From: Microbispora hainanensis
GTDB taxonomy: Bacteria > Actinomycetota > Actinomycetes > Streptosporangiales > Streptosporangiaceae
Length of the DNA: 64,000 bases
Assembly: GCF_036186745.1 (NCBI RefSeq)
Contig: NZ_CP108086.1
Location: 2,108,001-2,172,000, forward strand
Direction: 5' to 3'
Shown here: positions 1-64,000 of the stretch, in pieces
Layout of the letters: every line of letters begins with the position of its first letter
Position numbering within the stretch: position 1 is the stretch's first letter
The notes under the pieces: generated by a model
Told to the model about the DNA's origin: nothing
Seen by the model: only the letters and a program-made list of their open reading frames with translations
Database searches by the model: none
Program-made: the position numbers and the translations under genes

Positions 1-357
1 GCGACCCGGCGGACCGACGAGGACATCGCGTCGATCGAGGCCGCGCTGGCCGAGCGCGAGAAGGCATGGTCGGGCGGCGACCCCGACGCGTTCGTCGAGG
101 CCGACCTCGCCTTCCACGTGGCCGTCGTCGAGGCCACGCACAACAGGGTGCTGATCGACCTCTACATCGACTTCTCCGCGGCGCTGCGGGCGAGCATCGC
201 GGCGGCCGGCGGCTCCCTGGAGCAGAACTACATCCCCCACGACGCGATCGTGCGCGCGATCGTCGCCGGCGACGCCACCGCGGCCGAGCGGGCCGGTCAC
301 GCCTGCATGGAGCACATCCTCATCGCCCTCACCGACTCCGCCGCCATCCCCTCCTGA
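1..357 (+). CDS. FadR-type GntR-family transcriptional regulator, C-terminal part
   Basis: The reading frame is open from base 1, so the N-terminal winged-helix DNA-binding domain lies outside the window. The 118 visible residues are the FCD ligand-binding domain of FadR-like GntR regulators: an all-helical domain with the motif DLAFHVAVVEATHN at residues 35-48. Asp35, His39, His80 and His100 are spaced like the metal/ligand-binding Asp-His-His-His set of FCD domains. Such proteins usually repress a nearby catabolic operon in response to an organic acid, but the target cannot be read here. The next gene is convergent and starts far away, so no operon partner is visible. Confidence 0.85.
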   Translation, partial: ATRRTDEDIASIEAALAEREKAWSGGDPDAFVEADLAFHVAVVEATHNRVLIDLYIDFSAALRASIAAAGGSLEQNYIPHDAIVRAIVAGDATAAERAGHACMEHILIALTDSAAIPS

Positions 358-381
358 GCCCCCGCCCGGCGGCGAGCGTGC

Positions 382-1473
382 TCAGCCGAGCCGCAGGGAC
401 ATGACGAGATAGCGGAAGCCGGGGTCCTCGCCCTCGTCGGTGATCAGCGAGGGGCGGGTCGGCGAGTCCATGTGGATGCGCGCCCGCCCGGTCTCGACCC
501 CCGCCAGCCCGTCGAGCAGGAAGTGGGGCTGGAAGGCGATCTGGATGTCCGGGCCCGCCAGCTCGGCCTCGACGACCTCCGCGCCCCTGCCGATGTCGCC
601 GCCCCCGGCCTGGATCAGCACCTGTCCCTGGGAGAACGACAGCCGGACCGCGGCGTTGCGCTCGGCGACCAGCACGACGCGCTTGACGGCCTCCACGAAC
701 GGCGCGACCTCCACGTCGGCGTGGTTCGTCCACTCGGAGGTCAGCCGGGACCGGTAGTCGATGAACTGGTCGTCCAGCAGCCGCACGGTCGTCGTGCGTC
801 CCTGGCTCTCGAAACCCGCCACGTTGTCGCCCAGGCCGATCGCCACCTCGCCGCCCCGCAGCGATCGGGCCACCTCGACCAGCACCCGCGCCGGCACGAC
901 CACGCCGTGCCGCGCGTCCTGCCGCTCGGGATGCCACAGGAACTCGGCGGCGGCGATGCGGTAGCGGTCGGTCGCGGCCATCGACACCCGCGGCCCCTCG
1001 ATGTCAACGCGGATGCCGGTCAGCATGGGCAGCGTGTCGTCGCGGCTCGCGGCGGCGGCCACCTGGTTGACCGCGGTGGCGAACGCGCCGCCGCCCACGG
1101 CGCCGACCTTCGGCGGCATCGGCGGGATCACGGGGAAGTCCTCGTCGGGCATCGTGATCAGGCCGAACTCCGTGCTGCCGCAGGTGAGCACCGCCTCCGA
1201 GCCGCTTCTGACGATCTCGACAGGCCGGGCGGGCAGGCTGCGGGTGATCTCGGCGAGGACCCTGCCGGGGATCAGCACCCGCCCCGGCTCGGCGACATCG
1301 GCCTCGACGTCGGCACGGGCCGACACGTCGTAGTCGAAGGCGGACACCCGCAGGTCGTCACCCGCCTCAAGCAGCAGGCCCGCGAGGACGGGCACGGCGG
1401 GCCGGGCGGGCAGCACCCGGGCCGCCCACGCCACCGCGTCCGCCAGAACGTCGCGGTTCACCTGGAATTTCAT
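382..1473 (-). CDS. Second DNA polymerase III sliding clamp (DnaN paralogue)
   Basis: This 363-residue protein is a full-length beta clamp. It starts MKFQVNRDVLADAVAW and ends FRYLVMSLRLG, matching the ends of the canonical dnaN at 58672 along its whole length (for example PMLTGIR, ATDRYR, FVEAVKRV, AERN). All three clamp subdomains are present with no truncation. The start is set by a strong AGGAGGT site just upstream. It lies about 57 kb from oriC, away from replication genes and next to a two-component system and an ABC exporter. DnaN paralogues are known as self-resistance proteins against clamp-binding peptides (GriR for griselimycin) and as alternative clamps. Which applies here is not visible. 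The clamp family is certain; the role is inference. Confidence 0.93.
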   Translation of the reverse strand: MKFQVNRDVLADAVAWAARVLPARPAVPVLAGLLLEAGDDLRVSAFDYDVSARADVEADVAEPGRVLIPGRVLAEITRSLPARPVEIVRSGSEAVLTCGSTEFGLITMPDEDFPVIPPMPPKVGAVGGGAFATAVNQVAAAASRDDTLPMLTGIRVDIEGPRVSMAATDRYRIAAAEFLWHPERQDARHGVVVPARVLVEVARSLRGGEVAIGLGDNVAGFESQGRTTTVRLLDDQFIDYRSRLTSEWTNHADVEVAPFVEAVKRVVLVAERNAAVRLSFSQGQVLIQAGGGDIGRGAEVVEAELAGPDIQIAFQPHFLLDGLAGVETGRARIHMDSPTRPSLITDEGEDPGFRYLVMSLRLG

Positions 1474-1541
1474 CCCGACCTCCTGCCTGTGCCACAGCTC
1501 GCTCCCAAACGTAGCGGGCAGCACCGACAATCCCGGCGGCG

Positions 1542-2189
1542 CTACTTGCTGTTGAGGAAGGCGAGCACGGCCAGGACCCGGCGGTTGTCGTCGTCGGAGG
1601 GCGCGAGGCCCAGCTTGGTGAAGATGCTCGCGGTGTGCTTGCCCACCGCGCTGTCGCTGAGGAACAGCCGCTGCGCGATCGCGGCGTTCGATCTGCCCTC
1701 GGCCATGAGTTCCAGCACCTCGCGCTCCCGGGGGGTGAGGCGGCCGAGCGGTTCGTTGCGCGCGTTGCTCGCCAGGAGCCGGGCGATCACCTCGGGGTCC
1801 ATGGCCGTCCCGCCGCCCGCGACCCGGCGTACGGCGTCGACGAACTGCTCGCCGTTGAACACCCGGTCCTTCAGCAGGTAGCCCACGCCGCCGGACCCGT
1901 CGGCCAGCAGCTCCCTGGCGTACAGCTGCTCGACGTGCTGGGAGAGCACGAGGACCGGCAGGCCGGGCACCTGCCGCCGCGCGGCCAGCGCGGCCTGCAG
2001 CCCCTCGTCGGTGAAGGTCGGCGGGAGCCGTACGTCCACGACGGCGACGTCGGGACGCTCGCCGACCAGGGCGGCGAGCAGCTCGGGGCCGGACTCGACC
2101 GCCGCGACCACCTCGAAGCCGTGTGCGCGCAGCAGCGCGACCAGCCCCTCCCTCAGCAGATGGAGGTCTTCGGCCAGCACTACACGCAC
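1542..2189 (-). CDS. NarL/FixJ-family response regulator
   Basis: The 215-residue protein has an N-terminal receiver domain, with acidic residues in VVLAED near the start and the predicted phospho-acceptor Asp52 in VVDVRLPP. A C-terminal LuxR-type helix-turn-helix follows, with LTPREREVLELMAEGRSNAAIA and the recognition helix around SDSAVGKHTASIFTKL. It acts as a cytoplasmic transcription factor phosphorylated by its partner kinase. The GTG start at 2189 follows GGAGAA and lies 10 bases inside the upstream histidine kinase gene, so the two are translationally coupled. The nearest plausible target is the divergent ABC exporter at 3812, whose intergenic region carries an 11-bp inverted repeat. 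Confidence 0.93.
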   Translation of the reverse strand: MRVVLAEDLHLLREGLVALLRAHGFEVVAAVESGPELLAALVGERPDVAVVDVRLPPTFTDEGLQAALAARRQVPGLPVLVLSQHVEQLYARELLADGSGGVGYLLKDRVFNGEQFVDAVRRVAGGGTAMDPEVIARLLASNARNEPLGRLTPREREVLELMAEGRSNAAIAQRLFLSDSAVGKHTASIFTKLGLAPSDDDNRRVLAVLAFLNSK

Positions 2190-3679
2190 GCGCCGTTCTC
2201 CGTTTCCCTGTTCCGCACCGTCGACGCCAGCGCGATGGCCAGCAGGCCGCCGCCGAGCGCAATCATGCCGACGATGACCGGCCACTGGAAGGGCTCGGGC
2301 ACGTGCAGGGCCAGGAACCACGACTTCACCGGCGATCCCACCAGCTTGAACACCATCGCGACCAGCCCCTGCGGGAACAGCGGGATCGGCCACAGCACCC
2401 AGCACAGGCGCCCGAGCAGGCGCCACGGAGTCGTCGGCGCCGGCCGCTGCCGGAACGCCCGGGGCAGTTCGATGACGGCCGTGGTCGGGCCGCCCACGGG
2501 GCTGTTCACCGCGAGGACGCCGTCGAACGCCCCGAGCCTGCGCTCGATGCCGCGCAGGCCGGTGCCGCGCTCGGGATCCGCACCGCCGTGGCCGTCGTCG
2601 GTCACCGTCACGCGCAGCGCCGGGCCCTGCGTGCTCAGGTCCACCCACGCCTCGGTCGCGTCGCCGTGCCGGGCGGCGTTGGCCAGCAGCTCGCTGACCG
2701 CGAAGTACGCCGCCGACTCCAGCGGCGCGGAGGCGCGCTCGGGCAGGTCGACCGTGACGCGGACGCGCAGCGGGCTGTCCAGGGCGAGGGCGCGTACGGC
2801 GTCGCCGAGGCCGCGCTCGGCCAGCACCGGGGGATGGATGCCGCGCACCAGCCGCCGGATCTCCTGCAACGCGGTCGCCGACGCCTCCCTCGCCTTGCCG
2901 AGCAGCGCCCGGGTGGCCTGCGGGTCGCTTTCGAGCAGTTGCTCGGCCGCGCCGATCGTCATGCCGATCGCCACCAGGCGGGCCTGGGCGCCGTCGTGCA
3001 GATCGCGCTCGATCCGGCGCAGCTCGGCGGCCTGGGAGTCGACCGCCTCGGTGCGGGCGGCGTCGAGGCGGCTGACCCGCTGGGCCAGCCTGGCCTTCTC
3101 GGTCGGCCCCAGCAGGGCTGCGGCGAACTGGCCGTGCAGGCGCACGGCCCACGGCGCGTACCAGGGCGCGGCGATCATCGCGAGCAGGATCCAGACCACG
3201 CCCATCGCCGCGTTGCCTCCGGCCGCCCACGCGACGCCGTACGCGACCGCGAGCAGCGGTGCGGCGACCACGAAACCGCCGGCCGCCGGCGCGGAGAGCA
3301 GGAAGGCGAGGTCGCGCCAGGTGGCGGGGTCCTTGGTCATCCAGTTCCACCGCTTGTTGAAGGCCGGGATCGTGGGCTTCCTGTAGAGGGTGCGGCCGTC
3401 GCGATACCAGCCGTCGGCCTGCGGGACCGGCGGGGGCGGCTCGGGCCGGTACGGCTCGTCGATCGCGATGCCCGACCAGCGGGCGGCCAGCACGCGCTGC
3501 CGCCGGGTCACGGCCCGCGCGAGCCGTACGGCCGGGGGAAAGACGATCACCAGGCCGATCAGGAAGGTGAGCAGCACCGCGGTCAGCATGGCCAGGCCGG
3601 CGGCCAGGCCCAGCAGGGAGAGGCCCGCGAGGGCGGTGCTGCGGGCCAGGGCGGTGAGGGTCGAACGAGGTGCGGCCAT
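2180..3679 (-). CDS. Membrane sensor histidine kinase (NarL-type, HisKA_3)
   Basis: The 499-residue kinase has N-terminal membrane segments (about 14-50 and 130-175) and a HisKA_3 dimerisation helix with the phospho-accepting His228 in ERDLHDGAQ. An HATPase domain follows, with the N-box SELLANAARHG and the G-boxes DDGHGG and GTGLRGIERRLG. Unusually, more hydrophobic segments follow the catalytic core (the last roughly 85 residues), so the C-terminus is predicted to re-enter the membrane. It would sense a membrane or cell-envelope signal and phosphorylate the overlapping response regulator. The ATG start has a weak ribosome site. The signal is unknown. Confidence 0.92.
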   Translation of the reverse strand: MAAPRSTLTALARSTALAGLSLLGLAAGLAMLTAVLLTFLIGLVIVFPPAVRLARAVTRRQRVLAARWSGIAIDEPYRPEPPPPVPQADGWYRDGRTLYRKPTIPAFNKRWNWMTKDPATWRDLAFLLSAPAAGGFVVAAPLLAVAYGVAWAAGGNAAMGVVWILLAMIAAPWYAPWAVRLHGQFAAALLGPTEKARLAQRVSRLDAARTEAVDSQAAELRRIERDLHDGAQARLVAIGMTIGAAEQLLESDPQATRALLGKAREASATALQEIRRLVRGIHPPVLAERGLGDAVRALALDSPLRVRVTVDLPERASAPLESAAYFAVSELLANAARHGDATEAWVDLSTQGPALRVTVTDDGHGGADPERGTGLRGIERRLGAFDGVLAVNSPVGGPTTAVIELPRAFRQRPAPTTPWRLLGRLCWVLWPIPLFPQGLVAMVFKLVGSPVKSWFLALHVPEPFQWPVIVGMIALGGGLLAIALASTVRNRETENGACV

Positions 3680-3729
3680 GAGTCCAGTCTGGGCGCTGAC
3701 GCCGGGTGGGCACAGTGGCCGAAGGCGCA

Positions 3730-3761
3730 CGATGGGGGTGGAGGAAAGTGCACCCCCATCG
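3730..3761. promoter_or_regulatory. Inverted repeat between divergent two-component and ABC-exporter genes
   Basis: CGATGGGGGTG and CACCCCCATCG form perfect 11-bp arms around a 10-base centre. The site lies 51 bases from the kinase start and 51 bases from the ABC ATPase start, so it is symmetrically placed to control both directions. Being a candidate response-regulator operator is inference from position and symmetry. A hairpin in the leader RNA is the alternative. Confidence 0.6.
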
Positions 3762-3811
3762 GGTCCACAGCCGCATTCTCCGCGGACCGTCCGATTCCTA
3801 GCGTCTTTGCC

Positions 3812-4687
3812 ATGGCAATCATCACCGTGGACCACCTCCGCAAGACGTACGGAACGCGGGTCGCGGTCGAGGACGTGTCGTTCTCCGTGAAGGAGGGCGA
3901 GGTCTTCGGCATCGTGGGCCGCAACGGGGCAGGCAAGACGACGACGGTCGAGTGCGTCGCCGGGCTGCGCACCCCCACCGCGGGCACCGTCACCGTGGAC
4001 GCGGACCTGAAGGAACAGGTCGGCGTACAGCTCCAGGAGTGCTCGCTGCCCGACAAGATCCGGGTCGGGGAGGCGCTGGCGCTCTACGCCTCGTTCTACG
4101 CCCGGCCGGCCGACTGGCGGGCCCTGGCCGAGGAGGCCGGCCTCGACCTCCGCGCGCCCTTCGGGAAGCTGTCGGGCGGGCAGCGCCAGCGGCTGTCGGT
4201 CGCGCTCGCGCTGGTCGGAAGCCCGCGCATCGCGATACTCGACGAGCTCACCACCGGCCTCGACCCGCGCGCCCGCCGCGAGACCTATGACCTGATCGCC
4301 CGGATCAGGGAGCGCGGCGTCACCATCCTGCTGGTGACCCACTTCATGGAGGAGGTGGAGCGCCTGTGCGACCGGGTCGCGGTCATCTCCCGGGGACGGG
4401 TGCGGGCGGTGGACACCCCCGAAGGGCTGGTCGCCCGCGCCGGCGGCGAGCAGCGCCTGGTCTTCCACACCGACGAGCCGGTCGACGCCCTGCGCGCACT
4501 GCCCGAGGTGGCGTCCGTCACCGTCGCCGACGGCGCGAACGCCCCGGAGGTCACCGTCACCGGCACCGGCGAGCTGCTCAGCGCCGTCACCGCCGTGCTG
4601 CCCCCGTCCCGTACGCGTGGCCTGCGCATGGAGCGCACCACCCTCGACGACGCGTTCCTCGTTCTGACCGGCCAGGAGGAGTCATGA
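3812..4687 (+). CDS. ABC exporter ATP-binding protein (DrrA/CcmA-like)
   Basis: The 291-residue cytoplasmic ATPase powers the permease encoded next. Walker A is GRNGAGKTT (residues 36-44), the signature is LSGGQRQR, Walker B is IAILDELTTGLDP and the switch histidine is in LLVTH. The usual Pro after the Walker B Glu is Leu here, which is a minor departure. A C-terminal extension of about 80 residues after the switch region is typical of drug- or lantibiotic-type exporters. The gene is divergent from the two-component system and overlaps the permease start by ATGA. Export of an antibiotic or lipid is the usual role of the family; the substrate cannot be told. Confidence 0.94.
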   Translation: MAIITVDHLRKTYGTRVAVEDVSFSVKEGEVFGIVGRNGAGKTTTVECVAGLRTPTAGTVTVDADLKEQVGVQLQECSLPDKIRVGEALALYASFYARPADWRALAEEAGLDLRAPFGKLSGGQRQRLSVALALVGSPRIAILDELTTGLDPRARRETYDLIARIRERGVTILLVTHFMEEVERLCDRVAVISRGRVRAVDTPEGLVARAGGEQRLVFHTDEPVDALRALPEVASVTVADGANAPEVTVTGTGELLSAVTAVLPPSRTRGLRMERTTLDDAFLVLTGQEES

Positions 4688-5433
4688 CGAAAGCATTCGG
4701 AAAGCTCGCGGCCGTGGAGGCCCGGCTCTTCCTCCGCGAGCCGATGGCGGTGTTCTTCGCGCTCGTGCTGCCGGTGGGGCTGCTGCTGGCGCTGGGCACG
4801 ACGATCCCCGCCTTCCGCGAGGCGGATCCCTCGCTGGGCGGGCAGCGGCTGGTGGACGCGCCCTTCACGGCGATGATGGTGCTGCTGTCGGTCGTGACGC
4901 TCGGGCTCAGCGTGCTGCCGGCCGGCCTGGTGCTCTACCGGGAGCGCGGCGTGCTGCGGCGGCTGTCCACCACGCCGGTGCGGCCGAGCGCGCTGCTGTC
5001 GGCCCAACTGCTGATCAACGTGGTCGTGGCCGTGATCGCCACCACGCTGACGCTGATGCTGGGCCACCTGGTCATCGGGGTGCCGCTGCCGGGCTCGCCC
5101 TGGGCGTTCGCGGGCGTCTTCGTCCTCGGCACGCTCACCATCCTCGCCATCGGGCTGCTGCTGTCCGCCGTCGCGCCGAGCTCCCGGGTCGTGCAGGGGG
5201 TGGGCGCGGCCCTCATGTTCCCCCTGCTGTTCCTCGCCGGGATGTGGCTGCCCCGGCCGCTGATGCCCGAGGTCCTGCGCCGGATCAGCGACTTCACCCC
5301 CACGGGCGCCTTCGGGCAGGGGCTGATGGACACCCTGGGCGGGCACGCCCCCCAGCCGCTCCACCTCGCCGTACTGGCGGGCTGGGCGCTGGCCGCCGGT
5401 CTCGCCGCCGCCCGGCTCTTCCGCTGGGAGTAG
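4684..5433 (+). CDS. ABC-2 type exporter permease
   Basis: The 249-residue membrane protein has about six hydrophobic segments. The first follows the N-terminal amphipathic stretch (FFALVLPVGLLLALG), and the region around LYRERGVLRRLSTTPVRPS is the cytoplasmic coupling segment typical of ABC-2 permeases. Its ATG overlaps the stop of the ATPase gene, so the two are one operon and one transporter. Length and layout match DrrB-like permeases. It would move a hydrophobic compound outwards under control of the neighbouring two-component system; the substrate is unknown. Confidence 0.93.
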   Translation: MTKAFGKLAAVEARLFLREPMAVFFALVLPVGLLLALGTTIPAFREADPSLGGQRLVDAPFTAMMVLLSVVTLGLSVLPAGLVLYRERGVLRRLSTTPVRPSALLSAQLLINVVVAVIATTLTLMLGHLVIGVPLPGSPWAFAGVFVLGTLTILAIGLLLSAVAPSSRVVQGVGAALMFPLLFLAGMWLPRPLMPEVLRRISDFTPTGAFGQGLMDTLGGHAPQPLHLAVLAGWALAAGLAAARLFRWE

Positions 5434-5511
5434 CCGATGCGGCCCGTACGGCCCGGCGCCTACCTCACAGGTAATCGCCGGGCCGATCGGCGACCGGATA
5501 GCGTCCAGGGC

Positions 5512-6303
5512 GTGACCGTCGCAACGCCCTATCAGCGGTCGTTCGGGGAGCTTTTGCGCCAGTGGCGCGAGCACCGGCGGATGAGCCAGCTCGACCTGTC
5601 CAACCGCGCCGAGATCTCCACCCGGCACATCAGCTTCCTGGAGACCGGCCGGGCCACGCCGAGCCGTGACATGGTGCTCCACCTCTCCGAGCACCTCGAT
5701 CTCCCGCTCCGGGAGCGCAACCACCTGCTGCTGGCCGCGGGATACGCCCCCGTCTATGGCGAGTCTCCGCTCGCCTCGCCGCAGATGGCGGCGGTGTACG
5801 ACGCGATCAGGCGGCTGTTGTCGGCCCACGATCCCTTTCCCGCCGTGGTGGTGGACCGGCTCTGGAACCTCGTCGACGCCAACGACGGCATCGGGCTGCT
5901 GGCGGAGGGCATCGACCCCGACCTGCTGGGCAACGTGCTGCGGGGCAGCCTGCACCCCGAGGGGCTCGCCCCGCACATCGTCAACCTGGGCGAGTGGCGG
6001 GCGCACCTGCTCGGCCGGCTGCGGCGGCAGATCACGCTCACCGCCGACCCGCGGCTCGCCGAGCTGTACGCCGAACTGCGCGAATATCCCTGCGACCAGC
6101 CCGAACCCGAGGTGGAGCTGCCCGGCCCCGGGGACATCCTCGTGCCGCTCCGGGTGCGGCGGGCCGGGCGGGAGCTGTCGTTCTTCAGCATCGTGGCGAC
6201 CTTCGGCACCCCGCTCGACATCACGGTCTCCGAGCTGGCCATCGAGTCGTTCTATCCGGCCGACCCCGCGACGGCGGCGTTCCTCCATGGCAGCTCTTCG
6301 TGA
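5512..6303 (+). CDS. XRE-family regulator with MmyB-like ligand-binding domain
   Basis: The 263-residue protein has a Cro/C1-type helix-turn-helix near the N-terminus (MSQLDLSNRAEISTRHISFLETG) and then an MmyB-like domain. The core of that domain, VVVDRLWNLVDAN, is the hallmark of this actinobacterial regulator family. The GTG at 5512 is preferred because a -10-like GGATAG lies just upstream and the domain begins soon after; an earlier in-frame ATG at 5437 would add 25 unstructured residues. MmyB-type regulators often bind fatty acids or other hydrophobic ligands and control adjacent oxidoreductases. The next gene encodes an SRPBCC lipid-binding-fold protein in the same direction, a plausible partner. 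Confidence 0.9.
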   Translation: MTVATPYQRSFGELLRQWREHRRMSQLDLSNRAEISTRHISFLETGRATPSRDMVLHLSEHLDLPLRERNHLLLAAGYAPVYGESPLASPQMAAVYDAIRRLLSAHDPFPAVVVDRLWNLVDANDGIGLLAEGIDPDLLGNVLRGSLHPEGLAPHIVNLGEWRAHLLGRLRRQITLTADPRLAELYAELREYPCDQPEPEVELPGPGDILVPLRVRRAGRELSFFSIVATFGTPLDITVSELAIESFYPADPATAAFLHGSSS

Positions 6304-6387
6304 TCGTCCGGAGATCATCCGGCGTCCGTGCGGCGATACGGCCCTGCCACAATTCCCTCAACCAAGATCCAGGGTGAGGAGACCGGG

Positions 6388-6852
6388 GTGCCCGCACGGG
6401 TGCTGACCAACACGTTCCACGTGGACGCCGCGCCGGAGGAGGTCTTCGAGCACCTCACGACGCCCGAGAGTTACATCGGCCTGTCGCCGCTCGTGGTGGC
6501 CGTGCGCGACGTCGACCGGTCGGAGCCGGGGGTGGTGCGTTACACCTCGATCGAGCGGTTCCGCTTCCTCGGCCTGAAATACGACAACCCCATCGCCGTC
6601 ACGCTGCTGACCGAGCGCACGGCCGAGCGACTGTCCGTACGGGGCCAGGTGGACAGCCCCGGCGGCGTGCGGATGGGCTACCGCTTCGACCTGTCGCCGG
6701 AGGACGGCGGCACGCGCGTGGACGACCGGCTCGACCTGAGCGCGCCGTGGCTCGTGATCGGCTTCGCGGCGGGCCAGGCGCGGAAGGTGCAGCTCGCCAG
6801 GGCCCGCATCCTCGCCGAACGCCTGTCCGGGCGGTCTACCCGCGGTTCGTGA
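6388..6852 (+). CDS. SRPBCC (START-like) domain protein
   Basis: The 154-residue protein matches the polyketide-cyclase/START-like SRPBCC fold: an N-terminal strand with NTFHVDAAPEEVFEHL, a central run of strands, and a long C-terminal helix (GFAAGQARKVQLARARILAERL). The fold makes a deep pocket for hydrophobic ligands. The GTG start follows GAGGAGA at good spacing. It sits 84 bases after the XRE/MmyB regulator and is probably co-expressed with it. No catalytic residues are evident, so a binding or cyclase role cannot be chosen. Confidence 0.87.
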   Translation: MPARVLTNTFHVDAAPEEVFEHLTTPESYIGLSPLVVAVRDVDRSEPGVVRYTSIERFRFLGLKYDNPIAVTLLTERTAERLSVRGQVDSPGGVRMGYRFDLSPEDGGTRVDDRLDLSAPWLVIGFAAGQARKVQLARARILAERLSGRSTRGS

Positions 6853-6997
6853 ACGACTCCTGCGACCGCCCGCGCCAGATCGGGGTCTGTGCCGCGGATC
6901 GCCGCTCCAGCTCCTCGTTGAAGGCCCGGATCTCCGGGACGTCCTCGACGCCGGTGGTGATGATGCCGCAGGTGGTGAGCTCGATGTCGTCGTGCAT
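6836..6997 (-). CDS. Small hypothetical protein (53 aa)
   Basis: A 53-codon frame starts MHDDIELTTCGIITTG and ends PIWRGRSQESFTNRG. Nearly every third codon position is G or C, which supports real coding. The last 17 bases overlap the end of the convergent SRPBCC gene. No ribosome site is obvious and the frame is open upstream of the ATG, so it may be a leaderless gene or the end of a decayed longer one. I do not recognise the family. One Cys and a polar C-terminus are the only notable traits. Confidence 0.45.
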   Translation of the reverse strand: MHDDIELTTCGIITTGVEDVPEIRAFNEELERRSAAQTPIWRGRSQESFTNRG

Positions 6998-7109
6998 GCC
7001 GTGATGCCGGCGTCCGGCCGCGACAGCCCTGTCACGGTCTCGGTGAGATCTGCCTCACACGATCCTTGCGTGAGAAGCTGGAGTTCCCATTCCGCACGGG
7101 AGGTATCAC

Positions 7110-7844
7110 ATGCTCGTGCTGGCGCACGTCAGTGACATCCACATCGATGGAAGCGAGCGGAACACCTCGCGTGCCGCCCGCGCGCTCACTTACGCGCGGT
7201 CGCTGCGGCCCGACGCGATCGTGCTCACCGGCGACCTCGCGGACCACGGCGCGGTGGAGGAGTACGAGACCGTCCGCGAGCTGATCGCCGGTGACGACGT
7301 GCCGCTCGTGCTGTGCCCGGGCAACCACGACACCCGCGGCGACCTCCGCAAGGTCCTGCTGGAGCAGGACGGCGACCGCCCGGTCAACCAGGCGCTCAAC
7401 CTCGCCCACGCGACGATCGCGCTGTGCGACTCCAGCATCCCCGGCCGCCCCGAGGGCGCGCTGGACGACGACACCCTGGCCTGGCTCGACTCCGTGCTCG
7501 CCGCCACACCCGGCGTCCCCGCCTTCGTCGGGATGCACCACCCGGCCGTCGCACTCGGCATCCCGTACGTGGACGGCATCCGGCTCGGGCGGCCGGAGGG
7601 GCTGGCGGAGGTGCTGGGCCGCCACCCGCATGTCGTCGCGGTGCTGGCCGGGCACGCCCACACCGCGGCGGCGACGACGTTCGCCGGGCTGCCGCTGCTG
7701 GTCGCGCCGGGAGTGGTGAGCACCGCGCTGCTGCCGTCCGAGGCATCGGGGCGTCCTGCGCTCGACTACGACCTGCCTCCGGCCATCGCCCTCCACGTGC
7801 TGGACGACGGCCGGATCACCACTCACTATCGCCCGGTTCCCTGA
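7110..7844 (+). CDS. Calcineurin-like metallophosphoesterase (CpdA-type)
   Basis: The 244-residue protein carries the ordered dinuclear-metal motifs of class III cyclic nucleotide phosphodiesterases: SDIHID near residue 8, TGDLADH, GNHD, MHHP and GHAH. Length fits CpdA/Rv0805-like enzymes that hydrolyse cAMP and related phosphodiesters in the cytoplasm. The ATG follows GGGAGGT. It ends four bases before the convergent carotenoid-oxygenase-like gene. Substrate choice between cyclic nucleotides and other phosphodiesters cannot be settled from motifs alone. Confidence 0.92.
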   Translation: MLVLAHVSDIHIDGSERNTSRAARALTYARSLRPDAIVLTGDLADHGAVEEYETVRELIAGDDVPLVLCPGNHDTRGDLRKVLLEQDGDRPVNQALNLAHATIALCDSSIPGRPEGALDDDTLAWLDSVLAATPGVPAFVGMHHPAVALGIPYVDGIRLGRPEGLAEVLGRHPHVVAVLAGHAHTAAATTFAGLPLLVAPGVVSTALLPSEASGRPALDYDLPPAIALHVLDDGRITTHYRPVP

Positions 7845-7848
7845 TCTT

Positions 7849-9237
7849 TCACGGAGCCTCGTCGGGGATCCACGAGCCGTGGAACCCGGCCGGCACCCGG
7901 CGCGGCAGCCGTACGGACGCCACCCGGGCCAGGTCCGACGCGTCGAGCACCAGCAGCTCGGCACCGTGCTCGGTGGTCGCGATCGACAGCAGCCAGCCCT
8001 CGTCCTCGGCCCCGGCGTCCGACGCGGGGACGAACACGGCCTCGCCCGGCGAGCGCTCGCCCGTCTGGTGGGCCCGGCTCGTGCCGTTCGCGGTGTCGTA
8101 CTTCACGATCGCGTCCTTGCCGACCGCGTAGACATAACGGCTGGTCAGGCCGGTGCGCGTCTCGTTGATCGTGGGAAACTCGACGTCCAGGTCGTCGAGC
8201 TGCTCGTCGCGCGCGACGCCGGTGGCGGGGTCGAGCGTCCAGCGGTGCAGGGCCGCGCCCCCGGTGTGGGCGGCCGGGCTGGCCGCGCCGCCGATGGTCG
8301 GCCAGAAGCCGCAGAACGCCCCCGGCGAGTAGCGCACCGCGTCGACGACGACGCGCCCGTGGTCGTCCTCGCTCGCGTTGCCCACATGGAAGACGTAGCA
8401 GGGGTCGATGTCGAACCACCGCACATCGCCGGTGGCGCGGCTCATCACGCCCAGCCGCGCGCCGTACGCGTCGTCCCACCGGTACGGCATGCCCCGGCCC
8501 ACCAGGGCGAAGTCGAAGACGACCGGCAGGTCGAGCCACACCACGTGGTGCCGGGTGATCGCGAAGTCGTGGGCCATGGTGGGCCCCGGCACGTCGATCG
8601 GCCGGCTCTCCACCAGCTCGCCGCCGGCCGACAGCCGGTGATAGGTGAGGTAGGGCTTGGCCCAGCCGTACCCGAAGAAGTGCAGCTCCCCGGTGATCGG
8701 GTCCTCCTTCGGGTGTGCGGTCATCGCGGTGGCCAGCCTCCCCCCGAAGTCGCAGGGGCCGACCGTGTCGAGCTCGGGCGTCATCTCGTACGGCAGGCCG
8801 TTCTCCACGAGCGCGAGGATCTTGTCGGCGTGCCGGATCACATGGGTGTTGGCGGGCACGGCCGCGAGGTCCACCCCGCGCTCGTGCACGTACGGCGCGC
8901 CGGCGAAGCGCTTGGTGCGGACCCAGCGGTTGCGGTACCACTCGGCCCGCCCGTCGCGCAGCCGGATGCCGTGGATCATGCCGTGGCCGACGAACCAGTG
9001 CCCGCCGTCCTCCCCGGGGCGGGGGTTGGGGCCGTTGCGGAAGTAGCGGCCGGTGAGCTCGGGCGGCAGCGTGCCCTCGACGGGCAGGTCGATCGCGTCG
9101 ATCTCGTCGGGGACGGGAGCGAGGCGGCCGGTCAGGTAGGAGGCGGTCGGCTTCATGGTCGTCGGCTCTGTGGTCGTCTGTGTCGTGGTGGTCGGTGTCG
9201 TGGTGGTCGGTGTCGTGGTGGTCGGCTGCGTTGTCAT
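7849..9237 (-). CDS. Carotenoid-cleavage-type oxygenase (RPE65/CCD family)
   Basis: The 462-residue enzyme belongs to the seven-bladed non-haem iron dioxygenases that split conjugated double bonds in carotenoids or stilbenes. Candidate iron-ligand histidines occur in order in TAHPKEDP, MAHDFAIT, VFHVGNA and GFHGSW, as in the family. FRNGPNPRP near the N-terminus is a family hallmark. The first about 27 residues are a Thr-Pro-rich tail coded by a 15-bp tandem repeat. A GGAG site favours the ATG at 9237, but the Met at 9156 would remove the repeat. No carotenoid biosynthesis gene lies nearby. Confidence 0.92.
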   Translation of the reverse strand: MTTQPTTTTPTTTTPTTTTQTTTEPTTMKPTASYLTGRLAPVPDEIDAIDLPVEGTLPPELTGRYFRNGPNPRPGEDGGHWFVGHGMIHGIRLRDGRAEWYRNRWVRTKRFAGAPYVHERGVDLAAVPANTHVIRHADKILALVENGLPYEMTPELDTVGPCDFGGRLATAMTAHPKEDPITGELHFFGYGWAKPYLTYHRLSAGGELVESRPIDVPGPTMAHDFAITRHHVVWLDLPVVFDFALVGRGMPYRWDDAYGARLGVMSRATGDVRWFDIDPCYVFHVGNASEDDHGRVVVDAVRYSPGAFCGFWPTIGGAASPAAHTGGAALHRWTLDPATGVARDEQLDDLDVEFPTINETRTGLTSRYVYAVGKDAIVKYDTANGTSRAHQTGERSPGEAVFVPASDAGAEDEGWLLSIATTEHGAELLVLDASDLARVASVRLPRRVPAGFHGSWIPDEAP

Positions 9238-9250
9238 GGCGGGGCTCCGA

Positions 9251-9844
9251 TCAGGCGGCGTAGCGGGCGCGGACGATCTGGGGGTAGCGGATGGTGAACA
9301 GCGCGGGGAGCGCGAAGCCGCAGACCTTCACCGCGATGATCGCGACGGTGGCGTGCGGGGCGAAGGCGAACAGCAGGGCGAGGCCGACGGCGTTGAGGGT
9401 GAAGCCCACCGCCCACACAGCGGTGATGACGGCGTTGACCCGGTAGAACAGCGGGGTCGCCTGCACCTCTGCCGGGGTCGTCCGGCGGGCGATGCCCAGC
9501 GTGAACGGCTTGCGGATCGCCAGCGACCCCCAGGCGGTGAGCGCCAGCCAGGCCACCGAGACGGCCGGGCCGTACTCGCCGAAGGGCGCCGGCATGATCG
9601 TGAACGCGGCCAGCGTCAGACCCGCGAAGAACACCCCCGAGCTGAGCTCGATGACCAGCTCGTCCCAGCCGCGCCCGCCCCTGCGGTCGGCGGCGAGCAG
9701 CACGAGCGAGACGAGGAGCGCGGCCGTGGCTCCGAGCCTGGCCTCGCCGTTCGTGCTGAGGACGGCGAAGGCGATCCACGGGAGGAAGGTGAGGACGTAG
9801 CGAAGCACGGGGGGTTCCTTCATTCGACGTTCCATCAGTGACAT
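9251..9844 (-). CDS. Multi-pass membrane protein of unknown function
   Basis: The protein of up to 197 residues has about six hydrophobic segments (such as FLPWIAFAVLS, ATAALLVSLVLLAA and VAIIAVKVCGFALPALF) and no recognised catalytic motif. Three ATGs lie close together at 9844, 9835 and 9823. The first would be nearly leaderless from the TTGACA/TACGTT promoter upstream; the later ones lack a clear ribosome site. It sits just upstream of and in line with the carotenoid-oxygenase gene, so they may be one operon, and divergent from a PadR regulator whose candidate operator covers its start. A PadR-controlled membrane protein is often a transporter; that is inference. Confidence 0.75.
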   Translation of the reverse strand: MSLMERRMKEPPVLRYVLTFLPWIAFAVLSTNGEARLGATAALLVSLVLLAADRRGGRGWDELVIELSSGVFFAGLTLAAFTIMPAPFGEYGPAVSVAWLALTAWGSLAIRKPFTLGIARRTTPAEVQATPLFYRVNAVITAVWAVGFTLNAVGLALLFAFAPHATVAIIAVKVCGFALPALFTIRYPQIVRARYAA

Positions 9845-9877
9845 GTCGAACGTAGAACCTCCACTAGCGACATGTCA
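9839..9877. promoter_or_regulatory. PadR-type operator pair overlapping a divergent promoter
   Basis: TGACATGTCG at 9839-9848 and CGACATGTCA at 9868-9877 are perfect inverted copies, and each contains the palindrome GACATGTC. On the minus strand TTGACA (9873-9878) and TACGTT (9849-9854) with an 18-base spacer form a good promoter for the membrane protein, and both elements overlap the repeats. ATGT...ACAT dyads are typical of PadR binding. Confidence 0.65.
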
Positions 9878-9901
9878 ACACAGGAATGTACGATCGGAGC
9901 C

Positions 9902-10456
9902 ATGAGCCTTCGTCATGCCATGCTCGGTCTCCTGTCGGCCGGGCCCGCCAGCGGCTACGACCTGCTGAAGACCTTCGAACTGTCGCTGGAGAACGTCTGG
10001 CCCGCGACCCAGAGCCAGCTCTACGCCGAGCTGGGCCGGCTGGCCAAGGAAGGGCTGGTGCGGGTCGCGGCGGAGGGCCCGCGCGGGCGCAAGGAATACG
10101 AGATCACCGAGGAGGGCCGGGCCGAGCTACGCCACTGGCTGGTCGAGGTGCCGCCCACCATGTCCCGGCGCAGCGACATGCTGCTGCGGGTCTTCTTCCT
10201 CGACCAGGTCGGCGCCGACGCCGCCCGCGGCTATCTGGAACGGCTGGCCGAGCGGGCCGTCCACGAGCACGACCAGCTCCTCGGCATCCGCGAGTTCGTC
10301 ATCGGCCAGGGCGGCGACGCGCTGCGGCTGTACGGCGACATCGCGCTGGAGTGGGGCCTGCGCCTGACCGCCGCGCAGCGCGAATGGGCCGAATGGGCCG
10401 CCGCGCGGATGGCGGAGCTGGAACCCGAAAAGGCCGGTCGGCCTCGGGCCGAGTAA
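9902..10456 (+). CDS. PadR-family transcriptional regulator
   Basis: The 184-residue protein starts MSLRHAMLGLLSAGPASGYDLLKTFE, the standard beginning of a PadR winged helix, followed by SQLYAELGRLAKEGLVRV and a basic wing (GPRGRKEYEITEEG). The C-terminal half is the helical dimerisation domain (Vir C-like). The Met at 9902 is preferred over 9872 because it fits the family start and lies just after GGAG. It is probably autoregulated through the inverted repeat upstream and controls the divergent membrane-protein and oxygenase genes. The inducer is unknown. Confidence 0.92.
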   Translation: MSLRHAMLGLLSAGPASGYDLLKTFELSLENVWPATQSQLYAELGRLAKEGLVRVAAEGPRGRKEYEITEEGRAELRHWLVEVPPTMSRRSDMLLRVFFLDQVGADAARGYLERLAERAVHEHDQLLGIREFVIGQGGDALRLYGDIALEWGLRLTAAQREWAEWAAARMAELEPEKAGRPRAE

Positions 10457-10479
10457 CGACCTCCGGGCCCGGCGCTATC

Positions 10480-10496
10480 CCCGAGCCGTCCTCGGG
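10480..10496 (+). terminator. Possible terminator hairpin after the PadR gene
   Basis: CCCGAG and CTCGGG form a 6-bp stem with a 5-base loop, 24 bases after the PadR stop. There is no U tract. The rest of 10457-10682 holds more GGGCCC-rich short repeats and no gene. Confidence 0.35.
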
Positions 10497-10682
10497 CCCG
10501 GGGCCGAGTGACGCCTTCCCGGGCCCCGCGCCGTCCTCGGCCCTCGCGAGGAATCCCGTGCCCACCGCCTCGGCTCTCCTCCCCGGCGACCCGCCTGGGT
10601 GACTGCCGGCCTGCGCCGGACGGTGACCGGGCCGCCGGTCCGCGCCCGACGTGGCGTGTGCGCCGCACCCCGAGGACGCCGC

Positions 10683-11324
10683 CTATCGGGAGGCTTTGCG
10701 GAGAGCACCGGGCCCGAGGCCGTCGAGCAGGGCGTCGAGCGCGCGGTCGAAGCGCTCCTGATGGTCCTGCGGGCTGCCGAGCCCGGCGCGCACCGCCTCG
10801 GCCAGCACGGGATACTCCCCCGGGTCGAGGCTCTCCATCACACCGGCGACGTCCGGTTCGCCGTGCCCCGGTGTGCTTCCGGCCTCGGCCAGCGTGTGCC
10901 CCACCACGAACGTCGCCACCGCGTTGACGAGCCGAAGCCCCTCCAGCGCGCCGAACCCCTCGTCCCGCAGCACGGCCGCCATCCGTTCCACGGTCGCCAG
11001 GCCGCCGGGCGCGAGCACCGGCCGGGTGGCGACCAGCGGCAGCAGGGCGGGGTGCGCGAGCAGCTCCCGCCGGATCGCGACCGCGAAGGCGCGCAGCCAC
11101 TCCCGCCACGGGCCCACCGGCTCCACCGTTACCCGCGAGACCGCCATGTCGATCAGCCCGTCGAGGACGGCGTCCTTGTTCGGCACGTAGTAGTAGAGCG
11201 TCATCGCCTCCACGCCCAGCTCCGCGCCGAGCTTGCGCATCGACAGCGCCGCGATGCCCTCCCTGTCGACCAGGGCCAGCGCGGCGGCGAGCACCTTCTC
11301 CTTGGACAGTCCCGCTCTCGGCAT
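10683..11324 (-). CDS. TetR-family transcriptional repressor
   Basis: The 213-residue protein has an N-terminal TetR helix-turn-helix (LSMRKLGAELGVEAMTLYYYVPNKDAVLDGL) and a TetR_C-type helical ligand domain. It is divergent from a SnoaL-like gene, and the 75-base gap holds two identical-type palindromes, so it very likely represses that gene and itself. YYYVPNK is the usual TetR hallmark stretch. The ligand is unknown. Confidence 0.93.
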   Translation of the reverse strand: MPRAGLSKEKVLAAALALVDREGIAALSMRKLGAELGVEAMTLYYYVPNKDAVLDGLIDMAVSRVTVEPVGPWREWLRAFAVAIRRELLAHPALLPLVATRPVLAPGGLATVERMAAVLRDEGFGALEGLRLVNAVATFVVGHTLAEAGSTPGHGEPDVAGVMESLDPGEYPVLAEAVRAGLGSPQDHQERFDRALDALLDGLGPGALRKASR

Positions 11325-11335
11325 CGGTCCTCCAC

Positions 11336-11382
11336 TTGACGTCTCTTACGGCGTAAGAATATCGTTCTCTTACGCCGTAAGA
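11336..11382. promoter_or_regulatory. Promoter with two TetR operators
   Basis: TCTTACGGCGTAAGA (11344-11358) and TCTTACGCCGTAAGA (11368-11382) are 15-bp palindromes centred 24 bp apart. A plus-strand promoter TTGACG (11336-11341) and TATCGT (11360-11365), spacer 18, is interleaved with them. One palindrome fills the spacer and the other covers the start region. The site lies between the TetR gene and the SnoaL-like gene. Confidence 0.8.
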
Positions 11383-11399
11383 AAAGAAGGGGAGCAATC

Positions 11400-11825
11400 A
11401 TGAGCACCGCCGCGAAGACCGTCGTCCAGGGCCTGTTCGACGCCATCAACGACCGGAGGCTGGGCGACCTGCGCCGCTACATGACCGACGACGTGATCGA
11501 CCACAACAAGGTGATCCACGGGGAGCCCGACGAGCCGGGCGCGGCGTTCGACGCGATCGCCCAGCAGCTCGACGCGTTCGACCCCTTCCACCTGAAGGTC
11601 GAGGAGATGATCGGCGAGGGCCACCGGGTGACCGCGCGGCTGACGATGACGGGGGTGAACTCCGGCTCCCACCCGCGGATGCCGGAGCCCACCCACCGTT
11701 CGTTCACGGTCGAGGCGATCTTCATTCTCACGTTGCGGGAGGGGAAGATCTCCGAGATGCGCGCGGTGAGCGACCGCCTGGGCATGTTCTTCCAGCTCGG
11801 CTGGGACTGGCCCGAGGTCGACTGA
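11400..11825 (+). CDS. SnoaL-like polyketide cyclase / ester-cyclase family protein
   Basis: The 141-residue protein fits the NTF2/SnoaL fold: VVQGLFDAINDRRLGDLRRYMTDDVIDH at the start, the strand FHLKVEEMIGEGHRVTARLTM, and a C-terminal strand set ending FILTLREGKISEMRAV. Stand-alone SnoaL-like proteins bind small hydrophobic ligands and only some are cyclases, so a reaction cannot be assigned. ATG follows AAGGGGAG. Expression is probably controlled by the divergent TetR repressor through the double palindrome. Confidence 0.88.
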   Translation: MSTAAKTVVQGLFDAINDRRLGDLRRYMTDDVIDHNKVIHGEPDEPGAAFDAIAQQLDAFDPFHLKVEEMIGEGHRVTARLTMTGVNSGSHPRMPEPTHRSFTVEAIFILTLREGKISEMRAVSDRLGMFFQLGWDWPEVD

Positions 11826-11839
11826 CCTGTGTACGGCCG

Positions 11840-11989
11840 TCAGGGGCTCGCCGCGGCCCGGCCGCCGAACGACTCGCCGTCCGTGCCAGGCCCGTGGCCC
11901 ACGGCCTCGATCAGGCCGTCCCGGAGGGTGACGGCGTCGAGCAGCCGGAGACCGTCGAAGACCTTGACGTTGACGATCGTCGTGGTGCC
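11840..11989 (-). pseudogene. Decayed amidohydrolase N-terminal fragment
   Basis: On the minus strand a frame reads TTIVNVKVFDGLRLLDAV then RDGLIEAVG and stops soon after. This resembles the first strands of imidazolonepropionase/prolidase-type amidohydrolases (xxNVRVFDG...DGRIAAVG). There is no ATG or GTG at the expected start, and nothing follows the first about 45 residues, so it is a remnant. The sequence between here and dnaB shows no further homology by eye. Confidence 0.45.
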
Positions 11990-12056
11990 GGATGGGTTGT
12001 CATGATTCCTCGCGACCCATACGACATAACACGAAATCGAACAAATGATCAGGAAG

Positions 12057-13424
12057 CTAGTGCGTCGCCATGTCCACGAAGCGGCTGTAGTGACCCTGGA
12101 ACGCCACGGTCACCGTGGCCGTGGGGCCGTTTCGGTGCTTGGCCACGATCAGGTCCGCCTCGCCCGCACGCGGCGACTCCCGTTCGTACGCGTCCTCCCG
12201 GTGCAGCAGGATGACCATGTCGGCGTCCTGCTCGATCGAGCCCGATTCACGTAGGTCCGACACTTGCGGGCGCTTGTCCGTACGCTGCTCGGGGCCACGG
12301 TTGAGCTGGGAGATCGCGATGACCGGCACCTCCAGCTCCTTGGCCAGCAGCTTCAGCGCACGGGACAGCTCCGAGACCTCCTGCTGACGGCTCTCGGTCT
12401 TCTTGGGCGAGCTCATGAGCTGGAGATAGTCGACGATCACGAAGCGCAGGTCGTGACGCTGCTTCAGGCGGCGGCACTTGGCCCGGATCTCCATCATCGA
12501 CATGTTCGGGGAGTCGTCGATGAACAGCGGCGCCTCGGCGACCTCGCCCATCCGGCGGGCCATCCGCGTCCAGTCGTCGTCGCTCATCATGCCCGAGCGC
12601 ATCGTGTGCAGCGCCACCCGCGCCTCGGCGGACAGCAGACGCATGGTGATCTCGTTGCGCGACATCTCCAGCGAGAAGATGACCGTGGTCATCCCATGCT
12701 TAATCGCCGCAGATCGGGCGAAATCCAGACCTAGGGTGCTTTTTCCAATCGCCGGGCGGGCGGCCACGACGATCATCTGGCCGGGGTGGAGGCCGTTGGT
12801 CAGGGCGTCGAGATCCTGGAAACCGGTCGGGACGCCGACCATCTGGCCGCCGCGGCTGCCGATGGCCTCGATCTCGTCGAGGGCCGACGGCATGATCTCC
12901 GACAGCGGGAGGTAGTCCTCGGAGGTGCGGCGCTCGGTGACCTTGTAGATCTCGGCCTGCGCGCGGTCGACCAGGTCGTCGACCTCCTCGCCCTGGCCAC
13001 CGTAGCCGTAGGAGACGATGCGGGTGCCGGCCTCGATGAGGCGGCGCAGCACGGCCTGCTCGCGGACGATCTTGGCGTAGTAGCCGGCGTTGGCGGCGGT
13101 GGGCACGATCGCGGTCAGCGTGTGCAGGTAGGCGCCGCCGCCGACCCGGGCGACCTCGCCGCGCTTCTGCAACTCGTCGAAGACGGTCACCGAGTCGGCG
13201 GGCTCGCCCCGGCCGTACAGGTCGGTGATCACCTCGAAGACGATCTGGTGGGCCGGCCGGTAGAAGTCGTCGGCGCGCAGCACCTCGATGACGTCGGCGA
13301 TGGCGTCCTTGGACAGCAGCATGCCGCCCAGCACCGACTGCTCGGCCTCGATGTTGTGTGGCGGCGTCCGCTCGAACGTCGAATCGGAGCCTCCGGGTCC
13401 CCCCGGGAAGTCGAGCACGCTCAC
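12057..13424 (-). CDS. dnaB: Replicative DNA helicase DnaB
   Basis: The 455-residue hexameric helicase unwinds DNA at the replication fork. It has the N-terminal primase-interaction domain (PPHNIEAEQSVLGGMLL) and a RecA-like C-terminal domain with Walker A ARPAIGKST, Walker B VIVDYLQLM and QVSDLRESGSIEQDAD. No intein interrupts it, unlike several actinobacterial dnaB genes. The GTG at 13424 gives the N-terminus expected for actinomycetes; longer in-frame starts would add proline-rich noise. It is divergent from the MATE gene, and the 290-base gap contains DnaA-box-like sites. Confidence 0.97.
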   Translation of the reverse strand: MSVLDFPGGPGGSDSTFERTPPHNIEAEQSVLGGMLLSKDAIADVIEVLRADDFYRPAHQIVFEVITDLYGRGEPADSVTVFDELQKRGEVARVGGGAYLHTLTAIVPTAANAGYYAKIVREQAVLRRLIEAGTRIVSYGYGGQGEEVDDLVDRAQAEIYKVTERRTSEDYLPLSEIMPSALDEIEAIGSRGGQMVGVPTGFQDLDALTNGLHPGQMIVVAARPAIGKSTLGLDFARSAAIKHGMTTVIFSLEMSRNEITMRLLSAEARVALHTMRSGMMSDDDWTRMARRMGEVAEAPLFIDDSPNMSMMEIRAKCRRLKQRHDLRFVIVDYLQLMSSPKKTESRQQEVSELSRALKLLAKELEVPVIAISQLNRGPEQRTDKRPQVSDLRESGSIEQDADMVILLHREDAYERESPRAGEADLIVAKHRNGPTATVTVAFQGHYSRFVDMATH

Positions 13425-13509
13425 CCTCACACCCCCTGCCCAGCGGTCACAGCAACCCCAGCCCGGTGCGCAAGTCTCCCCAACCCCGGGGCCGGGCGGC
13501 AACTTGACC

Positions 13510-13586
13510 AGTGGACAACCCTGTGGACAACGTGTGCAGTCCGCTCCCCCGACATGTGAAAAGCCTGGGGACGACCCTGTGGACAG
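13510..13586. promoter_or_regulatory. DnaA-box cluster upstream of dnaB
   Basis: TGTGGACAA (13522-13530) is a perfect reverse-orientation match to the actinobacterial box TTGTCCACA. AGTGGACAA (13510-13518) and TGTGGACAG (13578-13586) each differ at one base. The first two are 12 bases apart in the same orientation, as in oriC. The rest of the 13425-13714 gap has no gene. Confidence 0.55.
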
Positions 13587-13714
13587 CGGTGTGACCACGT
13601 CGGCGAAGACCGCCGCCACCTGGGATTTCGATATCCACGGCCTGTGGAGGAAAGAAAGTCACCGGAGATTTCGATACCGATCGAGCATGGCTCAGTAAGC
13701 CGCAAAATAGGCTT

Positions 13715-15043
13715 ATGCCACTTACCTCTGGGACCGGACACGGCCGTGCCCATGACAGGGAGATCCTCAGGCTCGCGATCCCGGCATTCGGGGCACTGGT
13801 GGCCGAGCCGCTCTTCCTGCTCACCGACTCCGTCATCGTCGGCCACCTCCCCGATCCAGCGCTCGGCGCTCTCGGCGTGGCCAGCGCGGCCCTGTCGGCC
13901 CTCGTCGGGCTGTGCGTGTTCCTCGCGTACGCCACCACCGCCGCGGTCGCACGGAGACTGGGGGCGGGGGACGTCAGGCAGGCGATGCGCCAGGGGATGG
14001 ACGGCCTGTGGCTGGCCGCGATCATCGGACTGGCCGTCGGTGTGGTGTGCTGGCCTCTTGCTCCGTTTATCGTACACCTGTTCGGAGCGACCGGCCAGCT
14101 CGCCGCGCAGGCCGTCACCTATCTGCGCATCAGTCTCCTCGGCACCCCCGGCATGCTGCTGGTCCTCGCCGGCACCGGCGTGCTGCGCGGGCTGCAGGAC
14201 ACCCGCACGCCGCTGGCCGTGTCCATCGCGTCGTTCGGGCTGAACGGGCTGCTGAACATCTGGTTCGTGCTCGGCCTCGGCTGGGGGATCTCCGGATCGG
14301 CCTGGGGCACGGTCGTCGCGCAGTCGCTGGCCGCCGCGACCTACCTCGCGCTGGTCGTGCGGACCGCCCGTGCGCACGGCGCCTCGCTGCTGCCCGACCT
14401 CGCCGGTGTGCGGGCCGCCGGCGCCGCCGGGTTCGCCCTGGTCGTCCGTACGGCATGCCTCCAGGCCGTGCTGCTCGTCGCCACCTCGATCGCGACCCGG
14501 ATGGGCGACGACCAGATCGGCGCGCACACGATCGCCGCCCGCATCTGGACGTTCCTCGCCTTCGGGCTCGACGCCATCGCGATCGCGGGGCAGGCCATCA
14601 CGGGCCGCGCGCTGGGCGCGGGCGACGTCACGGGCGCCCGCGAGGCCACCAGGCGCATGGTGATGTGGGGTGTCGGATGCGGCGTCGTGTTCTGCGCGGC
14701 CGTCCTGCTCGCGCGCCCGCTGGTGCCCGCCCTGTTCGACGCGCACGGCGAGGCGGCCGCCGAGCTGCTCTCCGTGCTGTGGCCGGTCGCGCTCCTGCAG
14801 CCGGTCGCGGGCGTCGTGTTCGTGCTCGACGGCGTGCTCATCGGGGCCGGCGACCAGCGCTACCTCGCCTGGGCGGGGCTGTGGACGACGCTGGCCTACC
14901 TGCCGTTCGCCGCCGTCGCGGGCACCCTGGTGGCCCTGTGGCTCGCGCTCGGCGTCTGGATGACCGCCCGGCTCGTCACGCTGGCACTCCGCGCGTACGG
15001 CACCGCCTGGATGGTCACGGGCGCCTCGCGGACGGCCGCCTGA
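13715..15043 (+). CDS. MATE-family multidrug/toxin exporter (DinF-type)
   Basis: The 442-residue inner-membrane protein has 12 predicted transmembrane segments in two related halves. The N-terminal motif PAFGALVAEPLFLLTDSVIVGHL and the second-half stretch TIAARIWTFLAFGLDAIAIAGQAITGRALGAG are characteristic of DinF-like MATE exporters that use an ion gradient to expel drugs. The ATG has no ribosome site and a CAAAAT -10-like hexamer ends 7 bases before it, so it may be leaderless. A MATE gene beside dnaB is common in actinomycetes. Confidence 0.93.
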   Translation: MPLTSGTGHGRAHDREILRLAIPAFGALVAEPLFLLTDSVIVGHLPDPALGALGVASAALSALVGLCVFLAYATTAAVARRLGAGDVRQAMRQGMDGLWLAAIIGLAVGVVCWPLAPFIVHLFGATGQLAAQAVTYLRISLLGTPGMLLVLAGTGVLRGLQDTRTPLAVSIASFGLNGLLNIWFVLGLGWGISGSAWGTVVAQSLAAATYLALVVRTARAHGASLLPDLAGVRAAGAAGFALVVRTACLQAVLLVATSIATRMGDDQIGAHTIAARIWTFLAFGLDAIAIAGQAITGRALGAGDVTGAREATRRMVMWGVGCGVVFCAAVLLARPLVPALFDAHGEAAAELLSVLWPVALLQPVAGVVFVLDGVLIGAGDQRYLAWAGLWTTLAYLPFAAVAGTLVALWLALGVWMTARLVTLALRAYGTAWMVTGASRTAA

Positions 15044-15045
15044 AC

Positions 15046-15789
15046 TCACATGCGGCGGGCCTCCAGCACGCGCTGGAGGAACGCCTGCGTGCGCGGATGC
15101 TCGGGCGCGCTGAAGATCTGCTCGGGCGGGCCGCTCTCCAGCAGCACGCCGCCTTCGAGGAAGCACACGATGTCGGCGATGTCGCGGGCGAAGCCCATCT
15201 CGTGGGTGGCCAGGATCATCGTCATCCCGGCCTCCTTGAGCTCGCGGATCACGCCGAGCACCTCGGTGACCAGCGTCGGATCGAGCGCTGAGGTGACCTC
15301 GTCGAGCAGCAGCAGGCGGGGATCGGTCGCGACCGCGCGGATGACGGCGACCCGCTGCTGCTGGCCGCCGGACAGCCGGTCGGGATACTCCCCCGCCTTG
15401 TCGGCCAGCCCGAACCGGTCGAGCAGCTCGCGCGCCCGCGCCTCGGCCTCCTCGGGCCGCACGCCGTGCACCTTGCGGGGCGCGAGCGTGATGTTGTCGA
15501 GCACTGTCATGTGCGGGAACAGGTTGTACGCCTGGAACACCATGCCGATGCGGCGGCGCACGTCGTCGGGGTCGGCCCGCACGTCGGTGATCTCGGTGCC
15601 GTCCAGGTGGATCGCGCCGTCGTCGATCGTCTCCAGCAGGTTGACGCAGCGCAGCAGCGTCGACTTGCCCGAGCCGGACGCGCCGATCAGGCAGACCACC
15701 TCGTGCGGGGCGACCTCCAGGTCGATCCCGCGCAGCACGCTCAGCCCCTGGTAGTGCTTCCAGACGCCCTCGACCTTGAGCAGGCTCAT
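15046..15789 (-). CDS. Polar amino-acid ABC transporter ATP-binding protein (GlnQ/GluA-like)
   Basis: The 247-residue ATPase has Walker A GASGSGKST, signature LSGGQQQR, Walker B LLLLDEVTSALDP and switch ATHEMGFA, the set typical of the polar amino-acid importers. It energises uptake through the permease encoded just upstream. Its ATG overlaps the permease stop as ATGA. It is the last gene of the three-gene operon and stops two bases from the convergent MATE gene. Confidence 0.95.
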   Translation of the reverse strand: MSLLKVEGVWKHYQGLSVLRGIDLEVAPHEVVCLIGASGSGKSTLLRCVNLLETIDDGAIHLDGTEITDVRADPDDVRRRIGMVFQAYNLFPHMTVLDNITLAPRKVHGVRPEEAEARARELLDRFGLADKAGEYPDRLSGGQQQRVAVIRAVATDPRLLLLDEVTSALDPTLVTEVLGVIRELKEAGMTMILATHEMGFARDIADIVCFLEGGVLLESGPPEQIFSAPEHPRTQAFLQRVLEARRM

Positions 15790-16811
15790 GCCGTGCCGCC
15801 TCCCGTCTGGCGCCGGGCCGCCCGCGCGGCGAGATGGTCGGTGAACCGGGCCATCGGCACCGTCAGCAGGATGAACAGCAGCGCGGCCACCAGGTAGGGC
15901 GTGAAGTTGAAGTCGAGGTCCTTGTGGATCTGCGCCTGCCGCAGCGCCTCCAGCGGGCCGAGCACGGAGACCAGCGCGGTGTCCTTCTGCAGCGAGACGA
16001 AGTCGTTGAGCAGCGGCGGGATCACCCGGCGGACGGCCTGCGGCAGCACCACGTGACGCATGGTCTGGCCCTGCGTCAGCGCCAGCGATCGCGCCGCCGC
16101 CCGCTGGCTCGGGTGCACCGACTCGATGCCCGCCCGGAACACCTCGGCGACGTACGCGCCGTAGGACAGCACGAGCGCGATGATGCCGAGGGTGACCGGG
16201 TCACTGGGTGCGCCTTGCAGAGCGAGTGCCGGAATGCCGAACCCGACCAGATAGATGAGCAGGATGGTCGGGATGCCGCGGAAGACGTCGGTGTAGATCA
16301 CGGCCAGCGCGCGCAGCGGGAAGAACACCGGTGAGCGCAGGCCGCGTACCACTGCGACGAGGAGCCCCAGCACGAGGATGAACACCTCGGCGATGAGGAA
16401 CATCTCGATGTTGAGCACGAAACCACGCAGCACGTCGGGCAGCGCGGCGACGAACGCCTCGGGGCTGAGGAAGGTCTCCCGCACCCTCGGCCACCCCGGC
16501 GACGAGGTGATCCCGACGACGAGGGCGACCACCACGACGATCGTGGACGCGGTCGCGACGGAGACGGACCGCCGTGCCCGGCCGCGCAGCTCCGCCTCCC
16601 GGCGGAGCTGGCGCTCGCTCTTCACCCATACGGGTGACTCCCCGCGTCCGGGGCTTCCCACCGGCGCGGCGGCCTCCGAGGGCAGCGACGTTCCCCCCGG
16701 CTCGGCCCGCAGATCCCCCTCCCGCGATCCCGCGGCCTCCGGATTCCCCGCCGGCGACTCCGCGGCCTCGGGTTCTGCCACGGGCGAGCCGGCCGCCTCT
16801 CCTTCGGTCAC
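15786..16811 (-). CDS. Polar amino-acid ABC transporter permease with long disordered N-terminus
   Basis: The 341-residue His/Glu/Gln/Arg-type permease has transmembrane segments from about residue 85 on and the EAA-type loop RAAARSLALTQGQTMRHVVLPQA. The first about 65 residues are Glu-Ala-Pro-rich and predicted disordered, which is unusual for this family. The GTG start overlaps the stop of the binding-protein gene as GTGA, so coupling supports it; a shorter start would break that overlap. It forms one importer with the flanking genes. A single permease gene suggests a homodimeric channel. Confidence 0.92.
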   Translation of the reverse strand: MTEGEAAGSPVAEPEAAESPAGNPEAAGSREGDLRAEPGGTSLPSEAAAPVGSPGRGESPVWVKSERQLRREAELRGRARRSVSVATASTIVVVVALVVGITSSPGWPRVRETFLSPEAFVAALPDVLRGFVLNIEMFLIAEVFILVLGLLVAVVRGLRSPVFFPLRALAVIYTDVFRGIPTILLIYLVGFGIPALALQGAPSDPVTLGIIALVLSYGAYVAEVFRAGIESVHPSQRAAARSLALTQGQTMRHVVLPQAVRRVIPPLLNDFVSLQKDTALVSVLGPLEALRQAQIHKDLDFNFTPYLVAALLFILLTVPMARFTDHLAARAARRQTGGGTA

Positions 16812-17689
16812 TTGAGCTCCGGCGCGCCCGCGGCGGCGGTCAGCCACTGGCTCTCGATCTGCGCCAGCTCACCGGACGACCTCAGCTCGCCGAGCGCCTT
16901 GTCGACGCAGCTCACCAGCGGGTTGCCCTTCTGGAACAGCAGGCCGAACTCCTCGGGCTCCCCGGCGTTCGCGTCGAACTGCCCGACGATCTTCGAGCCC
17001 TCCACCTGGGCGGCGGTGACGTAGAAGGCGGTCGGCAGGTCGACGACGATGGCGTCGATCTGCTTGTTCTTCAGCGCGTTGACCGCGTCGACCTGCTGGT
17101 TGAACACGCTCGGGTCCTTGGAGGGCTGGATGACCGACCGCACCGCCTCCAGCGCGGTGGTGCCGGCCTGCACGCCGATCTTGGCGTCCTTGAGCTCGGC
17201 GAGGCTCGTGGCGGAGGCGAACTTCGTGCCGTCGAGGGCCACGACGCCCTGCTTGACCGTGTAGTAGCCCTGGCTGAAGTCGACGGCCTTGGCCCGGCTG
17301 GGGGTGATCGAGATCTGGTTGACGTCGAAGTCGAACTGCTTGGGCCCCGGGGCGAACGACGAGTCGAACGGCACGACCGCCCAGGTGACCTCGTCCTTGG
17401 TGAATCCCATCTTCTCGGCCACGGCGTAGGCGACCGCGCTCTCGAACCCCTGCCCGTTGGAGGGGTTGTCGTCCTTGAACCACGGCTCGTACGCCGGCTT
17501 GTCGGTGCCGATCGTGAGCTTGCCGGGGGTGATGAGCTTGAGGCTCTCCTTCGCGCACGCGTCCGCGGCGGCGGAGCCGACCGGGCTCGCGGCGGCGCTC
17601 GCGGTGGTGGAGGTGTCGTCCGCCGGAGCGCAGGCGGCGGCCGCCAGCACGAGAGCGCCGGACGCCAGCAGGAGTGAGGGACGGCGCAT
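16808..17689 (-). CDS. Extracellular amino-acid-binding lipoprotein
   Basis: The 293-residue protein has a lipoprotein signal peptide with lipobox LAAAAC and lipidated Cys20, a Ser/Thr/Ala linker, then a family 3 solute-binding domain (LTIGTDKPAYEPW, QFDFDVNQISITPSRAKAVDFS, KIGVQAGTTALEAV). It captures a polar amino acid outside the cell and delivers it to the permease. A GGAGG five bases before the ATG at 17689 supports that start over the Met at 17701. It is the first gene of the operon. The QFDFDVNQIS stretch resembles glutamate/glutamine binders, but the ligand is not certain. Confidence 0.93.
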   Translation of the reverse strand: MRRPSLLLASGALVLAAAACAPADDTSTTASAAASPVGSAAADACAKESLKLITPGKLTIGTDKPAYEPWFKDDNPSNGQGFESAVAYAVAEKMGFTKDEVTWAVVPFDSSFAPGPKQFDFDVNQISITPSRAKAVDFSQGYYTVKQGVVALDGTKFASATSLAELKDAKIGVQAGTTALEAVRSVIQPSKDPSVFNQQVDAVNALKNKQIDAIVVDLPTAFYVTAAQVEGSKIVGQFDANAGEPEEFGLLFQKGNPLVSCVDKALGELRSSGELAQIESQWLTAAAGAPELK

Positions 17690-17742
17690 CGCAGCCTCCA
17701 TCGAGGGGTGTTTCCACGAAATCCGCTGAATCGGACGGCAAG

Positions 17743-17771
17743 ATACTAGCGTTCCGTATAACCCCTGTTGA
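17743..17771 (-). promoter_or_regulatory. Probable promoter of the amino-acid transporter operon
   Basis: On the minus strand TCAACA (17766-17771) and TAGTAT (17743-17748) are separated by 17 bases and point at the binding-protein gene, whose start lies about 53 bases downstream. The -10 is strong and the -35 moderate. Confidence 0.5.
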
Positions 17772-17815
17772 CCTGAGGGGAATCACTCCTCACCGGACGG
17801 CCCACAGAACCGCGA

Positions 17816-17848
17816 AGGGCCCCTCTCCGGCGTACGGAGAAGGACCCT
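17816..17848 (-). terminator. Terminator after the rpsF-ssb-rpsR-rplI operon
   Basis: AGGGCCCCTCTCCG and CGGAGAAGGACCCT pair over 14 positions with two mismatches around a 5-base loop. The stem lies about 20 bases after the rplI stop. Confidence 0.6.
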
Positions 17849-17868
17849 CGACGGAACTGCGACGGGTG

Positions 17869-18315
17869 TCAGCCCGCGACCACCTCGACGTCGATGGTGG
17901 CGGCGACCTCCGGGTGCAGCCGGACGCTCACCTTGTGGGTGCCGACGCTCTTGATCGCGTTGCCGATCTCGATGCGGCGGCGGTCGAGCTGCGGACCACC
18001 GGCGGCCTTGACGGCCTCGGCGATGTCGCCGGTCGTGACCGAGCCGAACAGCCGGCCCGACTCGCCCGCGCGGGTCGTGAGGCGCACCTTGAGGGCGCCG
18101 AGCTGGCCGGCGACCTCCTTGGCGGAGCCCAGGTCGCGGATCTCGCGGGCGGCGCGCGCCTTCTTCAGCGAGGCGACCTGCGACTCGGCGCCGCGGGTCC
18201 AGCGGATGGCGAAGCCACGAGGAATGAGGTAGTTGCGGCCGTAGCCGTCCTTGACCTCGACGATGTCGCCGGGAGCGCCGAGGCCGGAGACCTCAGTGGT
18301 GAGGATGAGCTTCAT
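17869..18315 (-). CDS. rplI: 50S ribosomal protein L9
   Basis: The 148-residue protein starts [36 protein letters not shown], the invariant N-domain of L9, followed by the long connecting helix and the C-domain ending DVEVVAG. It binds 23S rRNA domain V. The start was chosen at the conserved MKLIL rather than the longer open frame. It is the last gene of the rpsF-ssb-rpsR-rplI operon. Confidence 0.98.
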
Positions 18316-18334
18316 TTGTCCTGAGTCTCCTTTC

Positions 18335-18571
18335 TCAGCGCGCGGTGCTCGTGTACGGCAGCAGGGCCATCTCACGAGCGTTCTTGATAGCGGTCGCCAC
18401 GTCGCGCTGGTGCTGGGTGCAGTTGCCCGTCACCCGGCGAGCACGGATCTTGCCGCGGTCGGAGATGAACTTCCGCAGCAGTCCCGTGTCCTTGTAGTCG
18501 ACGTAGGAGATCTTGTCGTGGCAGAAGAGGCAAACCTTCTTCTTGGGCTTGCGCACTGCCGGCTTCGCCAT
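18335..18571 (-). CDS. rpsR: 30S ribosomal protein S18
   Basis: The 78-residue protein contains [16 protein letters not shown] and [16 protein letters not shown], standard S18. The CxxC plus the later Cys and His suggest the zinc-binding (C+) form; actinomycetes often carry a second zinc-free copy elsewhere. It sits on the 30S platform next to S6. The start at MAKPAV follows a ribosome site, and it lies between ssb and rplI as in relatives. Confidence 0.97.
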
Positions 18572-18658
18572 CGTGGTGCTCCTCTCAGAGCCCCGCATGA
18601 AGCGGGAATGGTCGCTCGGTTGTGTTTACGGTGGTTGGGACCGGAAGGCCCCGGTGAC

Positions 18659-19195
18659 CTAGAAGGGCGGTTCGTCGCTGAAGTCGCCGCCGAAGCCGCC
18701 GCCGCCCTGCGGGCCGCCGCCGAAGCCGCCGCCACCGCCGGAGCCGTAGCCCCCCTGCGGAGCAGGCGCCGCGGTCGCCCACGGGTCGTTGGCAGGTCCG
18801 CCGAAGCCGCCGCCGCCACCGCCCTGGCGCGAGGTCTTGTTGACCTTCGCCGTGGCGTTGCGCAGCGAGGGGCCGACCTCGTCGACCTCGACCTCGTAGA
18901 CCGTGCGCTTCTCGCCTTCCTTGGTCTCGTACGACCGTTGGCGCAGCCGTCCCTGGACGATCACCCGCATGCCGCGCTGGAGGCTCTCGGCGACGTTCTC
19001 CGCCGCCTGCCGCCAGACGTTGCAGGTGAGGAACAGGCCCTCGCCGTCTTTCCACTCGTTGGTCTGCCTGTCGAGGAACCGCGGAGTGGACGCGATGCGG
19101 AACCGGGCCACGGCCTGCCCCGTCGGGGTGAAGCGCAGCTCCGGGTCGTCGACAAGATTGCCGACGATCGTGATCTGGGTGTCGCCTGCTGCCAT
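18659..19195 (-). CDS. ssb: Single-stranded DNA-binding protein
   Basis: The 178-residue SSB has an N-terminal OB fold ([37 protein letters not shown]), a glycine-rich flexible region and the acidic tail DFSDEPPF that recruits partner proteins. It coats single-stranded DNA during replication and repair. It lies between rpsF and rpsR, the conserved actinobacterial order. The long Gly-rich linker (runs of four to six Gly) is typical of actinomycete SsbA. Confidence 0.98.
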
Positions 19196-19297
19196 CGGTC
19201 GCTTTCGCCTTCCTATCCCGTCAGCTGAGCCGTCAGAGGCTCAGAGTACGGCCCGGGCCCGACAAATCGCCGGGCTTCGGGGTGCTGCCAGTGAAGC

Positions 19298-19588
19298 TCA
19301 GTGGAGCTCGGGGCGGATGACCTTGGTGCGGAGGATGCCCTCGTTCAGGTTGAGCTGGCGGTCCAGCTCCTTCACGGTGGCAGGCTCGGCGGTCAGGTCG
19401 ACCACGGCGTAGATGCCCTCGGACTTCTTGGCGATGTCGTAGGACAGGCGGCGACGGCCCCAGACGTCGACCTTCTCCACGGTGCCGCCGTCGTTGCGGA
19501 CGACGCTGAGGAACTGGTCGAGCGACGGCTGCACGGTGCGCTCGTCGAGGGACGGGTCGAGAATGACCATCATCTCGTAGCGACGCAT
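19298..19588 (-). CDS. rpsF: 30S ribosomal protein S6
   Basis: The 96-residue protein starts [19 protein letters not shown] and carries the S6 core [21 protein letters not shown]. It pairs with S18 on the 30S subunit. It is the first gene of the rpsF-ssb-rpsR-rplI operon. The ATG follows GGAGGTT. Confidence 0.98.
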
Positions 19589-19772
19589 GTGTGATCCAAC
19601 CTCCTCTGGACTCTTGCGGTCACGACGCCTTGCCGTGACAGGAGGACCCTGCGCCTCGCGCCGGGAGGCATGCCCCCCGGCCCTTATCAGACGCAGTCGA
19701 ATAAGGCTATCAGCCACTTGGCCCCACCCGGCCCGGAGAGTGAAACTGGAGGTCGGAGAGGGGGTAGGCGCG

Positions 19773-20105
19773 ATGCGAAACACCATCGGCCGAAAAAGAA
19801 GAAGCCCCGGTCACTTCATACTCGACACGGACGGCAGGCCGCACCCGCGGGAGAACGCGATGACGATCGCGACGCTCGTGTGTGGCCTGGTGGCGTTCGT
19901 CACGGGCTTCATCGTGGCGGCCCACATGATCGCGTCGTGGGTGGGCGCGGTCGGGTTCTGGGGCGGGCTGTACGCCCAGTTCGTCTCGTCGACCACCAGA
20001 CAGCGGGCGCTGATCATCGTGGGGATCGTGGGGTCGTTCGTCGGCGCCGCGCTGGGCATCGCGCACGGGGGCTTCTTCCCCCGCGGTTTCTCGCTGCGCA
20101 ACTGA
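19773..20105 (+). CDS. Small two-segment membrane protein
   Basis: The 110-residue protein has a polar N-terminus ([15 protein letters not shown]) and two hydrophobic segments ([21 protein letters not shown] and [19 protein letters not shown]). The ATG follows GGAGAGGGGG at good spacing. It is divergent from rpsF. I do not recognise the family. Its stop codon lies within the first unit of a 14-15-bp tandem repeat that runs on for about 120 bases. Confidence 0.65.
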
Positions 20106-20227
20106 CGCCGCGCAACTGATGCCGGGCAACTGATGCCGGGCAACTGATGCCGGGCAACCGGCACCTGCGCGACCGACACCTGCGCAACTGACGCCGCGCG
20201 ACCGACGCGTGCACAACCGACACCTGC
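20098..20227. repeat. Tandem repeat of 14-15 bp
   Basis: About nine imperfect units based on GCAACTGATGCCGG run head to tail from the end of the membrane-protein gene. Three central units are identical; the outer ones drift to GCGACCGACACCTGC. Confidence 0.85.
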
Positions 20228-20246
20228 GCACCTGGCCTGTGACCGT

Positions 20247-20423
20247 TCAGCCGCCGATGTGCAGGTCCACGCCGAGCAGCACGAGGAACCACAGGAAGAC
20301 CGCGATCAGCGCCTGGGCGACCTGCTTGAGGAGCGTGGGGGTGATGTAGTCGTGGAGCCAGGCCACATAGAGGCCGACGAGGATGTAGATGAGAAGGACG
20401 AAGCTGCCTAAGCGATATCTCAT
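20247..20423 (-). CDS. Small single-domain membrane protein (58 aa)
   Basis: The 58-residue protein begins MRYRLGSFVLLIYILVGLYVAW and ends FLWFLVLLGVDLHIGG, giving two hydrophobic segments with a short polar loop (LHDYITPTLLKQ). AAGGAG lies just upstream of the ATG. Similar short proteins are widespread in actinomycetes, but I know no function. It faces the tandem repeat on its downstream side. Confidence 0.7.
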   Translation of the reverse strand: MRYRLGSFVLLIYILVGLYVAWLHDYITPTLLKQVAQALIAVFLWFLVLLGVDLHIGG

Positions 20424-20608
20424 GCTCGTCTCCTTGACGACGAAGTAGTATCGCGCGCGGGTCTGGGGGGCGCGTGCACACGCGACTGCCCTGTTTCGCA
20501 CGCTTGAAACAGCGCGCCCTCTTGAAACGCTCTTGGAGAGCGCCTAGAGTTCGCCCCTCGCGTCCGGCGGCCTCGCGATCAGGCAACAAGCATTGGTGGA
20601 GGAACGGC

Positions 20609-21400
20609 ATGGACAGCCACAACGGCGCCCGCCCGCGGATCGGAGCCCACGTCGACCAGGACGATCCGCTGGCGCACGCGGCGGCCCGCGACGCCGACGT
20701 GGTGCAGTTCTTCCTCGGCGATCCCCAGGGCTGGAAGGGCCCGGTGACGCCCGCCACCGCCGACGCCCTGCGCACCTCGGACGTGGACGTCTACGTGCAC
20801 GCGCCGTACGTCATCAACGTGGCCACCGCGAACAACCGCATCCGCATCCCGAGCCGCAAGCTGCTCGATTCGCATCTGAAGGCGGCGGCGGCCATCGGCG
20901 CCAAGGGCCTGATCGTCCACGGCGGGCACGTCAACGCGGGCGACGACCCGCAGACCGGCTTCGACAACTGGCGCAAGGTCTTCGAGCGCACCGAGTGCCC
21001 GATCCCCGTGCTGATCGAGAACACGGCCGGCGGCGGCAACGCGATGGCGCGGAAGCTGGAGCGCATCGCCCGGCTGTGGGACGCGGTGACGGCGGGGGCG
21101 CCGGACCCCTCGGTCGTCGGCTTCTGCCTCGACACCTGTCACTTCCACGCGGGCGGCGAGGAGCTCGCCGGCCTCGTGGAGCGGGTGAAGGCGATCACGG
21201 GCCGCATCGACCTCGTGCACTGCAACGACTCGCGCGACGCGTTCGACTCCGGGGCCGACCGCCACGCCAACCTCGGCAACGGCCAGATCGACCCCGAGCT
21301 GATCCTGGAGGTCTGCCGGGCGGCCGGGGCGCCGATCGTGGTGGAGACGCCGTTCGAGGGCCAGGCCGACGACATCGCGTTCCTGCGCAAGCACCTGTAG
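20609..21400 (+). CDS. nfo: Apurinic/apyrimidinic endonuclease IV
   Basis: The 263-residue TIM-barrel enzyme cleaves DNA at abasic sites in base-excision repair. Candidate metal-site residues of the family appear in order: His in VHGGHV, Glu in LIENTAG, Asp/His in CLDTCHFHAGG, His/Asp in LVHCNDS and DRHANLGNGQI, Glu in VVETPF. The ATG follows GGAGGAA. An inverted repeat (CTGTTTC ... GAAACAG, 20491-20512) sits upstream and could be regulatory. Confidence 0.94.
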   Translation: MDSHNGARPRIGAHVDQDDPLAHAAARDADVVQFFLGDPQGWKGPVTPATADALRTSDVDVYVHAPYVINVATANNRIRIPSRKLLDSHLKAAAAIGAKGLIVHGGHVNAGDDPQTGFDNWRKVFERTECPIPVLIENTAGGGNAMARKLERIARLWDAVTAGAPDPSVVGFCLDTCHFHAGGEELAGLVERVKAITGRIDLVHCNDSRDAFDSGADRHANLGNGQIDPELILEVCRAAGAPIVVETPFEGQADDIAFLRKHL

Positions 21401-21404
21401 CCGT

Positions 21405-21425
21405 TCGTCCACACCCTGTGGATAA
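21405..21425. promoter_or_regulatory. Inverted DnaA-box pair between convergent genes
   Basis: TCGTCCACA (one mismatch) and TGTGGATAA (perfect, rev. TTATCCACA) face each other across three bases in the 43-base gap between nfo and the glycosyltransferase gene. The two could also fold as a hairpin and act as a weak terminator. Confidence 0.5.
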
Positions 21426-21443
21426 CTCTGCGGATTGAAAACG

Positions 21444-22679
21444 TCAGGAAGCGGGTACGGGCGTCTGAACGCCTCGCTCGTCCCGCACCCCCGCGGGCCT
21501 GCGCGTGGCGCGCCACAACTGCACGTACGACGTGACGGCCGCGGCGAGGAAGACGAGGTTGCGCAGGACCAGCACGAGCGTCCCCGGCAGGGTGCCCGTC
21601 CAGCTGTAGTCCAGCTCGATCCAGGGATACATGACGCCCGTCAGCAGGGCGGCGACCATGACGAGCAGGGCGGCCGGCCGCTGCGTCGGGCCCGGCCGGT
21701 CGCGCCGCACCGACAGGATGACGGCGGCGATGCCGATCACCCACACGAGGTACTGCGGTGACAGCACCCGGCTGGTGGCGACCAGGAAGAGCACGGTCGT
21801 GAGAGCGGCGTCGTAGTACGACCGGGGGCTGGGGGCCGCGCGCAGCCACCACAGGCCGATCAGCGCCAGCGCCACGGGCGTGGCGGCCAGGCTCACCATC
21901 GTCGCGACGCCCACGCCGCCGCCGACGGCCTCCATCGCGCCGTGCCGATAGGTGGTGTAGCCGTCCCACCAGCCGAGGGCCCGGGCGAGCGCGAACGGCG
22001 TGGCGGCGAGCGACTCGATCTGCAGCCCGCGCTTCTCCTGTGCGGTCAGGAAGTCCAGCGCGTGCGGCATCGTCAGGGCGGCCACGCCGCATCCCCCGAC
22101 CGCGACCGCGACCGTGAGCCACGACGCGGTCAGCAGCTCGCGCCACCGCCGCAGGCCGGCGAGCAGCGCGACCGGCCAGACCTTCACGAGGAGCCCGGCG
22201 CCGATGAGCGACCCGCGCACCACCGGGTTGGCCGACGCCGTCAGCGCGAGCACCGCCACGAGCGTGACCATGAGGTCATAACGGGAGACGAGCACCGGGC
22301 CGAGCAGGGCCGCGCCCACCGTCCACGCCCACGGCCCCGTACGGCTCCCGCCGCGCCGGCCGGTGGAAAACCACCAGACCAGGAACAGGATCGCGAGGTC
22401 GCACAGTGCCGCCAGCAGATAGAAGGCGACGTGGTAGCCCAGCGGCAGCAGCCGGGGGGCGAGCAGCGGCAGCGCCGCGAACGGCGGGTACTGCCACTTC
22501 TCGTCACCCGCCGGGAACTGTCCCTCCGCCAGGATCTCGGACCAGTGGCGATAGAGGGTGACGTCGTTCCTGAACGCCACGCCGTGCCCGGTCGGGATGG
22601 TCTGGGTCGCGACGAGGAGGAGCATCACCCTGGTCACGACCCACACCAGCAGCAGGAGCCATGGTGGCCTCCGGTGCAT
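21444..22679 (-). CDS. Integral-membrane glycosyltransferase, GT87/DUF2029 family
   Basis: The 411-residue protein has about ten transmembrane segments and a family-type luminal motif EKWQYPPFAALPLLAPRLLP. The region SRVLSPQYLVWVIG near the C-terminus is typical of polyprenyl-phosphate-mannose-dependent transferases. Such GT-C enzymes add mannose or arabinose to envelope glycolipids or glycans. The ATG at 22679 follows GGGGGAGA. A second member follows upstream in the same orientation, so the two may act in one pathway. The acceptor is unknown. Confidence 0.87.
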   Translation of the reverse strand: MHRRPPWLLLLVWVVTRVMLLLVATQTIPTGHGVAFRNDVTLYRHWSEILAEGQFPAGDEKWQYPPFAALPLLAPRLLPLGYHVAFYLLAALCDLAILFLVWWFSTGRRGGSRTGPWAWTVGAALLGPVLVSRYDLMVTLVAVLALTASANPVVRGSLIGAGLLVKVWPVALLAGLRRWRELLTASWLTVAVAVGGCGVAALTMPHALDFLTAQEKRGLQIESLAATPFALARALGWWDGYTTYRHGAMEAVGGGVGVATMVSLAATPVALALIGLWWLRAAPSPRSYYDAALTTVLFLVATSRVLSPQYLVWVIGIAAVILSVRRDRPGPTQRPAALLVMVAALLTGVMYPWIELDYSWTGTLPGTLVLVLRNLVFLAAAVTSYVQLWRATRRPAGVRDERGVQTPVPAS

Positions 22680-22793
22680 CGTGTCTCCCCCGTTCGTCGC
22701 GGACACTCTCACGCGACGCTACGCGATGCCTCCGCGCGGACGGCTCGGAACCGCGCCGCGACGGGCGCGAAATCCGATGTAAGTTTCACGGCT

Positions 22794-24161
22794 TCACACC
22801 GTCTCCGGCTGCTGCCGCACCCCTCGTGAGAGGAGCGAACGGCGCAACACGAGACGGTCCTCGGCGTGATCGAACACCCCGCCCGACGGGTCGTCGACCT
22901 CTCCCTGGCGGATGACGTCGTGCTCGGGCCGCAGGATGTCGCGGACGACGAGCGCCATGAGGATGACGATGGTCAGCGCCCGGGCCCAGACCGACAGGAA
23001 GTAGGGGTCGTCGCCGATGCCCTCCCCGGCGTGGTCGGGATACTGGGTGATCAGGTAGAGCCAGATGGAGAAGAAGTACCAGCACTCGGCGACCTGCCAG
23101 GCGGCCAGCGCCCCCCACCTCGGCCTGGCCAGCACCGCGAACGGCACCAGCCACAGGACGTACTGCGGCGACCAGACCTTGTTGGTGATCATGAAGGCGG
23201 CCAGGGCGAGGAAGCACAGCTGCATCAGGCGCGGGCGGCGCGGCGCGGCGAGCGCCAGCACGGCGACACCCAGCAGGAGCACCGCCAGCGCGGCCATGGC
23301 CATGGTGTTCAGCTTCTCCGCGTCGCCGAGAAAGGCCAGGAAACCGGGCCTTTCCATGCCGAACCACTCGGTCTTCTGGAAGAAGAACCACAGCCCGCCC
23401 CAGTCGGCGCCGCGCTCGCTGCTGAACGCGTAGAACTTCTCCCAGCCCTCGAAGTTGACCAGCATGATCGGCACGTTGACCAGCAGCCACGCGCCCGCGG
23501 CCCCGGCGAGGGTCTTGAGGAACGGCACCCACTTCGCCGTACGCACCGTGAGCAGGAACAACGCGCCGAAGAACATCAGCGGGTAGAACTTCGTGGCCAC
23601 GGCGAGGGCCAGCAGCACACCCGCCAGCCACGGCCGGTTGCGGGCCCAGGCCAGCAGGCCGCCCAGCGCGAGGGCGCCGGCGGCGAGGTCCCAGTTGATG
23701 TACGCGCAGAGGATGACGGCCGGGCCGACGGCGTACCAGAGGGCGTCCCAGCGGCGGGCGGGACCGGCGAGCGCGGCCATGAGCAGCACGCCCACGACCA
23801 GCGCGATTCCCATCAGGATCACGGTGACGTCGTAGAACACGACCCCGTCGCCACCCGCGAGGCGGCGGGCGAACTCCATGATCCCGCCGATGCCCACCGG
23901 GTATTCGACCGGATAGTCGACGTACGGGATCTTGCCCTCGTTGAGCTTCTCGGCCCAGAACAGCGGATAGATGTCGGTGTAACAGAAGTTCGTGAACTGC
24001 CCGACGCCGCCGTTCCAGGCTCCGCCGAACCGGCAGGGATATTTCCACAGGTACGCGAGAACGGCGCCGAGCCCCGCGAGAAGCCCGAGAGGCAGGTACG
24101 GCACCGCCCGCGCGGCGACCCCGGGCAGCGGGGCGGAGTCGTTCGTGGTCCGGGTCGTCAT
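22794..24161 (-). CDS. Integral-membrane glycosyltransferase, GT87/DUF2029 family (second copy)
   Basis: The 455-residue protein has about eleven membrane segments. YVDYPVEYPVGIGGIMEFARR forms the first periplasmic loop and TNKVWSPQYVLWLVPFAVL matches the C-terminal SPQY signature shared with the neighbour. The Met at 24161 is chosen; an ATG at 24182 is also in frame. The C-terminal about 45 residues are polar. The gene lies just downstream of the PBP gene, separated by a very strong hairpin, so it is probably transcribed separately. Role in envelope glycan synthesis is inferred from the family. Confidence 0.85.
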   Translation of the reverse strand: MTTRTTNDSAPLPGVAARAVPYLPLGLLAGLGAVLAYLWKYPCRFGGAWNGGVGQFTNFCYTDIYPLFWAEKLNEGKIPYVDYPVEYPVGIGGIMEFARRLAGGDGVVFYDVTVILMGIALVVGVLLMAALAGPARRWDALWYAVGPAVILCAYINWDLAAGALALGGLLAWARNRPWLAGVLLALAVATKFYPLMFFGALFLLTVRTAKWVPFLKTLAGAAGAWLLVNVPIMLVNFEGWEKFYAFSSERGADWGGLWFFFQKTEWFGMERPGFLAFLGDAEKLNTMAMAALAVLLLGVAVLALAAPRRPRLMQLCFLALAAFMITNKVWSPQYVLWLVPFAVLARPRWGALAAWQVAECWYFFSIWLYLITQYPDHAGEGIGDDPYFLSVWARALTIVILMALVVRDILRPEHDVIRQGEVDDPSGGVFDHAEDRLVLRRSLLSRGVRQQPETV

Positions 24162-24207
24162 GCTCGGTATTGCACCATTCAACGCCTCGGCTTGGCGACT
24201 CCGCGCG

Positions 24208-24248
24208 CCGAAGGGGCCCGCGGCGGGAGTCGCCGCGGGCCCCTTCGG
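24208..24248. terminator. Perfect 18-bp terminator hairpin downstream of the PBP gene
   Basis: CCGAAGGGGCCCGCGGCG (24208-24225) pairs fully with its complement at 24231-24248 across a 5-base loop. It lies 17 bases after the penicillin-binding-protein stop, so it ends that transcript. Confidence 0.85.
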
Positions 24249-24264
24249 GACGCCGGATCGCGGA

Positions 24265-27200
24265 TCAGGCGCCGCTGCCGTTCCTGCCGTTTCCCGACCC
24301 GGTCGGGAGCGCGGCCGGGGGCTGGTTGATGTTCAACGGGACGTCGTCGCCGCCGGGGCCGCCGTCCGAACCGCCCGGGCCCCGGTCGTCGCCGAGGCCG
24401 TCGCCGCTGTCACATCCCGGGCCGCCGTTGAAGCAGCTGCCGTCGTCGGGGAAGTCGGTCGGGAAGTCCGTCGGGAACCCGGCGTCGTCGGGCTCCGGGC
24501 TGGGCGTCGGCGTCGGGCTCGGCACGATGTTCTCCGGGCTGCCCAGCCCGGCCTTCTGCGGGAACTGCTCGACGGGCTTGCCCGCGAGCGCCTCCATCAT
24601 GAAGTTCCGCCAGATGGTGGTCGGGTAGGTCGCGCCTTCGATGCCGGCGCCGAGCGATATCTCACGGGGCTTGGAGTAGGGATTGTTCGGGCCGTACTTC
24701 TTGCTCTTCTTGCCGCCGGGGGTCTCCGGGCAGTTCGCGTAAATGGGCTGGACGATCTTGCCCGACTTGGTGACGCACTGCTCGCGGTACATGCCGACCG
24801 CGGTGGAGATCTGCGGGGTGAAGCCGACGAACCACGCTTCCTTGTTGTCGTTGTTCGTGCCGGTCTTGCCGGCGGCCGGGCGGCCGATGCCCCTGCCCGC
24901 CGCCGTACCCGTCTTGAGGACCTCCTCCATCGCCGCCACGGAGTCGGCCGCCGCCTCGGGCGTGATCACCTGCTTGACCTCACGGCGCTCGGCGAAGACG
25001 ACCGCCTTGTCCTTCCGGACCTCCTTGACCACGTGGTAGTCGACGTGCTTGCCCTCGTTGGCGAAGATCGAGTAGCCGGCGGCCTGCTCGACCGGGGTGA
25101 CCAGGGCGCTGCCGATGGAGAACGCGTACTTGTGCTCCTTGACGTCGTCCTCCATGCGCTGCTTGCCGAGCCCGGCCTCCTCCGCGATCTGCTTCACCGC
25201 GCTGAGCTGCCCGATCGTGCCGTTCTCCTCGTCCAGCTTGTACGCCATCGAGGCGAAGGCCGTGTTGACCGAGTCGGCGGTCGCCGTGATGACGTTGATC
25301 GCGTTCCCCACGTTGTGGCTGTTGCCGATGGGCTTGGTGCCGGGGAGCTCCTCCGGCACCGTCTTGTTGCCGGGCACGAAGCTGTTCAGGCTGTGCCCGG
25401 CGTCCAGCCAGGCGGCCAGCACGTACGGCTTGAACGCCGAGGCGGCCTGCTTGTAGGAGTCGAACGGTTCGTTCCAGTTGTCCTTGACGTAGTCCTCACC
25501 GCCATAGAAGGCGAGCACCCGTCCGTTCTTGGGGTCCACTGCGGCCAGACCGGCGTGGATCTCCTTCGGCAGGCTGGCGGTGGTGCCGATGACCGCCTTC
25601 CTGGCGGCCTGCATGAGCTTCTTGTCGAAGGTCGAGACGATCTTGTAGCCGCCGCTCCTGACCTGGTCGGGCGGCAGGTTCATCCGGGTCTTCAGCTCCT
25701 GCAGCACCTGGACGACCATGTAGCCCTTCAGGCCGCCCAGCTCGTTGCTGTTGCGATCGGGAACCGTCTTGGGGAACTTGGCCGTGCCCGGCAGCTTGCC
25801 GTACTTGGCCGGGTCGAGCCTCGCCATGGCGTTGACGACGTCCTTGAACCGGCTCTGCAACCGCGGGGAGTCGGCGTCCAGGGCGGGCGTCTGGATGCGC
25901 GCGGCGAGATAGGCGCCCTGCTCCACGGTGAGCTGTTCGACGTGCTTCTTGAAGTACGCCTGCGCGGCGGCCTCGATGCCGTACGCCCGGCCGAAGGGCA
26001 CCGTGTTGAGGTACTGCAGGAGGATCTGGTCCTTGGTCATCGACTTGTCGAGCTTGACCGCGACGAAGATCTCCTTGATCTTTCGCTTGATCGACACTTC
26101 CTGGCTGAGGCCGTCGTAGTAGTTGCGGGCCATCTGCTGGGTGATGGTCGAGGCGCCCTGGAGCTGCTGCCCGGTCGCCGTCATGTAGACCGACCGGATC
26201 ATGCCGGGGATCGAGATGCCGCTGTCGGTCCGGAAGGTGTCGTTCTCGATCGCGATGACGGCGTCCTGGACGTGCCGCGGCACCTTGTTGATGTTGTCCA
26301 GGATGACGCGCGGGGTGCCCACCTTGGCGATCAGCGTCTTGCCGTCGTTGTAGTAGATGGCGCTGCCCTGGGCCACGGCCTCCGCCTGCGTCGCCTCGGG
26401 CACCGGGGTGTTGGCGTAGGCGACCGCGATCATGCCGAAGGTGCCGGCGGCCAGCACGGTGAAGGCCGCCAACAGGATCTTCCAGCTCGGGACGAAGCGC
26501 CGCCAGCCCGTACGGCGCGGCTTCTCGTCGTCCTCGTCGAAGTCGTCGAAGTCACGCGGATCCCGGGGGCCGCGCCCGCCGGGCCCACCCGGACCACCGG
26601 GTCCACCGGGTCCACCGGGGCCGCCGGGGCCGCCGGGGCCGTGGCCACCCCGGCCCGGGGGCCTGCGGCGGCGGCCGCCGGTCTGGATGGCCTCGGTGCG
26701 CTGCTCGTCCCCCCGGGGATCGCGGCCGTCGCGGGGGAATCCGCCCGTCGGCATGCCCATCGCCTGGGTGCGCTCGTCCGCGCCGGGACGGCCGGGCCTG
26801 CCAGGGCCCACAGGACCGCCCGGGCCACCAGGACCGCCGGGGCCGGCCGCGTAGCGCGGGTCACGGTCCATCGGCGGGCGTCCGCCGCCCACCGGTCCCC
26901 GGCCTCCCTGCTGCGGTCCCGGAACCGGTCGCTGCGGCCTGCCCTGCTCCGGTCGCGGTTCGGGCCGGGGTTCGGGCCGGGGTTCGGGCCGCGGTTCCGG
27001 CCTGGGGGGCACCGCGTTCATGGCCGCCGTGTCCTCGAAGGCTGCCGCCTCACGACGGCGGTCGGGTCCGGCCGGCCGGGCGCCGCGGGGCGGCTGCGGG
27101 ACCGGTCCCCTGCCGGGCTGCCGCGGCGGGACGGGCTCGCCGTACTCTCCGTACTCTCCGTACTCTCCGTAATCGCCGAACTCGTCGGATTCCCGGGGCG

Positions 27201-27294
27201 AGCGACGACGGCGCCCAGGGCGGGATGATCCACCGGAGCCCGAGGCGTCCTCGGGACGGCCGGTCGGCTCCGGTCCGTAGCTGCTGTAAGTCAC
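24265..27294 (-). CDS. Class A penicillin-binding protein (transglycosylase/transpeptidase)
   Basis: This 1009-residue bifunctional peptidoglycan synthase has a cytoplasmic tail of about 270 residues, one membrane anchor (about 271-293), a GT51 domain (AIENDTF, GASTITQQMARN, KRKIKEIFVAVKL) and a transpeptidase domain with SAFK, SVN and KTGT. The usual EDxxF of GT51 reads ENDTF. The cytoplasmic tail contains GEY, RPEP and GPG tandem repeats and Thr sites in acidic/basic context (DERTQAM, QRTEAI) like known Ser/Thr-kinase targets. The C-terminus is Pro/Ser/Gly-rich. A GTG start follows GAGGA. It sits near DUF5318 and ino1 as in relatives. Confidence 0.95.
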   Translation of the reverse strand: MTYSSYGPEPTGRPEDASGSGGSSRPGRRRRSPRESDEFGDYGEYGEYGEYGEPVPPRQPGRGPVPQPPRGARPAGPDRRREAAAFEDTAAMNAVPPRPEPRPEPRPEPRPEPRPEQGRPQRPVPGPQQGGRGPVGGGRPPMDRDPRYAAGPGGPGGPGGPVGPGRPGRPGADERTQAMGMPTGGFPRDGRDPRGDEQRTEAIQTGGRRRRPPGRGGHGPGGPGGPGGPGGPGGPGGPGGRGPRDPRDFDDFDEDDEKPRRTGWRRFVPSWKILLAAFTVLAAGTFGMIAVAYANTPVPEATQAEAVAQGSAIYYNDGKTLIAKVGTPRVILDNINKVPRHVQDAVIAIENDTFRTDSGISIPGMIRSVYMTATGQQLQGASTITQQMARNYYDGLSQEVSIKRKIKEIFVAVKLDKSMTKDQILLQYLNTVPFGRAYGIEAAAQAYFKKHVEQLTVEQGAYLAARIQTPALDADSPRLQSRFKDVVNAMARLDPAKYGKLPGTAKFPKTVPDRNSNELGGLKGYMVVQVLQELKTRMNLPPDQVRSGGYKIVSTFDKKLMQAARKAVIGTTASLPKEIHAGLAAVDPKNGRVLAFYGGEDYVKDNWNEPFDSYKQAASAFKPYVLAAWLDAGHSLNSFVPGNKTVPEELPGTKPIGNSHNVGNAINVITATADSVNTAFASMAYKLDEENGTIGQLSAVKQIAEEAGLGKQRMEDDVKEHKYAFSIGSALVTPVEQAAGYSIFANEGKHVDYHVVKEVRKDKAVVFAERREVKQVITPEAAADSVAAMEEVLKTGTAAGRGIGRPAAGKTGTNNDNKEAWFVGFTPQISTAVGMYREQCVTKSGKIVQPIYANCPETPGGKKSKKYGPNNPYSKPREISLGAGIEGATYPTTIWRNFMMEALAGKPVEQFPQKAGLGSPENIVPSPTPTPSPEPDDAGFPTDFPTDFPDDGSCFNGGPGCDSGDGLGDDRGPGGSDGGPGGDDVPLNINQPPAALPTGSGNGRNGSGA

Positions 27295-27375
27295 GCGTCC
27301 TCGTCAGATGGTTCGGGGAATTATCGACGTCGGCCGGCAGGCCGGCGGGCCGCCTCCTGGAGGTGGAGGTCCGCC

Positions 27376-27759
27376 CTACAGGGAAGGGCCCGGGGGATCG
27401 GCTGTTCCGAGGACGAACGACACCGCCAGGTGGTTCCAAGAACAACCTTGGCAGACCTCCACCACGTAGACGCGGAATTCGCGGTATTCCCGCGCCATCG
27501 CGGTGAGCTCGGCCATCCCTTTTGCCTGGCCGGCCACTCGTCCTAATTCGTCCCCATATACGTATGTGACGTTGGTCACGTTGCGTCGTTCACATATGGG
27601 GCAACTGCGGCTCGTCGGCTCTCCGTGGAACCGGGCCGCGCGGAGCAGGTAGGGGTGGGCGTCGCACACGTCCCGCGCCCGCATGCGGCCGGCGCGGACG
27701 GACTGTACGGCCGCCCGCTTAGCGAGGCCGTAGTCCACGACCGACCGCTGTGACCACAT
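27376..27759 (-). CDS. DUF5318 family protein
   Basis: The 127-residue protein has two Cys pairs, CPIC in the middle and CQGC near the C-terminus (EVCQGCSWNH), which would form a zinc ribbon. MWSQRSVVDYGLAKRAAV at the start is the family hallmark. DUF5318 is an actinobacterial family usually found next to the penicillin-binding protein and the PadR-ino1 genes, as here; its function is not known. It is divergent from the PadR gene. Confidence 0.9.
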   Translation of the reverse strand: MWSQRSVVDYGLAKRAAVQSVRAGRMRARDVCDAHPYLLRAARFHGEPTSRSCPICERRNVTNVTYVYGDELGRVAGQAKGMAELTAMAREYREFRVYVVEVCQGCSWNHLAVSFVLGTADPPGPSL

Positions 27760-27839
27760 GCGGCCAGATTACGACCCTTTGCCGAATCTTGCCCAACCGT
27801 TGACCCGTTGCCATCTATGACACCCCGACGTATCCTGCG

Positions 27840-27860
27840 GATGTATCGAGTCGATACATC
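27840..27860. promoter_or_regulatory. Perfect palindrome upstream of PadR-ino1
   Basis: GATGTATCGA and TCGATACATC are perfect 10-bp arms around one base. The site is 24 bases upstream of the PadR start and contains the ATGTA...TACAT dyad typical of PadR operators, so it is the likely autoregulatory operator. Confidence 0.75.
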
Positions 27861-27884
27861 GGTCGGACACAGGGGGTGGTTCCA

Positions 27885-28523
27885 GTGACGGGCTCTCGTG
27901 GAGGTGTGCTGGAGCTCGCCGTCCTGGGATCGCTGAACGAGACGCCCTTGCACGGATATGAGCTGCGCAAACGGCTCAACACGCTGCTCGGCATGTTCCG
28001 TGCCTTCTCCTACGGCTCGCTGTACCCCTGCCTCAGGGGTCTGCTCAACGAGGGCCTCATCGCCGAGGAGGAGCCTCCTGAGGACACGGTTCTCGGCCGT
28101 AGGTCGAAGATCGTCTACAAGATCACGGCGGAGGGCAAGGAGCGGCTGCAGGAGCTGCTCAGCCAGTCGGGGCCGTCCTCCTGGGAGGACGAGAGCTTCG
28201 GCATCCACTTCGCCTTCTTCCGCCACACGGAGGCGGAGGTGCGGCTCCGCATCCTGGAGGGCCGCCGCAGCCGCCTTGAAGAACGCCTCGACCGCGTCCG
28301 TGAGGCTCTCGCCCGCACGAGAGAGCGGCTGGACACCTACACGCTTGAGCTCCAGCGCCACGGGCTGGAGTCGGTCGAGCGCGAGGTCCGCTGGTTGAAC
28401 GAGCTGATCGACTCGGAACGGCGGAGCCGTTCGGCTCCCGGCGAGGGGGGTCACCCTCCGGATCCCGCGCAAGCCGTACAGGAAGAGACCCAGAGGGCGG
28501 ACACGCCCGAGGCAGATAGGTAA
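27885..28523 (+). CDS. PadR-family transcriptional regulator next to ino1
   Basis: The 212-residue protein has an N-terminal PadR winged helix ([43 protein letters not shown]) and a long C-terminal coiled-coil dimerisation region rich in Arg and Glu. GTG at 27885 is chosen for its spacing to AGGGGG; GTG at 27876 is also in frame. It ends 13 bases before ino1, so it is co-transcribed with it and probably controls inositol phosphate synthesis through the palindrome upstream. Confidence 0.92.
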
Positions 28524-28536
28524 AGGAGCGAGTGCT

Positions 28537-29616
28537 ATGGGTTCGGTGCGCGTAGCCATCGTCGGTGTGGGCAACTGCGCCTCATCGCTGGTGCAGGGCG
28601 TCCATTACTACAAGGACGCGGATCCGAGCAGCCGTGTGCCGGGCCTCATGCACGTGCGGTTCGGTGACTACCACGTCGGTGACGTGGAGTTCGTCGCGGC
28701 CTTCGACGTGGACGCCAAGAAGGTCGGCCGCGACTTGTCGGAGGCCATCGTCGCCTCCGAGAACAACACGATCAAGATCTGCGACGTGCCGCCGCTCGGC
28801 GTCACCGTGCAGCGTGGCCCGACGTTCGACGGCCTGGGCACGTACTACCGCGAGATCATCGAGGAGTCCGATGAGGAGCCGGTGGACGTCGTCCAGGCCC
28901 TGAAGGACGCCCGGGTCGACGTCCTGGTGTCCTATCTCCCGGTGGGCTCGGAGGAGGCCGACCGCTTCTACGCGCAGTGCGCGATCGACGCCAAGGTGGC
29001 GTTCGTCAACGCGCTGCCGGTCTTCATCGCCTCCGACCCCGAGTGGGCCGCGAAGTTCACCGAGGCCGGCGTCCCGATCGTGGGCGACGACATCAAGTCG
29101 CAGGTCGGCGCGACGATCACGCACCGCGTGCTGGCCAAGCTGTTCGAGGACCGCGGAGTCGAGCTGCTGCGCACCTACCAGCTCAACTTCGGCGGCAACA
29201 TGGACTTCATGAACATGCTGGAGCGCACCCGCCTCCAGTCCAAGAAGATCTCCAAGACCCAGTCGGTCACGTCGCAGATCCCGCACGAGATGGCCAAGGC
29301 CGACGTCCACATCGGCCCGTCCGACCACGTGCCGTGGCTGGACGACCGCAAGTGGGCCTACGTCCGCCTTGAGGGCCGGTCGTTCGGCGACACCCCGCTC
29401 AACCTGGAGTACAAGCTCGAGGTCTGGGACTCGCCCAACTCCGCCGGCATCATCATCGACGCGGTGCGCGCGGCCAAGATCGCCCTCGACCGGGGCATCG
29501 GCGGCCCGCTGCTGTCGCCCTCGTCCTACTTCATGAAGTCGCCGCCGGAGCAGTACTCCGACGACGCCGCCCGCGAGGCCGTGGAGAAGTTCATCCGCGG
29601 TGAGGCCGAGCGCTGA
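28537..29616 (+). CDS. ino1: Inositol-3-phosphate synthase
   Basis: The 359-residue enzyme converts glucose 6-phosphate to 1L-myo-inositol 1-phosphate with NAD, feeding phosphatidylinositol and mycothiol synthesis. It opens with the nucleotide-binding stretch [19 protein letters not shown] and carries the conserved core [13 protein letters not shown] and the segment [19 protein letters not shown]. Length fits the actinobacterial/archaeal short form. The ATG follows AAAGGAG. Confidence 0.97.
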
Positions 29617-29635
29617 CGTCCGTCGTCCGCGTGTC

Positions 29636-29668
29636 CCGCCCCGGTTCCGCTCGATCGGACCGGGGCGG
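29636..29668 (+). terminator. Terminator hairpin after ino1
   Basis: CCGCCCCGGTTCCG pairs with CGGACCGGGGCGG with a single bulge around a 6-base loop, 20 bases after the ino1 stop and before the convergent idi gene. Confidence 0.7.
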
Positions 29669-29692
29669 TCCCATGTCCACGCCCGGTGGACC

Positions 29693-30289
29693 TCAGTGGT
29701 TCGTGAGCGGGCGCGCGGCCGGCGGCAGGGCGGCGGCGTCGGCCACCGGCCAGGCCAGCGGATCCGGCCCGAGCGCGACGAGCTGAGGCACCTGCTCCCT
29801 GGCCCAGGGCGAGATGTCCCGCTCCCCGCTCATCACCTCGGCGGCGAAGCGCGCCCAGGGCTCCCACCTGACCTCACCCACCTCCTCGGCGTTGGGCGCG
29901 GCCTCTCCGGTGACCACGGCCCGGTAGACCGGGCACAGCTCGTTCTCCACCGTGCCGTTGTCCATCACGGCCCGATAGGAGAAGCGCGGCAGGATCAGGT
30001 CGACGGACTCGACCGTCAGGCCCAGCTCGAACCCGAGGCGGCGGATCACCGCCGACGACAGCGGTTCGCCCGGCAGGGGATGCCCGCAGCAGCTGTTGGT
30101 CCACTGATCGGGCCAGGTCAGCTTCGAGCCCGCACGGCGTGACAGCAGCACGCGCCCGCGGTGGTCGAAGACGTAGCTGGAGAACGCGAGATGCAGCGGC
30201 GTGTCGGCGCTGTGGACGGTGGATTTGGGGGCGGTGCCGATCGGGTTTCCCTCGCCATCGACCAGCACGACATGTTCCTGTGACGTCAC
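29693..30289 (-). CDS. idi: Isopentenyl-diphosphate delta-isomerase, type I
   Basis: The 198-residue Nudix-fold enzyme interconverts isopentenyl and dimethylallyl diphosphate for isoprenoid synthesis. The active-site Cys lies in TNSCCGHP and the catalytic Glu in ENELCPVY; HLAFSSYVFD and LLSRRAGSKLTWPDQW are family-typical. The GTG start at 30289 gives VTSQEHVVLVD, which matches relatives; the ATG at 30310 is a longer option. It is divergent from the MFS gene and shares a 102-base gap with it. Confidence 0.95.
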   Translation of the reverse strand: MTSQEHVVLVDGEGNPIGTAPKSTVHSADTPLHLAFSSYVFDHRGRVLLSRRAGSKLTWPDQWTNSCCGHPLPGEPLSSAVIRRLGFELGLTVESVDLILPRFSYRAVMDNGTVENELCPVYRAVVTGEAAPNAEEVGEVRWEPWARFAAEVMSGERDISPWAREQVPQLVALGPDPLAWPVADAAALPPAARPLTNH

Positions 30290-30379
30290 TCTGCGAGAGT
30301 ACGTGATCACCTTGCCGCGGGGTGAGACCTACGGGTCTTTATCAGGGTCGCTCCGGATGTCCGCGCGTGATCGCCCGCG

Positions 30380-30394
30380 TAGGCTGTCGCCGTG
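30380..30394 (+). promoter_or_regulatory. Leaderless promoter of the MFS gene
   Basis: TAGGCT (30380-30385) lies six bases before the GTG start, the usual spacing for a leaderless actinobacterial transcript. No ribosome site is present. Confidence 0.55.
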
Positions 30395-31693
30395 TCCTAC
30401 GCCTCTGATCTGCGGGTGGTCCTGCGGGGTCGAAACTTCCGGCGGCTTTTCGCCACACGGCTCGTCTCGCAGTTCTCCGACGGGATCTTCCAGCTCGCCG
30501 TCGGCGGCTACGCGTTCTTCAGCCCGGAAAGGCAGGCGAGCGCGACCGCCATCGCGGCGGGCCTCGCCGTGTTGCTCCTGCCGTACAGCGTCCTCGGGCC
30601 CTTCGTCGGGGTGTTCATCGACCGCTGGTCGAGGCGGCAGATCCTCGTCATCGCGCCGGTCGTGCGCGGCGTGCTGCTGGTGGTGGCCGCCTGCCTCGTC
30701 GCGGCGGGCGCCTCCGACGTCGTCTTCTACGCGGCGGCGCTCGGCGTGCTCGCGGTCAACCGCTTCTTCCTGTCGGCCCTCAGCGCCGCGCTGCCCCACG
30801 TCGTGCCGTCCGAGAACCTGATGATGGCCAACGCGGTCACGCCCACCTCGGGCACGGTGGTGACGTTCGTCGGGGCGGGCGCCGGCGTCGTGCTCCGCGT
30901 GATCTCCGGGTCGGACGACCGGGGCGTGGCCGTGCTGCTGGTCTGCTCCGGCGTCGTCTTCGGCCTGAGCGCGCTGATCGCGCGGACGATGGAGCGCTCG
31001 CTGCTCGGCCCCGCGTACGACCCGAACCGCCCGCAGGCCCGCGAGGCCGTACGGCACGTGCTCGCCGGCCTGGTGGACGGCGCGCGGCACATCGCGCACC
31101 GGCGTTCGGCGGGGGCGGCCCTCAGCGGCGTCGCCACCCACCGCCTGATGTTCGGCATCTCCACGGCGGCCGTGGTGATGCTCTACCGCTACCACTTCAC
31201 CCACGACCCCGACGACGCGCTGAAGGGCATCGCGCTCGTGCTGGGCGCCGTCGGCGCGGGCAGCTTCGCCGCGGTCCTGGTCACGCCGTGGGCCACCGAG
31301 CGGGTCCGCATCGAGATCTGGGTGCCGGTGATGCTCGTGACCTGCGGCGTGCTGGAGTTCGCCCTGTGCGCGACGTTCCACAAGTGGGCGTTCGTCGCCG
31401 CCGGGCTGGTGATCGGCGTCGCGGGGCAGAGCGTGAAGATCTGCGCGGACACCGTCGTGCAGCGCGACATCGAGGACGCCTATCTCGGCCGCGCCTTCTC
31501 CGTCTACGACATGCTGTTCAACGGCATGACGGTGCTCGGCGCGGTGCTGGCGGCGGCGCTGCTGCCGCGCGACGGCGTGTCGTATCTCGCGCTCGCCGTG
31601 ATCGGCGTGGGCTATCTGCTCGGCGCGGTGGTCTACCGGCTGATCCTGCCCTCCGCCGTACGCCGCAGGCCGCCGGTGCCCGCCGTCGACTGA
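30392..31693 (+). CDS. Major facilitator superfamily transporter
   Basis: The 433-residue protein has twelve predicted membrane segments and the MFS motif A-like loop FIDRWSRRQILVIAP between segments 2 and 3. A broad central loop carries PNRPQAREAVRHVLAG. The sequence resembles drug-type exporters, but no substrate can be assigned. The GTG start is supported by the leaderless TAGGCT promoter. It is convergent with bioA and leaves only 16 bases between stops. Confidence 0.9.
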   Translation: MSYASDLRVVLRGRNFRRLFATRLVSQFSDGIFQLAVGGYAFFSPERQASATAIAAGLAVLLLPYSVLGPFVGVFIDRWSRRQILVIAPVVRGVLLVVAACLVAAGASDVVFYAAALGVLAVNRFFLSALSAALPHVVPSENLMMANAVTPTSGTVVTFVGAGAGVVLRVISGSDDRGVAVLLVCSGVVFGLSALIARTMERSLLGPAYDPNRPQAREAVRHVLAGLVDGARHIAHRRSAGAALSGVATHRLMFGISTAAVVMLYRYHFTHDPDDALKGIALVLGAVGAGSFAAVLVTPWATERVRIEIWVPVMLVTCGVLEFALCATFHKWAFVAAGLVIGVAGQSVKICADTVVQRDIEDAYLGRAFSVYDMLFNGMTVLGAVLAAALLPRDGVSYLALAVIGVGYLLGAVVYRLILPSAVRRRPPVPAVD

Positions 31694-31709
31694 CTCCCGT
31701 CGGCCGGCG

Positions 31710-32975
31710 TCACAGCGCCGCGGTGGCGGCGACCATGGCACCGGTGATGCGGGCGATGTCGCCGGGCGCGCAGGCGTACGGCGGCATCGTGTAGATCAGA
31801 CGGCCGAAGGGCCGCAGCCACACGCCGTGCTCCATCACGATGTCTTGAATTTTCGCGACATCGACGGGCCGGTCGGTCTCGATCACCCCGATCGCGCCCA
31901 GCACCCGCACGTCCCGTACGCCGGGGGCGCCCGCGGCCGGGGCGAGACCGTCGAGCAGGCCCGCCTCGATGCGCGCGACCTCCTCCCGCCAGGGCCGTTC
32001 GGCGAGCAGGTCGAGCGAGGCGCCGGCCACGGCGCAGGCGAGCGGGTTGCCCATGTAGGTCGGGCCGTGCATCAGCACGCCGATGCGCTCGGCCACCCGC
32101 GCGGTGCACAGCGTGGCGGCGAGCGTCATGTAGCCGCCGGTGAGCGCCTTGCCCACGCACATGATGTCCGGCCTGATCCCGGCGTGGTCGCAGCCGAACA
32201 TCTCCCCCGTACGGCCGAAGCCGGTGGCGATCTCGTCGGCGATCAGCAGGATGCCGTGCTCGTCGGCCAGCTCGCGCAGCCGCCGCAGGTAGGCGGGGTG
32301 ATAGAACCGCATGCCGCCCGCGCCCTGCACGACGGGCTCGACGATGATCGCGGCCAGCCGGTCGGCGTGGGCCTCGACGGCCGCGGTCAGCTCAGCCAGA
32401 TAGGCCTCGTCGGGACCCGCCTGCGTGGTCCCGCCCGGGCGGCGGCCATAGTCGTGCGGCGGCATCGGCGCGAAGACGTGCCGCGGGAGCATCCCGGTGA
32501 ACAGGTGGTGCATGCCACCGACCGGGTCGCAGACCGACATCGCGGCGAACGTGTCGCCGTGGTAGCCGCCCCGCACGGTCAGCAGGGCCGAGCGCCCGCT
32601 GTACTGCACCGCCATCTTGATCGCGACCTCGACCGCCACCGAGCCCGAGTCCGCCAGGAAGACGTGGTCGAGCCCGGTCATCCCGGCCAGCCGGTGCGCG
32701 AGCCGTACGGCGGGCTCGTGGGTCAGGCCGCCGAACATGACGTGCGCCATGTCGCCGAGCTGGTCGCGGGCGGCCCGGTTGAGCCGCGGGTGGTTGTAGC
32801 CGTGAACGGCCGCCCACCAGGAGGCCATGCCGTCGATCAGCTCACGGCCGTCGCCGAGCGTGATCCGCACGCCCTCGGCCCGGCGGACGACGTGCACCGG
32901 CACCCCGGACGGCACGGCCGTGTAGGGATGCCAGACGTGCTCGCGGTCGAGCCGGAGGACCTCCGCGGCGTCCAC
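31710..32975 (-). CDS. bioA: Adenosylmethionine-8-amino-7-oxononanoate aminotransferase
   Basis: The 421-residue PLP enzyme makes 7,8-diaminopelargonate in biotin synthesis. The start [25 protein letters not shown] and the PLP-binding Lys276 in [10 protein letters not shown] are characteristic of BioA. The GTG start directly follows the cca stop (TAGGTG, no gap), so the two are translationally linked. No other biotin gene is in the window, which is unusual because bioA often sits with bioB/F/D. Confidence 0.94.
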
Positions 32976-34412
32976 CTACGAGATGATCCCGTTGTCGCGC
33001 GCCCAGTCGAGCAGGGCCTGCCGCGCGGCCTCCTTGCCGATCATGCCCTGGTCCATGCGGATCTCCAGCATGTGCTTGTAGGCCCTGCCGACAACCGGCC
33101 CCGGCGGCACGCCGAGGATCTCCTGGATCTCGTTGCCGTCGAGCTCAGGGCGGATCTTGGCCAGCTCCTCCTCGTCGGCCAGCCGGGCGATGCGCTCCTC
33201 AAGCTGGTCGTAGGTGCGCGACAGTGCCTGGGCCTTGCGCTTGTTGCGGGTGGTGCAGTCGGCCCTGGTCAGCTTGTGCAGGCGTTCGAGGAGGTGCCCC
33301 GCGTCGCGGACGTAGCGGCGCACGGCGCTGTCGGTCCACTCGCCCGTCCCGTAGCCGTGGAAGCGCAGGTGCAGCTCCACGAGCCTCGACACGTCGGACA
33401 CCACGTCCTTGGGGAACTTCAGCTCGGCGAGCCGCTTCTTGGCCATCTGCGCGCCGACGACCTCGTGGTGGTGGAACGACACGCGGCCGCCGGGCTCGTT
33501 GCGCCGGGTCTTCGGCTTGCCGATGTCGTGCAGCAGGGCGGCCCACCGCAGCACCCGGTCGGGGCCGGACGTCTCCAGGTCGATGGCCTGCTCCAGCACG
33601 ATCAGCGTGTGCTCGTAGACGTCCTTGTGCCGGTGGTGCTCGTCGATCTCCAGCCGCAGCTTGGGCAGCTCGGGCAGGACGTGGGCGGCGAGCCCGGTGT
33701 CCACCAGCAGCGCGAGCCCCTTCCTCGGGTGGGCGCCGAGGATCAGCTTGTCGAGCTCGTCGCGGATGCGCTCGGCCGAGACGATCTCGATGCGGCCGGA
33801 CATCGCGGTCATCGCCTCGACCACCTCGGGGGCCACGGTGAACCCGAGCTGGCCCGCGAACCTGGCCGCCCGCAGCATCCGCAGCGGGTCGTCGTCGAAC
33901 GACTGCTCGGGTTTGCCCGGCGTCCGCAGGACCTTGGCGGCCAGGTCGGGCAGCCCGCCGTACGGGTCGACGAACTCGTGGCCGGGCAGCCGGACGGCCA
34001 TCGCGTTGACCGCGAAGTCGCGCCGGGCGAGGTCGCCCTCGAGCGAGTCGCCGTACATCACCTCGGGCTTGCGCGAGGCGGGGTCGTACGACTCGCTGCG
34101 GTAGGTGGTGATCTCCAGCAGCCAGCCGCCCTTGCGCACGCCGACGGTGCCGAAGTCGATCCCGATCGTCCAGACGGCGTCCGCCCAGTCCTTGACGATC
34201 TCCAGCACCCTCTCGGGGCGGGCGTCCGTGGTCAGGTCGAGGTCCTTGCTCGCGCGGCCGAGGAGGACGTCGCGGACGGAACCGCCGACCAGGGCCAGCT
34301 CGTGCCCTCGGGCCGAGAACAGCTCACCGAGCTCGTCGGCGACCGGGGCGATCCGGCGGAACAGTTCGTTCACGGCGCGCTGCTGGCTGTCGCTCAGATT
34401 TGAAACGGACAA
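32976..34412 (-). CDS. cca: CCA tRNA nucleotidyltransferase
   Basis: The 478-residue enzyme adds or repairs the 3-prime CCA of tRNAs. It has the nucleotidyltransferase motif LVGGSVRDVLLGR with the DLDL pair, the fingers region DDDPLRMLRAARFAGQLGF, and an HD domain (LLHDIGKPKTR). The start appears to be TTG at 34412 because the family begins just before SDSQQRAVNELF; no ATG is available and the ribosome site is weak. It lies upstream of bioA and divergent from the YbaK gene. Confidence 0.94.
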   Translation of the reverse strand: MSVSNLSDSQQRAVNELFRRIAPVADELGELFSARGHELALVGGSVRDVLLGRASKDLDLTTDARPERVLEIVKDWADAVWTIGIDFGTVGVRKGGWLLEITTYRSESYDPASRKPEVMYGDSLEGDLARRDFAVNAMAVRLPGHEFVDPYGGLPDLAAKVLRTPGKPEQSFDDDPLRMLRAARFAGQLGFTVAPEVVEAMTAMSGRIEIVSAERIRDELDKLILGAHPRKGLALLVDTGLAAHVLPELPKLRLEIDEHHRHKDVYEHTLIVLEQAIDLETSGPDRVLRWAALLHDIGKPKTRRNEPGGRVSFHHHEVVGAQMAKKRLAELKFPKDVVSDVSRLVELHLRFHGYGTGEWTDSAVRRYVRDAGHLLERLHKLTRADCTTRNKRKAQALSRTYDQLEERIARLADEEELAKIRPELDGNEIQEILGVPPGPVVGRAYKHMLEIRMDQGMIGKEAARQALLDWARDNGIIS

Positions 34413-34554
34413 GGCTGGGTAGGTCCTTCGGTCACGGAACAGAAACTCTCCCCCGATGGCCCAGGTGTTCAGGTGTCACCCAGGGGAGACACACCTAGCG
34501 ATCACTAGGCCACGGACGGTTCGGGGGCGCTGGACGACGCAAGGAGCACACGAG

Positions 34555-35091
34555 ATGAAAGACGCTCTCGCGATTCACCGCTGGCTCCTCGCCCACCAGA
34601 TCCACCATGAGATCGTACGTCTTCCGCGCCCGTTGACATGCTCGGACGAGCTTCCCGAGGTGCTGGGGGTCTCACCCGAGAGGTGCCTGTGCGTCTCGCT
34701 GTTCGAGGTGTCGGCGCGAGGGCGGACACAGGAGGTGGCGGTGGTGACCGCGGTGAACTCCTGTCCCGGGCCGGCGGACGTGGGCGCCGCTCTGCGCGCC
34801 CACAGGGTAACCCCCGCGTCGGCCTACACCGTGAACTCCGCGACCGACTACGCGCACGGCCTGGTCTGCCCGCTCCTGCTGCCCGACGACCTGACCGTGC
34901 TGGTCGACCAGCGTCTGCTGGAGCGGGCCGATCCCGACGAGGTCGTCCACACCGCGACCGGCGAGCGCCGCACCGCGTTGCGCATGCCTGCCATCGACCT
35001 GTTCGACCTGGTGGCGGCCAAGCCCGTCGACCTGAGCGCCACCCAACGGAGGGGTCTCGCGAGCCTCGTGAGTCCTATGCGGACTGCTTAG
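34555..35091 (+). CDS. YbaK/EbsC-type aminoacyl-tRNA deacylase domain protein
   Basis: The 178-residue protein fits the YbaK/ProX editing fold: an N-terminal helix (ALAIHRWLLAHQIHHEIVRL), a middle with PEVLGVSPERCLCVSLFEV, and a C-terminal AIDLFDLVAAKPVDLS. Family members hydrolyse mischarged tRNA such as Cys-tRNA(Pro). The conserved Lys expected in the first strand region is not evident, so activity is unsure. The ATG follows AAGGAG. In relatives a Nudix protein often sits in this place. Confidence 0.8.
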   Translation: MKDALAIHRWLLAHQIHHEIVRLPRPLTCSDELPEVLGVSPERCLCVSLFEVSARGRTQEVAVVTAVNSCPGPADVGAALRAHRVTPASAYTVNSATDYAHGLVCPLLLPDDLTVLVDQRLLERADPDEVVHTATGERRTALRMPAIDLFDLVAAKPVDLSATQRRGLASLVSPMRTA

Positions 35092-35095
35092 GCCA

Positions 35096-35101
35096 TAGCA
35101 T
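35096..35101 (+). promoter_or_regulatory. Candidate -10 for the DUF6049 gene
   Basis: TAGCAT lies 37 bases before the ATG of the secreted protein gene and directly after the YbaK stop. No clear -35 is seen. Confidence 0.35.
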
Positions 35102-35137
35102 TCTGGGCGTGCGCCGTACCTCACCGCCGGCCGGCAC

Positions 35138-37396
35138 ATGATCCGTAAGGCCGCGCTGCTGACATCGCTGACCGCCCTGCTCGCCTTCCCCGCGGGCATG
35201 GCCGGTACGGCTGTCGCGGCACCACCTCCGGGTCGTGTCGTGGCCGTGGCACCGGCCGATCCGCTCGTGGTCAGCGAGATCACGCCGGAGGTCGTGCGCG
35301 TCGCCACCGACCCCATCACGGTCGCGGGGACCGTCTCCGGCACGCCGGGATCGTTCGTCCGGGTCGCCGTCCGCTACTCCCGGGGCAGGCCGTTCGCCTC
35401 CCGGGCCGATATGGCGGCGTACCTGTCGGAGCAGGGATACGGCACCACCAACTGGAGCACCAGGATCCAGGCCACGGCGCTCGACCAGTCGGGAAAGCTT
35501 CCCTTCCGGTTCACCGTGACCCCCGCGGAGCTGGGCATGCCCAGGCCCGGCGTCTATCCCTTCGAGATCGAGCTGACCGACGCGGGCACCGGGCAGCGGC
35601 TCGGGATCGAGCGGACCTTCCTGACGTACGCCCCCAAGGGCGAGCAGATCCCCAAGATCAAGCTGGCCGTCGCCCTGCCGATCGTCGACCGGCCCCACCG
35701 CGCCGACGACACGACGTTCATGGACGACGACCTGCCGGCCTCGCTCGCGTCCGGCCGCCTGGCGGCGCTGCTCCAGACGGCGCAGGACACCGGCGACGCG
35801 GTGACCTGGTTCGTGGACCCCGCGCTGCTCGACGACGTCCGCGTCCTGTCCTCCGGCCCCCGGAATGTGCGCGGCACCCGCAAGGACGCCGACCAGGCCG
35901 CGGGCCAGTGGCTGAACGGCCTGCGCAGCGCGCTGACGGACAAGACCGTCATCTCCACGCCGTACGCCGATCCGGACATGACCGCGCTGGTCCACCACGG
36001 CCTCGACAAGCAGGCCGCGGCGTCCGTCCAGCGCGGGGCGGCGCTCGCGAGCGAACTGCTCGGCCGGGAGATCCCCAGCACCACCACGTGGCCGGCCGGC
36101 GGCAAGATCGACCGCGACGCGGTGGACGAGCTGGCCATGTCGGGCGTGACGTCCGTGCTGCTGTCGGGCGACGCGCTGCCGCCGCGGCCCGAGGGCCAGG
36201 GCGCGACGCAGACCGGACAGCCCGTCCCCCCGCCCGCGCAGCAGACCACGCCCGACGGCGCCGCCACGCTCGAAACCGTCGCCGAGAACCCGCTCACCGC
36301 GCTGCTGGCCGACCCCACGCTCAGCGAGCTCCTCGGCGGGAACGTGTCGGCTCCCGGCGCCGCGATGCTCGCGCGGCAGCGGTTCCTCGCCGAGACCGCG
36401 ATGATCGCCTTCGAGCAGCCGGTAGCCCTTCCCGGCCAGACCGGCGGCACGGGACAGAGCGGCACAGGCCAGAGCGGCACCGTGCAGAACAGCACGGCGA
36501 AGGCGGCCACGCGCACGGTGATCGCGGCCCCGCAGTCGCATCTGTGGACGCCCGACCCGGCGTACGTCTCCAGCCTCCTGCAGGCCGCCTCCGGCGCCCC
36601 CTGGCTGCGCATGACCCCGCTCGACTCGATCAAGCCCGGCCGGGTCCAGGTGCCGCGCGCCGACCTGACGTACACCGAGCGCGACCGCCAGGCCGAGCTG
36701 AGCCGCACCTACCTCGCGACCGTACGCAAGCTGGAGCGCAAGGCCGACGCCGTGGCCACCGTCACCGAGCAGCACACGGACGTCTTCCACACGGCCATAC
36801 TCCGGCTGTCGTCGGCCTCCTGGCGGGGCGACGGCAAGCGCGCGATGACCTTCGCCGGGCAGGTGCAGAAGGCCATCGACGCGCGCATCGACGACGTGTC
36901 GGTGCTCGACACCCCGCGCGCGGTCGCGGGCAGCAACGGCCAGGTCCCGGTCAGCGTGGCCAACAACCTGGACAAGGACATCCAGATCAAGATCCGGGTC
37001 ACCTCGGCCAGCAAGTCGCGGCTCGCTATCGACGCCCCCGGAGGGGTCTACATGACCCCCACGACCACGATCCTCGCGGGGCGCAGCCAGCTCGTGAACG
37101 TGCCGGTGATCGTGCGCGACGAGGGCGGCGACGCGAGCATCTCGGTGCAGCTGCTGACCGACGGCGACGAGAAGTACGGCAGCGCCGTGCGGGTCGTGGT
37201 GCGCGCGACCGGCTACACCGGCATCGCCCTCGTCATCGTGGGGGCGGCCGTGGTCATCATGCTGGCCGCCGTGGTGATGCGCATCCTGCGCCGCAGGTCG
37301 CGCAAGGCGTTCCCGTTCGACGCCTCCGGCGGCGAGGACGGCCCGCCCGGCGACCGGCAGGGAGCCGTCCCGGCCGAGCGCACCCAGTCGCCGTAG
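35138..37396 (+). CDS. DUF6049 family secreted/membrane-anchored protein
   Basis: The 752-residue protein has a signal peptide (about 1-28, ending GTAVAAP), a large extracellular region and one C-terminal membrane segment (ALVIVGAAVVIMLAAVVMRIL) followed by RRRSRKAF. TTWPAGGKIDRDAVDELAMSGVTSVLLSGD recalls a polysaccharide-deacetylase-like barrel lacking clear metal residues. It lies between cca/YbaK and murJ, the conserved actinobacterial position, which suggests a role in cell-envelope assembly. No ribosome site is clear. Function is not known. Confidence 0.85.
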   Translation: MIRKAALLTSLTALLAFPAGMAGTAVAAPPPGRVVAVAPADPLVVSEITPEVVRVATDPITVAGTVSGTPGSFVRVAVRYSRGRPFASRADMAAYLSEQGYGTTNWSTRIQATALDQSGKLPFRFTVTPAELGMPRPGVYPFEIELTDAGTGQRLGIERTFLTYAPKGEQIPKIKLAVALPIVDRPHRADDTTFMDDDLPASLASGRLAALLQTAQDTGDAVTWFVDPALLDDVRVLSSGPRNVRGTRKDADQAAGQWLNGLRSALTDKTVISTPYADPDMTALVHHGLDKQAAASVQRGAALASELLGREIPSTTTWPAGGKIDRDAVDELAMSGVTSVLLSGDALPPRPEGQGATQTGQPVPPPAQQTTPDGAATLETVAENPLTALLADPTLSELLGGNVSAPGAAMLARQRFLAETAMIAFEQPVALPGQTGGTGQSGTGQSGTVQNSTAKAATRTVIAAPQSHLWTPDPAYVSSLLQAASGAPWLRMTPLDSIKPGRVQVPRADLTYTERDRQAELSRTYLATVRKLERKADAVATVTEQHTDVFHTAILRLSSASWRGDGKRAMTFAGQVQKAIDARIDDVSVLDTPRAVAGSNGQVPVSVANNLDKDIQIKIRVTSASKSRLAIDAPGGVYMTPTTTILAGRSQLVNVPVIVRDEGGDASISVQLLTDGDEKYGSAVRVVVRATGYTGIALVIVGAAVVIMLAAVVMRILRRRSRKAFPFDASGGEDGPPGDRQGAVPAERTQSP

Positions 37397-37472
37397 TCTT
37401 GGGTCGCCTTCCCGGGACCACTGGAGGAAGGCGGCCACCCCAAGTCAGGCCGCCGCGAACCGAAGGACAACC

Positions 37473-39071
37473 ATGAGCAGGATGCTGCGGGCCAGCGCGA
37501 TCATGGCGGCCGGGACGATGGTCTCGCGGCTCACCGGCTTCGTCCGTACGGCGATGCTCGCCGCGGCCATCGGCACCCTCGCGCTCGGCGACGCGTACAA
37601 CGCGGCCTACCAGATCCCCTACATCCTGCTCGACCTGCTGCTCCAGGGCGTGCTCAGCGCCGTGGTCGTTCCGGTGATCGTGCGGGCGCAGAAGCGGGAC
37701 CCCGACGGGGGCCAGGCGTTCGAGCAGCGGCTGATGACGCTGGGCGTGGTGGTGCTGACCGCCGTCGCGGTGATCGGCGTGCTGCTGGCCCGGCCGATCA
37801 TGGAGCTCTACACCGCCTCGAACTGGTCGGAGGACAAGGTCGCGGTCGCCACCACGCTGGCCCGATATCTGCTCCCGCAGATCGCGTTCTTCGGGATCGG
37901 CTCGCTGGCCGGGGCGATCCTGAACACCCGGGACCGGTTCGCCGCCCCGATGTGGGCGCCGGTGCTCAACAACATCGTGGTCATGGGGGTCCTCGCCGCC
38001 TACTACGTCATCGGCACGTCCGACATCGAGAAGGTGAGCGACCGCGACCTCATGCTGCTCGGCCTCGGCACCACCGCGGGCATCCTCGCCCAGGCGCTGG
38101 TGCTGATCGTCGCGCTGCACCGGGTCGGGTTCCGGTTCCGCCCCCGGTTCGGGGTGCGCAACACCGGTCTCGGCGAGGCGGCCAGGGCCGCCGTGTGGAC
38201 GTTCGCCTTCGTCGGCATCAACCAGATCGGGTTCTGGGTCACCACCAAGCTCGCCACCGGCGCGGGCGACCGTGCCCCGGGCGCCGGCAACAGCGCGTGG
38301 TCGTACGCGTTCCAGCTCTTCCAGCTTCCGTACGGGATCATCGCGGTGTCGGTGATCACGGCGATGCTGCCCAGGATGAGCAGGCTCGTGGCCGACGGCG
38401 ACCTCGCCACGGCCCGCGGGGAGTTCTCCTCCGGGGTGCGGCTGGTCTCCTCCGTCATCGTCCCGTCGGGTCTGCTGCTGATGGTGCTCGGCCCGGCGGT
38501 CACCACGCTGATCTTCTCGTGGGGCAACATGACGACGGGCAACGCGATCTACATCGGTCACGTGCTGCAGGTGTTCGGCGTCGCGCTCGTGCCGTTCTCG
38601 ATCTTCCAGCTCCTGCTGCGGGTCTTCTACAGCTTCGGCGACACCCGCACCCCGGCGATCATGGCCGGGGTGAACGTGGTCGTCAACGCCTCGCTCAGCC
38701 TCGTCGCCTACTTCACGCTCCCCGACCGGTACATCGTCATCGGCCTGGCGTTCGCCTACCTGATCACGTACGTCGTCCTCTGCGGCGTCGCGTGGGTGCT
38801 GGCGAGCCGGAAGATCGGCGGGCTGGGCGGCCGGGAGATCGTCGCCGGCCTGGGCCGGATGTACGCGGCGGCGATCCCGGCCGCCGCGCTGGCGCTGGCG
38901 GTCCTCTGGCTGGCCAGGGAGATCACCTCGATCAGTCCCATCAGTGCGGCGGTGGTGCTCGTGGTGGGCGGCGGCGCCGGGCTGCTGCTGTACATGTTCG
39001 CCGCGCACCGGCTGCGGGTTCCCGAGGTCCGCTCCATCATTGGACTTGTCGCAAGCCGGGTAGGACGGTAA
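37473..39071 (+). CDS. murJ: Lipid II flippase MurJ
   Basis: The 532-residue MOP-superfamily protein has fourteen predicted segments and the family start ASAIMAAGTMVSRLTGFVRTAML. It flips lipid II across the membrane for peptidoglycan synthesis. In mycobacteria MurJ (MviN) carries a fused pseudokinase and extracellular domain; here the protein ends after the membrane domain and the pseudokinase is a separate gene 415 bases downstream. The start follows AAGGACAACC. It is preceded by the DUF6049 gene as in Streptomyces. Confidence 0.96.
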   Translation: MSRMLRASAIMAAGTMVSRLTGFVRTAMLAAAIGTLALGDAYNAAYQIPYILLDLLLQGVLSAVVVPVIVRAQKRDPDGGQAFEQRLMTLGVVVLTAVAVIGVLLARPIMELYTASNWSEDKVAVATTLARYLLPQIAFFGIGSLAGAILNTRDRFAAPMWAPVLNNIVVMGVLAAYYVIGTSDIEKVSDRDLMLLGLGTTAGILAQALVLIVALHRVGFRFRPRFGVRNTGLGEAARAAVWTFAFVGINQIGFWVTTKLATGAGDRAPGAGNSAWSYAFQLFQLPYGIIAVSVITAMLPRMSRLVADGDLATARGEFSSGVRLVSSVIVPSGLLLMVLGPAVTTLIFSWGNMTTGNAIYIGHVLQVFGVALVPFSIFQLLLRVFYSFGDTRTPAIMAGVNVVVNASLSLVAYFTLPDRYIVIGLAFAYLITYVVLCGVAWVLASRKIGGLGGREIVAGLGRMYAAAIPAAALALAVLWLAREITSISPISAAVVLVVGGGAGLLLYMFAAHRLRVPEVRSIIGLVASRVGR

Positions 39072-39486
39072 GAGTCCTCAAGAACGACCGGCGACTGGAA
39101 GGTAACGCGAAAGTCCGATTCGGACGTCTTCGATCGGGAAGGCGGGCACAAGCGGCACGGCACTAGCATGGTGCGCCAGGGAGTGTTGAGACACACTCAG
39201 AGAACGTCCCGCAGAACTTGCCCTACCGATGGATTCGGCCGGGCGGGTGACCGCGAGGGTGGAGGAGGACCGGCGGCGACGGCCGTACGGGCCTGTTCCG
39301 GCTCGCGGATGCTCGTCTCCGGGGTCTCGCCGACCCGGCGGTGCTCCGCTCGGCGACCACGGCAGGCAGGAGGTTTTAGGGGCGCGATCTGGTGTTTCGG
39401 ACCGGCGAGCGGAAGCGGGAAGGCGTGGGCGGAACCACCCGGCATCGGCTGGTGCATGCCGATGAGCCGCGGAGCGGGGCGGCCGC
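39072..39486. other. Gap between murJ and the pseudokinase gene
   Basis: No ORF with coding-like composition is seen. A TAGCAT hexamer at 39164-39169 may be a -10 element, leaving a long leader of about 310 bases before the pseudokinase. The leader may be structured; nothing else is recognised. Confidence 0.4.
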
Positions 39487-41010
39487 ATGAGCATGTCCAC
39501 GGTCGAACCGGGGACCAAGCTGGCGGATCGGTTCCGCCTGGAGGACAGGGTCCACGAATCCGGCGGCGCGACCCTGTGGAAGGCGCTGGACGAGATCCTC
39601 GCCCGCCCGGTCGCGGTCCACACGTTCGCACCCGATTTTTCCCGAGTCGAGGAAGTCGTCACCGCCGCCCGCCTGGCGAGCCGCCTCACCGACCCCCGCC
39701 TCACCCAGGTCTTCGACGCGGCCGACGAGGACGGCACCGCGTACGTCGTGAGCGAGTGGGTCAGCGGAGAGTCGCTGCTCGACCTGCTGGAGAGCGGGCC
39801 CGTCGAGCCCGAGCGGGGCGCGGCCCTGGTCGCCGAGGCCGCCGAGGCCCTGGCGCACGCGCACGCGGCGGGGCTCACCCACCTGCACCTGACCCCCAGC
39901 CGCCTGGTCTGGACGAGCGGCGGCACGGTCAAGCTCCTCGGTCTCGCCGTCGACGCCGCGATCCTCGACCTGAGCAGCGAGGACCCCGCCAAGGAGGACG
40001 CCGAAGGGCTGGGCCGCCTGCTCTACGCGGCGCTGACCGGCCACTGGCCCGGCGACTCCGACTGCGGGCTGCCCCCCGCGCCCCTGGACGACGGCAAGAT
40101 CTGCACGCCCCGGCAGGTCACCGCCGGCGTCCCCGGCTACCTCGACGCCATCACCTGCCGCGCGCTGCTGCAGGAGCCGCGACGCGGGCAGCCGCCGCTG
40201 GCCACCCCGGCCGACGTGGCCGAGGCGCTCGCCGAGGTGCCCCGCCCCGCGCCTGCGCCGGTCACCACCGCGCCGCCCGCGTTGAACCTGCGCAGCGAGG
40301 CGCCGGACGGGCTGGGCATGTCCACCATGCCGCCCCGCGTGCCGTCCCATCTGGCACACCAGATGTCGATGGTCCCTCCGCCACCGCCGCCGCGCCCGCA
40401 GACCGGCGCCGCGAGCAAGATCCTGCTGACCGTCATCGTCCTGCTCGTGATGGCGGCCGTCGGCGTGGGCGCCTGGACCGTGGGCAAGAACCTCGGCAAC
40501 ACCCCGCGCGGGGTGGCCCAGTCGGACAGCGCGCAGTCGCCGTCCCCCTCGCGGAAGCCGGTCGCCGTCAAGCCGGTGAGCGCGGCGGGGTTCGACCCCC
40601 TCGGCACCGACCGCGCCGAGAAGCCGGAGCTCGCCCCGCTGGCCATCGACGGCAAGCCGTCCACCGACTGGCACACCGACAGCTACAGCACCGCCGACCT
40701 GGGGCGCCTCAAGGACGGCGTCGGGCTCATCCTCGACATGGGCAAGCCGATCCCCATCGCCGACGTCGTCGTCTCCCTGGGCAACGCCGGCGGATCGACC
40801 GTGCAGCTCAAGGTGGGCGACGCGGCGGATCTGTCTTCTTTGAAGACCGTGGCGGAGAAGAAGGGCGCATCGGGTTCGGTGACGCTCACCCCGGAAAAGG
40901 CCACGACGGGCCAGTACGTTTTGATCTGGTTCACCCGGCTTCCCGCCTACAACGGGCAGTATCGTGGCACTATCTACGACGTAACGGTGCATTCCCCAGG
41001 ATCGGCATAG
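39487..41010 (+). CDS. Membrane pseudokinase with C-terminal galactose-binding-like domain
   Basis: The 507-residue protein has an N-terminal protein-kinase-like domain in which the catalytic loop HRDLKPxN reads HLHLTPSR and the DFG region reads LLGLAV, so both catalytic Asp residues are missing. One membrane segment (about 311-333) follows, then an extracellular F5/8-type domain (LAIDGKPSTDWHTDSYSTADLG). It corresponds to the pseudokinase part of mycobacterial MviN, which binds the FHA protein FhaA when phosphorylated. Here it is an independent gene between murJ and sigM. ATG follows GGAGCGGGG. Confidence 0.92.
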   Translation: MSMSTVEPGTKLADRFRLEDRVHESGGATLWKALDEILARPVAVHTFAPDFSRVEEVVTAARLASRLTDPRLTQVFDAADEDGTAYVVSEWVSGESLLDLLESGPVEPERGAALVAEAAEALAHAHAAGLTHLHLTPSRLVWTSGGTVKLLGLAVDAAILDLSSEDPAKEDAEGLGRLLYAALTGHWPGDSDCGLPPAPLDDGKICTPRQVTAGVPGYLDAITCRALLQEPRRGQPPLATPADVAEALAEVPRPAPAPVTTAPPALNLRSEAPDGLGMSTMPPRVPSHLAHQMSMVPPPPPPRPQTGAASKILLTVIVLLVMAAVGVGAWTVGKNLGNTPRGVAQSDSAQSPSPSRKPVAVKPVSAAGFDPLGTDRAEKPELAPLAIDGKPSTDWHTDSYSTADLGRLKDGVGLILDMGKPIPIADVVVSLGNAGGSTVQLKVGDAADLSSLKTVAEKKGASGSVTLTPEKATTGQYVLIWFTRLPAYNGQYRGTIYDVTVHSPGSA

Positions 41011-41019
41011 CAGGGACTT

Positions 41020-41661
41020 GTGAATTCCCCACCAGACAATCCCCCGACGGCTGAGCACGCGCGACGCGCGATGTCCGATGCCGATCTGCTGGCCCGCCAC
41101 CTCGGCGGCGACCCTCACGCGTTCAGCGAGATCGTCAAGCGGCATCGCGACCGGATGTGGGCGGTCGCCCTGCGCACGCTCGGCGATCCCGACGAGGCCG
41201 CCGACGCGGTTCAGGACGCGTTCGTCTCGGCGTACCGGAAGGCGGACAGCTTCCGCGGCGAGGCGGCGGTCACGACGTGGCTCCACCGCATCGTGGTCAA
41301 CGCCTGCCTCGACCGCATGCGCCGCAAGTCGGTGCGCCCGGTCGCCGACGACGAGCTCATCGAGGCCGCGGAGCGCGAGGCCCCGGCGACCGACCAGGTC
41401 GGCGAGCGCGAGGTCTCCCTGGAGGTCACGGCGGCGCTCAAGCTGCTGCCGCCCGACCAGAGGGCGGCCCTCGTGCTGGTCGACATGATGGGGTACGCGG
41501 TGGACGACGCGGCGACGGTGCTGGGCGTCCCGCCGGGGACCGTGAAGAGCCGCTGCGCAAGGGGGCGCGCCAAACTCGCCCCGATTCTTTCGCATCTACG
41601 GAACCGATCCGACCTCACTCGCGTCTCATCCGGGAAGGGAGCAGAACTTCGTGACGGGTGA
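41020..41661 (+). CDS. sigM: ECF RNA polymerase sigma factor SigM
   Basis: The 213-residue factor has region 2 (FSEIVKRHRDRMWAVALRTLGDPDEAADAVQDAFVSAYRK, with WLHRIVVNACLDRMRR) and region 4 (LPPDQRAALVLVDMMGYAVDDAATVLGVPPGTVKSRCARGR). The GTG start follows AGGGACTT. It overlaps the anti-sigma gene by 11 bases, so the two are translationally coupled. In Streptomyces the orthologue sits at the same place before trxB-trxA; targets include envelope and redox stress genes. Symbol follows synteny. Confidence 0.93.
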   Translation: MNSPPDNPPTAEHARRAMSDADLLARHLGGDPHAFSEIVKRHRDRMWAVALRTLGDPDEAADAVQDAFVSAYRKADSFRGEAAVTTWLHRIVVNACLDRMRRKSVRPVADDELIEAAEREAPATDQVGEREVSLEVTAALKLLPPDQRAALVLVDMMGYAVDDAATVLGVPPGTVKSRCARGRAKLAPILSHLRNRSDLTRVSSGKGAELRDG

Positions 41662-42643
41662 CACGCACTACGACCTGGAGGTTCTCGCCGAACTGGCGGA
41701 GGGTCTCCTCGACGACACGACGGCCCGGCGGGTCCGCGAGCATCTCGCGGTCTGCGACCCCTGCGGGGAGAGCCTTGCCGACCTGGCCGCGGTCCGGGAG
41801 GTCCTGGCGGCGATGCCGGTGCCGGCGATGCCTCTGGGTGTCGCCAGGCGTATCGACCGGGCGCTTGCCGCCGAGGCTCCGGACTGGGACCGCGTCCTGC
41901 GGGACGCCCCATGGGACAGCGCTCCACAGGAGCCGGCCCCGTGGGACAACGCCCCATGGGACGACGTTCCGTGGGAGACGGTCGAGCCTCAGGTCGCCGC
42001 TTCGGCGGAAACCACCTCGGAAATCGCCGCCTCGGAAATCGCCGCGGAGACGCAGCCGGAGCCGGAGCGCGGGACCGCGCCGGTGGTTCCGCTGGGTGTC
42101 GTCGCCGACGACGGGACGATCGTGCCGGCCAAGCGCCGTTCGGGACCGCGTACGGCGGGCCGCAAGGCGTCCAGGCGGCGCTCGTGGGCGTTGCCGGCCG
42201 CGGTCGCCGCTGCGGCGGCCGTCGTGATCGGGAGCGGCGGTCTCGCCACCGGCCTGCTCTCGTTCGGCGACTCGCCGTCCCGGCAGGTGGTGAGCCAGGG
42301 CGAGCCCGGCAAGAGCCCGGACAAGGTCGAGGCGCTGACCTACTCGACGTACGCCAGCGGCCACAACTACACCAGCCGGGAGCTGCGCGGGCCGCTGCTC
42401 GGGTACTTCGGCGTGGCGCCCGGCTCGGGCACCAACGACGACGAGGACCTCGACACCTGCGTCAAGCGGTTCTCGACCGAGCTCGACCGCACGCCGATCG
42501 GCGTCGACAAGGCCCTCTACAACGGCAACGAGGCCACCGTGATGGCGTTCTGGGAGGACAAGAGCAGCAACGCCGTACGCGTGGTCGTCGTGGACTCGCA
42601 GTGCCACAAGCTGCGCCCCGAGGTTCTGGCCTCCTGGAAGTGA
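41651..42643 (+). CDS. Anti-sigma factor for SigM
   Basis: The 330-residue membrane protein has a cytoplasmic zinc-type anti-sigma domain ([12 protein letters not shown], the HxxxCxxC motif), a linker with repeated PWD/PWE units, one membrane segment (about 177-199, in [22 protein letters not shown]) and an extracellular domain ([21 protein letters not shown]). It would hold SigM inactive until an envelope or redox signal arrives. The GTG lies inside the end of sigM. Two Cys pairs are visible: the HxxxCxxC pair and a second in the outer domain (DTCVKRF, DSQCHKL) that could form a disulfide. Confidence 0.92.
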
Positions 42644-42676
42644 CCGCGCGGCGCGAGCCGTACCATCGGCAGTGAC

Positions 42677-42705
42677 GAAGCCCCCCGCGACCTCCGGGGG
42701 GCTTC
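42677..42705 (+). terminator. Terminator after sigM-anti-sigma
   Basis: GAAGCCCCCC and GGGGGGCTTC form a perfect 10-bp stem (11 bp counting the flanking C-G pair) with a 9-base loop, 33 bases after the anti-sigma stop. Confidence 0.8.
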
Positions 42706-42794
42706 GCCGTATCGGGGATCCCCCGGGGAATGACCGGGGCCTAGGATCTGTTGACGGCACTGCATATCCACCGGGAGCGAAGAAGGCGGGTCCG

Positions 42795-43724
42795 TTGAGC
42801 GACGTTCGTAACGTGATCATCATCGGGTCGGGTCCGGCCGGCTACACGGCGGCCGTCTACACCGCGCGCGCGGACCTCAAGCCTCTCGTCTTCGAGGGGT
42901 CGGTCACCGCCGGCGGCGCGTTGATGAACACCACCGAGGTGGAGAACTTCCCCGGGTTCCCCGACGGCATCATGGGCCCGGACCTCATGGACAACTTCCG
43001 CAAGCAGGCCGAGCGCTTCGGCGCCGAGCTGGTGGCCGACGACGTGGTCGAGGTGGACCTCACCGCGAACCCCAAGGTCGTCAAGACCCACACCGACACC
43101 TTCTACGCCAAGTCCGTGATCCTGGCCACCGGGTCGGGCTACCGCGAGCTCGGGCTGGAGAACGAGAAGCGGCTGTCGGGGCGGGGCGTGTCGTGGTGTG
43201 CCACCTGTGACGGGTTCTTCTTCCGCGACCAGGAGATCGTGGTCGTCGGCGGCGGCGACACGGCGATGGAGGAGGCGATCTTCCTGACCCGGTTCGGCAA
43301 GTCGGTGACGGTGATCCACCGCCGCGACTCGCTGCGCGCCAGCAAGATCATGCAGGACCGGGCGTTCGCGAACGAGAAGATCCGCTTCATCTGGGACACC
43401 GAGGTCGTCGACGTGCTCGGCGAGGACCGGATCTCCGGTGTGCGGCTGCGCAACGTCAAGACCGGCGAGGAGTCCGAGCTGCCGGTGGGCGGCCTGTTCA
43501 TCGCGATCGGCCACGAGCCGCGCACCGGCCTCGTCAAGGGCCAGATCGACCTTGACGACCAGGGGTACATCAAGGTCGAGTCGCCGTCGACGCGGACGAA
43601 CATCGACGGGGTGTTCGCGGCCGGAGACGTCGTCGACCACACCTATCGTCAGGCCATCACGGCCGCCGGGACCGGATGTGCGGCGGCGCTGGACGCCGAG
43701 CGCTGGCTGACGCTGAACGCCTGA
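42795..43724 (+). CDS. trxB: Thioredoxin-disulfide reductase
   Basis: The 309-residue flavoenzyme reduces thioredoxin with NADPH. It has the FAD motif [17 protein letters not shown] motif [11 protein letters not shown] and redox Cys135/Cys138 in WCATCDG. The apparent start is TTG, since the family begins at [10 protein letters not shown]; the open frame upstream is low-complexity. It precedes trxA and follows the sigM operon, consistent with redox-controlled expression in actinomycetes. Confidence 0.96.
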
Positions 43725-43802
43725 ATTCCGACATCGGGAATGCGGGGACTGTCCCCGCGGTTGTCTGCACCGCCACACCACTCATGCAAGGGGAGAGATA
43801 CC

Positions 43803-44126
43803 GTGGGCGCGATCAAGAGCGTGACGGACGCGAGCTTCGAGGCCGAGGTCCTCAAGAGCGACAAGCCGGTTCTGGTCGACTTCTGGGCCGAGTGGTGCGG
43901 TCCGTGCCGTCAGGTCGGGCCGATCCTCGAGGAGATCGCCGCCGAGAACGCCGACAAGCTGACCATCGTCAAGCTGAACATCGACGAGAACCCGGTCACG
44001 CCGCGTGACTACGGTGTGCTCCAGATTCCGACGATGAACGTCTACAAGGGCGGAGAGGTCGTCAAGCAGATCATCGGCGCCAAGCCGAAGGCCATGCTGC
44101 TTCGTGAGCTCGAGGGCGTCATCTGA
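43803..44126 (+). CDS. trxA: Thioredoxin
   Basis: The 107-residue protein has the active site WCGPC at residues 31-35, then [17 protein letters not shown] with the cis-proline in QIPT. It is the electron carrier for the adjacent reductase. The GTG follows AAGGGGAGAG. It lies 78 bases downstream of trxB and is followed by a hairpin. Confidence 0.96.
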
Positions 44127-44151
44127 CGCCGTAGCCGCCGGCCTCATCCGA

Positions 44152-44196
44152 AGAGCCCCCCGTGCCTGTGCCGCGTGCCTGTGCCCGGGGGGCTCT
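44152..44196 (+). terminator. Terminator after trxA
   Basis: AGAGCCCCCC pairs perfectly with GGGGGGCTCT over 10 bp around a 25-base loop that itself holds a GTGCCTGTGCC direct repeat. It starts 26 bases after the trxA stop. Confidence 0.7.
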
Positions 44197-44218
44197 CGCG
44201 TTCTCCGGGTCCCGTACG

Positions 44219-44345
44219 CGGGACCGCCGGGACCGGTGGGGTTTCCGAGCCGGGACCGGTGGCCGGGACCGGTGGGCCGGGACCGGTGGGCCAGGGCGGA
44301 ACCAGTGGGCCGGGCGAGACCGGTGGGCCAGGGCCAGGGCTGTTC
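44219..44345. repeat. Imperfect tandem repeat of GGGACCGGTGGGCC
   Basis: About six 13-14-base units containing the palindrome ACCGGT occupy the gap between trxA and the GNAT gene. Units at 44265 and 44279 are identical; others drift. Confidence 0.7.
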
Positions 44346-44377
44346 TCGCCGGGCCAGGGCGGGGCCTGGCGTGCCTC

Positions 44378-44998
44378 TCAGACGGGCCGCAGTGCCCGCT
44401 CCGGGGACATCGACCCCAGCAGGCGCTCCAGTGCCACCTCGACGTCCTCACGCCACGACACGGCCGTCTTGAGCTCCAGCCGCAGGCGGGGGAAGCGCAG
44501 ATGCGGGCGCACGGTCTTGAACCCGACCGACAGCAGATAGTCCGCGGGCAGCACACAGCCGCCCGGCTTCTCCCACTTCAGGTCGCCGAACGCCTCGATC
44601 GCCCGTACGCCGCGGCGGGTCAGGTCCTTGGCGACGCCCTGCACGAGCATCCGGCCCAGCCCGCCGCCGGTGAACTCCTGCACGATGTGCGCGGTCATCA
44701 GCAGCACGGCGTCCGAGCTGACCGGAGAGGTCGGAAACGCCACCGAACGCGGGACGTACAAGGGCGGGGCGTAGAGCACGAACCCGGCCGCCACCCCGTC
44801 CACGTAGGCGATCTTCCCGCAGCTTCCCCATTCGAGAAGGGTCGCGGAGATCCACGCCTCCTTCTCCAGGGCCGGATCACCCGCCTCCGCGGCGCGCTCG
44901 CCGCTGACCGGGTCGAGCTCCCAGAACACGCACCGCCGGCACCGTCGCGGCAGGTCATCGAGATTGTCCAGCGTGACATTGACCAGCCGACGCGACAC
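44378..44998 (-). CDS. GNAT-family N-acetyltransferase
   Basis: The 206-residue protein has a CoA-binding core GGGLGRMLVQGVAKDLTRRGVRAIEAFGD and an upstream strand region GFVLYAPPLYVPRS. Three Cys near the N-terminus (CRRCVFW) are notable. GTG at 44998 follows GGGG at good spacing; TTG at 45010 is another option. A GNAT gene in this place, between trxA and parB, is conserved in Streptomyces. The acetyl acceptor is unknown. Confidence 0.88.
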   Translation of the reverse strand: MSRRLVNVTLDNLDDLPRRCRRCVFWELDPVSGERAAEAGDPALEKEAWISATLLEWGSCGKIAYVDGVAAGFVLYAPPLYVPRSVAFPTSPVSSDAVLLMTAHIVQEFTGGGLGRMLVQGVAKDLTRRGVRAIEAFGDLKWEKPGGCVLPADYLLSVGFKTVRPHLRFPRLRLELKTAVSWREDVEVALERLLGSMSPERALRPV

Positions 44999-45195
44999 GT
45001 GATGCCCCAATCCCCGTCAGGAGTCCTGCCAGAAAAGCGCGCGAATACGGCGTCTCCAGCTCGCATCGTAACTCAGGGGAAGGTCCGGGAGCGGGTGCGC
45101 CACAACAGCCGCCGACGACCATTAAAGGGGTTGGGCGGGCCGAAACCAGTGGTGCGGGAATGCAAGAAAAGGGGCCCTTGATGGTCAATACCCTG

Positions 45196-45226
45196 TTGTG
45201 ATCGGAGTGGCGCGTTACCGTACCCT
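45196..45226 (+). promoter_or_regulatory. Candidate promoter of the aminotransferase gene
   Basis: TTGTGA (45196-45201) and TACCCT (45221-45226) with a 19-base spacer lie 33 bases before the GTG start. The spacer is slightly long. Confidence 0.4.
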
Positions 45227-45258
45227 GGATTTCTCGGCTACGTGATCGGAGGTGGACC

Positions 45259-46584
45259 GTGGCACAAGAGCTTGATCACGGTCGGACGAACGCGACTCAT
45301 GGGTCGCGCATTGACGCCTACGTCGACAGGTACGCCGCCCGCGCTGCCGGGATGGTCGCCTCCGAGATCCGAGCTCTCTTCGCCGTCGCGTCGAGGCCCG
45401 AGGTGGTCTCGCTCGCCGGCGGCATGCCGTACGTGAACGCGCTCCCCCTCGACCTCGTCAGCGAGCTCGTCGCCGACCTGGTCGCCTCGCGCGGCTCCGT
45501 GGCCCTGCAGTACGGCTCCGGGCAGGGCGACCCCGCCCTGCGCGAGCAGATCTGCGAGGTCATGCGCATGGAGGGCATCGAGGCGAACGCGGACGACGTG
45601 GTCGTCACGGTGGGCTCGCAGCAGGCGCTCGACCTGATCACCCGGATCTTCATCGACCCCGGTGACGTCGTGCTCGCCGAGGGACCCTCGTACGTCGGCG
45701 CGCTCGGGACGTTCAGCGCCTACCAGGCCAAGGTCGTGCACATCGCGATGGACGACCAGGGCCTCATCCCCGAAGCCCTCGCGCAGACCATCTACGCGCT
45801 CCAGGCGGCCGGCAACCGGATCAAGTTCCTCTACACGATCCCCAACTTCCAGAACCCGGCCGGCGTCACGCTCAACGAGGTGCGCCGCCGCCAGGTGCTG
45901 GAGATCTGCCGCCGCGCCGGTGTCCTCGTCGTGGAGGACAACCCGTACGGCCTGCTCGGGTTCGACGGGGAACCGATGCGGGCGCTGCGGGCCGACGACC
46001 CCGAGGGCGTGGTCTACCTCGGCTCGTTCTCCAAGACCCTCGCCCCCGGCTTCCGCGTCGGCTGGGCCCTCGCCCCGCACGCCGTACGCGACAAACTGGT
46101 GCTGGCCATGGAGTCGGCGGTGCTGTCGCACTCGTCCTTCACCCAGCTCGCCGTCGGGCAGTACCTCGCCACGCAGCCGTGGCGGGAGCAGATCAAGTCG
46201 TTCCGCGAGCTTTACCGTGAGCGGCGCGACGCGCTCCTCGGCGCGCTCGACGTGCTCATGCCGCCCGGTTGCACATGGACCCGCCCCGCCGGCGGGTTCT
46301 TCGTCTGGATGACCCTCCCCGAGGGGCTCAACTCCAAGGCGATCCTCCCCCGCGCGGTCGCCGAGCGGGTCGCGTTCGTGCCCGGCACCGGCTTCTACTC
46401 CGACGGCGGCGGCTCGCGGAACATGCGCCTGTCGTTCTGCTACCCGGAGCCCGAGCGCATCAAGGAGGGCGTGCGCCGCCTGGCCGGCGTGATCGAGCAG
46501 GAGCTGCGGCTTCGGGACACGTTCGGCACGGGCTCCACACCGGGGCGCTCCGGCGTCGACACTCCCGGCCCGGATCTCGCCTAG
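45259..46584 (+). CDS. PLP-dependent aminotransferase (class I, AAA/2-aminoadipate type)
   Basis: The 441-residue enzyme has the class I aminotransferase fold with PLP-binding Lys259 in SFSKTLAPGFRVGW, the Asp motif VEDNPYGLLGFDG and the substrate region NFQNPAGVTLN. It is closest in style to 2-aminoadipate/aromatic aminotransferases of the MocR-like group, but without the DNA-binding domain. The GTG follows GGAGGT. It faces the GNAT gene divergently and is followed by a strong hairpin. Exact substrate is unknown. Confidence 0.9.
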   Translation: MAQELDHGRTNATHGSRIDAYVDRYAARAAGMVASEIRALFAVASRPEVVSLAGGMPYVNALPLDLVSELVADLVASRGSVALQYGSGQGDPALREQICEVMRMEGIEANADDVVVTVGSQQALDLITRIFIDPGDVVLAEGPSYVGALGTFSAYQAKVVHIAMDDQGLIPEALAQTIYALQAAGNRIKFLYTIPNFQNPAGVTLNEVRRRQVLEICRRAGVLVVEDNPYGLLGFDGEPMRALRADDPEGVVYLGSFSKTLAPGFRVGWALAPHAVRDKLVLAMESAVLSHSSFTQLAVGQYLATQPWREQIKSFRELYRERRDALLGALDVLMPPGCTWTRPAGGFFVWMTLPEGLNSKAILPRAVAERVAFVPGTGFYSDGGGSRNMRLSFCYPEPERIKEGVRRLAGVIEQELRLRDTFGTGSTPGRSGVDTPGPDLA

Positions 46585-46616
46585 ACACGGTACGGCCGCT
46601 GCCCCAACGTGACGGA

Positions 46617-46650
46617 GGAGCCGCCCATGGCACCGCTCATGGGCGGCTCC
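46617..46650 (+). terminator. Perfect 13-bp terminator after the aminotransferase
   Basis: GGAGCCGCCCATG pairs with CATGGGCGGCTCC across an 8-base loop, 32 bases after the stop codon. Confidence 0.8.
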
Positions 46651-46763
46651 GGCACAAGTGCGACCTCGTCTGAGACCTGACGCGACGACGCGGCGGCGCG
46701 GGCGGGGCACTAGCCTGTTCAGGCTGGCCGTACTGACTTGTCGAGGCGAGAAAGGCCCTCTTC

Positions 46764-46901
46764 GTGAGCGAGCGAACGATGACCCAAGGATCGCCCCCCG
46801 CGCGTCCGTGGAGGGGGACGCGACTCGGGCCAGGCGAAACGACGAATCACCGCCGGACCGCGATCGGCGCCGTGGTGGAGCGCATGGGCGGTGAGGCGTG
46901 A
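46764..46901 (+). CDS. Possible small leader ORF before the ATP-grasp gene
   Basis: A 45-codon frame starting GTG (MSERTMTQGSPPARPWRG) ends TGA overlapping the downstream ATG as TGATG, the pattern of translational coupling. Composition is weak: about 80 percent G or C at third positions, lower than neighbours, and the peptide is Arg/Pro-rich. It may be an untranslated leader instead. The rest of 46651-46763 shows no gene. Confidence 0.3.
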   Translation: MSERTMTQGSPPARPWRGTRLGPGETTNHRRTAIGAVVERMGGEA

Positions 46902-47851
46902 TGAGCGACCTGGGCCACGTGCTCATCCTCGCGGGAGGGCTCTCCTACGAGCGTGAGGTCTCCATCCGCTCCGGACGCCGCGTCGCCGAGGTGCTGCGGG
47001 CCGCCGGTGTGGACGTGGAGACCCGCGATGCCGACGCCACCCTCGTGCCCGGCGTGCTGGCGGACCCGCCGGACGCCGTCTTCGTCACCCTGCACGGCGG
47101 CGCCGGCGAGGACGGCGCGATCCGCTCGGTGCTGGAACTGCTCGGCGTGCCCTACGTCGGTGCGACACCGGACGCCTGCCGGGTCGCCTTCGACAAGCCC
47201 ACGGCGAAGGCGGTCGTCCGCTCCTGGGGCCTGAACACACCCGACTCGGTCGCGCTGCCCAAGGAGACGTTCCACGATCTCGGCGCCACGGCCGTGCTCG
47301 CCCGCATCATCGACCAGCTCGGCCTGCCGCTCTTCGTGAAGCCCTCGCGCGGCGGGTCCGCGCTGGGCGCCTCCATGGTGCGCACAGCGGAGGAGTTGCC
47401 CGCCGCGATGGTCGGTTGCTTCGCATACGGCGACACCGCGCTCATCGAGCGGTACATCCAGGGCGTGGAGGTGTCGGTCTCCGTGGTGGATCTCGGCGAC
47501 GGACCGGTCGCCCTGCCGCCCGTGGAGATCGTGCCCGACCGCGGCGTGTACGACTACGCCGCCCGCTACACCGCTGGGCAGACGGAGTTCTTCGCACCAG
47601 CCCGGCTCTCTCCCGAGGTCACCGAGGCGTGTGCCGGCATGGCGGTCGCCGCCCACACCGCGCTCGGCCTGCGCGACATCTCCCGCACCGACATCATCGT
47701 CGATGCCGACGGCAAGCCGTACTTCCTCGAAGTGAACGTGGCCCCCGGCATGACGGAGACCTCTCTGCTGCCCATGGCGGCGGAGGCCGCTGGCCGCGAT
47801 CTCGGCACGCTCTGCAAGGGACTCCTGGAGCTCGCCGCCGCCCGAGGCTGA
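46901..47851 (+). CDS. D-alanine-D-alanine ligase-like ATP-grasp protein
   Basis: The 316-residue protein has the Ddl N-terminal motif VLILAGGLSYEREVSIRSG, the catalytic loop HGGAGEDGAIRSVLELLGVPYVG, ATP-binding PLFVKPSRGGSALGAS and the metal-binding end FLEVNVAPGMTETSLLPM. These match D-Ala-D-Ala ligases, which make the peptidoglycan dipeptide. It is shorter than the usual about 340-360 residues, and a canonical ddl usually exists elsewhere in actinomycetes, so it could be a paralogue with another amino-acid preference. GAGGCGTG precedes the ATG. Confidence 0.88.
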   Translation: MSDLGHVLILAGGLSYEREVSIRSGRRVAEVLRAAGVDVETRDADATLVPGVLADPPDAVFVTLHGGAGEDGAIRSVLELLGVPYVGATPDACRVAFDKPTAKAVVRSWGLNTPDSVALPKETFHDLGATAVLARIIDQLGLPLFVKPSRGGSALGASMVRTAEELPAAMVGCFAYGDTALIERYIQGVEVSVSVVDLGDGPVALPPVEIVPDRGVYDYAARYTAGQTEFFAPARLSPEVTEACAGMAVAAHTALGLRDISRTDIIVDADGKPYFLEVNVAPGMTETSLLPMAAEAAGRDLGTLCKGLLELAAARG

Positions 47852-47860
47852 TCCGCCTCC

Positions 47861-47874
47861 GTTTCACGTGAAAC
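47861..47874. promoter_or_regulatory. parS site 1
   Basis: GTTTCACGTGAAAC is a perfect 14-bp palindrome and the core of the ParB-binding consensus TGTTTCACGTGAAACA. It lies 10 bases after the ATP-grasp stop. Confidence 0.92.
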
Positions 47875-48252
47875 ACTCCCCCCTCCAGGCAAGTCCTAGA
47901 GGGGGAGTTGGTGTGCCTTGGGGGCGTCTGCCTGGGGCAGTGAAGACGGCGGCGCAGGCGTGTGATCGGCGGGGTCCGCGCGGTCCCTGGCCAGGGCAGG
48001 TTGGTATGCCCTGGAGCGGTGAGGACGGCGCGACGGGAGTCTACGGGGCGTTGGCCGGGGGGCGAGCTGGGTGCCTCGTGGTCATGAGCACCGTCGCGGG
48101 GTTGGTCTGGCTTGGGTGCGCCGCCGGTAAGGCACGCGGGGTTCTTTGGCCGGGGCGGGTTGGCCTGGGTTGGAGTCGTGAGAACGGTCTCAGGATCGGT
48201 CTGCATGGGGGCGGGCAGCCGAAGGAGTCAGTGTGATCCTTGGCCGGGTTCC

Positions 48253-48342
48253 GGTCACTGCGCCGGAAGGAACCTCCGGTCCTCGCGAAGCCCGCTCCGC
48301 TGGGCCTTCGCTGCGGTCCTCACTCCCTTCCGCTCCGCTCCC
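48253..48342 (-). repeat. 90-bp intergenic repeat, copy A (inverted)
   Basis: The reverse complement starts GGGAGCGGAGCGGAAGGGAG and ends TTCCTTCCGGCGCAGTGACC. It matches copy B at 49241-49330 at 88 of 90 positions in opposite orientation. Within it CCGGAGG-TTC-CTTCCGG can form a hairpin and GCCC/GGGC flank an inner loop. Confidence 0.9.
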
Positions 48343-49240
48343 TAGCCCGGACAATGGTTGACGCACGGACTCCAGGGGCGGCCCCGACGAAGCTGACGCG
48401 CCTATCCGCCCTCGGTTGCATCCCCCTGAACGGCCGCCACAAGACTCACACCACCTACGACCCCGCCACCACTTGGCAACTCCGTCACGACACCTTTGCC
48501 GCTCGGCATCGAGGCTCCAGTGCCCCCTGGGCATCGTCGGCTGGTCGACGCTGTCCGATCGACGTGGATGTTGCGCATGATCTGCTTGCACGTACACGAG
48601 CGGTTCGGCGGTCGCCGCCGCCGTCAACGCACCTCCAGTTCGTCCCGGTCGAGCGTGCCGCGCGTCATCCGCCGCCACAGGCCGATTACCCGGCCAGGAC
48701 GAGAGCGTTGGGCACGGCGACGAGCAGCAGGAACGACGGAGTAGGTTTCCGCGGCGGCCCATCGGAAGCAGACACGAAGGGCCGCCCCTCTCCTCCTAGC
48801 CTTCTCCCCCGGGTCCACGCTGCCTCCCCGAGCCCACGCCCCCTCCCATCGGGCCCGGCACACCGGCGGCCGTCCGTCCCCGCCTCGGCAGCCGGGAGAT
48901 GCGTCTGACTCTTGCGCTGGGGCGCTCGAACAAGGCGTCGGGTCGCTGGTGCAGGACTCGTCAGGCGTAGGAACTCTCAGGGCCGCCGAGGTGGCTTGGG
49001 ATGATCTCGACCATGGGCGTCCGGCGAGGTTCGGGGGACGACACCGAACGGCCCGAGGCGTGACGTCAGAGGCTCCCGGGCGCCGTGGCGGCCGGGCCGG
49101 GGCGTACCTCGTGGAGACCTCACCGCAGGAGGCGATTGCTCTGCTCTACTCCGCTCTCGGGCGCCGATCAACCCCGTCGGCCCCGCCAGGGCGGCTCGAA
49201 TGGACGTACGTCAGTACGCCGTCTACGTTCACCGGGTGGA

Positions 49241-49330
49241 GGGAGCGGAGCGGAAGGGAGCAAGGACCGCAGCGAAGGCCCAGCGGAGCGGGCTTCGCGA
49301 GGACCGGAGGTTCCTTCCGGCGCAGTGACC
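49241..49330 (+). repeat. 90-bp intergenic repeat, copy B
   Basis: Direct-strand copy of the element at 48253-48342, differing only at two adjacent bases (CA for TG). The two copies are 898 bases apart and form a long inverted repeat. The 3-prime edge abuts the hydrogenase relic. Confidence 0.9.
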
Positions 49331-49356
49331 GATCCAGCCCCGACACCGGTCAGCCG

Positions 49357-49449
49357 ATGACCACCAGCGAGTGGCTCGACCGCCTCACGCCCAAGGCGAC
49401 CGCCGTGCTCGCCGTCGGCACCTGCGCTGAGGCCCGTGGAGATCCCATT
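49357..49449 (+). pseudogene. Relic of a [NiFe]-hydrogenase small subunit
   Basis: The frame reads MTTSEWLDRLTPKATAVLAV then GTCAEARGDPI, which matches the stretch of uptake-hydrogenase small subunits that normally reads TTAEWxDRLAPxATAVLAVGTCATWGGIP and holds one FeS-cluster Cys. Only about 30 codons survive; the frame then drifts. No other hydrogenase gene is in the window. Confidence 0.5.
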
Positions 49450-49804
49450 ACCCGGCGCCGATCAACGAGCGGCCGGCTGCCGGAGGGCACGGGCACAGCC
49501 ATGCGGTTGGCCTCCTACGGCCGGCCAACCCGTGTGAGCGCCCGGGAAGCCCGGTCGGCAATCTGCCAGGAGCACAGCGGGGCATGGTCAGGCATTGGTG
49601 CGGGCGACGAGAGCTCGCATCTGTCGCCCGCCACGGCCGAGGTGTGCGCACGCGACGTGGCCACGCACGTACCTCAAAGGAAGGCCATGGCCGCCGGAGA
49701 CGGCCGGTTGTCCAGGAGGCCGGTGAGCGGACGGGCTGCGAGCCTGCTGCAATGGGGGCGACACACGACCTCAGGCTCAATTTACGGGGGCGCCGGGGCG
49801 CGAT

Positions 49805-49818
49805 GTTTCACGTGAAAC
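49805..49818. promoter_or_regulatory. parS site 2
   Basis: Perfect GTTTCACGTGAAAC core, about 176 bases downstream of the parB stop on the far side of its 3-prime end. Confidence 0.92.
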
Positions 49819-49993
49819 CTGCGGCAGGGTGCCTGTAGCTGCTGCGGCGGGTGCGGCGGCATCGGTGGGTGTGCAGTGACGGCCATTGCCTGCGCCTGGG
49901 CCGGAAACGCCGCGAGGGCAGCACCCACCTGGATGCCGCCCTCGCCGCCCCCAGGACCATGGGGGCGCGGTCTTCCTGCCGCAGGCGCTGCGG

Positions 49994-50980
49994 TCACTCC
50001 GCTGTGATGCCCCTGCTGCGCATCGCGTGGGCGGCATCCGGTGCCATCGTGTCGATGATGCGCTCCAGGTCGTCGATCGTGGAGAACTCGACCACGATGC
50101 GACCCTTCCGGCTGCCGAGATCGACCTTCACCTTCGTCTCGAAGTGGTCCGAGAGGCGATCCGCCAGATCGCGCAGTGCCGGGGCGGTCGGCTTCTTCGC
50201 CCGGGGCTTGCGTGGAGCCGGCCCCGCGGTCGCCTCGCCCAGAGCAACGATCTCCTCGACGGTCCTGACCGACAGTCCCTCGGCCACGATCCGGGTCGCC
50301 AGGTGCTCCTGGGCGGCGGGGTCGTTCAACGCCAGCAGCGCCCGCGCGTGCCCGGCACTGATGATCCCGGCCGCCAGCCTGCGCTGCACCTCGGGAGGAA
50401 GGTTCAGCAGTCGCAGGGTGTTGCTGATGTGCGAGCGCGACCGTCCGACCTTCTTGGCCAGCACCTCGTGAGTGGCTCCGAAGTCGTCCAGAAGCTGCTG
50501 ATAGGCCGCCGCCTCCTCCAGAGCGTTCAACTGCTCCCGCTGGAGGTTCTCGATCAGCGCCTCGCGGAGCATTTCGTCGTCCTGGGTGCTCCGGACGATC
50601 GCGGGGATGCGGTCGAGCCCCGCGATCTGCGAGGCGCGCCACCGCCGCTCCCCCATGATGAGCTCGAAACGGCCGTCCTCCACGGCGCGGACGACGACCG
50701 GCTGCAGCAGGCCGACCTCCTTGATGGACGCCGCGAGCTCGTCGAGCCGGTCCTCGTCGAACACCTCTCGCGGCTGCCGTGGGTTCGGGGAGATGGAGTC
50801 GACCTCGATCTCCTGGAAGTAGGCGCCCTCCACCGGACGCAGGCCCGTCGCCGGCGTGCCCGGCGCGGTCGGCTGGAGACCGAGAGGCGGAGCGCTCGCC
50901 GTGGACGCCGGATCGACGATCGGTCCCGTGGGGATCAGTGCCCCAAGACCCTTGCCCAGTCCCCGACGCTGCTGGCTCAC
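49994..50980 (-). CDS. parB: Chromosome-partitioning protein ParB
   Basis: The 328-residue CTPase clamp binds parS and spreads along the origin region to organise segregation. Visible elements are the N-terminal GLGKGLGALIP (ParA-contact type), the CTP-binding box GERRWRA near residue 110, ENLQREQLNALEEA, the helix-turn-helix GRSRSHISNTLRLLNLP, and a C-terminal dimerisation domain (RIVVEFSTIDDLERII). The GTG follows AAGGAG. Three parS sites lie nearby. Unusually, over 700 bases separate it from parA, whereas the two genes normally overlap or nearly so. Confidence 0.97.
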   Translation of the reverse strand: MSQQRRGLGKGLGALIPTGPIVDPASTASAPPLGLQPTAPGTPATGLRPVEGAYFQEIEVDSISPNPRQPREVFDEDRLDELAASIKEVGLLQPVVVRAVEDGRFELIMGERRWRASQIAGLDRIPAIVRSTQDDEMLREALIENLQREQLNALEEAAAYQQLLDDFGATHEVLAKKVGRSRSHISNTLRLLNLPPEVQRRLAAGIISAGHARALLALNDPAAQEHLATRIVAEGLSVRTVEEIVALGEATAGPAPRKPRAKKPTAPALRDLADRLSDHFETKVKVDLGSRKGRIVVEFSTIDDLERIIDTMAPDAAHAMRSRGITAE

Positions 50981-51157
50981 CGCTGCTCCTTCACGCCCGC
51001 ACCCGCACAGAAGCCAATGCCCAGCGACTCGCGGTCACTGGGCACCGGCACGCACACACCAGGAGAGAGTACCGCTGCGAAGCCCCGCCGTGAGTCGACG
51101 CGCGTCCCAGCTGTGGACAGCCCACCGCCGAACAGCAGCGTGTGGGGTCGTACGTAA

Positions 51158-51328
51158 GGAGCGGAGCGGAAGAGATCGAGGACCGCAGCGCAGGCCCAGA
51201 CCTGACCCCAGGCAAGTTCCGGGCCTGCGAGCAATTTCTGTGGGTGGAGCGGAGCGGATTTCGCGAGGAATTCGCGCGGGTGGAGCAGGCTTCGCGAGGA
51301 GCGGAGGTTGCTTCCAGCGCAGTGAGGT
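51158..51328 (+). repeat. Divergent, expanded third copy of the intergenic repeat
   Basis: The ends match copies A and B (GGAGCGGAGCGGAAG at the left, GGAGGTT and GCGCAGTGAGG at the right), but the middle is expanded and holds TTCGCGAGGA twice, making it about 171 bases. It suggests decay plus internal duplication of the same element family. Confidence 0.65.
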
Positions 51329-51592
51329 CCTAGACACCGACATCCGGAGAAGCCGGTCGACCGCCGGCTCTGTAAGCCGTCGTCGGCGGGCTGGGCCAAA
51401 CCGACGTCCCCCGCCAGAGCAGCGTCCCTAAGTCTGTGGCGCTCGAATCCGTGAACGTCCCGATGCCATCAGATGCCTGAACCCTTGTCTGTCACAGCCG
51501 GCACATGCGGCGGCTGTGGCCGCCCAGGGCGTCACGGCACAGCAGCGGGTGCCGTTGTGGCGCCTCGCGCCGGTGCTGTCTCTCCGGGGTTG

Positions 51593-51617
51593 CCCCGGCG
51601 CGTTGGCTGCGCCGGGG
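51593..51617 (-). terminator. Terminator hairpin after parA
   Basis: CCCCGGCGC and GCGCCGGGG are perfect 9-bp arms around a 7-base loop, about 70 bases downstream of the parA stop. Confidence 0.6.
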
Positions 51618-51686
51618 CCGGGAACGCTTCGCCGGCGCGTGCTCGTCCACACGCCGCCGTCTCTCCTGCCGTCTGTGCGGGCTCTG

Positions 51687-52628
51687 TCAGGCGCCGGTGA
51701 GGGCCGCCGCACGGTAGGCGATCTCGCGAGCGGCGCCCATGTAGGCCAGTGCCCCGCTCGAACCCGGGTCGTACGTCATGACCGACTGGCCGTAGCTGGG
51801 GGCCTCGGAGACGCGGACGCTCCTGGGGATGACGGCGTCGAGCACGGTGTCTCCGAAGTGGGAGCGCACCTCCTCGGCCACCTGAGAGGCGAGCCGGGTG
51901 CGCCCGTCGTACATCGTGAGCAGGATGGTGGAGACCGACAGCGTCTGGTTGAGGTGGGCGCGCACCAGCTCCACGTTCTGCAGGAGCTGTGTGAGCCCTT
52001 CCAGGGCGTAGTACTCGCACTGGATGGGGATCAGCACCTCCTGCGCCGCCGCCATGGCGTTCACGGTCAGCAGGCCCAGCGACGGCGGGCAGTCGATGAG
52101 GATGTAGTCGAACTCCATCGAGTCGAACGAGGCGAGCGCCCGCCGCAGACGGGTCTCCCGGCCGACCATCGGAACCAGCTCGATCTCCGCGCCCGCGAGG
52201 TCGAGCGTCGCCGGAGCGCAGAACAGGTTGGGCATGTCGGGGACCGGCTTCACGATCTGCGACAGCTGCATGTCGTCCACGAGCACCTGGTACACCGACG
52301 GCATCCCGGACCGGTGTTCGGTCGCCAACGCCGTAGACGCGTTGCCCTGCGGGTCGAGGTCGACCACGAGAACGCGCTGATCGTGCATGGACAGCGCTGC
52401 CGCGAGGTTGACCGCCGTAGTGGTCTTCCCCACGCCGCCCTTCTGGTTGGCCACCGTCATCACGCGACACCGGGAAGGCCGGGGCCAGGACCCCTCGTCG
52501 CGCGTCGAGTAACCGACGGAAGGCGCAGCCGCCTGCGGGGGCGTGGCGGCTGTTTCACGTGAAACCACAGAACTCAGTGCCTCTCGTACCAGCGGCGAAT
52601 CGCCAGGGTTAAGGGGGGTCTGGGACAC
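51687..52628 (-). CDS. parA: Chromosome-partitioning ATPase ParA
   Basis: The 313-residue Walker-type ATPase drives segregation of ParB-parS complexes. The deviant Walker A is QKGGVGKTTT, Walker A-prime is VVDLDPQGNAST and Walker B is ILIDCPPSLG. An N-terminal extension of about 55 residues (GDSPLVREAL...) is typical of actinomycetes. GTG at 52628 follows AAAGGAC. The stretch VVSRET in this extension is encoded by a parS site. It lies between rsmG and a long gap before parB. Confidence 0.96.
   Translation of the reverse strand: MSQTPLNPGDSPLVREALSSVVSRETAATPPQAAAPSVGYSTRDEGSWPRPSRCRVMTVANQKGGVGKTTTAVNLAAALSMHDQRVLVVDLDPQGNASTALATEHRSGMPSVYQVLVDDMQLSQIVKPVPDMPNLFCAPATLDLAGAEIELVPMVGRETRLRRALASFDSMEFDYILIDCPPSLGLLTVNAMAAAQEVLIPIQCEYYALEGLTQLLQNVELVRAHLNQTLSVSTILLTMYDGRTRLASQVAEEVRSHFGDTVLDAVIPRSVRVSEAPSYGQSVMTYDPGSSGALAYMGAAREIAYRAAALTGA
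52552..52565. promoter_or_regulatory. parS site 3, inside the parA coding sequence
   Basis: Perfect GTTTCACGTGAAAC core within TGTTTCACGTGAAACC. It is read in the parA frame as part of VVSRET, about 65 bases after the start codon. Confidence 0.92.
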
Positions 52629-52782
52629 GGTCGTCGTCCTTTCGACCGGCGAGACAGGGGGACGAGGCCAGCCCACCCCGGAGGACCGGCCTGCTGTCGC
52701 GATCTCCCAGCGTAGGGGGAGCCGAGTCTCCGGCCAACCCAGGCCCGCTGTCACACCGCCTGATCCGGCGTCCGCCACCGGC

Positions 52783-53475
52783 TCACCTCTTTCGTCGCCT
52801 CCGCGTTTCCGTTCGCGGAGATCGTCCGGCGACGACGCGAACGAGGGTCGCGGGCGGCTCGACCCTACCGCGCCCCACTGTGGCCAACTCGACGTGCCTC
52901 ACGCCGAACGAATCCAACCGGGGGCGGGCGGCGTCCAGCTCCTCCTGTGCCCGCTCCCCCTTCATCGCGAGCAACTCCCCGCCCTCGTGTAGCAGCGGCA
53001 TCGACCACGACAGCAAACGGTCGAGCGGCGCGACCGCCCGCGCCGTCGCCACGTCGAAGACGCGCTTGCCGGCGAGCTCCTCGGCCCGCCCGCGCAGCAC
53101 CTCCACGTTGTCGAGCTTGAGCGCCTCGACGCACTCCGACAGGAACACGGTGCGACGCAGCAGCGGCTCCAGCAGCGTCACCGTCACGTCGGGCCGGACG
53201 ATCGCGAGCACAAGGCCGGGCAGGCCGGCGCCCGAGCCGATGTCGATCAGCGTCGAGTCCGGCGGGACCGCCTCCTCCACGACCGCACAGTTCAGCAGGT
53301 GCCGGTCCCAGATGCGGGGCACCTCGCGCGGCCCCAGCAGTCCCCGCACCACGCCCGGCCCGGCGAGCAACTCGGCGAACACCCGAGCCCGCTCCAACGC
53401 CTCGCCGGTGAAAATCTCCCGGGCCACCGGGGGCGCCTCGGGCAGCTCGTTGCTCTCCGTCATCACTTCACTCAT
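52783..53475 (-). CDS. rsmG: 16S rRNA (guanine-N7) methyltransferase RsmG
   Basis: The 230-residue enzyme methylates 16S rRNA G527 with SAM. It has the SAM motif LIDIGSGAGLPGLVLAIVRP and the family stretch RIWDRHLLNCAVV; the C-terminus is Arg-rich (RTETRRRRKR). Start at 53475 is taken; ATG at 53463 is a close alternative. It sits between jag and parA, the conserved order. A strong hairpin separates it from jag. Confidence 0.95.
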   Translation of the reverse strand: MSEVMTESNELPEAPPVAREIFTGEALERARVFAELLAGPGVVRGLLGPREVPRIWDRHLLNCAVVEEAVPPDSTLIDIGSGAGLPGLVLAIVRPDVTVTLLEPLLRRTVFLSECVEALKLDNVEVLRGRAEELAGKRVFDVATARAVAPLDRLLSWSMPLLHEGGELLAMKGERAQEELDAARPRLDSFGVRHVELATVGRGRVEPPATLVRVVAGRSPRTETRRRRKR

Positions 53476-53580
53476 CCAGGAACGCTCTTGGCCAAGGGTA
53501 ACCGTCCTTCCCTCTCGGCGACGGCCTGCGGTGCGGACCCGGCCAGAGCGGGAGGGCGGGAAGGGACGTACAGGACGGAA

Positions 53581-53615
53581 AAGCCGCCGGTCCCGGATGT
53601 CGGGACCGGCGGCTT
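53581..53615 (-). terminator. Perfect 15-bp terminator after jag
   Basis: AAGCCGCCGGTCCCG pairs fully with its complement across 5 bases, 35 bases after the jag stop. It ends the rpmH-rnpA-yidD-yidC-jag transcript, so rsmG needs its own promoter in the 53476-53580 interval. Confidence 0.85.
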
Positions 53616-53649
53616 CCCCGCGTCGAAACTGTCGGAACTGTGAGAGCGG

Positions 53650-54144
53650 TCAGGCGGGCAGGACCACCACGAAGCGGCGGGGCTCCTCGCCCTCGGACTC
53701 GCTGCGCAGGCCCGCCGCGGCGACCGCGTCGTGAACGATCTTTCGCTCGAACGGCGTCATCGGCTTGAGCGCCTTCGGCTCGCCGGTGCGCTTGACGTCT
53801 TCGGCGGCCGCGGTGCCCACCTTGGTGAGCTCGGCACGGCGCCGCTCCCGATAGCCGCCCACGTCGAGCATGAGCCGCGAACGCTCCCCCGTCTGACGGT
53901 GCACGGCCAGGCGCGTCAGCTCCTGCAGCGCCTCCAGCACCTCGCCGCCGGGTCCCACGAGCTCATCGCCCTTGACGCCGACGATCGAGACCACGGCACG
54001 GTCTCCCTCGACGTCCATGTCGATGTCGCCGTCCAGGTCGGCGATGTCGAGCAGGCCCTCCAGGTAGTCCGCCGCGATCTCGCCCTCCTGTTCCAGGGCT
54101 TCGATGTCGGGAGCAGGCTTGAGGGTCTCCTCAGCTTCGGTCAC
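53650..54144 (-). CDS. jag: RNA-binding protein KhpB/Jag (KH-R3H)
   Basis: The 164-residue protein has a KH domain (VVSIVGVKGDELVGPGGEVLEALQEL) and a C-terminal R3H domain (MTPFERKIVHDAVAAAGLRSESEGEEPRRFVVV). It lacks the long Jag N-domain, as in other actinomycetes. It is thought to act with KhpA as an RNA chaperone and is always linked to yidC. GTG start; separated from yidC by 18 bases. Confidence 0.94.
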   Translation of the reverse strand: MTEAEETLKPAPDIEALEQEGEIAADYLEGLLDIADLDGDIDMDVEGDRAVVSIVGVKGDELVGPGGEVLEALQELTRLAVHRQTGERSRLMLDVGGYRERRRAELTKVGTAAAEDVKRTGEPKALKPMTPFERKIVHDAVAAAGLRSESEGEEPRRFVVVLPA

Positions 54145-54162
54145 GTCCGGACTCTCCTTCTC

Positions 54163-55113
54163 CTACGACTTCTTGCTGCCGGTGCGCTTGCTGCGGGGCT
54201 GGCGCGTCGGCTGCTGACGGACGATCTTGGGGGCGGGTTCCGGCTCAGGCTGCGCCGGCGCCTTGGGCTTTCCCACCAGCTTGGTGAAGATGCCGTTCGT
54301 CGGCTCGGGAGTGGTGATGTTGCCCTTCTCGTCCACGACCGGCATCGGGTGACGGCTGTAGAACCAGTGCTGCTGGCCGAGTGTCCACAGGTTGGTGGTC
54401 ACCCAGTAGAGGATCAGACCGAGCTGGAAGTTCAGGCTGAAGACGGCGAACAGCGGCGAGATGTACATCAGGATCTTCTGCTGCTGCGCCATGGGGTTGT
54501 CCGGCATCTGCGCCATCGAACGCTTCACGCTCTGCCGGACGGTGAGGAACGTGGTGCACGAGCTGATGGCCACGAAGCAGGCGAGGACGATCTTCGTCGT
54601 CACCGGCTGGGCGCCGAGGCTCCGGATGACCTCGGCGCTGTCGAAGAACTTCGCGGCCAGCGGCGCGCCGAGGACATGCGCGGCACGCGCGCTGTTCACC
54701 AGCTCCTTGGTCATGCCGAAAACGGCCCGGTCCTCGGCGATGGCCCGCAGCACGGTGAACATCGAGATGAAGATCGGGAACTGCGCGACGATCGGGAGGC
54801 AGCCACCGAGCGGGTTGGCCCCGGCCTCCTGGTACAGCCGCATGACCTCCTGGTTCATGCGCTGCTTGTCGTTCTTGTACTTCTTGCGCAGCTCCTGGAC
54901 CTTGGGCGCCAGCTCCTGCATCTTGCGCGACGAGCGCATCTGCTTCATGAAGAGCGGGAAGATCAGCAGACGCATCAGCACGGTCAGCGTGATGATGGTC
55001 AGCGCCCAGTTGAGACCGCTGCTGGAGGGGATGAAAGTGCTGTAGCCGGCGTGGATCTGGGTGATCACCCAGGCCACCGCCGTATACAGCCAATTCAGGA
55101 ATGGCAGCTCCAC
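54163..55113 (-). CDS. yidC: Membrane protein insertase YidC
   Basis: The 316-residue insertase has the five-segment Oxa1/YidC core: first segment after ELPFLNWLYTAVAWVI, the cytoplasmic helical hairpin with LAPKVQELRKKYKNDKQRMNQEVMRLYQEAGANPLGGCLP, and later segments around YISPLFAVFSLNFQLGLILYWVTTNLWTLGQQ. The C-terminal tail is basic and Pro-rich (PRSKRTGSKKS), as in relatives, and may contact ribosomes. GTG start. It lies between yidD and jag. Confidence 0.97.
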   Translation of the reverse strand: MELPFLNWLYTAVAWVITQIHAGYSTFIPSSSGLNWALTIITLTVLMRLLIFPLFMKQMRSSRKMQELAPKVQELRKKYKNDKQRMNQEVMRLYQEAGANPLGGCLPIVAQFPIFISMFTVLRAIAEDRAVFGMTKELVNSARAAHVLGAPLAAKFFDSAEVIRSLGAQPVTTKIVLACFVAISSCTTFLTVRQSVKRSMAQMPDNPMAQQQKILMYISPLFAVFSLNFQLGLILYWVTTNLWTLGQQHWFYSRHPMPVVDEKGNITTPEPTNGIFTKLVGKPKAPAQPEPEPAPKIVRQQPTRQPRSKRTGSKKS

Positions 55114-55117
55114 CGAG

Positions 55118-55432
55118 CTAGCTCCCTTGCGTTTCGTCGTGAGACCGGACTCGGCGTGGGGGCACCGGGTCGAAACCTCCAGGATGGAACGGGTGACACC
55201 GTCCGATACGCCTGACGGTCAGCCATGCCCCGCGCGCCGCTCCATGAACGGCGACGGCTTCCAGACCATAGGCGCTGCAGGACGGCTCGAACCGGCACCT
55301 CGGCCCCAGCATCGGGCTGATGAAGGCACGGTAGAACCGGATGATCGCGAGCAGCACGCGAGCGACCGGCCCGGTCGCGGGCCGATCGGCCTCCCCGGCC
55401 GTCGCGGCCGGAGTCGGTTGCTGCGCTGTCAT
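55118..55432 (-). CDS. yidD: Membrane protein insertion efficiency factor YidD
   Basis: The 104-residue protein has the YidD core [29 protein letters not shown] with three conserved Cys, followed by [17 protein letters not shown]. It assists YidC-dependent insertion at the membrane. It overlaps rnpA by ATGA and ends four bases before yidC. Confidence 0.96.
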
Positions 55433-55806
55433 GACCGTCCATCCGTCGGGGTCCGGGAATCGGACCCACGCCGCCGGAGTAAACGACTCAGCGCGACGTC
55501 GAGTTCGGCGGCCAGGTGCTCGCTGCGCGCGGACGCGGCCGGTGGATTGGCGCGTACCACCAGAAGGCTACCTCTCGGCAGCAGTGGCAGACGGCTCCGC
55601 ACAAGGTGTCTCAACCTGCGCCTGACCTGGTTCCGCACCACGGCGCCACCGACTGCCTTGCTCACGACGAAGCCGACCAGCGGTGGCTCGTCGGCGTCAC
55701 GCAGGTTCAGGTGTGCGACCAGGGTCGGACGCCCGGCGCGACGCCCACGGCGAATCGCGTCGGCGAACTCGTCACCCCGCCGCATGCGGGACGCGGACGG
55801 CAGCAC
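55429..55806 (-). CDS. rnpA: Ribonuclease P protein component
   Basis: The 125-residue basic protein has the RNR motif region [25 protein letters not shown], which binds RNase P RNA in tRNA 5-prime maturation. It starts [21 protein letters not shown], the family N-terminus, from GTG. It overlaps yidD and lies 61 bases from rpmH in the classic order. Confidence 0.97.
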
Positions 55807-55867
55807 CGGGCCTTCCTCGACGTATGGCCGCCCGCTCCGCTCGGCACGGGCGGGCGGCGTCTGGTCG

Positions 55868-56005
55868 TCAGACCGTCAGCTCGGCGCGGCCCTTGCGGCG
55901 GCGCGCGGCCAGGATGGCGCGGCCGGCCCGGGTGCGCATGCGCAGCCGGAAGCCGTGGGTCTTCGCGCGGCGACGGTTGTTCGGCTGGTAAGTACGCTTG
56001 CTCAC
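55868..56005 (-). CDS. rpmH: 50S ribosomal protein L34
   Basis: The 45-residue protein reads [19 protein letters not shown] and ends RKGRAELTV, standard L34. The GTG follows GGAG. It heads the rpmH-rnpA-yidD-yidC-jag operon, divergent from dnaA. Confidence 0.98.
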
Positions 56006-56440
56006 GGGTGGGCTCCATGCTTCGGGTACGTCCGCGGCGTTCCGCGGGCGCGGTACATTCCAAGGTCACGGCTCGTCAGATGCGCGGGCATGCGAAAAAG
56101 CCGTCGCGTGATTAGCCGACCGGGATACGTTACGGGCCCACCGTACGTCAGGTCAAACCGGCACACGTGACGGCAAGCGAGTACGGCGAGCGACCATGGG
56201 CCGTTAGGCTGTGGACAACGCCTTGAACGCAGGTTGCGCACACCGCTACCGTCGGCCGTCCGGCCCTTCCCCCCATCAGCGTGAATGTGCCCGGGGAGAA
56301 TGCACGGGCTGTGCACATCGTGTGGATCATATGTGGATGGCAGCCGGACGAGGACCGGTGCGGCGAGGCGCACAGGACTGAGAAACGACACGGATCGCGG
56401 CGGGCGAGCGGGGCCGCGTAACGAGAGGAGGGGCCGAGCC
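56006..56440. promoter_or_regulatory. rpmH-dnaA divergent regulatory region
   Basis: This 435-base gap must hold promoters for both directions. TAGGCT (56205-56210) is a plausible dnaA -10. A perfect reverse DnaA box TGTGGACAA (56210-56218) sits on its start point, which suggests autoregulation. TGTGGATCA (56321-56329) and TGTGGATGG (56332-56340) are weaker boxes 11 bases apart. No gene is seen. Confidence 0.6.
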
Positions 56441-58147
56441 ATGGAAGGCGTCGATCTCAACGCTGTATGGGCTCGGGCGCTCAGGACCCTGCTCGACGAG
56501 GGCGTCTCGGGGCAGCAGCGCGCGTTCCTCCAGATGACGCAGCCCTCCGGCCTCATCAACGACACGATTCTCCTGGCGGCCCCCAACGACTTCGCCAAGG
56601 AGGTCATCGAGGTACGGCTGCGCCCGCTGATCGTGCACGCGTTGTCGCAGGAGCTCGGCCGGCCCGTGCGGATCGCCGTGATGGTGGATCCCGGCGCCGG
56701 TCTGCCCGCCGCCTCGGACCCCGCCGCGGCGTCGCCGGCCGATCATCGTCCACAGGCGCCGTCCACAGATTATCCACAGCCCCGTCCGCAGGCTCCGCGC
56801 TTTCCCTTAGCTGAGGACGGCCCGATCCGCCGCGACGCCGAGCCGCATTATCCACAGGGCCAGCAGTATCCACAGCCTCCGCAGCACATGTCCCCGCCGG
56901 ACCACGCGCAGCGGCCCGGCGGTTACTCCCCCGAGCCGCCCGCCGCGCCCAAGCCCGAGCCGGTGCCGGGCCCAGTGGCCGGTCCCGCATCCGGCCCCGT
57001 GTCCTCCGGTCCCGTGCCGGGCCCGGTGCCAGGCGCCGTACCCGGTTCTGTGCCGGGCGGCCCCGGGCAGAACCGCTGGGACGCCCGCAGTGGCCGCACC
57101 TCCGGCGAGCCGGCCCGGCTGAACGCCAAGTACACCTTCGAGACGTTCGTCATCGGCGCCAGCAACCGCTTCGCGCACGCCGCCGCCGTCGCGGTCGCCG
57201 AGGCCCCCGCCAAGGCGTACAACCCGCTGTTCATCTACGGCGACTCAGGGCTGGGGAAGACCCACCTGCTGCACGCGATCGGCCACTACGCGCAGAGCCT
57301 GTACGACGGCGCCCGGGTGCGGTACGTGAGCTCCGAGGAGTTCACCAACGACTTCATCAACTCCATCCGCGACCACAAGGCCGACGGGTTCCGCTCCCGC
57401 TTCCGGGCTGTGGACATCCTCCTTGTCGACGACATCCAGTTCCTGGAGGGCAAGGAGCAGACGCAGGAGGAGTTCTTCCACACCTTCAACACCCTCCACA
57501 ACGCCAGCAAGCAGATCGTCATCTCCAGCGACCGGGCGCCCAAGCAGCTCGTGACGCTGGAAGACCGGCTGCGCAACCGGTTCGAGTGGGGGCTGATCAC
57601 CGACGTCCAGCCGCCCGAGCTGGAGACCCGCATCGCGATCCTGCGCAAGAAGGCGATCCAGGAGGGCCTGGCCGCGCCGCCCGACGTGCTGGAGTACATC
57701 GCCAGCCGCATCGCGACCAACATCCGCGAGCTCGAGGGCGCGCTCATCCGGGTCACCGCGTTCGCCAGCCTCAACCGGCAGTCCGTGGACATCCAGCTCG
57801 CCGAGATCGTCCTCAAGGACCTCATCAGCGAGGACGCGAGCCCGGAGATCACCATCTCCCTCATCATGTCCACAACCGCCGAATACTTCGGTGTGTCGCT
57901 CGACGACCTGTGTGGAAGCTCACGCTCGCGCGCCCTGGTCACCGCCCGCCAGATCGCCATGTATCTGGCCCGCGAGCTGACCGACCTGTCGCTGCCGAAG
58001 ATCGGCCAGCAGTTCGGGGGACGCGACCACACCACCGTGATGCACGCGGAGCGTAAGATCCGGTCGCTCATGGCGGAGCGGCGCTCGATGTACAACCAGG
58101 TCAACGAGCTGACGACACGGATCAAGCAGCGGGCACGCAACGCTTAG
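56441..58147 (+). CDS. dnaA: Chromosomal replication initiator DnaA
   Basis: The 568-residue initiator has domain I ([21 protein letters not shown]), a long Pro-rich linker (about 90-230), the AAA+ domain with Walker [10 protein letters not shown] near residue 267, Walker [12 protein letters not shown] and [11 protein letters not shown], and domain IV with the box-binding helix [15 protein letters not shown]. The linker repeats [17 protein letters not shown]. Its DNA contains several DnaA boxes and a rare TTA Leu codon (56807). The ATG follows GAGAGGAGG. It is followed by oriC and dnaN. Confidence 0.98.
56746..56874 (+). promoter_or_regulatory. DnaA boxes inside the dnaA linker coding region
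   Basis: Two perfect boxes TTATCCACA (56770-56778, 56848-56856) and three near matches (TCGTCCACA 56746, CCGTCCACA 56759, GTATCCACA 56866) lie in one orientation. In the dnaA frame the last three sites at 56770, 56848 and 56866 encode YPQ each time (DYPQP, HYPQG, QYPQP). Confidence 0.75.
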
Positions 58148-58250
58148 TACACAGCTGTGGATAACTCTGTGGATCAAAAACGCCGCCCTCGGCGGCGGCT
58201 CCGTCGCGATACCCCCACCCTCTCCGGCCCTCCAACACGCCGTCCCCACT

Positions 58251-58327
58251 TGGGGACAACTTTGGGGAGAACCTGGGGATCGTTTGGGGAATACCCGTGG
58301 ACGACCTGGGGACGCCCTGTGCGTACA
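58251..58327 (-). repeat. 11-bp-phased weak DnaA-box array 1
   Basis: TGGGGA or CGTGGA cores begin at 58251, 58263, 58274, 58285, 58296 and 58307, with a weaker TGTGCG at 58318. Spacings are 12 then 11 throughout. All point the same way as the strong box at 58156. Confidence 0.8.
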
Positions 58328-58359
58328 CGTCACACACAACTCAGGTGTCCCTTTTACCC

Positions 58360-58436
58360 CGTGGACAACCGGTGGAAACCTCGTGGATTACTCGTGGACA
58401 GAGGGCACTCCGCCTGGGGAACGGGTGTGGGCACAG
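58360..58436 (-). repeat. 11-bp-phased weak DnaA-box array 2
   Basis: Cores begin at 58360 (CGTGGACAA), 58371, 58382, 58393, 58415 and 58426, with one empty 11-bp slot at 58404. The period is exactly 11 bases, and the orientation is the same as array 1. Confidence 0.8.
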
Positions 58437-58671
58437 CGCGGCCGCCCACAGTCCACAGGGGGTCCGTCCACGTTTCCCCCACACCGGCAGTGGATGAATC
58501 AGCTCCGCTGAGCTGCGAAAATGCTCGACATCCACATATCCACACTGCCTAATGAGACGACTTGTATCTCTCTCCCTAAGAACTCAAGAACCATAGAAGG
58601 GGTTCTGGAGGCGCACAGGTGCGGGAGAGTGAAGACTTGACGAAGCAGCGACACCCAGGAGGCTGATCCAC

Positions 58672-59811
58672 GTGATGTTCCGGATCGATCGCGACGTGCT
58701 CGCCGAGGCCGTGGCGTGGACGGCACGGAGCCTTCCGGCCCGTCCCTCGGTGCCGGTGCTCGCCGGCATGCGGCTGGAGGTGACCGACGACCAGCGGCTG
58801 AAGCTCTCCGGCTTCGACTACGAGGTCTCCGCGGAGGTGACCCTCGAAGTGCAGACCGGAGAGCCGGGAGTGGTGCTGGTCTCCGGCAAGCTCCTCGCCG
58901 AGATCACCCGCGCGCTCCCCGCACAGCCGGTCGAGCTGGTCGTGGACGGCGCCAAGGCCGTCGTCACCTGTGGCAGCGCCCGGTTCACACTTCTCACCAT
59001 GCCTGTGGAGGACTACCCGTCCCTGCCGGCCATGCCGCCCGCCGCCGGACGGGTCGGCAGCGACGTGTTCGCCTCCGCCGTCGGCCAGGTGGCCGTCGCC
59101 GCGGGCAAGGACGACACCCTCCCGATGCTCACCGGCGTACGCATGGAGATCGAGGGCGACACGGTGACCCTCGCCGCCACCGACCGCTACCGCCTCGCCG
59201 TACGCGAGCTGAAGTGGCAGCCCGAGCAGCCGGACTTCCAGGCCATCGCGATGATCCCGGGCCGTACGCTGGCGGACACGGCGAAGGCGCTGGGCGGCAC
59301 GGGCGCGGAGGTCGAGATCGCGCTGAGCTCTGCCGGCGGCACCGGCGAGGGCATGATCGGGTTCTCCAGCTCCGGACGGCGGACGACGACCCGGCTGCTC
59401 GACCCCGAGTTCCCCAAATATCGCTCGCTGCTGCCCACCGAGTTCTCCGCCCGCGCGGACCTGTCCACAGCCTCGTTCGTCGAGGCCGTCAAGCGCGTCG
59501 CGCTGGTCGCCGAGCGCAACACCCCCGTACGGCTGGCCTTCCGCGGCGGAGAGGTCGTCCTGGAGGCCGGCAGCGGCGACGAGGCACAGGCTGTGGAGGC
59601 GCTGCCGGTCGATTTCGACGGCGACGAGATCAACATCGCCTTCAACCACCAGTTCCTGCTGGAGGGCCTGGGGGCGATCGACTCCGACGTCGCGCGGCTG
59701 CAGTTCACCACGCCGACCAAGCCCGCCATCCTCACCGGGGGCAAGCCTGTGGACGACGGGGGCAGCGAGGACTACCGCTACCTCATCATGCCCATCCGCC
59801 TGTCCAGCTGA
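58672..59811 (+). CDS. dnaN: DNA polymerase III sliding clamp (canonical DnaN)
   Basis: The 379-residue clamp tethers the polymerase to DNA. It has all three subdomains and ends DYRYLIMPIRLSS; the MPIRL tail is part of the partner-binding groove. Start is GTG at 58672 after AGGAGG; an ATG follows at once. It stands between oriC and gnd in the conserved order. A CTGTCCACA near-box lies in its coding region at 59461. The second clamp at 382-1473 is shorter by 16 residues. Confidence 0.97.
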   Translation: MMFRIDRDVLAEAVAWTARSLPARPSVPVLAGMRLEVTDDQRLKLSGFDYEVSAEVTLEVQTGEPGVVLVSGKLLAEITRALPAQPVELVVDGAKAVVTCGSARFTLLTMPVEDYPSLPAMPPAAGRVGSDVFASAVGQVAVAAGKDDTLPMLTGVRMEIEGDTVTLAATDRYRLAVRELKWQPEQPDFQAIAMIPGRTLADTAKALGGTGAEVEIALSSAGGTGEGMIGFSSSGRRTTTRLLDPEFPKYRSLLPTEFSARADLSTASFVEAVKRVALVAERNTPVRLAFRGGEVVLEAGSGDEAQAVEALPVDFDGDEINIAFNHQFLLEGLGAIDSDVARLQFTTPTKPAILTGGKPVDDGGSEDYRYLIMPIRLSS

Positions 59812-59916
59812 CACGGCCCGAACACCCCGGGCGTACGATCTCCTGCGGGCATGGACCCCTTGTGCATGGGTACGCGTGCCTCCGTGGACGACGCAGACGT
59901 TTGAGGGGTGGCTCAG

Positions 59917-60861
59917 ATGCAGATCGGCATGATCGGGCTCGGCAAGATGGGCGGGAACATGGCCGAGCGACTGCGGCGCGGCGGGCACGACGTCGTCGGC
60001 TACGACCGTGATCCCTCCATCAGCGACGTGAGCAGCCTGAAGGAGCTCGTCGAGAGGCTTCAGGCGCCGCGCGCGGTCTGGGTCATGGTCCCCGCGGGGA
60101 AGCCCACACGCAGCACGGTCGAGCAGCTGCGCGAGCTGCTGTCGGAGGGTGACATCGTCATCGACGGCGGCAACTCGCACTACCTGGACGACCAGCGGCA
60201 CGCGGCCGACCTCGGCACCCACGGCATCGGCTTCGTCGACGTGGGCGTCAGCGGCGGCGTCTGGGGCCTGGAGTACGGCTACGCCCTGATGACCGGTGGC
60301 GAGGAGGAGCACGTCCGCCGGCTCATGCCGATCTTCGAGACGCTCAAGCCGGAGGGCGAGGACGGCTTCGTCCACGCGGGCGGCGTGGGCGCGGGCCACT
60401 TCGCGAAGATGGTCCACAACGGCATCGAGTACGGCATGATGCAGGCCTTCGCCGAGGGCTGGGAGCTGCTGGAGGCCAGCGACGCCGTCACCAACGTCCC
60501 CGAGACGTTCAAGAGCTGGCGGCACGGCACGGTGATCCGGTCCTGGCTGCTCGACCTGCTGGTGCGGGCGCTGGAGGAGGACCCCGACCTCTCCGAGCTG
60601 AAGGGCTACGCGGAGGACTCCGGCGAGGGCCGGTGGACGGTCCAGGCGGCCGTGGACCACGCGGTGCCCCTGCCGGCCATCACGGCCGCGTTGTACGCGC
60701 GTTTCGCCTCGCGCCAGGCCGACTCCCCGGCGATGAAGATGGTCGCGGCGCTGCGCAACCAGTTCGGCGGGCACGCGGTCGCCTCCGCCGAGGGCCAGAC
60801 CGGCAAGGGCGCCGACGCCCCCGGCGCCGACGTCACCCCGCCGGTCGAGGTCGAGGGCTGA
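59917..60861 (+). CDS. gnd: 6-phosphogluconate dehydrogenase (decarboxylating), short form
   Basis: The 314-residue enzyme oxidises 6-phosphogluconate to ribulose 5-phosphate and CO2. It has the dinucleotide motif MIGLGKMGGNMAERL, the substrate motif DGGNSHYLDD and the catalytic Lys/Asn region GHFAKMVHNGIEYGMMQAFAEG. The short form without the long C-terminal tail is typically NAD-dependent; cofactor here is not tested. ATG at 59917 follows GAGGGG; a GTG at 59908 is also possible. It lies between dnaN and recF as in other actinomycetes. Confidence 0.95.
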   Translation: MQIGMIGLGKMGGNMAERLRRGGHDVVGYDRDPSISDVSSLKELVERLQAPRAVWVMVPAGKPTRSTVEQLRELLSEGDIVIDGGNSHYLDDQRHAADLGTHGIGFVDVGVSGGVWGLEYGYALMTGGEEEHVRRLMPIFETLKPEGEDGFVHAGGVGAGHFAKMVHNGIEYGMMQAFAEGWELLEASDAVTNVPETFKSWRHGTVIRSWLLDLLVRALEEDPDLSELKGYAEDSGEGRWTVQAAVDHAVPLPAITAALYARFASRQADSPAMKMVAALRNQFGGHAVASAEGQTGKGADAPGADVTPPVEVEG

Positions 60862-61240
60862 CGCGCCTCGACGTTCCCGGCCCACGTTTGCCGGCCGACG
60901 TTCACGGGCGGCGTTCACACCCTGTGGACGCCGGGGGGCTCGCCCGGATGACCTGTCCTCGTCGGCGAGGCGGTCCCGCGCGAGCGCGGCCCGGCGGACC
61001 GAGCCGGACAGCTCGTCGGACGTCTGGGCCTGATCGCTCGCCCGCCGGACTCGTCCGTACACAGGGCGATCCGGGCCTTCTGCCGAGCCTGGTCGCCGGT
61101 CGACGGCTCTTCAGGCGTTGATCTTCCACAGGCTGTGGACGAACCACCCCGCACCGGCCCGTTTCTCCACAGCGAGCCGTTTCTCCACAGGACGTCGCGG
61201 CCGGGACACGAAGGCCGGGCACCGGCACTAGCCTGGCGGG
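60862..61240. promoter_or_regulatory. gnd-recF gap with box-like direct repeats and a leaderless promoter
   Basis: CCGTTTCTCCACAG is repeated exactly at 61159-61172 and 61177-61190, each ending in a CTCCACA half-box, and TGTGGACGA/TTCCACAG lie just before. TAGCCT at 61229-61234 is six bases before the recF GTG, the spacing of a leaderless promoter. No gene is seen in the 379 bases. Confidence 0.5.
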
Positions 61241-62428
61241 GTGCACGTGGCGAGCCTGTCCCTCACCGACTTCCGGTCATACCCGGAGGTCGAACTCGTG
61301 CTGGAACCGGGGGCGACGGCGTTCGTCGGGCCGAACGGGCAGGGCAAGACCAACCTGGTCGAGGCGCTCGGCTACGTCGCGACCCATTCGAGCCACCGCG
61401 TGGCCACCGACGCGCCGCTCGTACGGCACGGCGCGCAGCGGGCGATCGTGCGCGCGGCGGTGGTCAGGGACGACCGCCGGGCGCTGGTCGAGATCGAGAT
61501 CAACCCGGGCCGGGCCAACCGCGCCAGGGTGAACCGCTCCCCCGTCCCCCGGCCGCGCGACGCCCTCGGCCTGTTGCGGACCGTGCTGTTCGCCCCGGAG
61601 GACCTCGCGCTGGTCAAGGGCGACCCGTCCGAGCGCCGCCGGTTCATGGACGACCTGCTCGTCGCCCGCGTCCCCAGGTTCGCGGGTGTGCGCGCCGACT
61701 ACGAGCGGGTGCTCAAGCAGCGCAACGCGCTCCTGCGTACGGCCGCGGCGACGCGGGCGGGACGGCGGCGCGGCGGCCGCAGGCAGGAGGACGACGCGGC
61801 CTTCGCCGCCGCCGGCGCGGGAGACGTCCTGAGCACGCTCGAAGTCTGGGACTCCCACTTGGTGCGCCATGGCGCGGAGCTGTTGGCGGCGCGGCTGCAC
61901 CTGGTGGACGCGCTGCGTCCGCTCGCGGCGAAGGCGTACGCCACTCTCGCCCCGTCGTCCGGACTCGCCGATCTCGAATACCGGCCGTCGGGGTTATCCA
62001 CAGATATCCCCACCCTGGGGACAAACCGGGAACTACTGGCCGAGCACCTGCGGGGGGGCCTCGCGGAGGCGCGTCAGGCGGAGCTCGAACGCGGCGTGAC
62101 CCTCGTCGGCCCCCACCGCGACGACCTGCTGCTGCGGCTGGGCGAGCTGCCGGCCCGGGGCTACGCGAGCCACGGCGAGTCGTGGTCGTTCGCCCTCGCG
62201 TTGCGGCTCGCCGCCTACGACCTGCTGCGGGCCGACGGCGGCGACCCCGTGCTGATCCTGGACGACGTCTTCGCCGAGCTGGACGGTCAGCGGCGCAGGC
62301 GGCTCACCGAGATCGTCGCCCCGGCCGAGCAGGTGCTCATCACGGCGGCGGTGCCGGACGACGTGCCGCCCGAGCTGGCCGGTGCCCGGTTCGACGTGAT
62401 GGAAGGGAGCGTGACCCGTGTCCGATGA
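61241..62428 (+). CDS. recF: DNA replication and repair protein RecF
   Basis: The 395-residue SMC-like ATPase loads RecA at gaps in damaged DNA. It has Walker [10 protein letters not shown] (residues 30-38), the signature region [14 protein letters not shown], and Walker [19 protein letters not shown] perfect DnaA box TTATCCACA lies in the gene at 61994-62002 and contains an in-frame rare TTA codon. The GTG start is supported by the leaderless TAGCCT. It overlaps the DUF721 gene by 11 bases. Confidence 0.96.
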
Positions 62429-62951
62429 GATATCCACAGGCGGTGGACAATCCCCGCAGGGCTCGGCCGCGCGGGGCGCCGCGCTGGCGCGGGAGAAGCT
62501 GGCCCAGGCGAAGGCCGACGCGCTGAAGCGGGGGCAGCTCCCCCGCAGCGAGCCCCGTCGCCGTTCCGGGCCGGGCGGCGCGCGGCGTGACTCCGGCGAT
62601 CCGCTGCCGTTCGGCCGGGCGATCCGCGACCTGCTCGCCGCCCGGGGATGGGAACAGCCGGTCGCGGTGGGCGGGGTGTTCGGCCGCTGGGCGGAGATCG
62701 TCGGCCCCGACCTGGCCGCCCACACCAGGCCGGAGAGCTTCGAGGACGGCGAGGTGGTGGTCGCCGCCGACTCGACCGCCTGGGCGACCCAGGTCAGGCT
62801 CCTCGCGTCCACGCTGGTCAGGCGGCTGAACGAGGAGCTCGGCGACGGCACCGTGACCCGGGTCAAGGTGCACGGCCCCGGCGCGGGCCCCCGCCCGGAG
62901 GGCGGCCTGCGCGTACGCGGGAGTCGTGGGCCGGGCGACACGTACGGCTGA
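62418..62951 (+). CDS. dciA: DUF721 / DciA-like helicase-loading protein
   Basis: The 177-residue protein has a basic disordered N-terminus and a C-terminal DUF721 domain (about 62-155) with [31 protein letters not shown] and [19 protein letters not shown]721 proteins include DciA, the ancestral loader of DnaB in bacteria without DnaC/DnaI. Its GTG lies inside the end of recF, so it is coupled. Box-like ATATCCACA and GGTGGACAA face each other just after its start (62430-62450). Symbol is by family. Confidence 0.85.
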
Positions 62952-63453
62952 CGGGGGCGACCGAACCTCGGACCCGTTAGGCGACACCCGCCGGACGTAA
63001 GCCGGAGCGGCCGTGGCGAAAGGCAAGCCCGGTCGGCGACCAACCTCGAACCGACCGTGGTGAAACGCCGCGTCGGTCCGTGACGAACCCCGGGACCGGC
63101 CGCGCGACGGCCCGCCGGATCGGCCCACGGGGAGCGGCGAACCGACCCGCGGAGACCCCGAACCGGCCCAAAATCGCGTCTGAGGCTTCGACCCCCGTTC
63201 CGTGTGGGGGGTGCTCAGAAACATGATCGTCAAGCGACAGGGCATCACAGCCCCCGTGAATGCCACCTGTTGTCTCTCGGACCGGTAGAATGCAAATGGA
63301 CTCAAGGACACGTCCGGTTTGCGTCACCCCGGTCCCACGGGCCGACATCCCCTGGGTGTGCGCATCGGGGCACTCACGACGGTGACGGGCACGGCAGGGG
63401 CAGCCATTCCACGGTGTCGCCCGCCGCGTGTCCGCGGCAGGAGGATTTCGCAC
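62952..63453. promoter_or_regulatory. gyrB upstream region
   Basis: The 502-base gap has repeated CGAACC/CCGACC words without a clear unit and no gene. TAGAAT at 63286-63291 is a strong -10 with no good -35, giving a leader of about 155 bases before gyrB. A 21-codon frame at 63223-63288 ends inside that -10 and is not credited. Confidence 0.45.
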
Positions 63454-64000
63454 TTGTCCTACGACGCTAGCTCTATCACCGTTCTCGAAGGGCTGGAAGC
63501 GGTCCGCAAGCGCCCCGGCATGTACATCGGTTCCACCGGTGAGCGCGGGCTGCACCACCTCGTCTACGAGATCGTCGACAACGCCGTCGACGAGGCGCTG
63601 GCCGGTTACAACGACCTGATCGAGGTCACCCTGCTCGCCGACGGCGGCGTGCGCGTGATGGACCACGGACGCGGCATTCCCGTGGGCATCGTCGCCGCCG
63701 AGGGCAGGCCGGCCGTCGAGGTCGTCTTCACCGTGCTGCACGCCGGTGGCAAGTTCGACAGCAAGTCGTACGCCGTCTCCGGCGGCCTCCACGGCGTGGG
63801 CGCCTCGGTAGTCAACGCCCTGTCGACGCGACTTGAGGTCGAGGTCCGCACAGACGGCCACGTGTGGCGGCAGAAGTACGTGATGGCCAAGCCGACGGCC
63901 CCGCTGGAGAAGGGCGAGCCGACCGACGAGCACGGCTCCACGATCAGCTTCTGGCCCGACCCGGCGATCTTCGAGACGACCACGTGGAACTTCGAGACGC
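63454..64000 (+). CDS. gyrB: DNA gyrase subunit B, N-terminal part
   Basis: 182 residues of the GHKL ATPase domain are visible before the window ends: [20 protein letters not shown] at the start, the N-box [20 protein letters not shown] and the ATP lid [15 protein letters not shown]. Gyrase introduces negative supercoils using ATP. The start appears to be TTG, placed nine bases after GGAGG. DHGRGIP replaces the more usual DNGRGIP. It follows recF and DUF721 in the conserved origin order. Confidence 0.96.

Follow-up and report, generated by a model that had tools for sequence, protein, structure and literature searches.

Analysis of the origin region of Microbispora hainanensis revealed two arrays in which degenerate DnaA boxes follow each other head-to-tail (58251-58326 and 58360-58434) with an 11-bp step, which places successive 9-mers 2 bp apart. 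The conservation of this spacing despite changed letters between the sites suggests that the rows serve as a ruler for stacking DnaA, and we consider it likely, at roughly four chances in five, that both arrays are cooperative DnaA-loading ladders inside oriC that provide a same-face scaffold, a reading based on sequence comparison. The position, phase and orientation of the sites, the conservation of their cores and spacer lengths, the neighboring box pair and the low-stability region are direct observations. Comparison with related origins showed that the ladder is a usual feature of the family but not of the order or class as a whole.

Two phased arrays in the dnaA-dnaN intergenic region

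The window analyzed here is a 64,000-nt stretch of the M. hainanensis genome, and all positions are given within it. Its oriC is the 527-bp gap between the end of dnaA at 58147 and the start of dnaN at ~58675, with the identity of both genes confirmed by Pfam. The window DnaA contains PF00308 and PF08299, and its DNA-binding domain can be aligned with the Mycobacterium tuberculosis (3pvp/3pvv) and E. coli (1j1v) DnaA domains, sharing GGRDHTT with 1j1v; the phased arrays are thus set in an origin region adjoining a dnaA whose ATPase and DNA-binding domains are intact. Over its final 95 residues, DnaA does not differ from its M. bryophytorum and M. rosea counterparts, and the intergenic sequence is closest to that of M. 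rosea. A 6-phosphogluconate-dehydrogenase-like gene (59908-60861) is located between dnaN and a RecF/SMC-like gene, one same-family genome contains two matches to the DnaA C terminus (G015:C145:11167-11445 and G015:C604:1986-2261), and GC skew across the 64-kb window was small and uninformative.

Sites were scored against the textbook box TGTGGAYAA, with no training on the window and, unless another is given, a cut-off of 6/9. The features of oriC are as follows.

58156..58164, + strand: strong DnaA box TGTGGATAA, first of the double box; 9/9 match to the consensus
58168..58176, + strand: second box of the strong pair, TGTGGATCA, at a 12-bp step; 8/9; identical in 15/15 genus origins
58251..58259, + strand: array 1 slot 1, TGGGGACAA, followed by a 12-bp step; 8/9
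58263..58271, + strand: array 1 slot 2, TGGGGAGAA; 7/9
58274..58282, + strand: array 1 slot 3, TGGGGATCG; 6/9
58285..58293, + strand: array 1 slot 4, TGGGGAATA; 6/9, counted by hand
58296..58304, + strand: array 1 slot 5, CGTGGACGA; 7/9
58307..58315, + strand: array 1 slot 6, TGGGGACGC; 6/9; identical in 15/15 genus origins
58318..58326, + strand: array 1 weak slot 7, TGTGCGTAC; 6/9, without the GG core
58327..58359, no strand: inter-array spacer; variable letters, constant length within the genus
58360..58368, + strand: array 2 slot 1, CGTGGACAA; 8/9; identical in 15/15 genus origins
58371..58379, + strand: array 2 slot 2, GGTGGAAAC; 6/9; identical in 15/15 genus origins
58382..58390, + strand: array 2 slot 3, CGTGGATTA; 7/9
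58393..58401, + strand: array 2 slot 4, CGTGGACAG; 7/9
58404..58412, no strand: array 2 empty slot, without a box; letters vary, 11-bp width conserved
58415..58423, + strand: array 2 slot 6, TGGGGAACG; 5/9, counted by hand; under the scan cut-off
58426..58434, + strand: array 2 slot 7, TGTGGGCAC; 7/9
58449..58457, - strand: box-like site TGTGGACTG, on the strand opposite to the arrays; 7/9
58489..58497, + strand: box-like site AGTGGATGA; 7/9; GTGGATGA conserved in 15/15 genus origins
58528..58544, - strand: box pair TGTGGATGT and TGTGGATAT with an 8-bp step, adjoining the unwinding region, in the orientation opposite to the arrays
58549..58563, + strand: degenerate DnaA-trio-like stretch CTAATGAGACGACTT (CTACTACTAC in many relatives); trio consensus from PMC8287927
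58549..58607, no strand: least stable DNA of the region in a nearest-neighbor profile, the probable unwinding element

A core is present at every position where the earlier note had placed one, and the consensus scan bore out its description of DnaA-box-like sites in a single orientation with helical phasing. The twelve steps between sites are, in order, 12, 11, 11, 11, 11, 11, 42, 11, 11, 11, 22 and 11; thus the periodicity stands, but ten of the twelve, rather than the claimed eleven, are exactly 11 or 22 bp (nine of 11 and one of 22), and only the opening step (12) and the gap between the arrays (42) deviate. The cores had been given as TGGGGA or CGTGGA, but 58371 reads GGTGGA, 58426 TGTGGG and 58318 TGTGCG. 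Both arrays are on the + strand, not in opposite orientation, and same-orientation 9-mers follow each other at 2 bp, apart from the first step of 12 and one empty slot. With 5-8 of 9 positions matching TGTGGAYAA, the window slots are off the high-affinity consensus.

At a cut-off of 6, we found six same-strand pairs exactly 11 bp apart, whereas 2000 dinucleotide shuffles averaged 0.10 and never gave more than 2. Six pairs were also found at a cut-off of 5 (1.24 in shuffles, with six reached by 1/2000) and one at a cut-off of 7 (0.003 in shuffles, reached by 6/2000); conditional on site number and span, p = 1.2e-4. At a cut-off of 8/9, none of the 15 same-genus origins contained a pair 11 bp apart, indicating that the signal belongs to the weak boxes. 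Where sites overlap, the slot scanner keeps the one with the higher score, or the first one if scores are tied; this greedy choice selected 58283 over the tied 58285, which lowered the count, and 58415 (5/9) fell under the cut-off. Strict step-11 runs in the window comprised five and four slots, and 5000 shuffles yielded one run of three and none of four.

No other run of at least three slots was found on either strand of the 64-kb window at steps of 10, 11 or 12. In the 8.8-Mb genome, the pattern GKGGAN6GKGGAN6GKGGA had six matches, five of them in oriC, and the reversed control pattern had none. The sixth match (4278412) was rejected as a ladder; it spans a probable gene start and is presumably a chance match.

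Conservation of the spacing in the genus and the family

Comparison of the 15 same-genus origins revealed that 63/66 core columns were invariant versus 28/55 linker columns, with a mean pairwise diversity of 0.018 in cores and 0.166 in linkers, a difference reached by 0/20000 permutations. Across 58251-58434, a range that also covers the spacer between the arrays and the boxless slot at 58404, the alignment contained zero gaps, and 58172-58250, just upstream of array 1, contained 15 gap cells and one inserted column. Gap-free arrays with variable linkers indicate that within the genus the letters between sites changed and their number did not. Autocorrelation of the conservation profile was weak and lacked a sharp peak at 11 (0.21 at lag 11, 0.22 at 9 and −0.10 at 22). 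Three other same-genus origins are letter-identical to the M. bryophytorum, M. rosea and M. triticiradicis origins. As one half of its own test, the earlier note had asked whether the period would be lost in close relatives with an alignable oriC; it survives in them.

The same alignment bears on whether the arrays are a neutral tandem repeat, in which an 11-bp unit, a box, was multiplied by slippage and is now decaying. Tandem Repeats Finder reports a period of 11 for 58251-58319 (6.2 copies, 63% matches) and 58356-58398 (3.9 copies, 75% matches). However, decay of such a repeat should strike cores and linkers equally, whereas the cores are near invariant and the linkers vary. Indels occur next to the arrays but not inside them, and the same layout, including the empty slot, persists across genera. 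The neutral repeat, contradicted by the core conservation, was set aside as very unlikely.

For the wider survey, 189 intergenic regions (181 distinct) were taken from 191 loci, with L023 and L151 left out for having no dnaN on the locus. Ladders were counted in 185 of these, after dropping L031 (a duplicate of L006, the window) and three intergenic regions of at least 1600 bp (L066, L095 and L097). The set of 44 named origins represents 14 named genera and one Nocardiopsaceae strain, which we take to belong to Streptosporangiales genera. The Streptomyces-type set (n = 13) consists of five Streptomyces origins and eight of a single family (f18), judged to be of the same kind partly from origin layout.

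The survey groups overlap, and common descent of the origins means that counts are not independent trials. Strict step-11 runs of at least four slots were present in 15/15 same-genus, 13/20 other same-family and 40/44 named origins, compared to 0/13 Streptomyces-type origins, 1/63 other class members and 2/30 other named records (two MAGs, one of which, L146, has an intergenic region identical to that of same-family L020). For runs of at least three slots, the corresponding counts were 15/15, 18/20 and 44/44, compared to 0/13, 4/63 and 4/30. When identical sequences were merged, the family set, made up of the same-genus, other same-family and named groups, comprised 74 distinct origins, with runs of at least three in 72 and of at least four in 63. 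The weight of the survey rests on spacing that was retained while linkers diverged.

Other steps did not produce comparable ladders, as no survey group contained a run of four at steps of 9, 10, 12, 13 or 14. Runs of three at step 12 were found in 1/20 same-family, 3/44 named, 6/13 Streptomyces-type, 2/63 class and 1/30 other named origins, and among the 63 other class origins runs of three also occurred at step 10 (3/63) and step 13 (1/63). Chains of at least four slots, with one empty slot allowed, appeared at step 11 only, in no group at steps of 8-10 or 12-15, and 900 shuffles did not exceed 2. Same-strand distances between boxes scoring at least 7/9 in 45 named origins (including the misplaced L159) peaked at 11, 22 and 33 (193, 167 and 138 pairs), compared to 0.4 at 11 in shuffles; a lesser peak at 12 (78 pairs) is partly due to the strong double box.

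No ladder was detected in three same-order genomes of another family, f3 (L052-L054, within the 63), in two Streptosporangiaceae MAGs (L140 and L153, within the 30) or in same-family L051, and L034 has a pair only. Because these origins and the Streptomyces-type origins (0/13) do without it, the ladder is not indispensable for initiation. When E. coli oriC was scored in the same way as a positive control, its known arrays were not clear (best four-slot 11-bp ladder, 21/36), since weak sites in E. coli depart much further from the consensus. A missing ladder in the survey is accordingly no proof against weaker arrays in Streptomyces or others.

The composition of the slots in relatives points to DnaA. 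A matrix of 275 slots, with the two Microbispora rows excluded and 4 of 25 rows misanchored, reads T-G-K-G-G-A-Y-A-A-C-C, and perfect boxes occupy ladder positions in Herbidospora (TGTGGATAA) and in L019, where three consecutive slots are TGTGGATAA. Iterons are similar in general layout to degenerate 11-mers, and a different protein that recognizes 11-bp iterons could in principle occupy the arrays; this is exceedingly improbable given the convergence of the unit on the DnaA consensus in relatives and the location of the arrays next to a dnaA with a conserved DNA-binding domain. Slot composition also bears on the GGGG runs of array 1, which could have been selected as a G-quadruplex. All 15/15 genus origins contain a pattern of four GGGG runs spaced by loops of 1-10 (58252-58289 in the window), but it occurs in only 13/44 named origins versus a phased run of at least three in 44/44, and ladder slots of relatives also read TGTGGA, TGCGGA or TGAGGA. 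We set this highly improbable explanation aside because the four G runs are not generally conserved in relatives.

The layout of the two arrays is also shared within the family. Among 23 anchored family origins, the distance from array 1 slot 6 to array 2 slot 1 was 53 bp in 11 and 54 bp in 12. Four Nonomuraea-type origins (L016, L131, L132 and L136), set aside from slot means as misanchored and then listed individually, also showed the 54-bp step. Measured from the last captured slot by the plain ladder scanner, the gap was 42-75 bp, with 74 in two further origins (L033 and L037). Microtetraspora, Acrocarpospora and Herbidospora, along with several origins of Streptosporangium and Nonomuraea, show the complete array 2 pattern of 11, 11, 11, 22, 11; it passes the cut-off in only 4/15 same-genus origins, and the window fails owing to the score of 5 at slot 58415 (TGGGGAACG). 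With a mean score of 2.13, the empty slot resembles background (2.41), whereas other slots average 6.1-8.0. In other genera the equivalent of 58404-58412 often starts with ACCCC and may be a site of its own.

The exact step is not kept in every origin. In the four Nonomuraea-type origins, array 2 slots 3 and 4 are 21 rather than 11 bp apart, and array 1 shows a step of 21 in L132 and of 10 in L136. The 10 extra bp in array 2 amount to about one helical turn, providing a natural phasing experiment.

Proposed loading of DnaA and a possible link to unwinding

Because each 11-bp unit combines a degenerate DnaA 9-mer with a linker of 2 bp, successive DnaA molecules would line up head-to-tail along almost one face of the helix. 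DnaA would probably bind first to the best site of each array, slot 1 (58251 and 58360), which no other slot outscores in 16/23 origins for array 1 and in 21/23 for array 2. The weaker slots would then be filled toward the dnaN/unwinding side, and neighboring ATP-DnaA molecules would lock into an oligomer. Together with the opposite box pair at 58528-58544, this oligomer could drive opening of 58549-58607, where the DnaA-trio-like element would take the single strand. DnaA occupancy, filling order, ATP dependence and the connection to unwinding are what we infer.

The earlier note had envisioned a filament nucleated by the strong box at 58156, but this part of its proposal is not supported. 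The strong pair is separated from array 1 by 83 bp (58168 to 58251), a stretch of variable length that contains indels within the genus. Across genera the distance is not fixed either. In 44 of 47 origins a distance of 82-118 bp separates array 1 from the nearest upstream strong box, as measured to the second window slot (the window's 95 corresponds to 83 to slot 58251). The exceptions, at 21, 23 and 33 bp (L036, L119 and L132), have a strong slot just ahead of the ladder. Because the upstream distance varies, we do not accept contiguous nucleation from 58156. The first strong box itself is TGTGGATAA in 13/15 genus members and TGTGGATAT in two.

Another possible role of the arrays is titration of DnaA or autoregulation of dnaN or dnaA expression, instead of an initiation scaffold. 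The boxes are directly upstream of dnaN, and many weak boxes could titrate DnaA. However, titration requires number, not phase, and the fixed 11-bp step, common orientation, neighboring box pair and low-stability region are more in keeping with an orisome. A titration or autoregulation site in place of a scaffold is therefore unlikely, although the two roles can coexist.

On the unwinding side of the proposed scaffold, the lowest-stability 30-bp intervals of the nearest-neighbor profile start at 58549-58578, directly after the opposite-orientation box pair. A second, slightly less unstable spot (~58143-58181) lies across the final bases of dnaA and the strong double box. The basal unwinding system described in PMC8287927 consists of tandem boxes followed, at ~10-13 bp, by repeated trio triplets (3'-GAT-5'). 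The unwinding-side sequence of L020, GTTATCCACACTGTCCACAGCCCCTACTACTACTACG, matches the B. subtilis box pair and DnaA-trio system of the same source. The pair and trio element are clear in many relatives; in Microbispora the trio is degenerate, and the window has one CTA followed by degenerate triplets. A clean box pair with a CTACTACTAC-type trio was seen in L042-L049, L177, L180 and L184 (Streptomyces-type) and in the relatives L020, L028 and L161. Using a regular expression, the pair and trio were found in 11/13 Streptomyces-type origins, and no such pair was found in 5/77 origins (L131, L135, L150, L175 and L178).

Comparison with known origins

The earlier note had considered a periodic weak-site ruler to be no standard description, yet it is the accepted description of the E. 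coli arrays (PMC6727663). In E. coli, gaps of exactly 2 bp separate the low-affinity sites, which share one face of the helix and become occupied step by step starting at a strong site (PMC4451416). In vivo, E. coli DnaA prefers box pairs 2-3 bp apart, and at purH the addition of one bp to a 3-bp gap strongly lowers binding (PMC11317965). The E. coli arrays R5M-tau2-I1-I2 and C3-C2-I3-C1 (Rozgaja et al. 2011, as cited in PMC4451416 and PMC6727663) resemble those of the window in having degenerate 9-mers exactly 2 bp apart, one orientation per array and one face, and the 3-bp separation of R4 and C1 at the strong-site end in E. coli has a counterpart in the 12-bp first step of the window. In contrast, the E. 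coli arrays have four slots and are opposed, whereas the window arrays have 6-7 slots in the same orientation, and the window slots match 5-8 of 9 positions compared to only 21/36 for the best four-slot 11-bp ladder of E. coli. Unlike E. coli, the window has no separate strong box adjoining an array. In E. coli a high-affinity box is reachable at 3 bp (lateral) or ~45 bp (bending); the strong pair of the window lies 83 bp away at a variable distance, and the first slots score 8/9.

Similar principles have been described in other bacteria. The DnaA-oligomerizing region of Thermotoga maritima likewise has direct boxes, and a spacing of 2 bp between them is optimal for the pairing of ATP-DnaA, but its minimal origin has five boxes, with boxes 2 and 3 inverted (PMC10316083). 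Closely spaced box arrays have been noted for Thermus thermophilus and Aquifex aeolicus, where clustering is thought to favor AAA+ neighbor contacts (PMC6727663). The basal system of B. subtilis (DnaA-box 6/7 and DnaA-trios, PMC8287927) is like many relatives of the window in its box pair, short GC-rich stretch and CTA-type triplets, whereas the trio is degenerate in the Microbispora genus and the ladders are additional.

Thus, the phased weak-site principle is already known from the E. coli arrays and Thermotoga 2-bp pairing, and what is new is the longer, closer-to-consensus, family-wide two-array form, absent from 13 Streptomyces-type origins. In the open-licence literature searched, we found no report of this form, and to that extent the earlier note was right that the ruler is undescribed for actinomycete origins. 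According to the 2019 review (PMC6727663), cryptic low-affinity DnaA sites had been mapped in few origins beyond E. coli and close relatives, and binding assays were needed; here, fixed spacing and conserved cores reveal candidate arrays by sequence alone in 44/44 named origins. As a tentative and rather doubtful extension, the two-ladder ruler of this actinomycete family might keep phase fixed while per-slot affinity is tuned by species (TGTGGA, TGGGGA, TGCGGA or TGAGGA), with TGGGGA-type slots as the counterpart of E. coli ATP-DnaA-selective sites. If true, ordered loading on phased weak sites would be a general bacterial timing principle, revealed by conservation without binding assays.

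Finally, Streptomyces oriC resembles that of the window in its dnaA-dnaN location, two clusters, and unwinding-side box pair and trio. Its DnaA boxes, 19 in number, form two clusters separated by a spacer (PMC3411110, PMC5448010) and extend over ~950 bp (PMC4285127, PMC3411110), whereas the window has a 527-bp intergenic region with a ladder layout and is not a Streptomyces-type oriC. All 13 Streptomyces-type origins lack a step-11 run of three, and 6/13 have a step-12 run of three. Origins with a ladder (Streptosporangium, Nonomuraea and Microbispora) and without one (Streptomyces) offer a natural comparison, and the question of whether DnaA loads in an order dictated by phased weak sites becomes testable outside enterobacteria.
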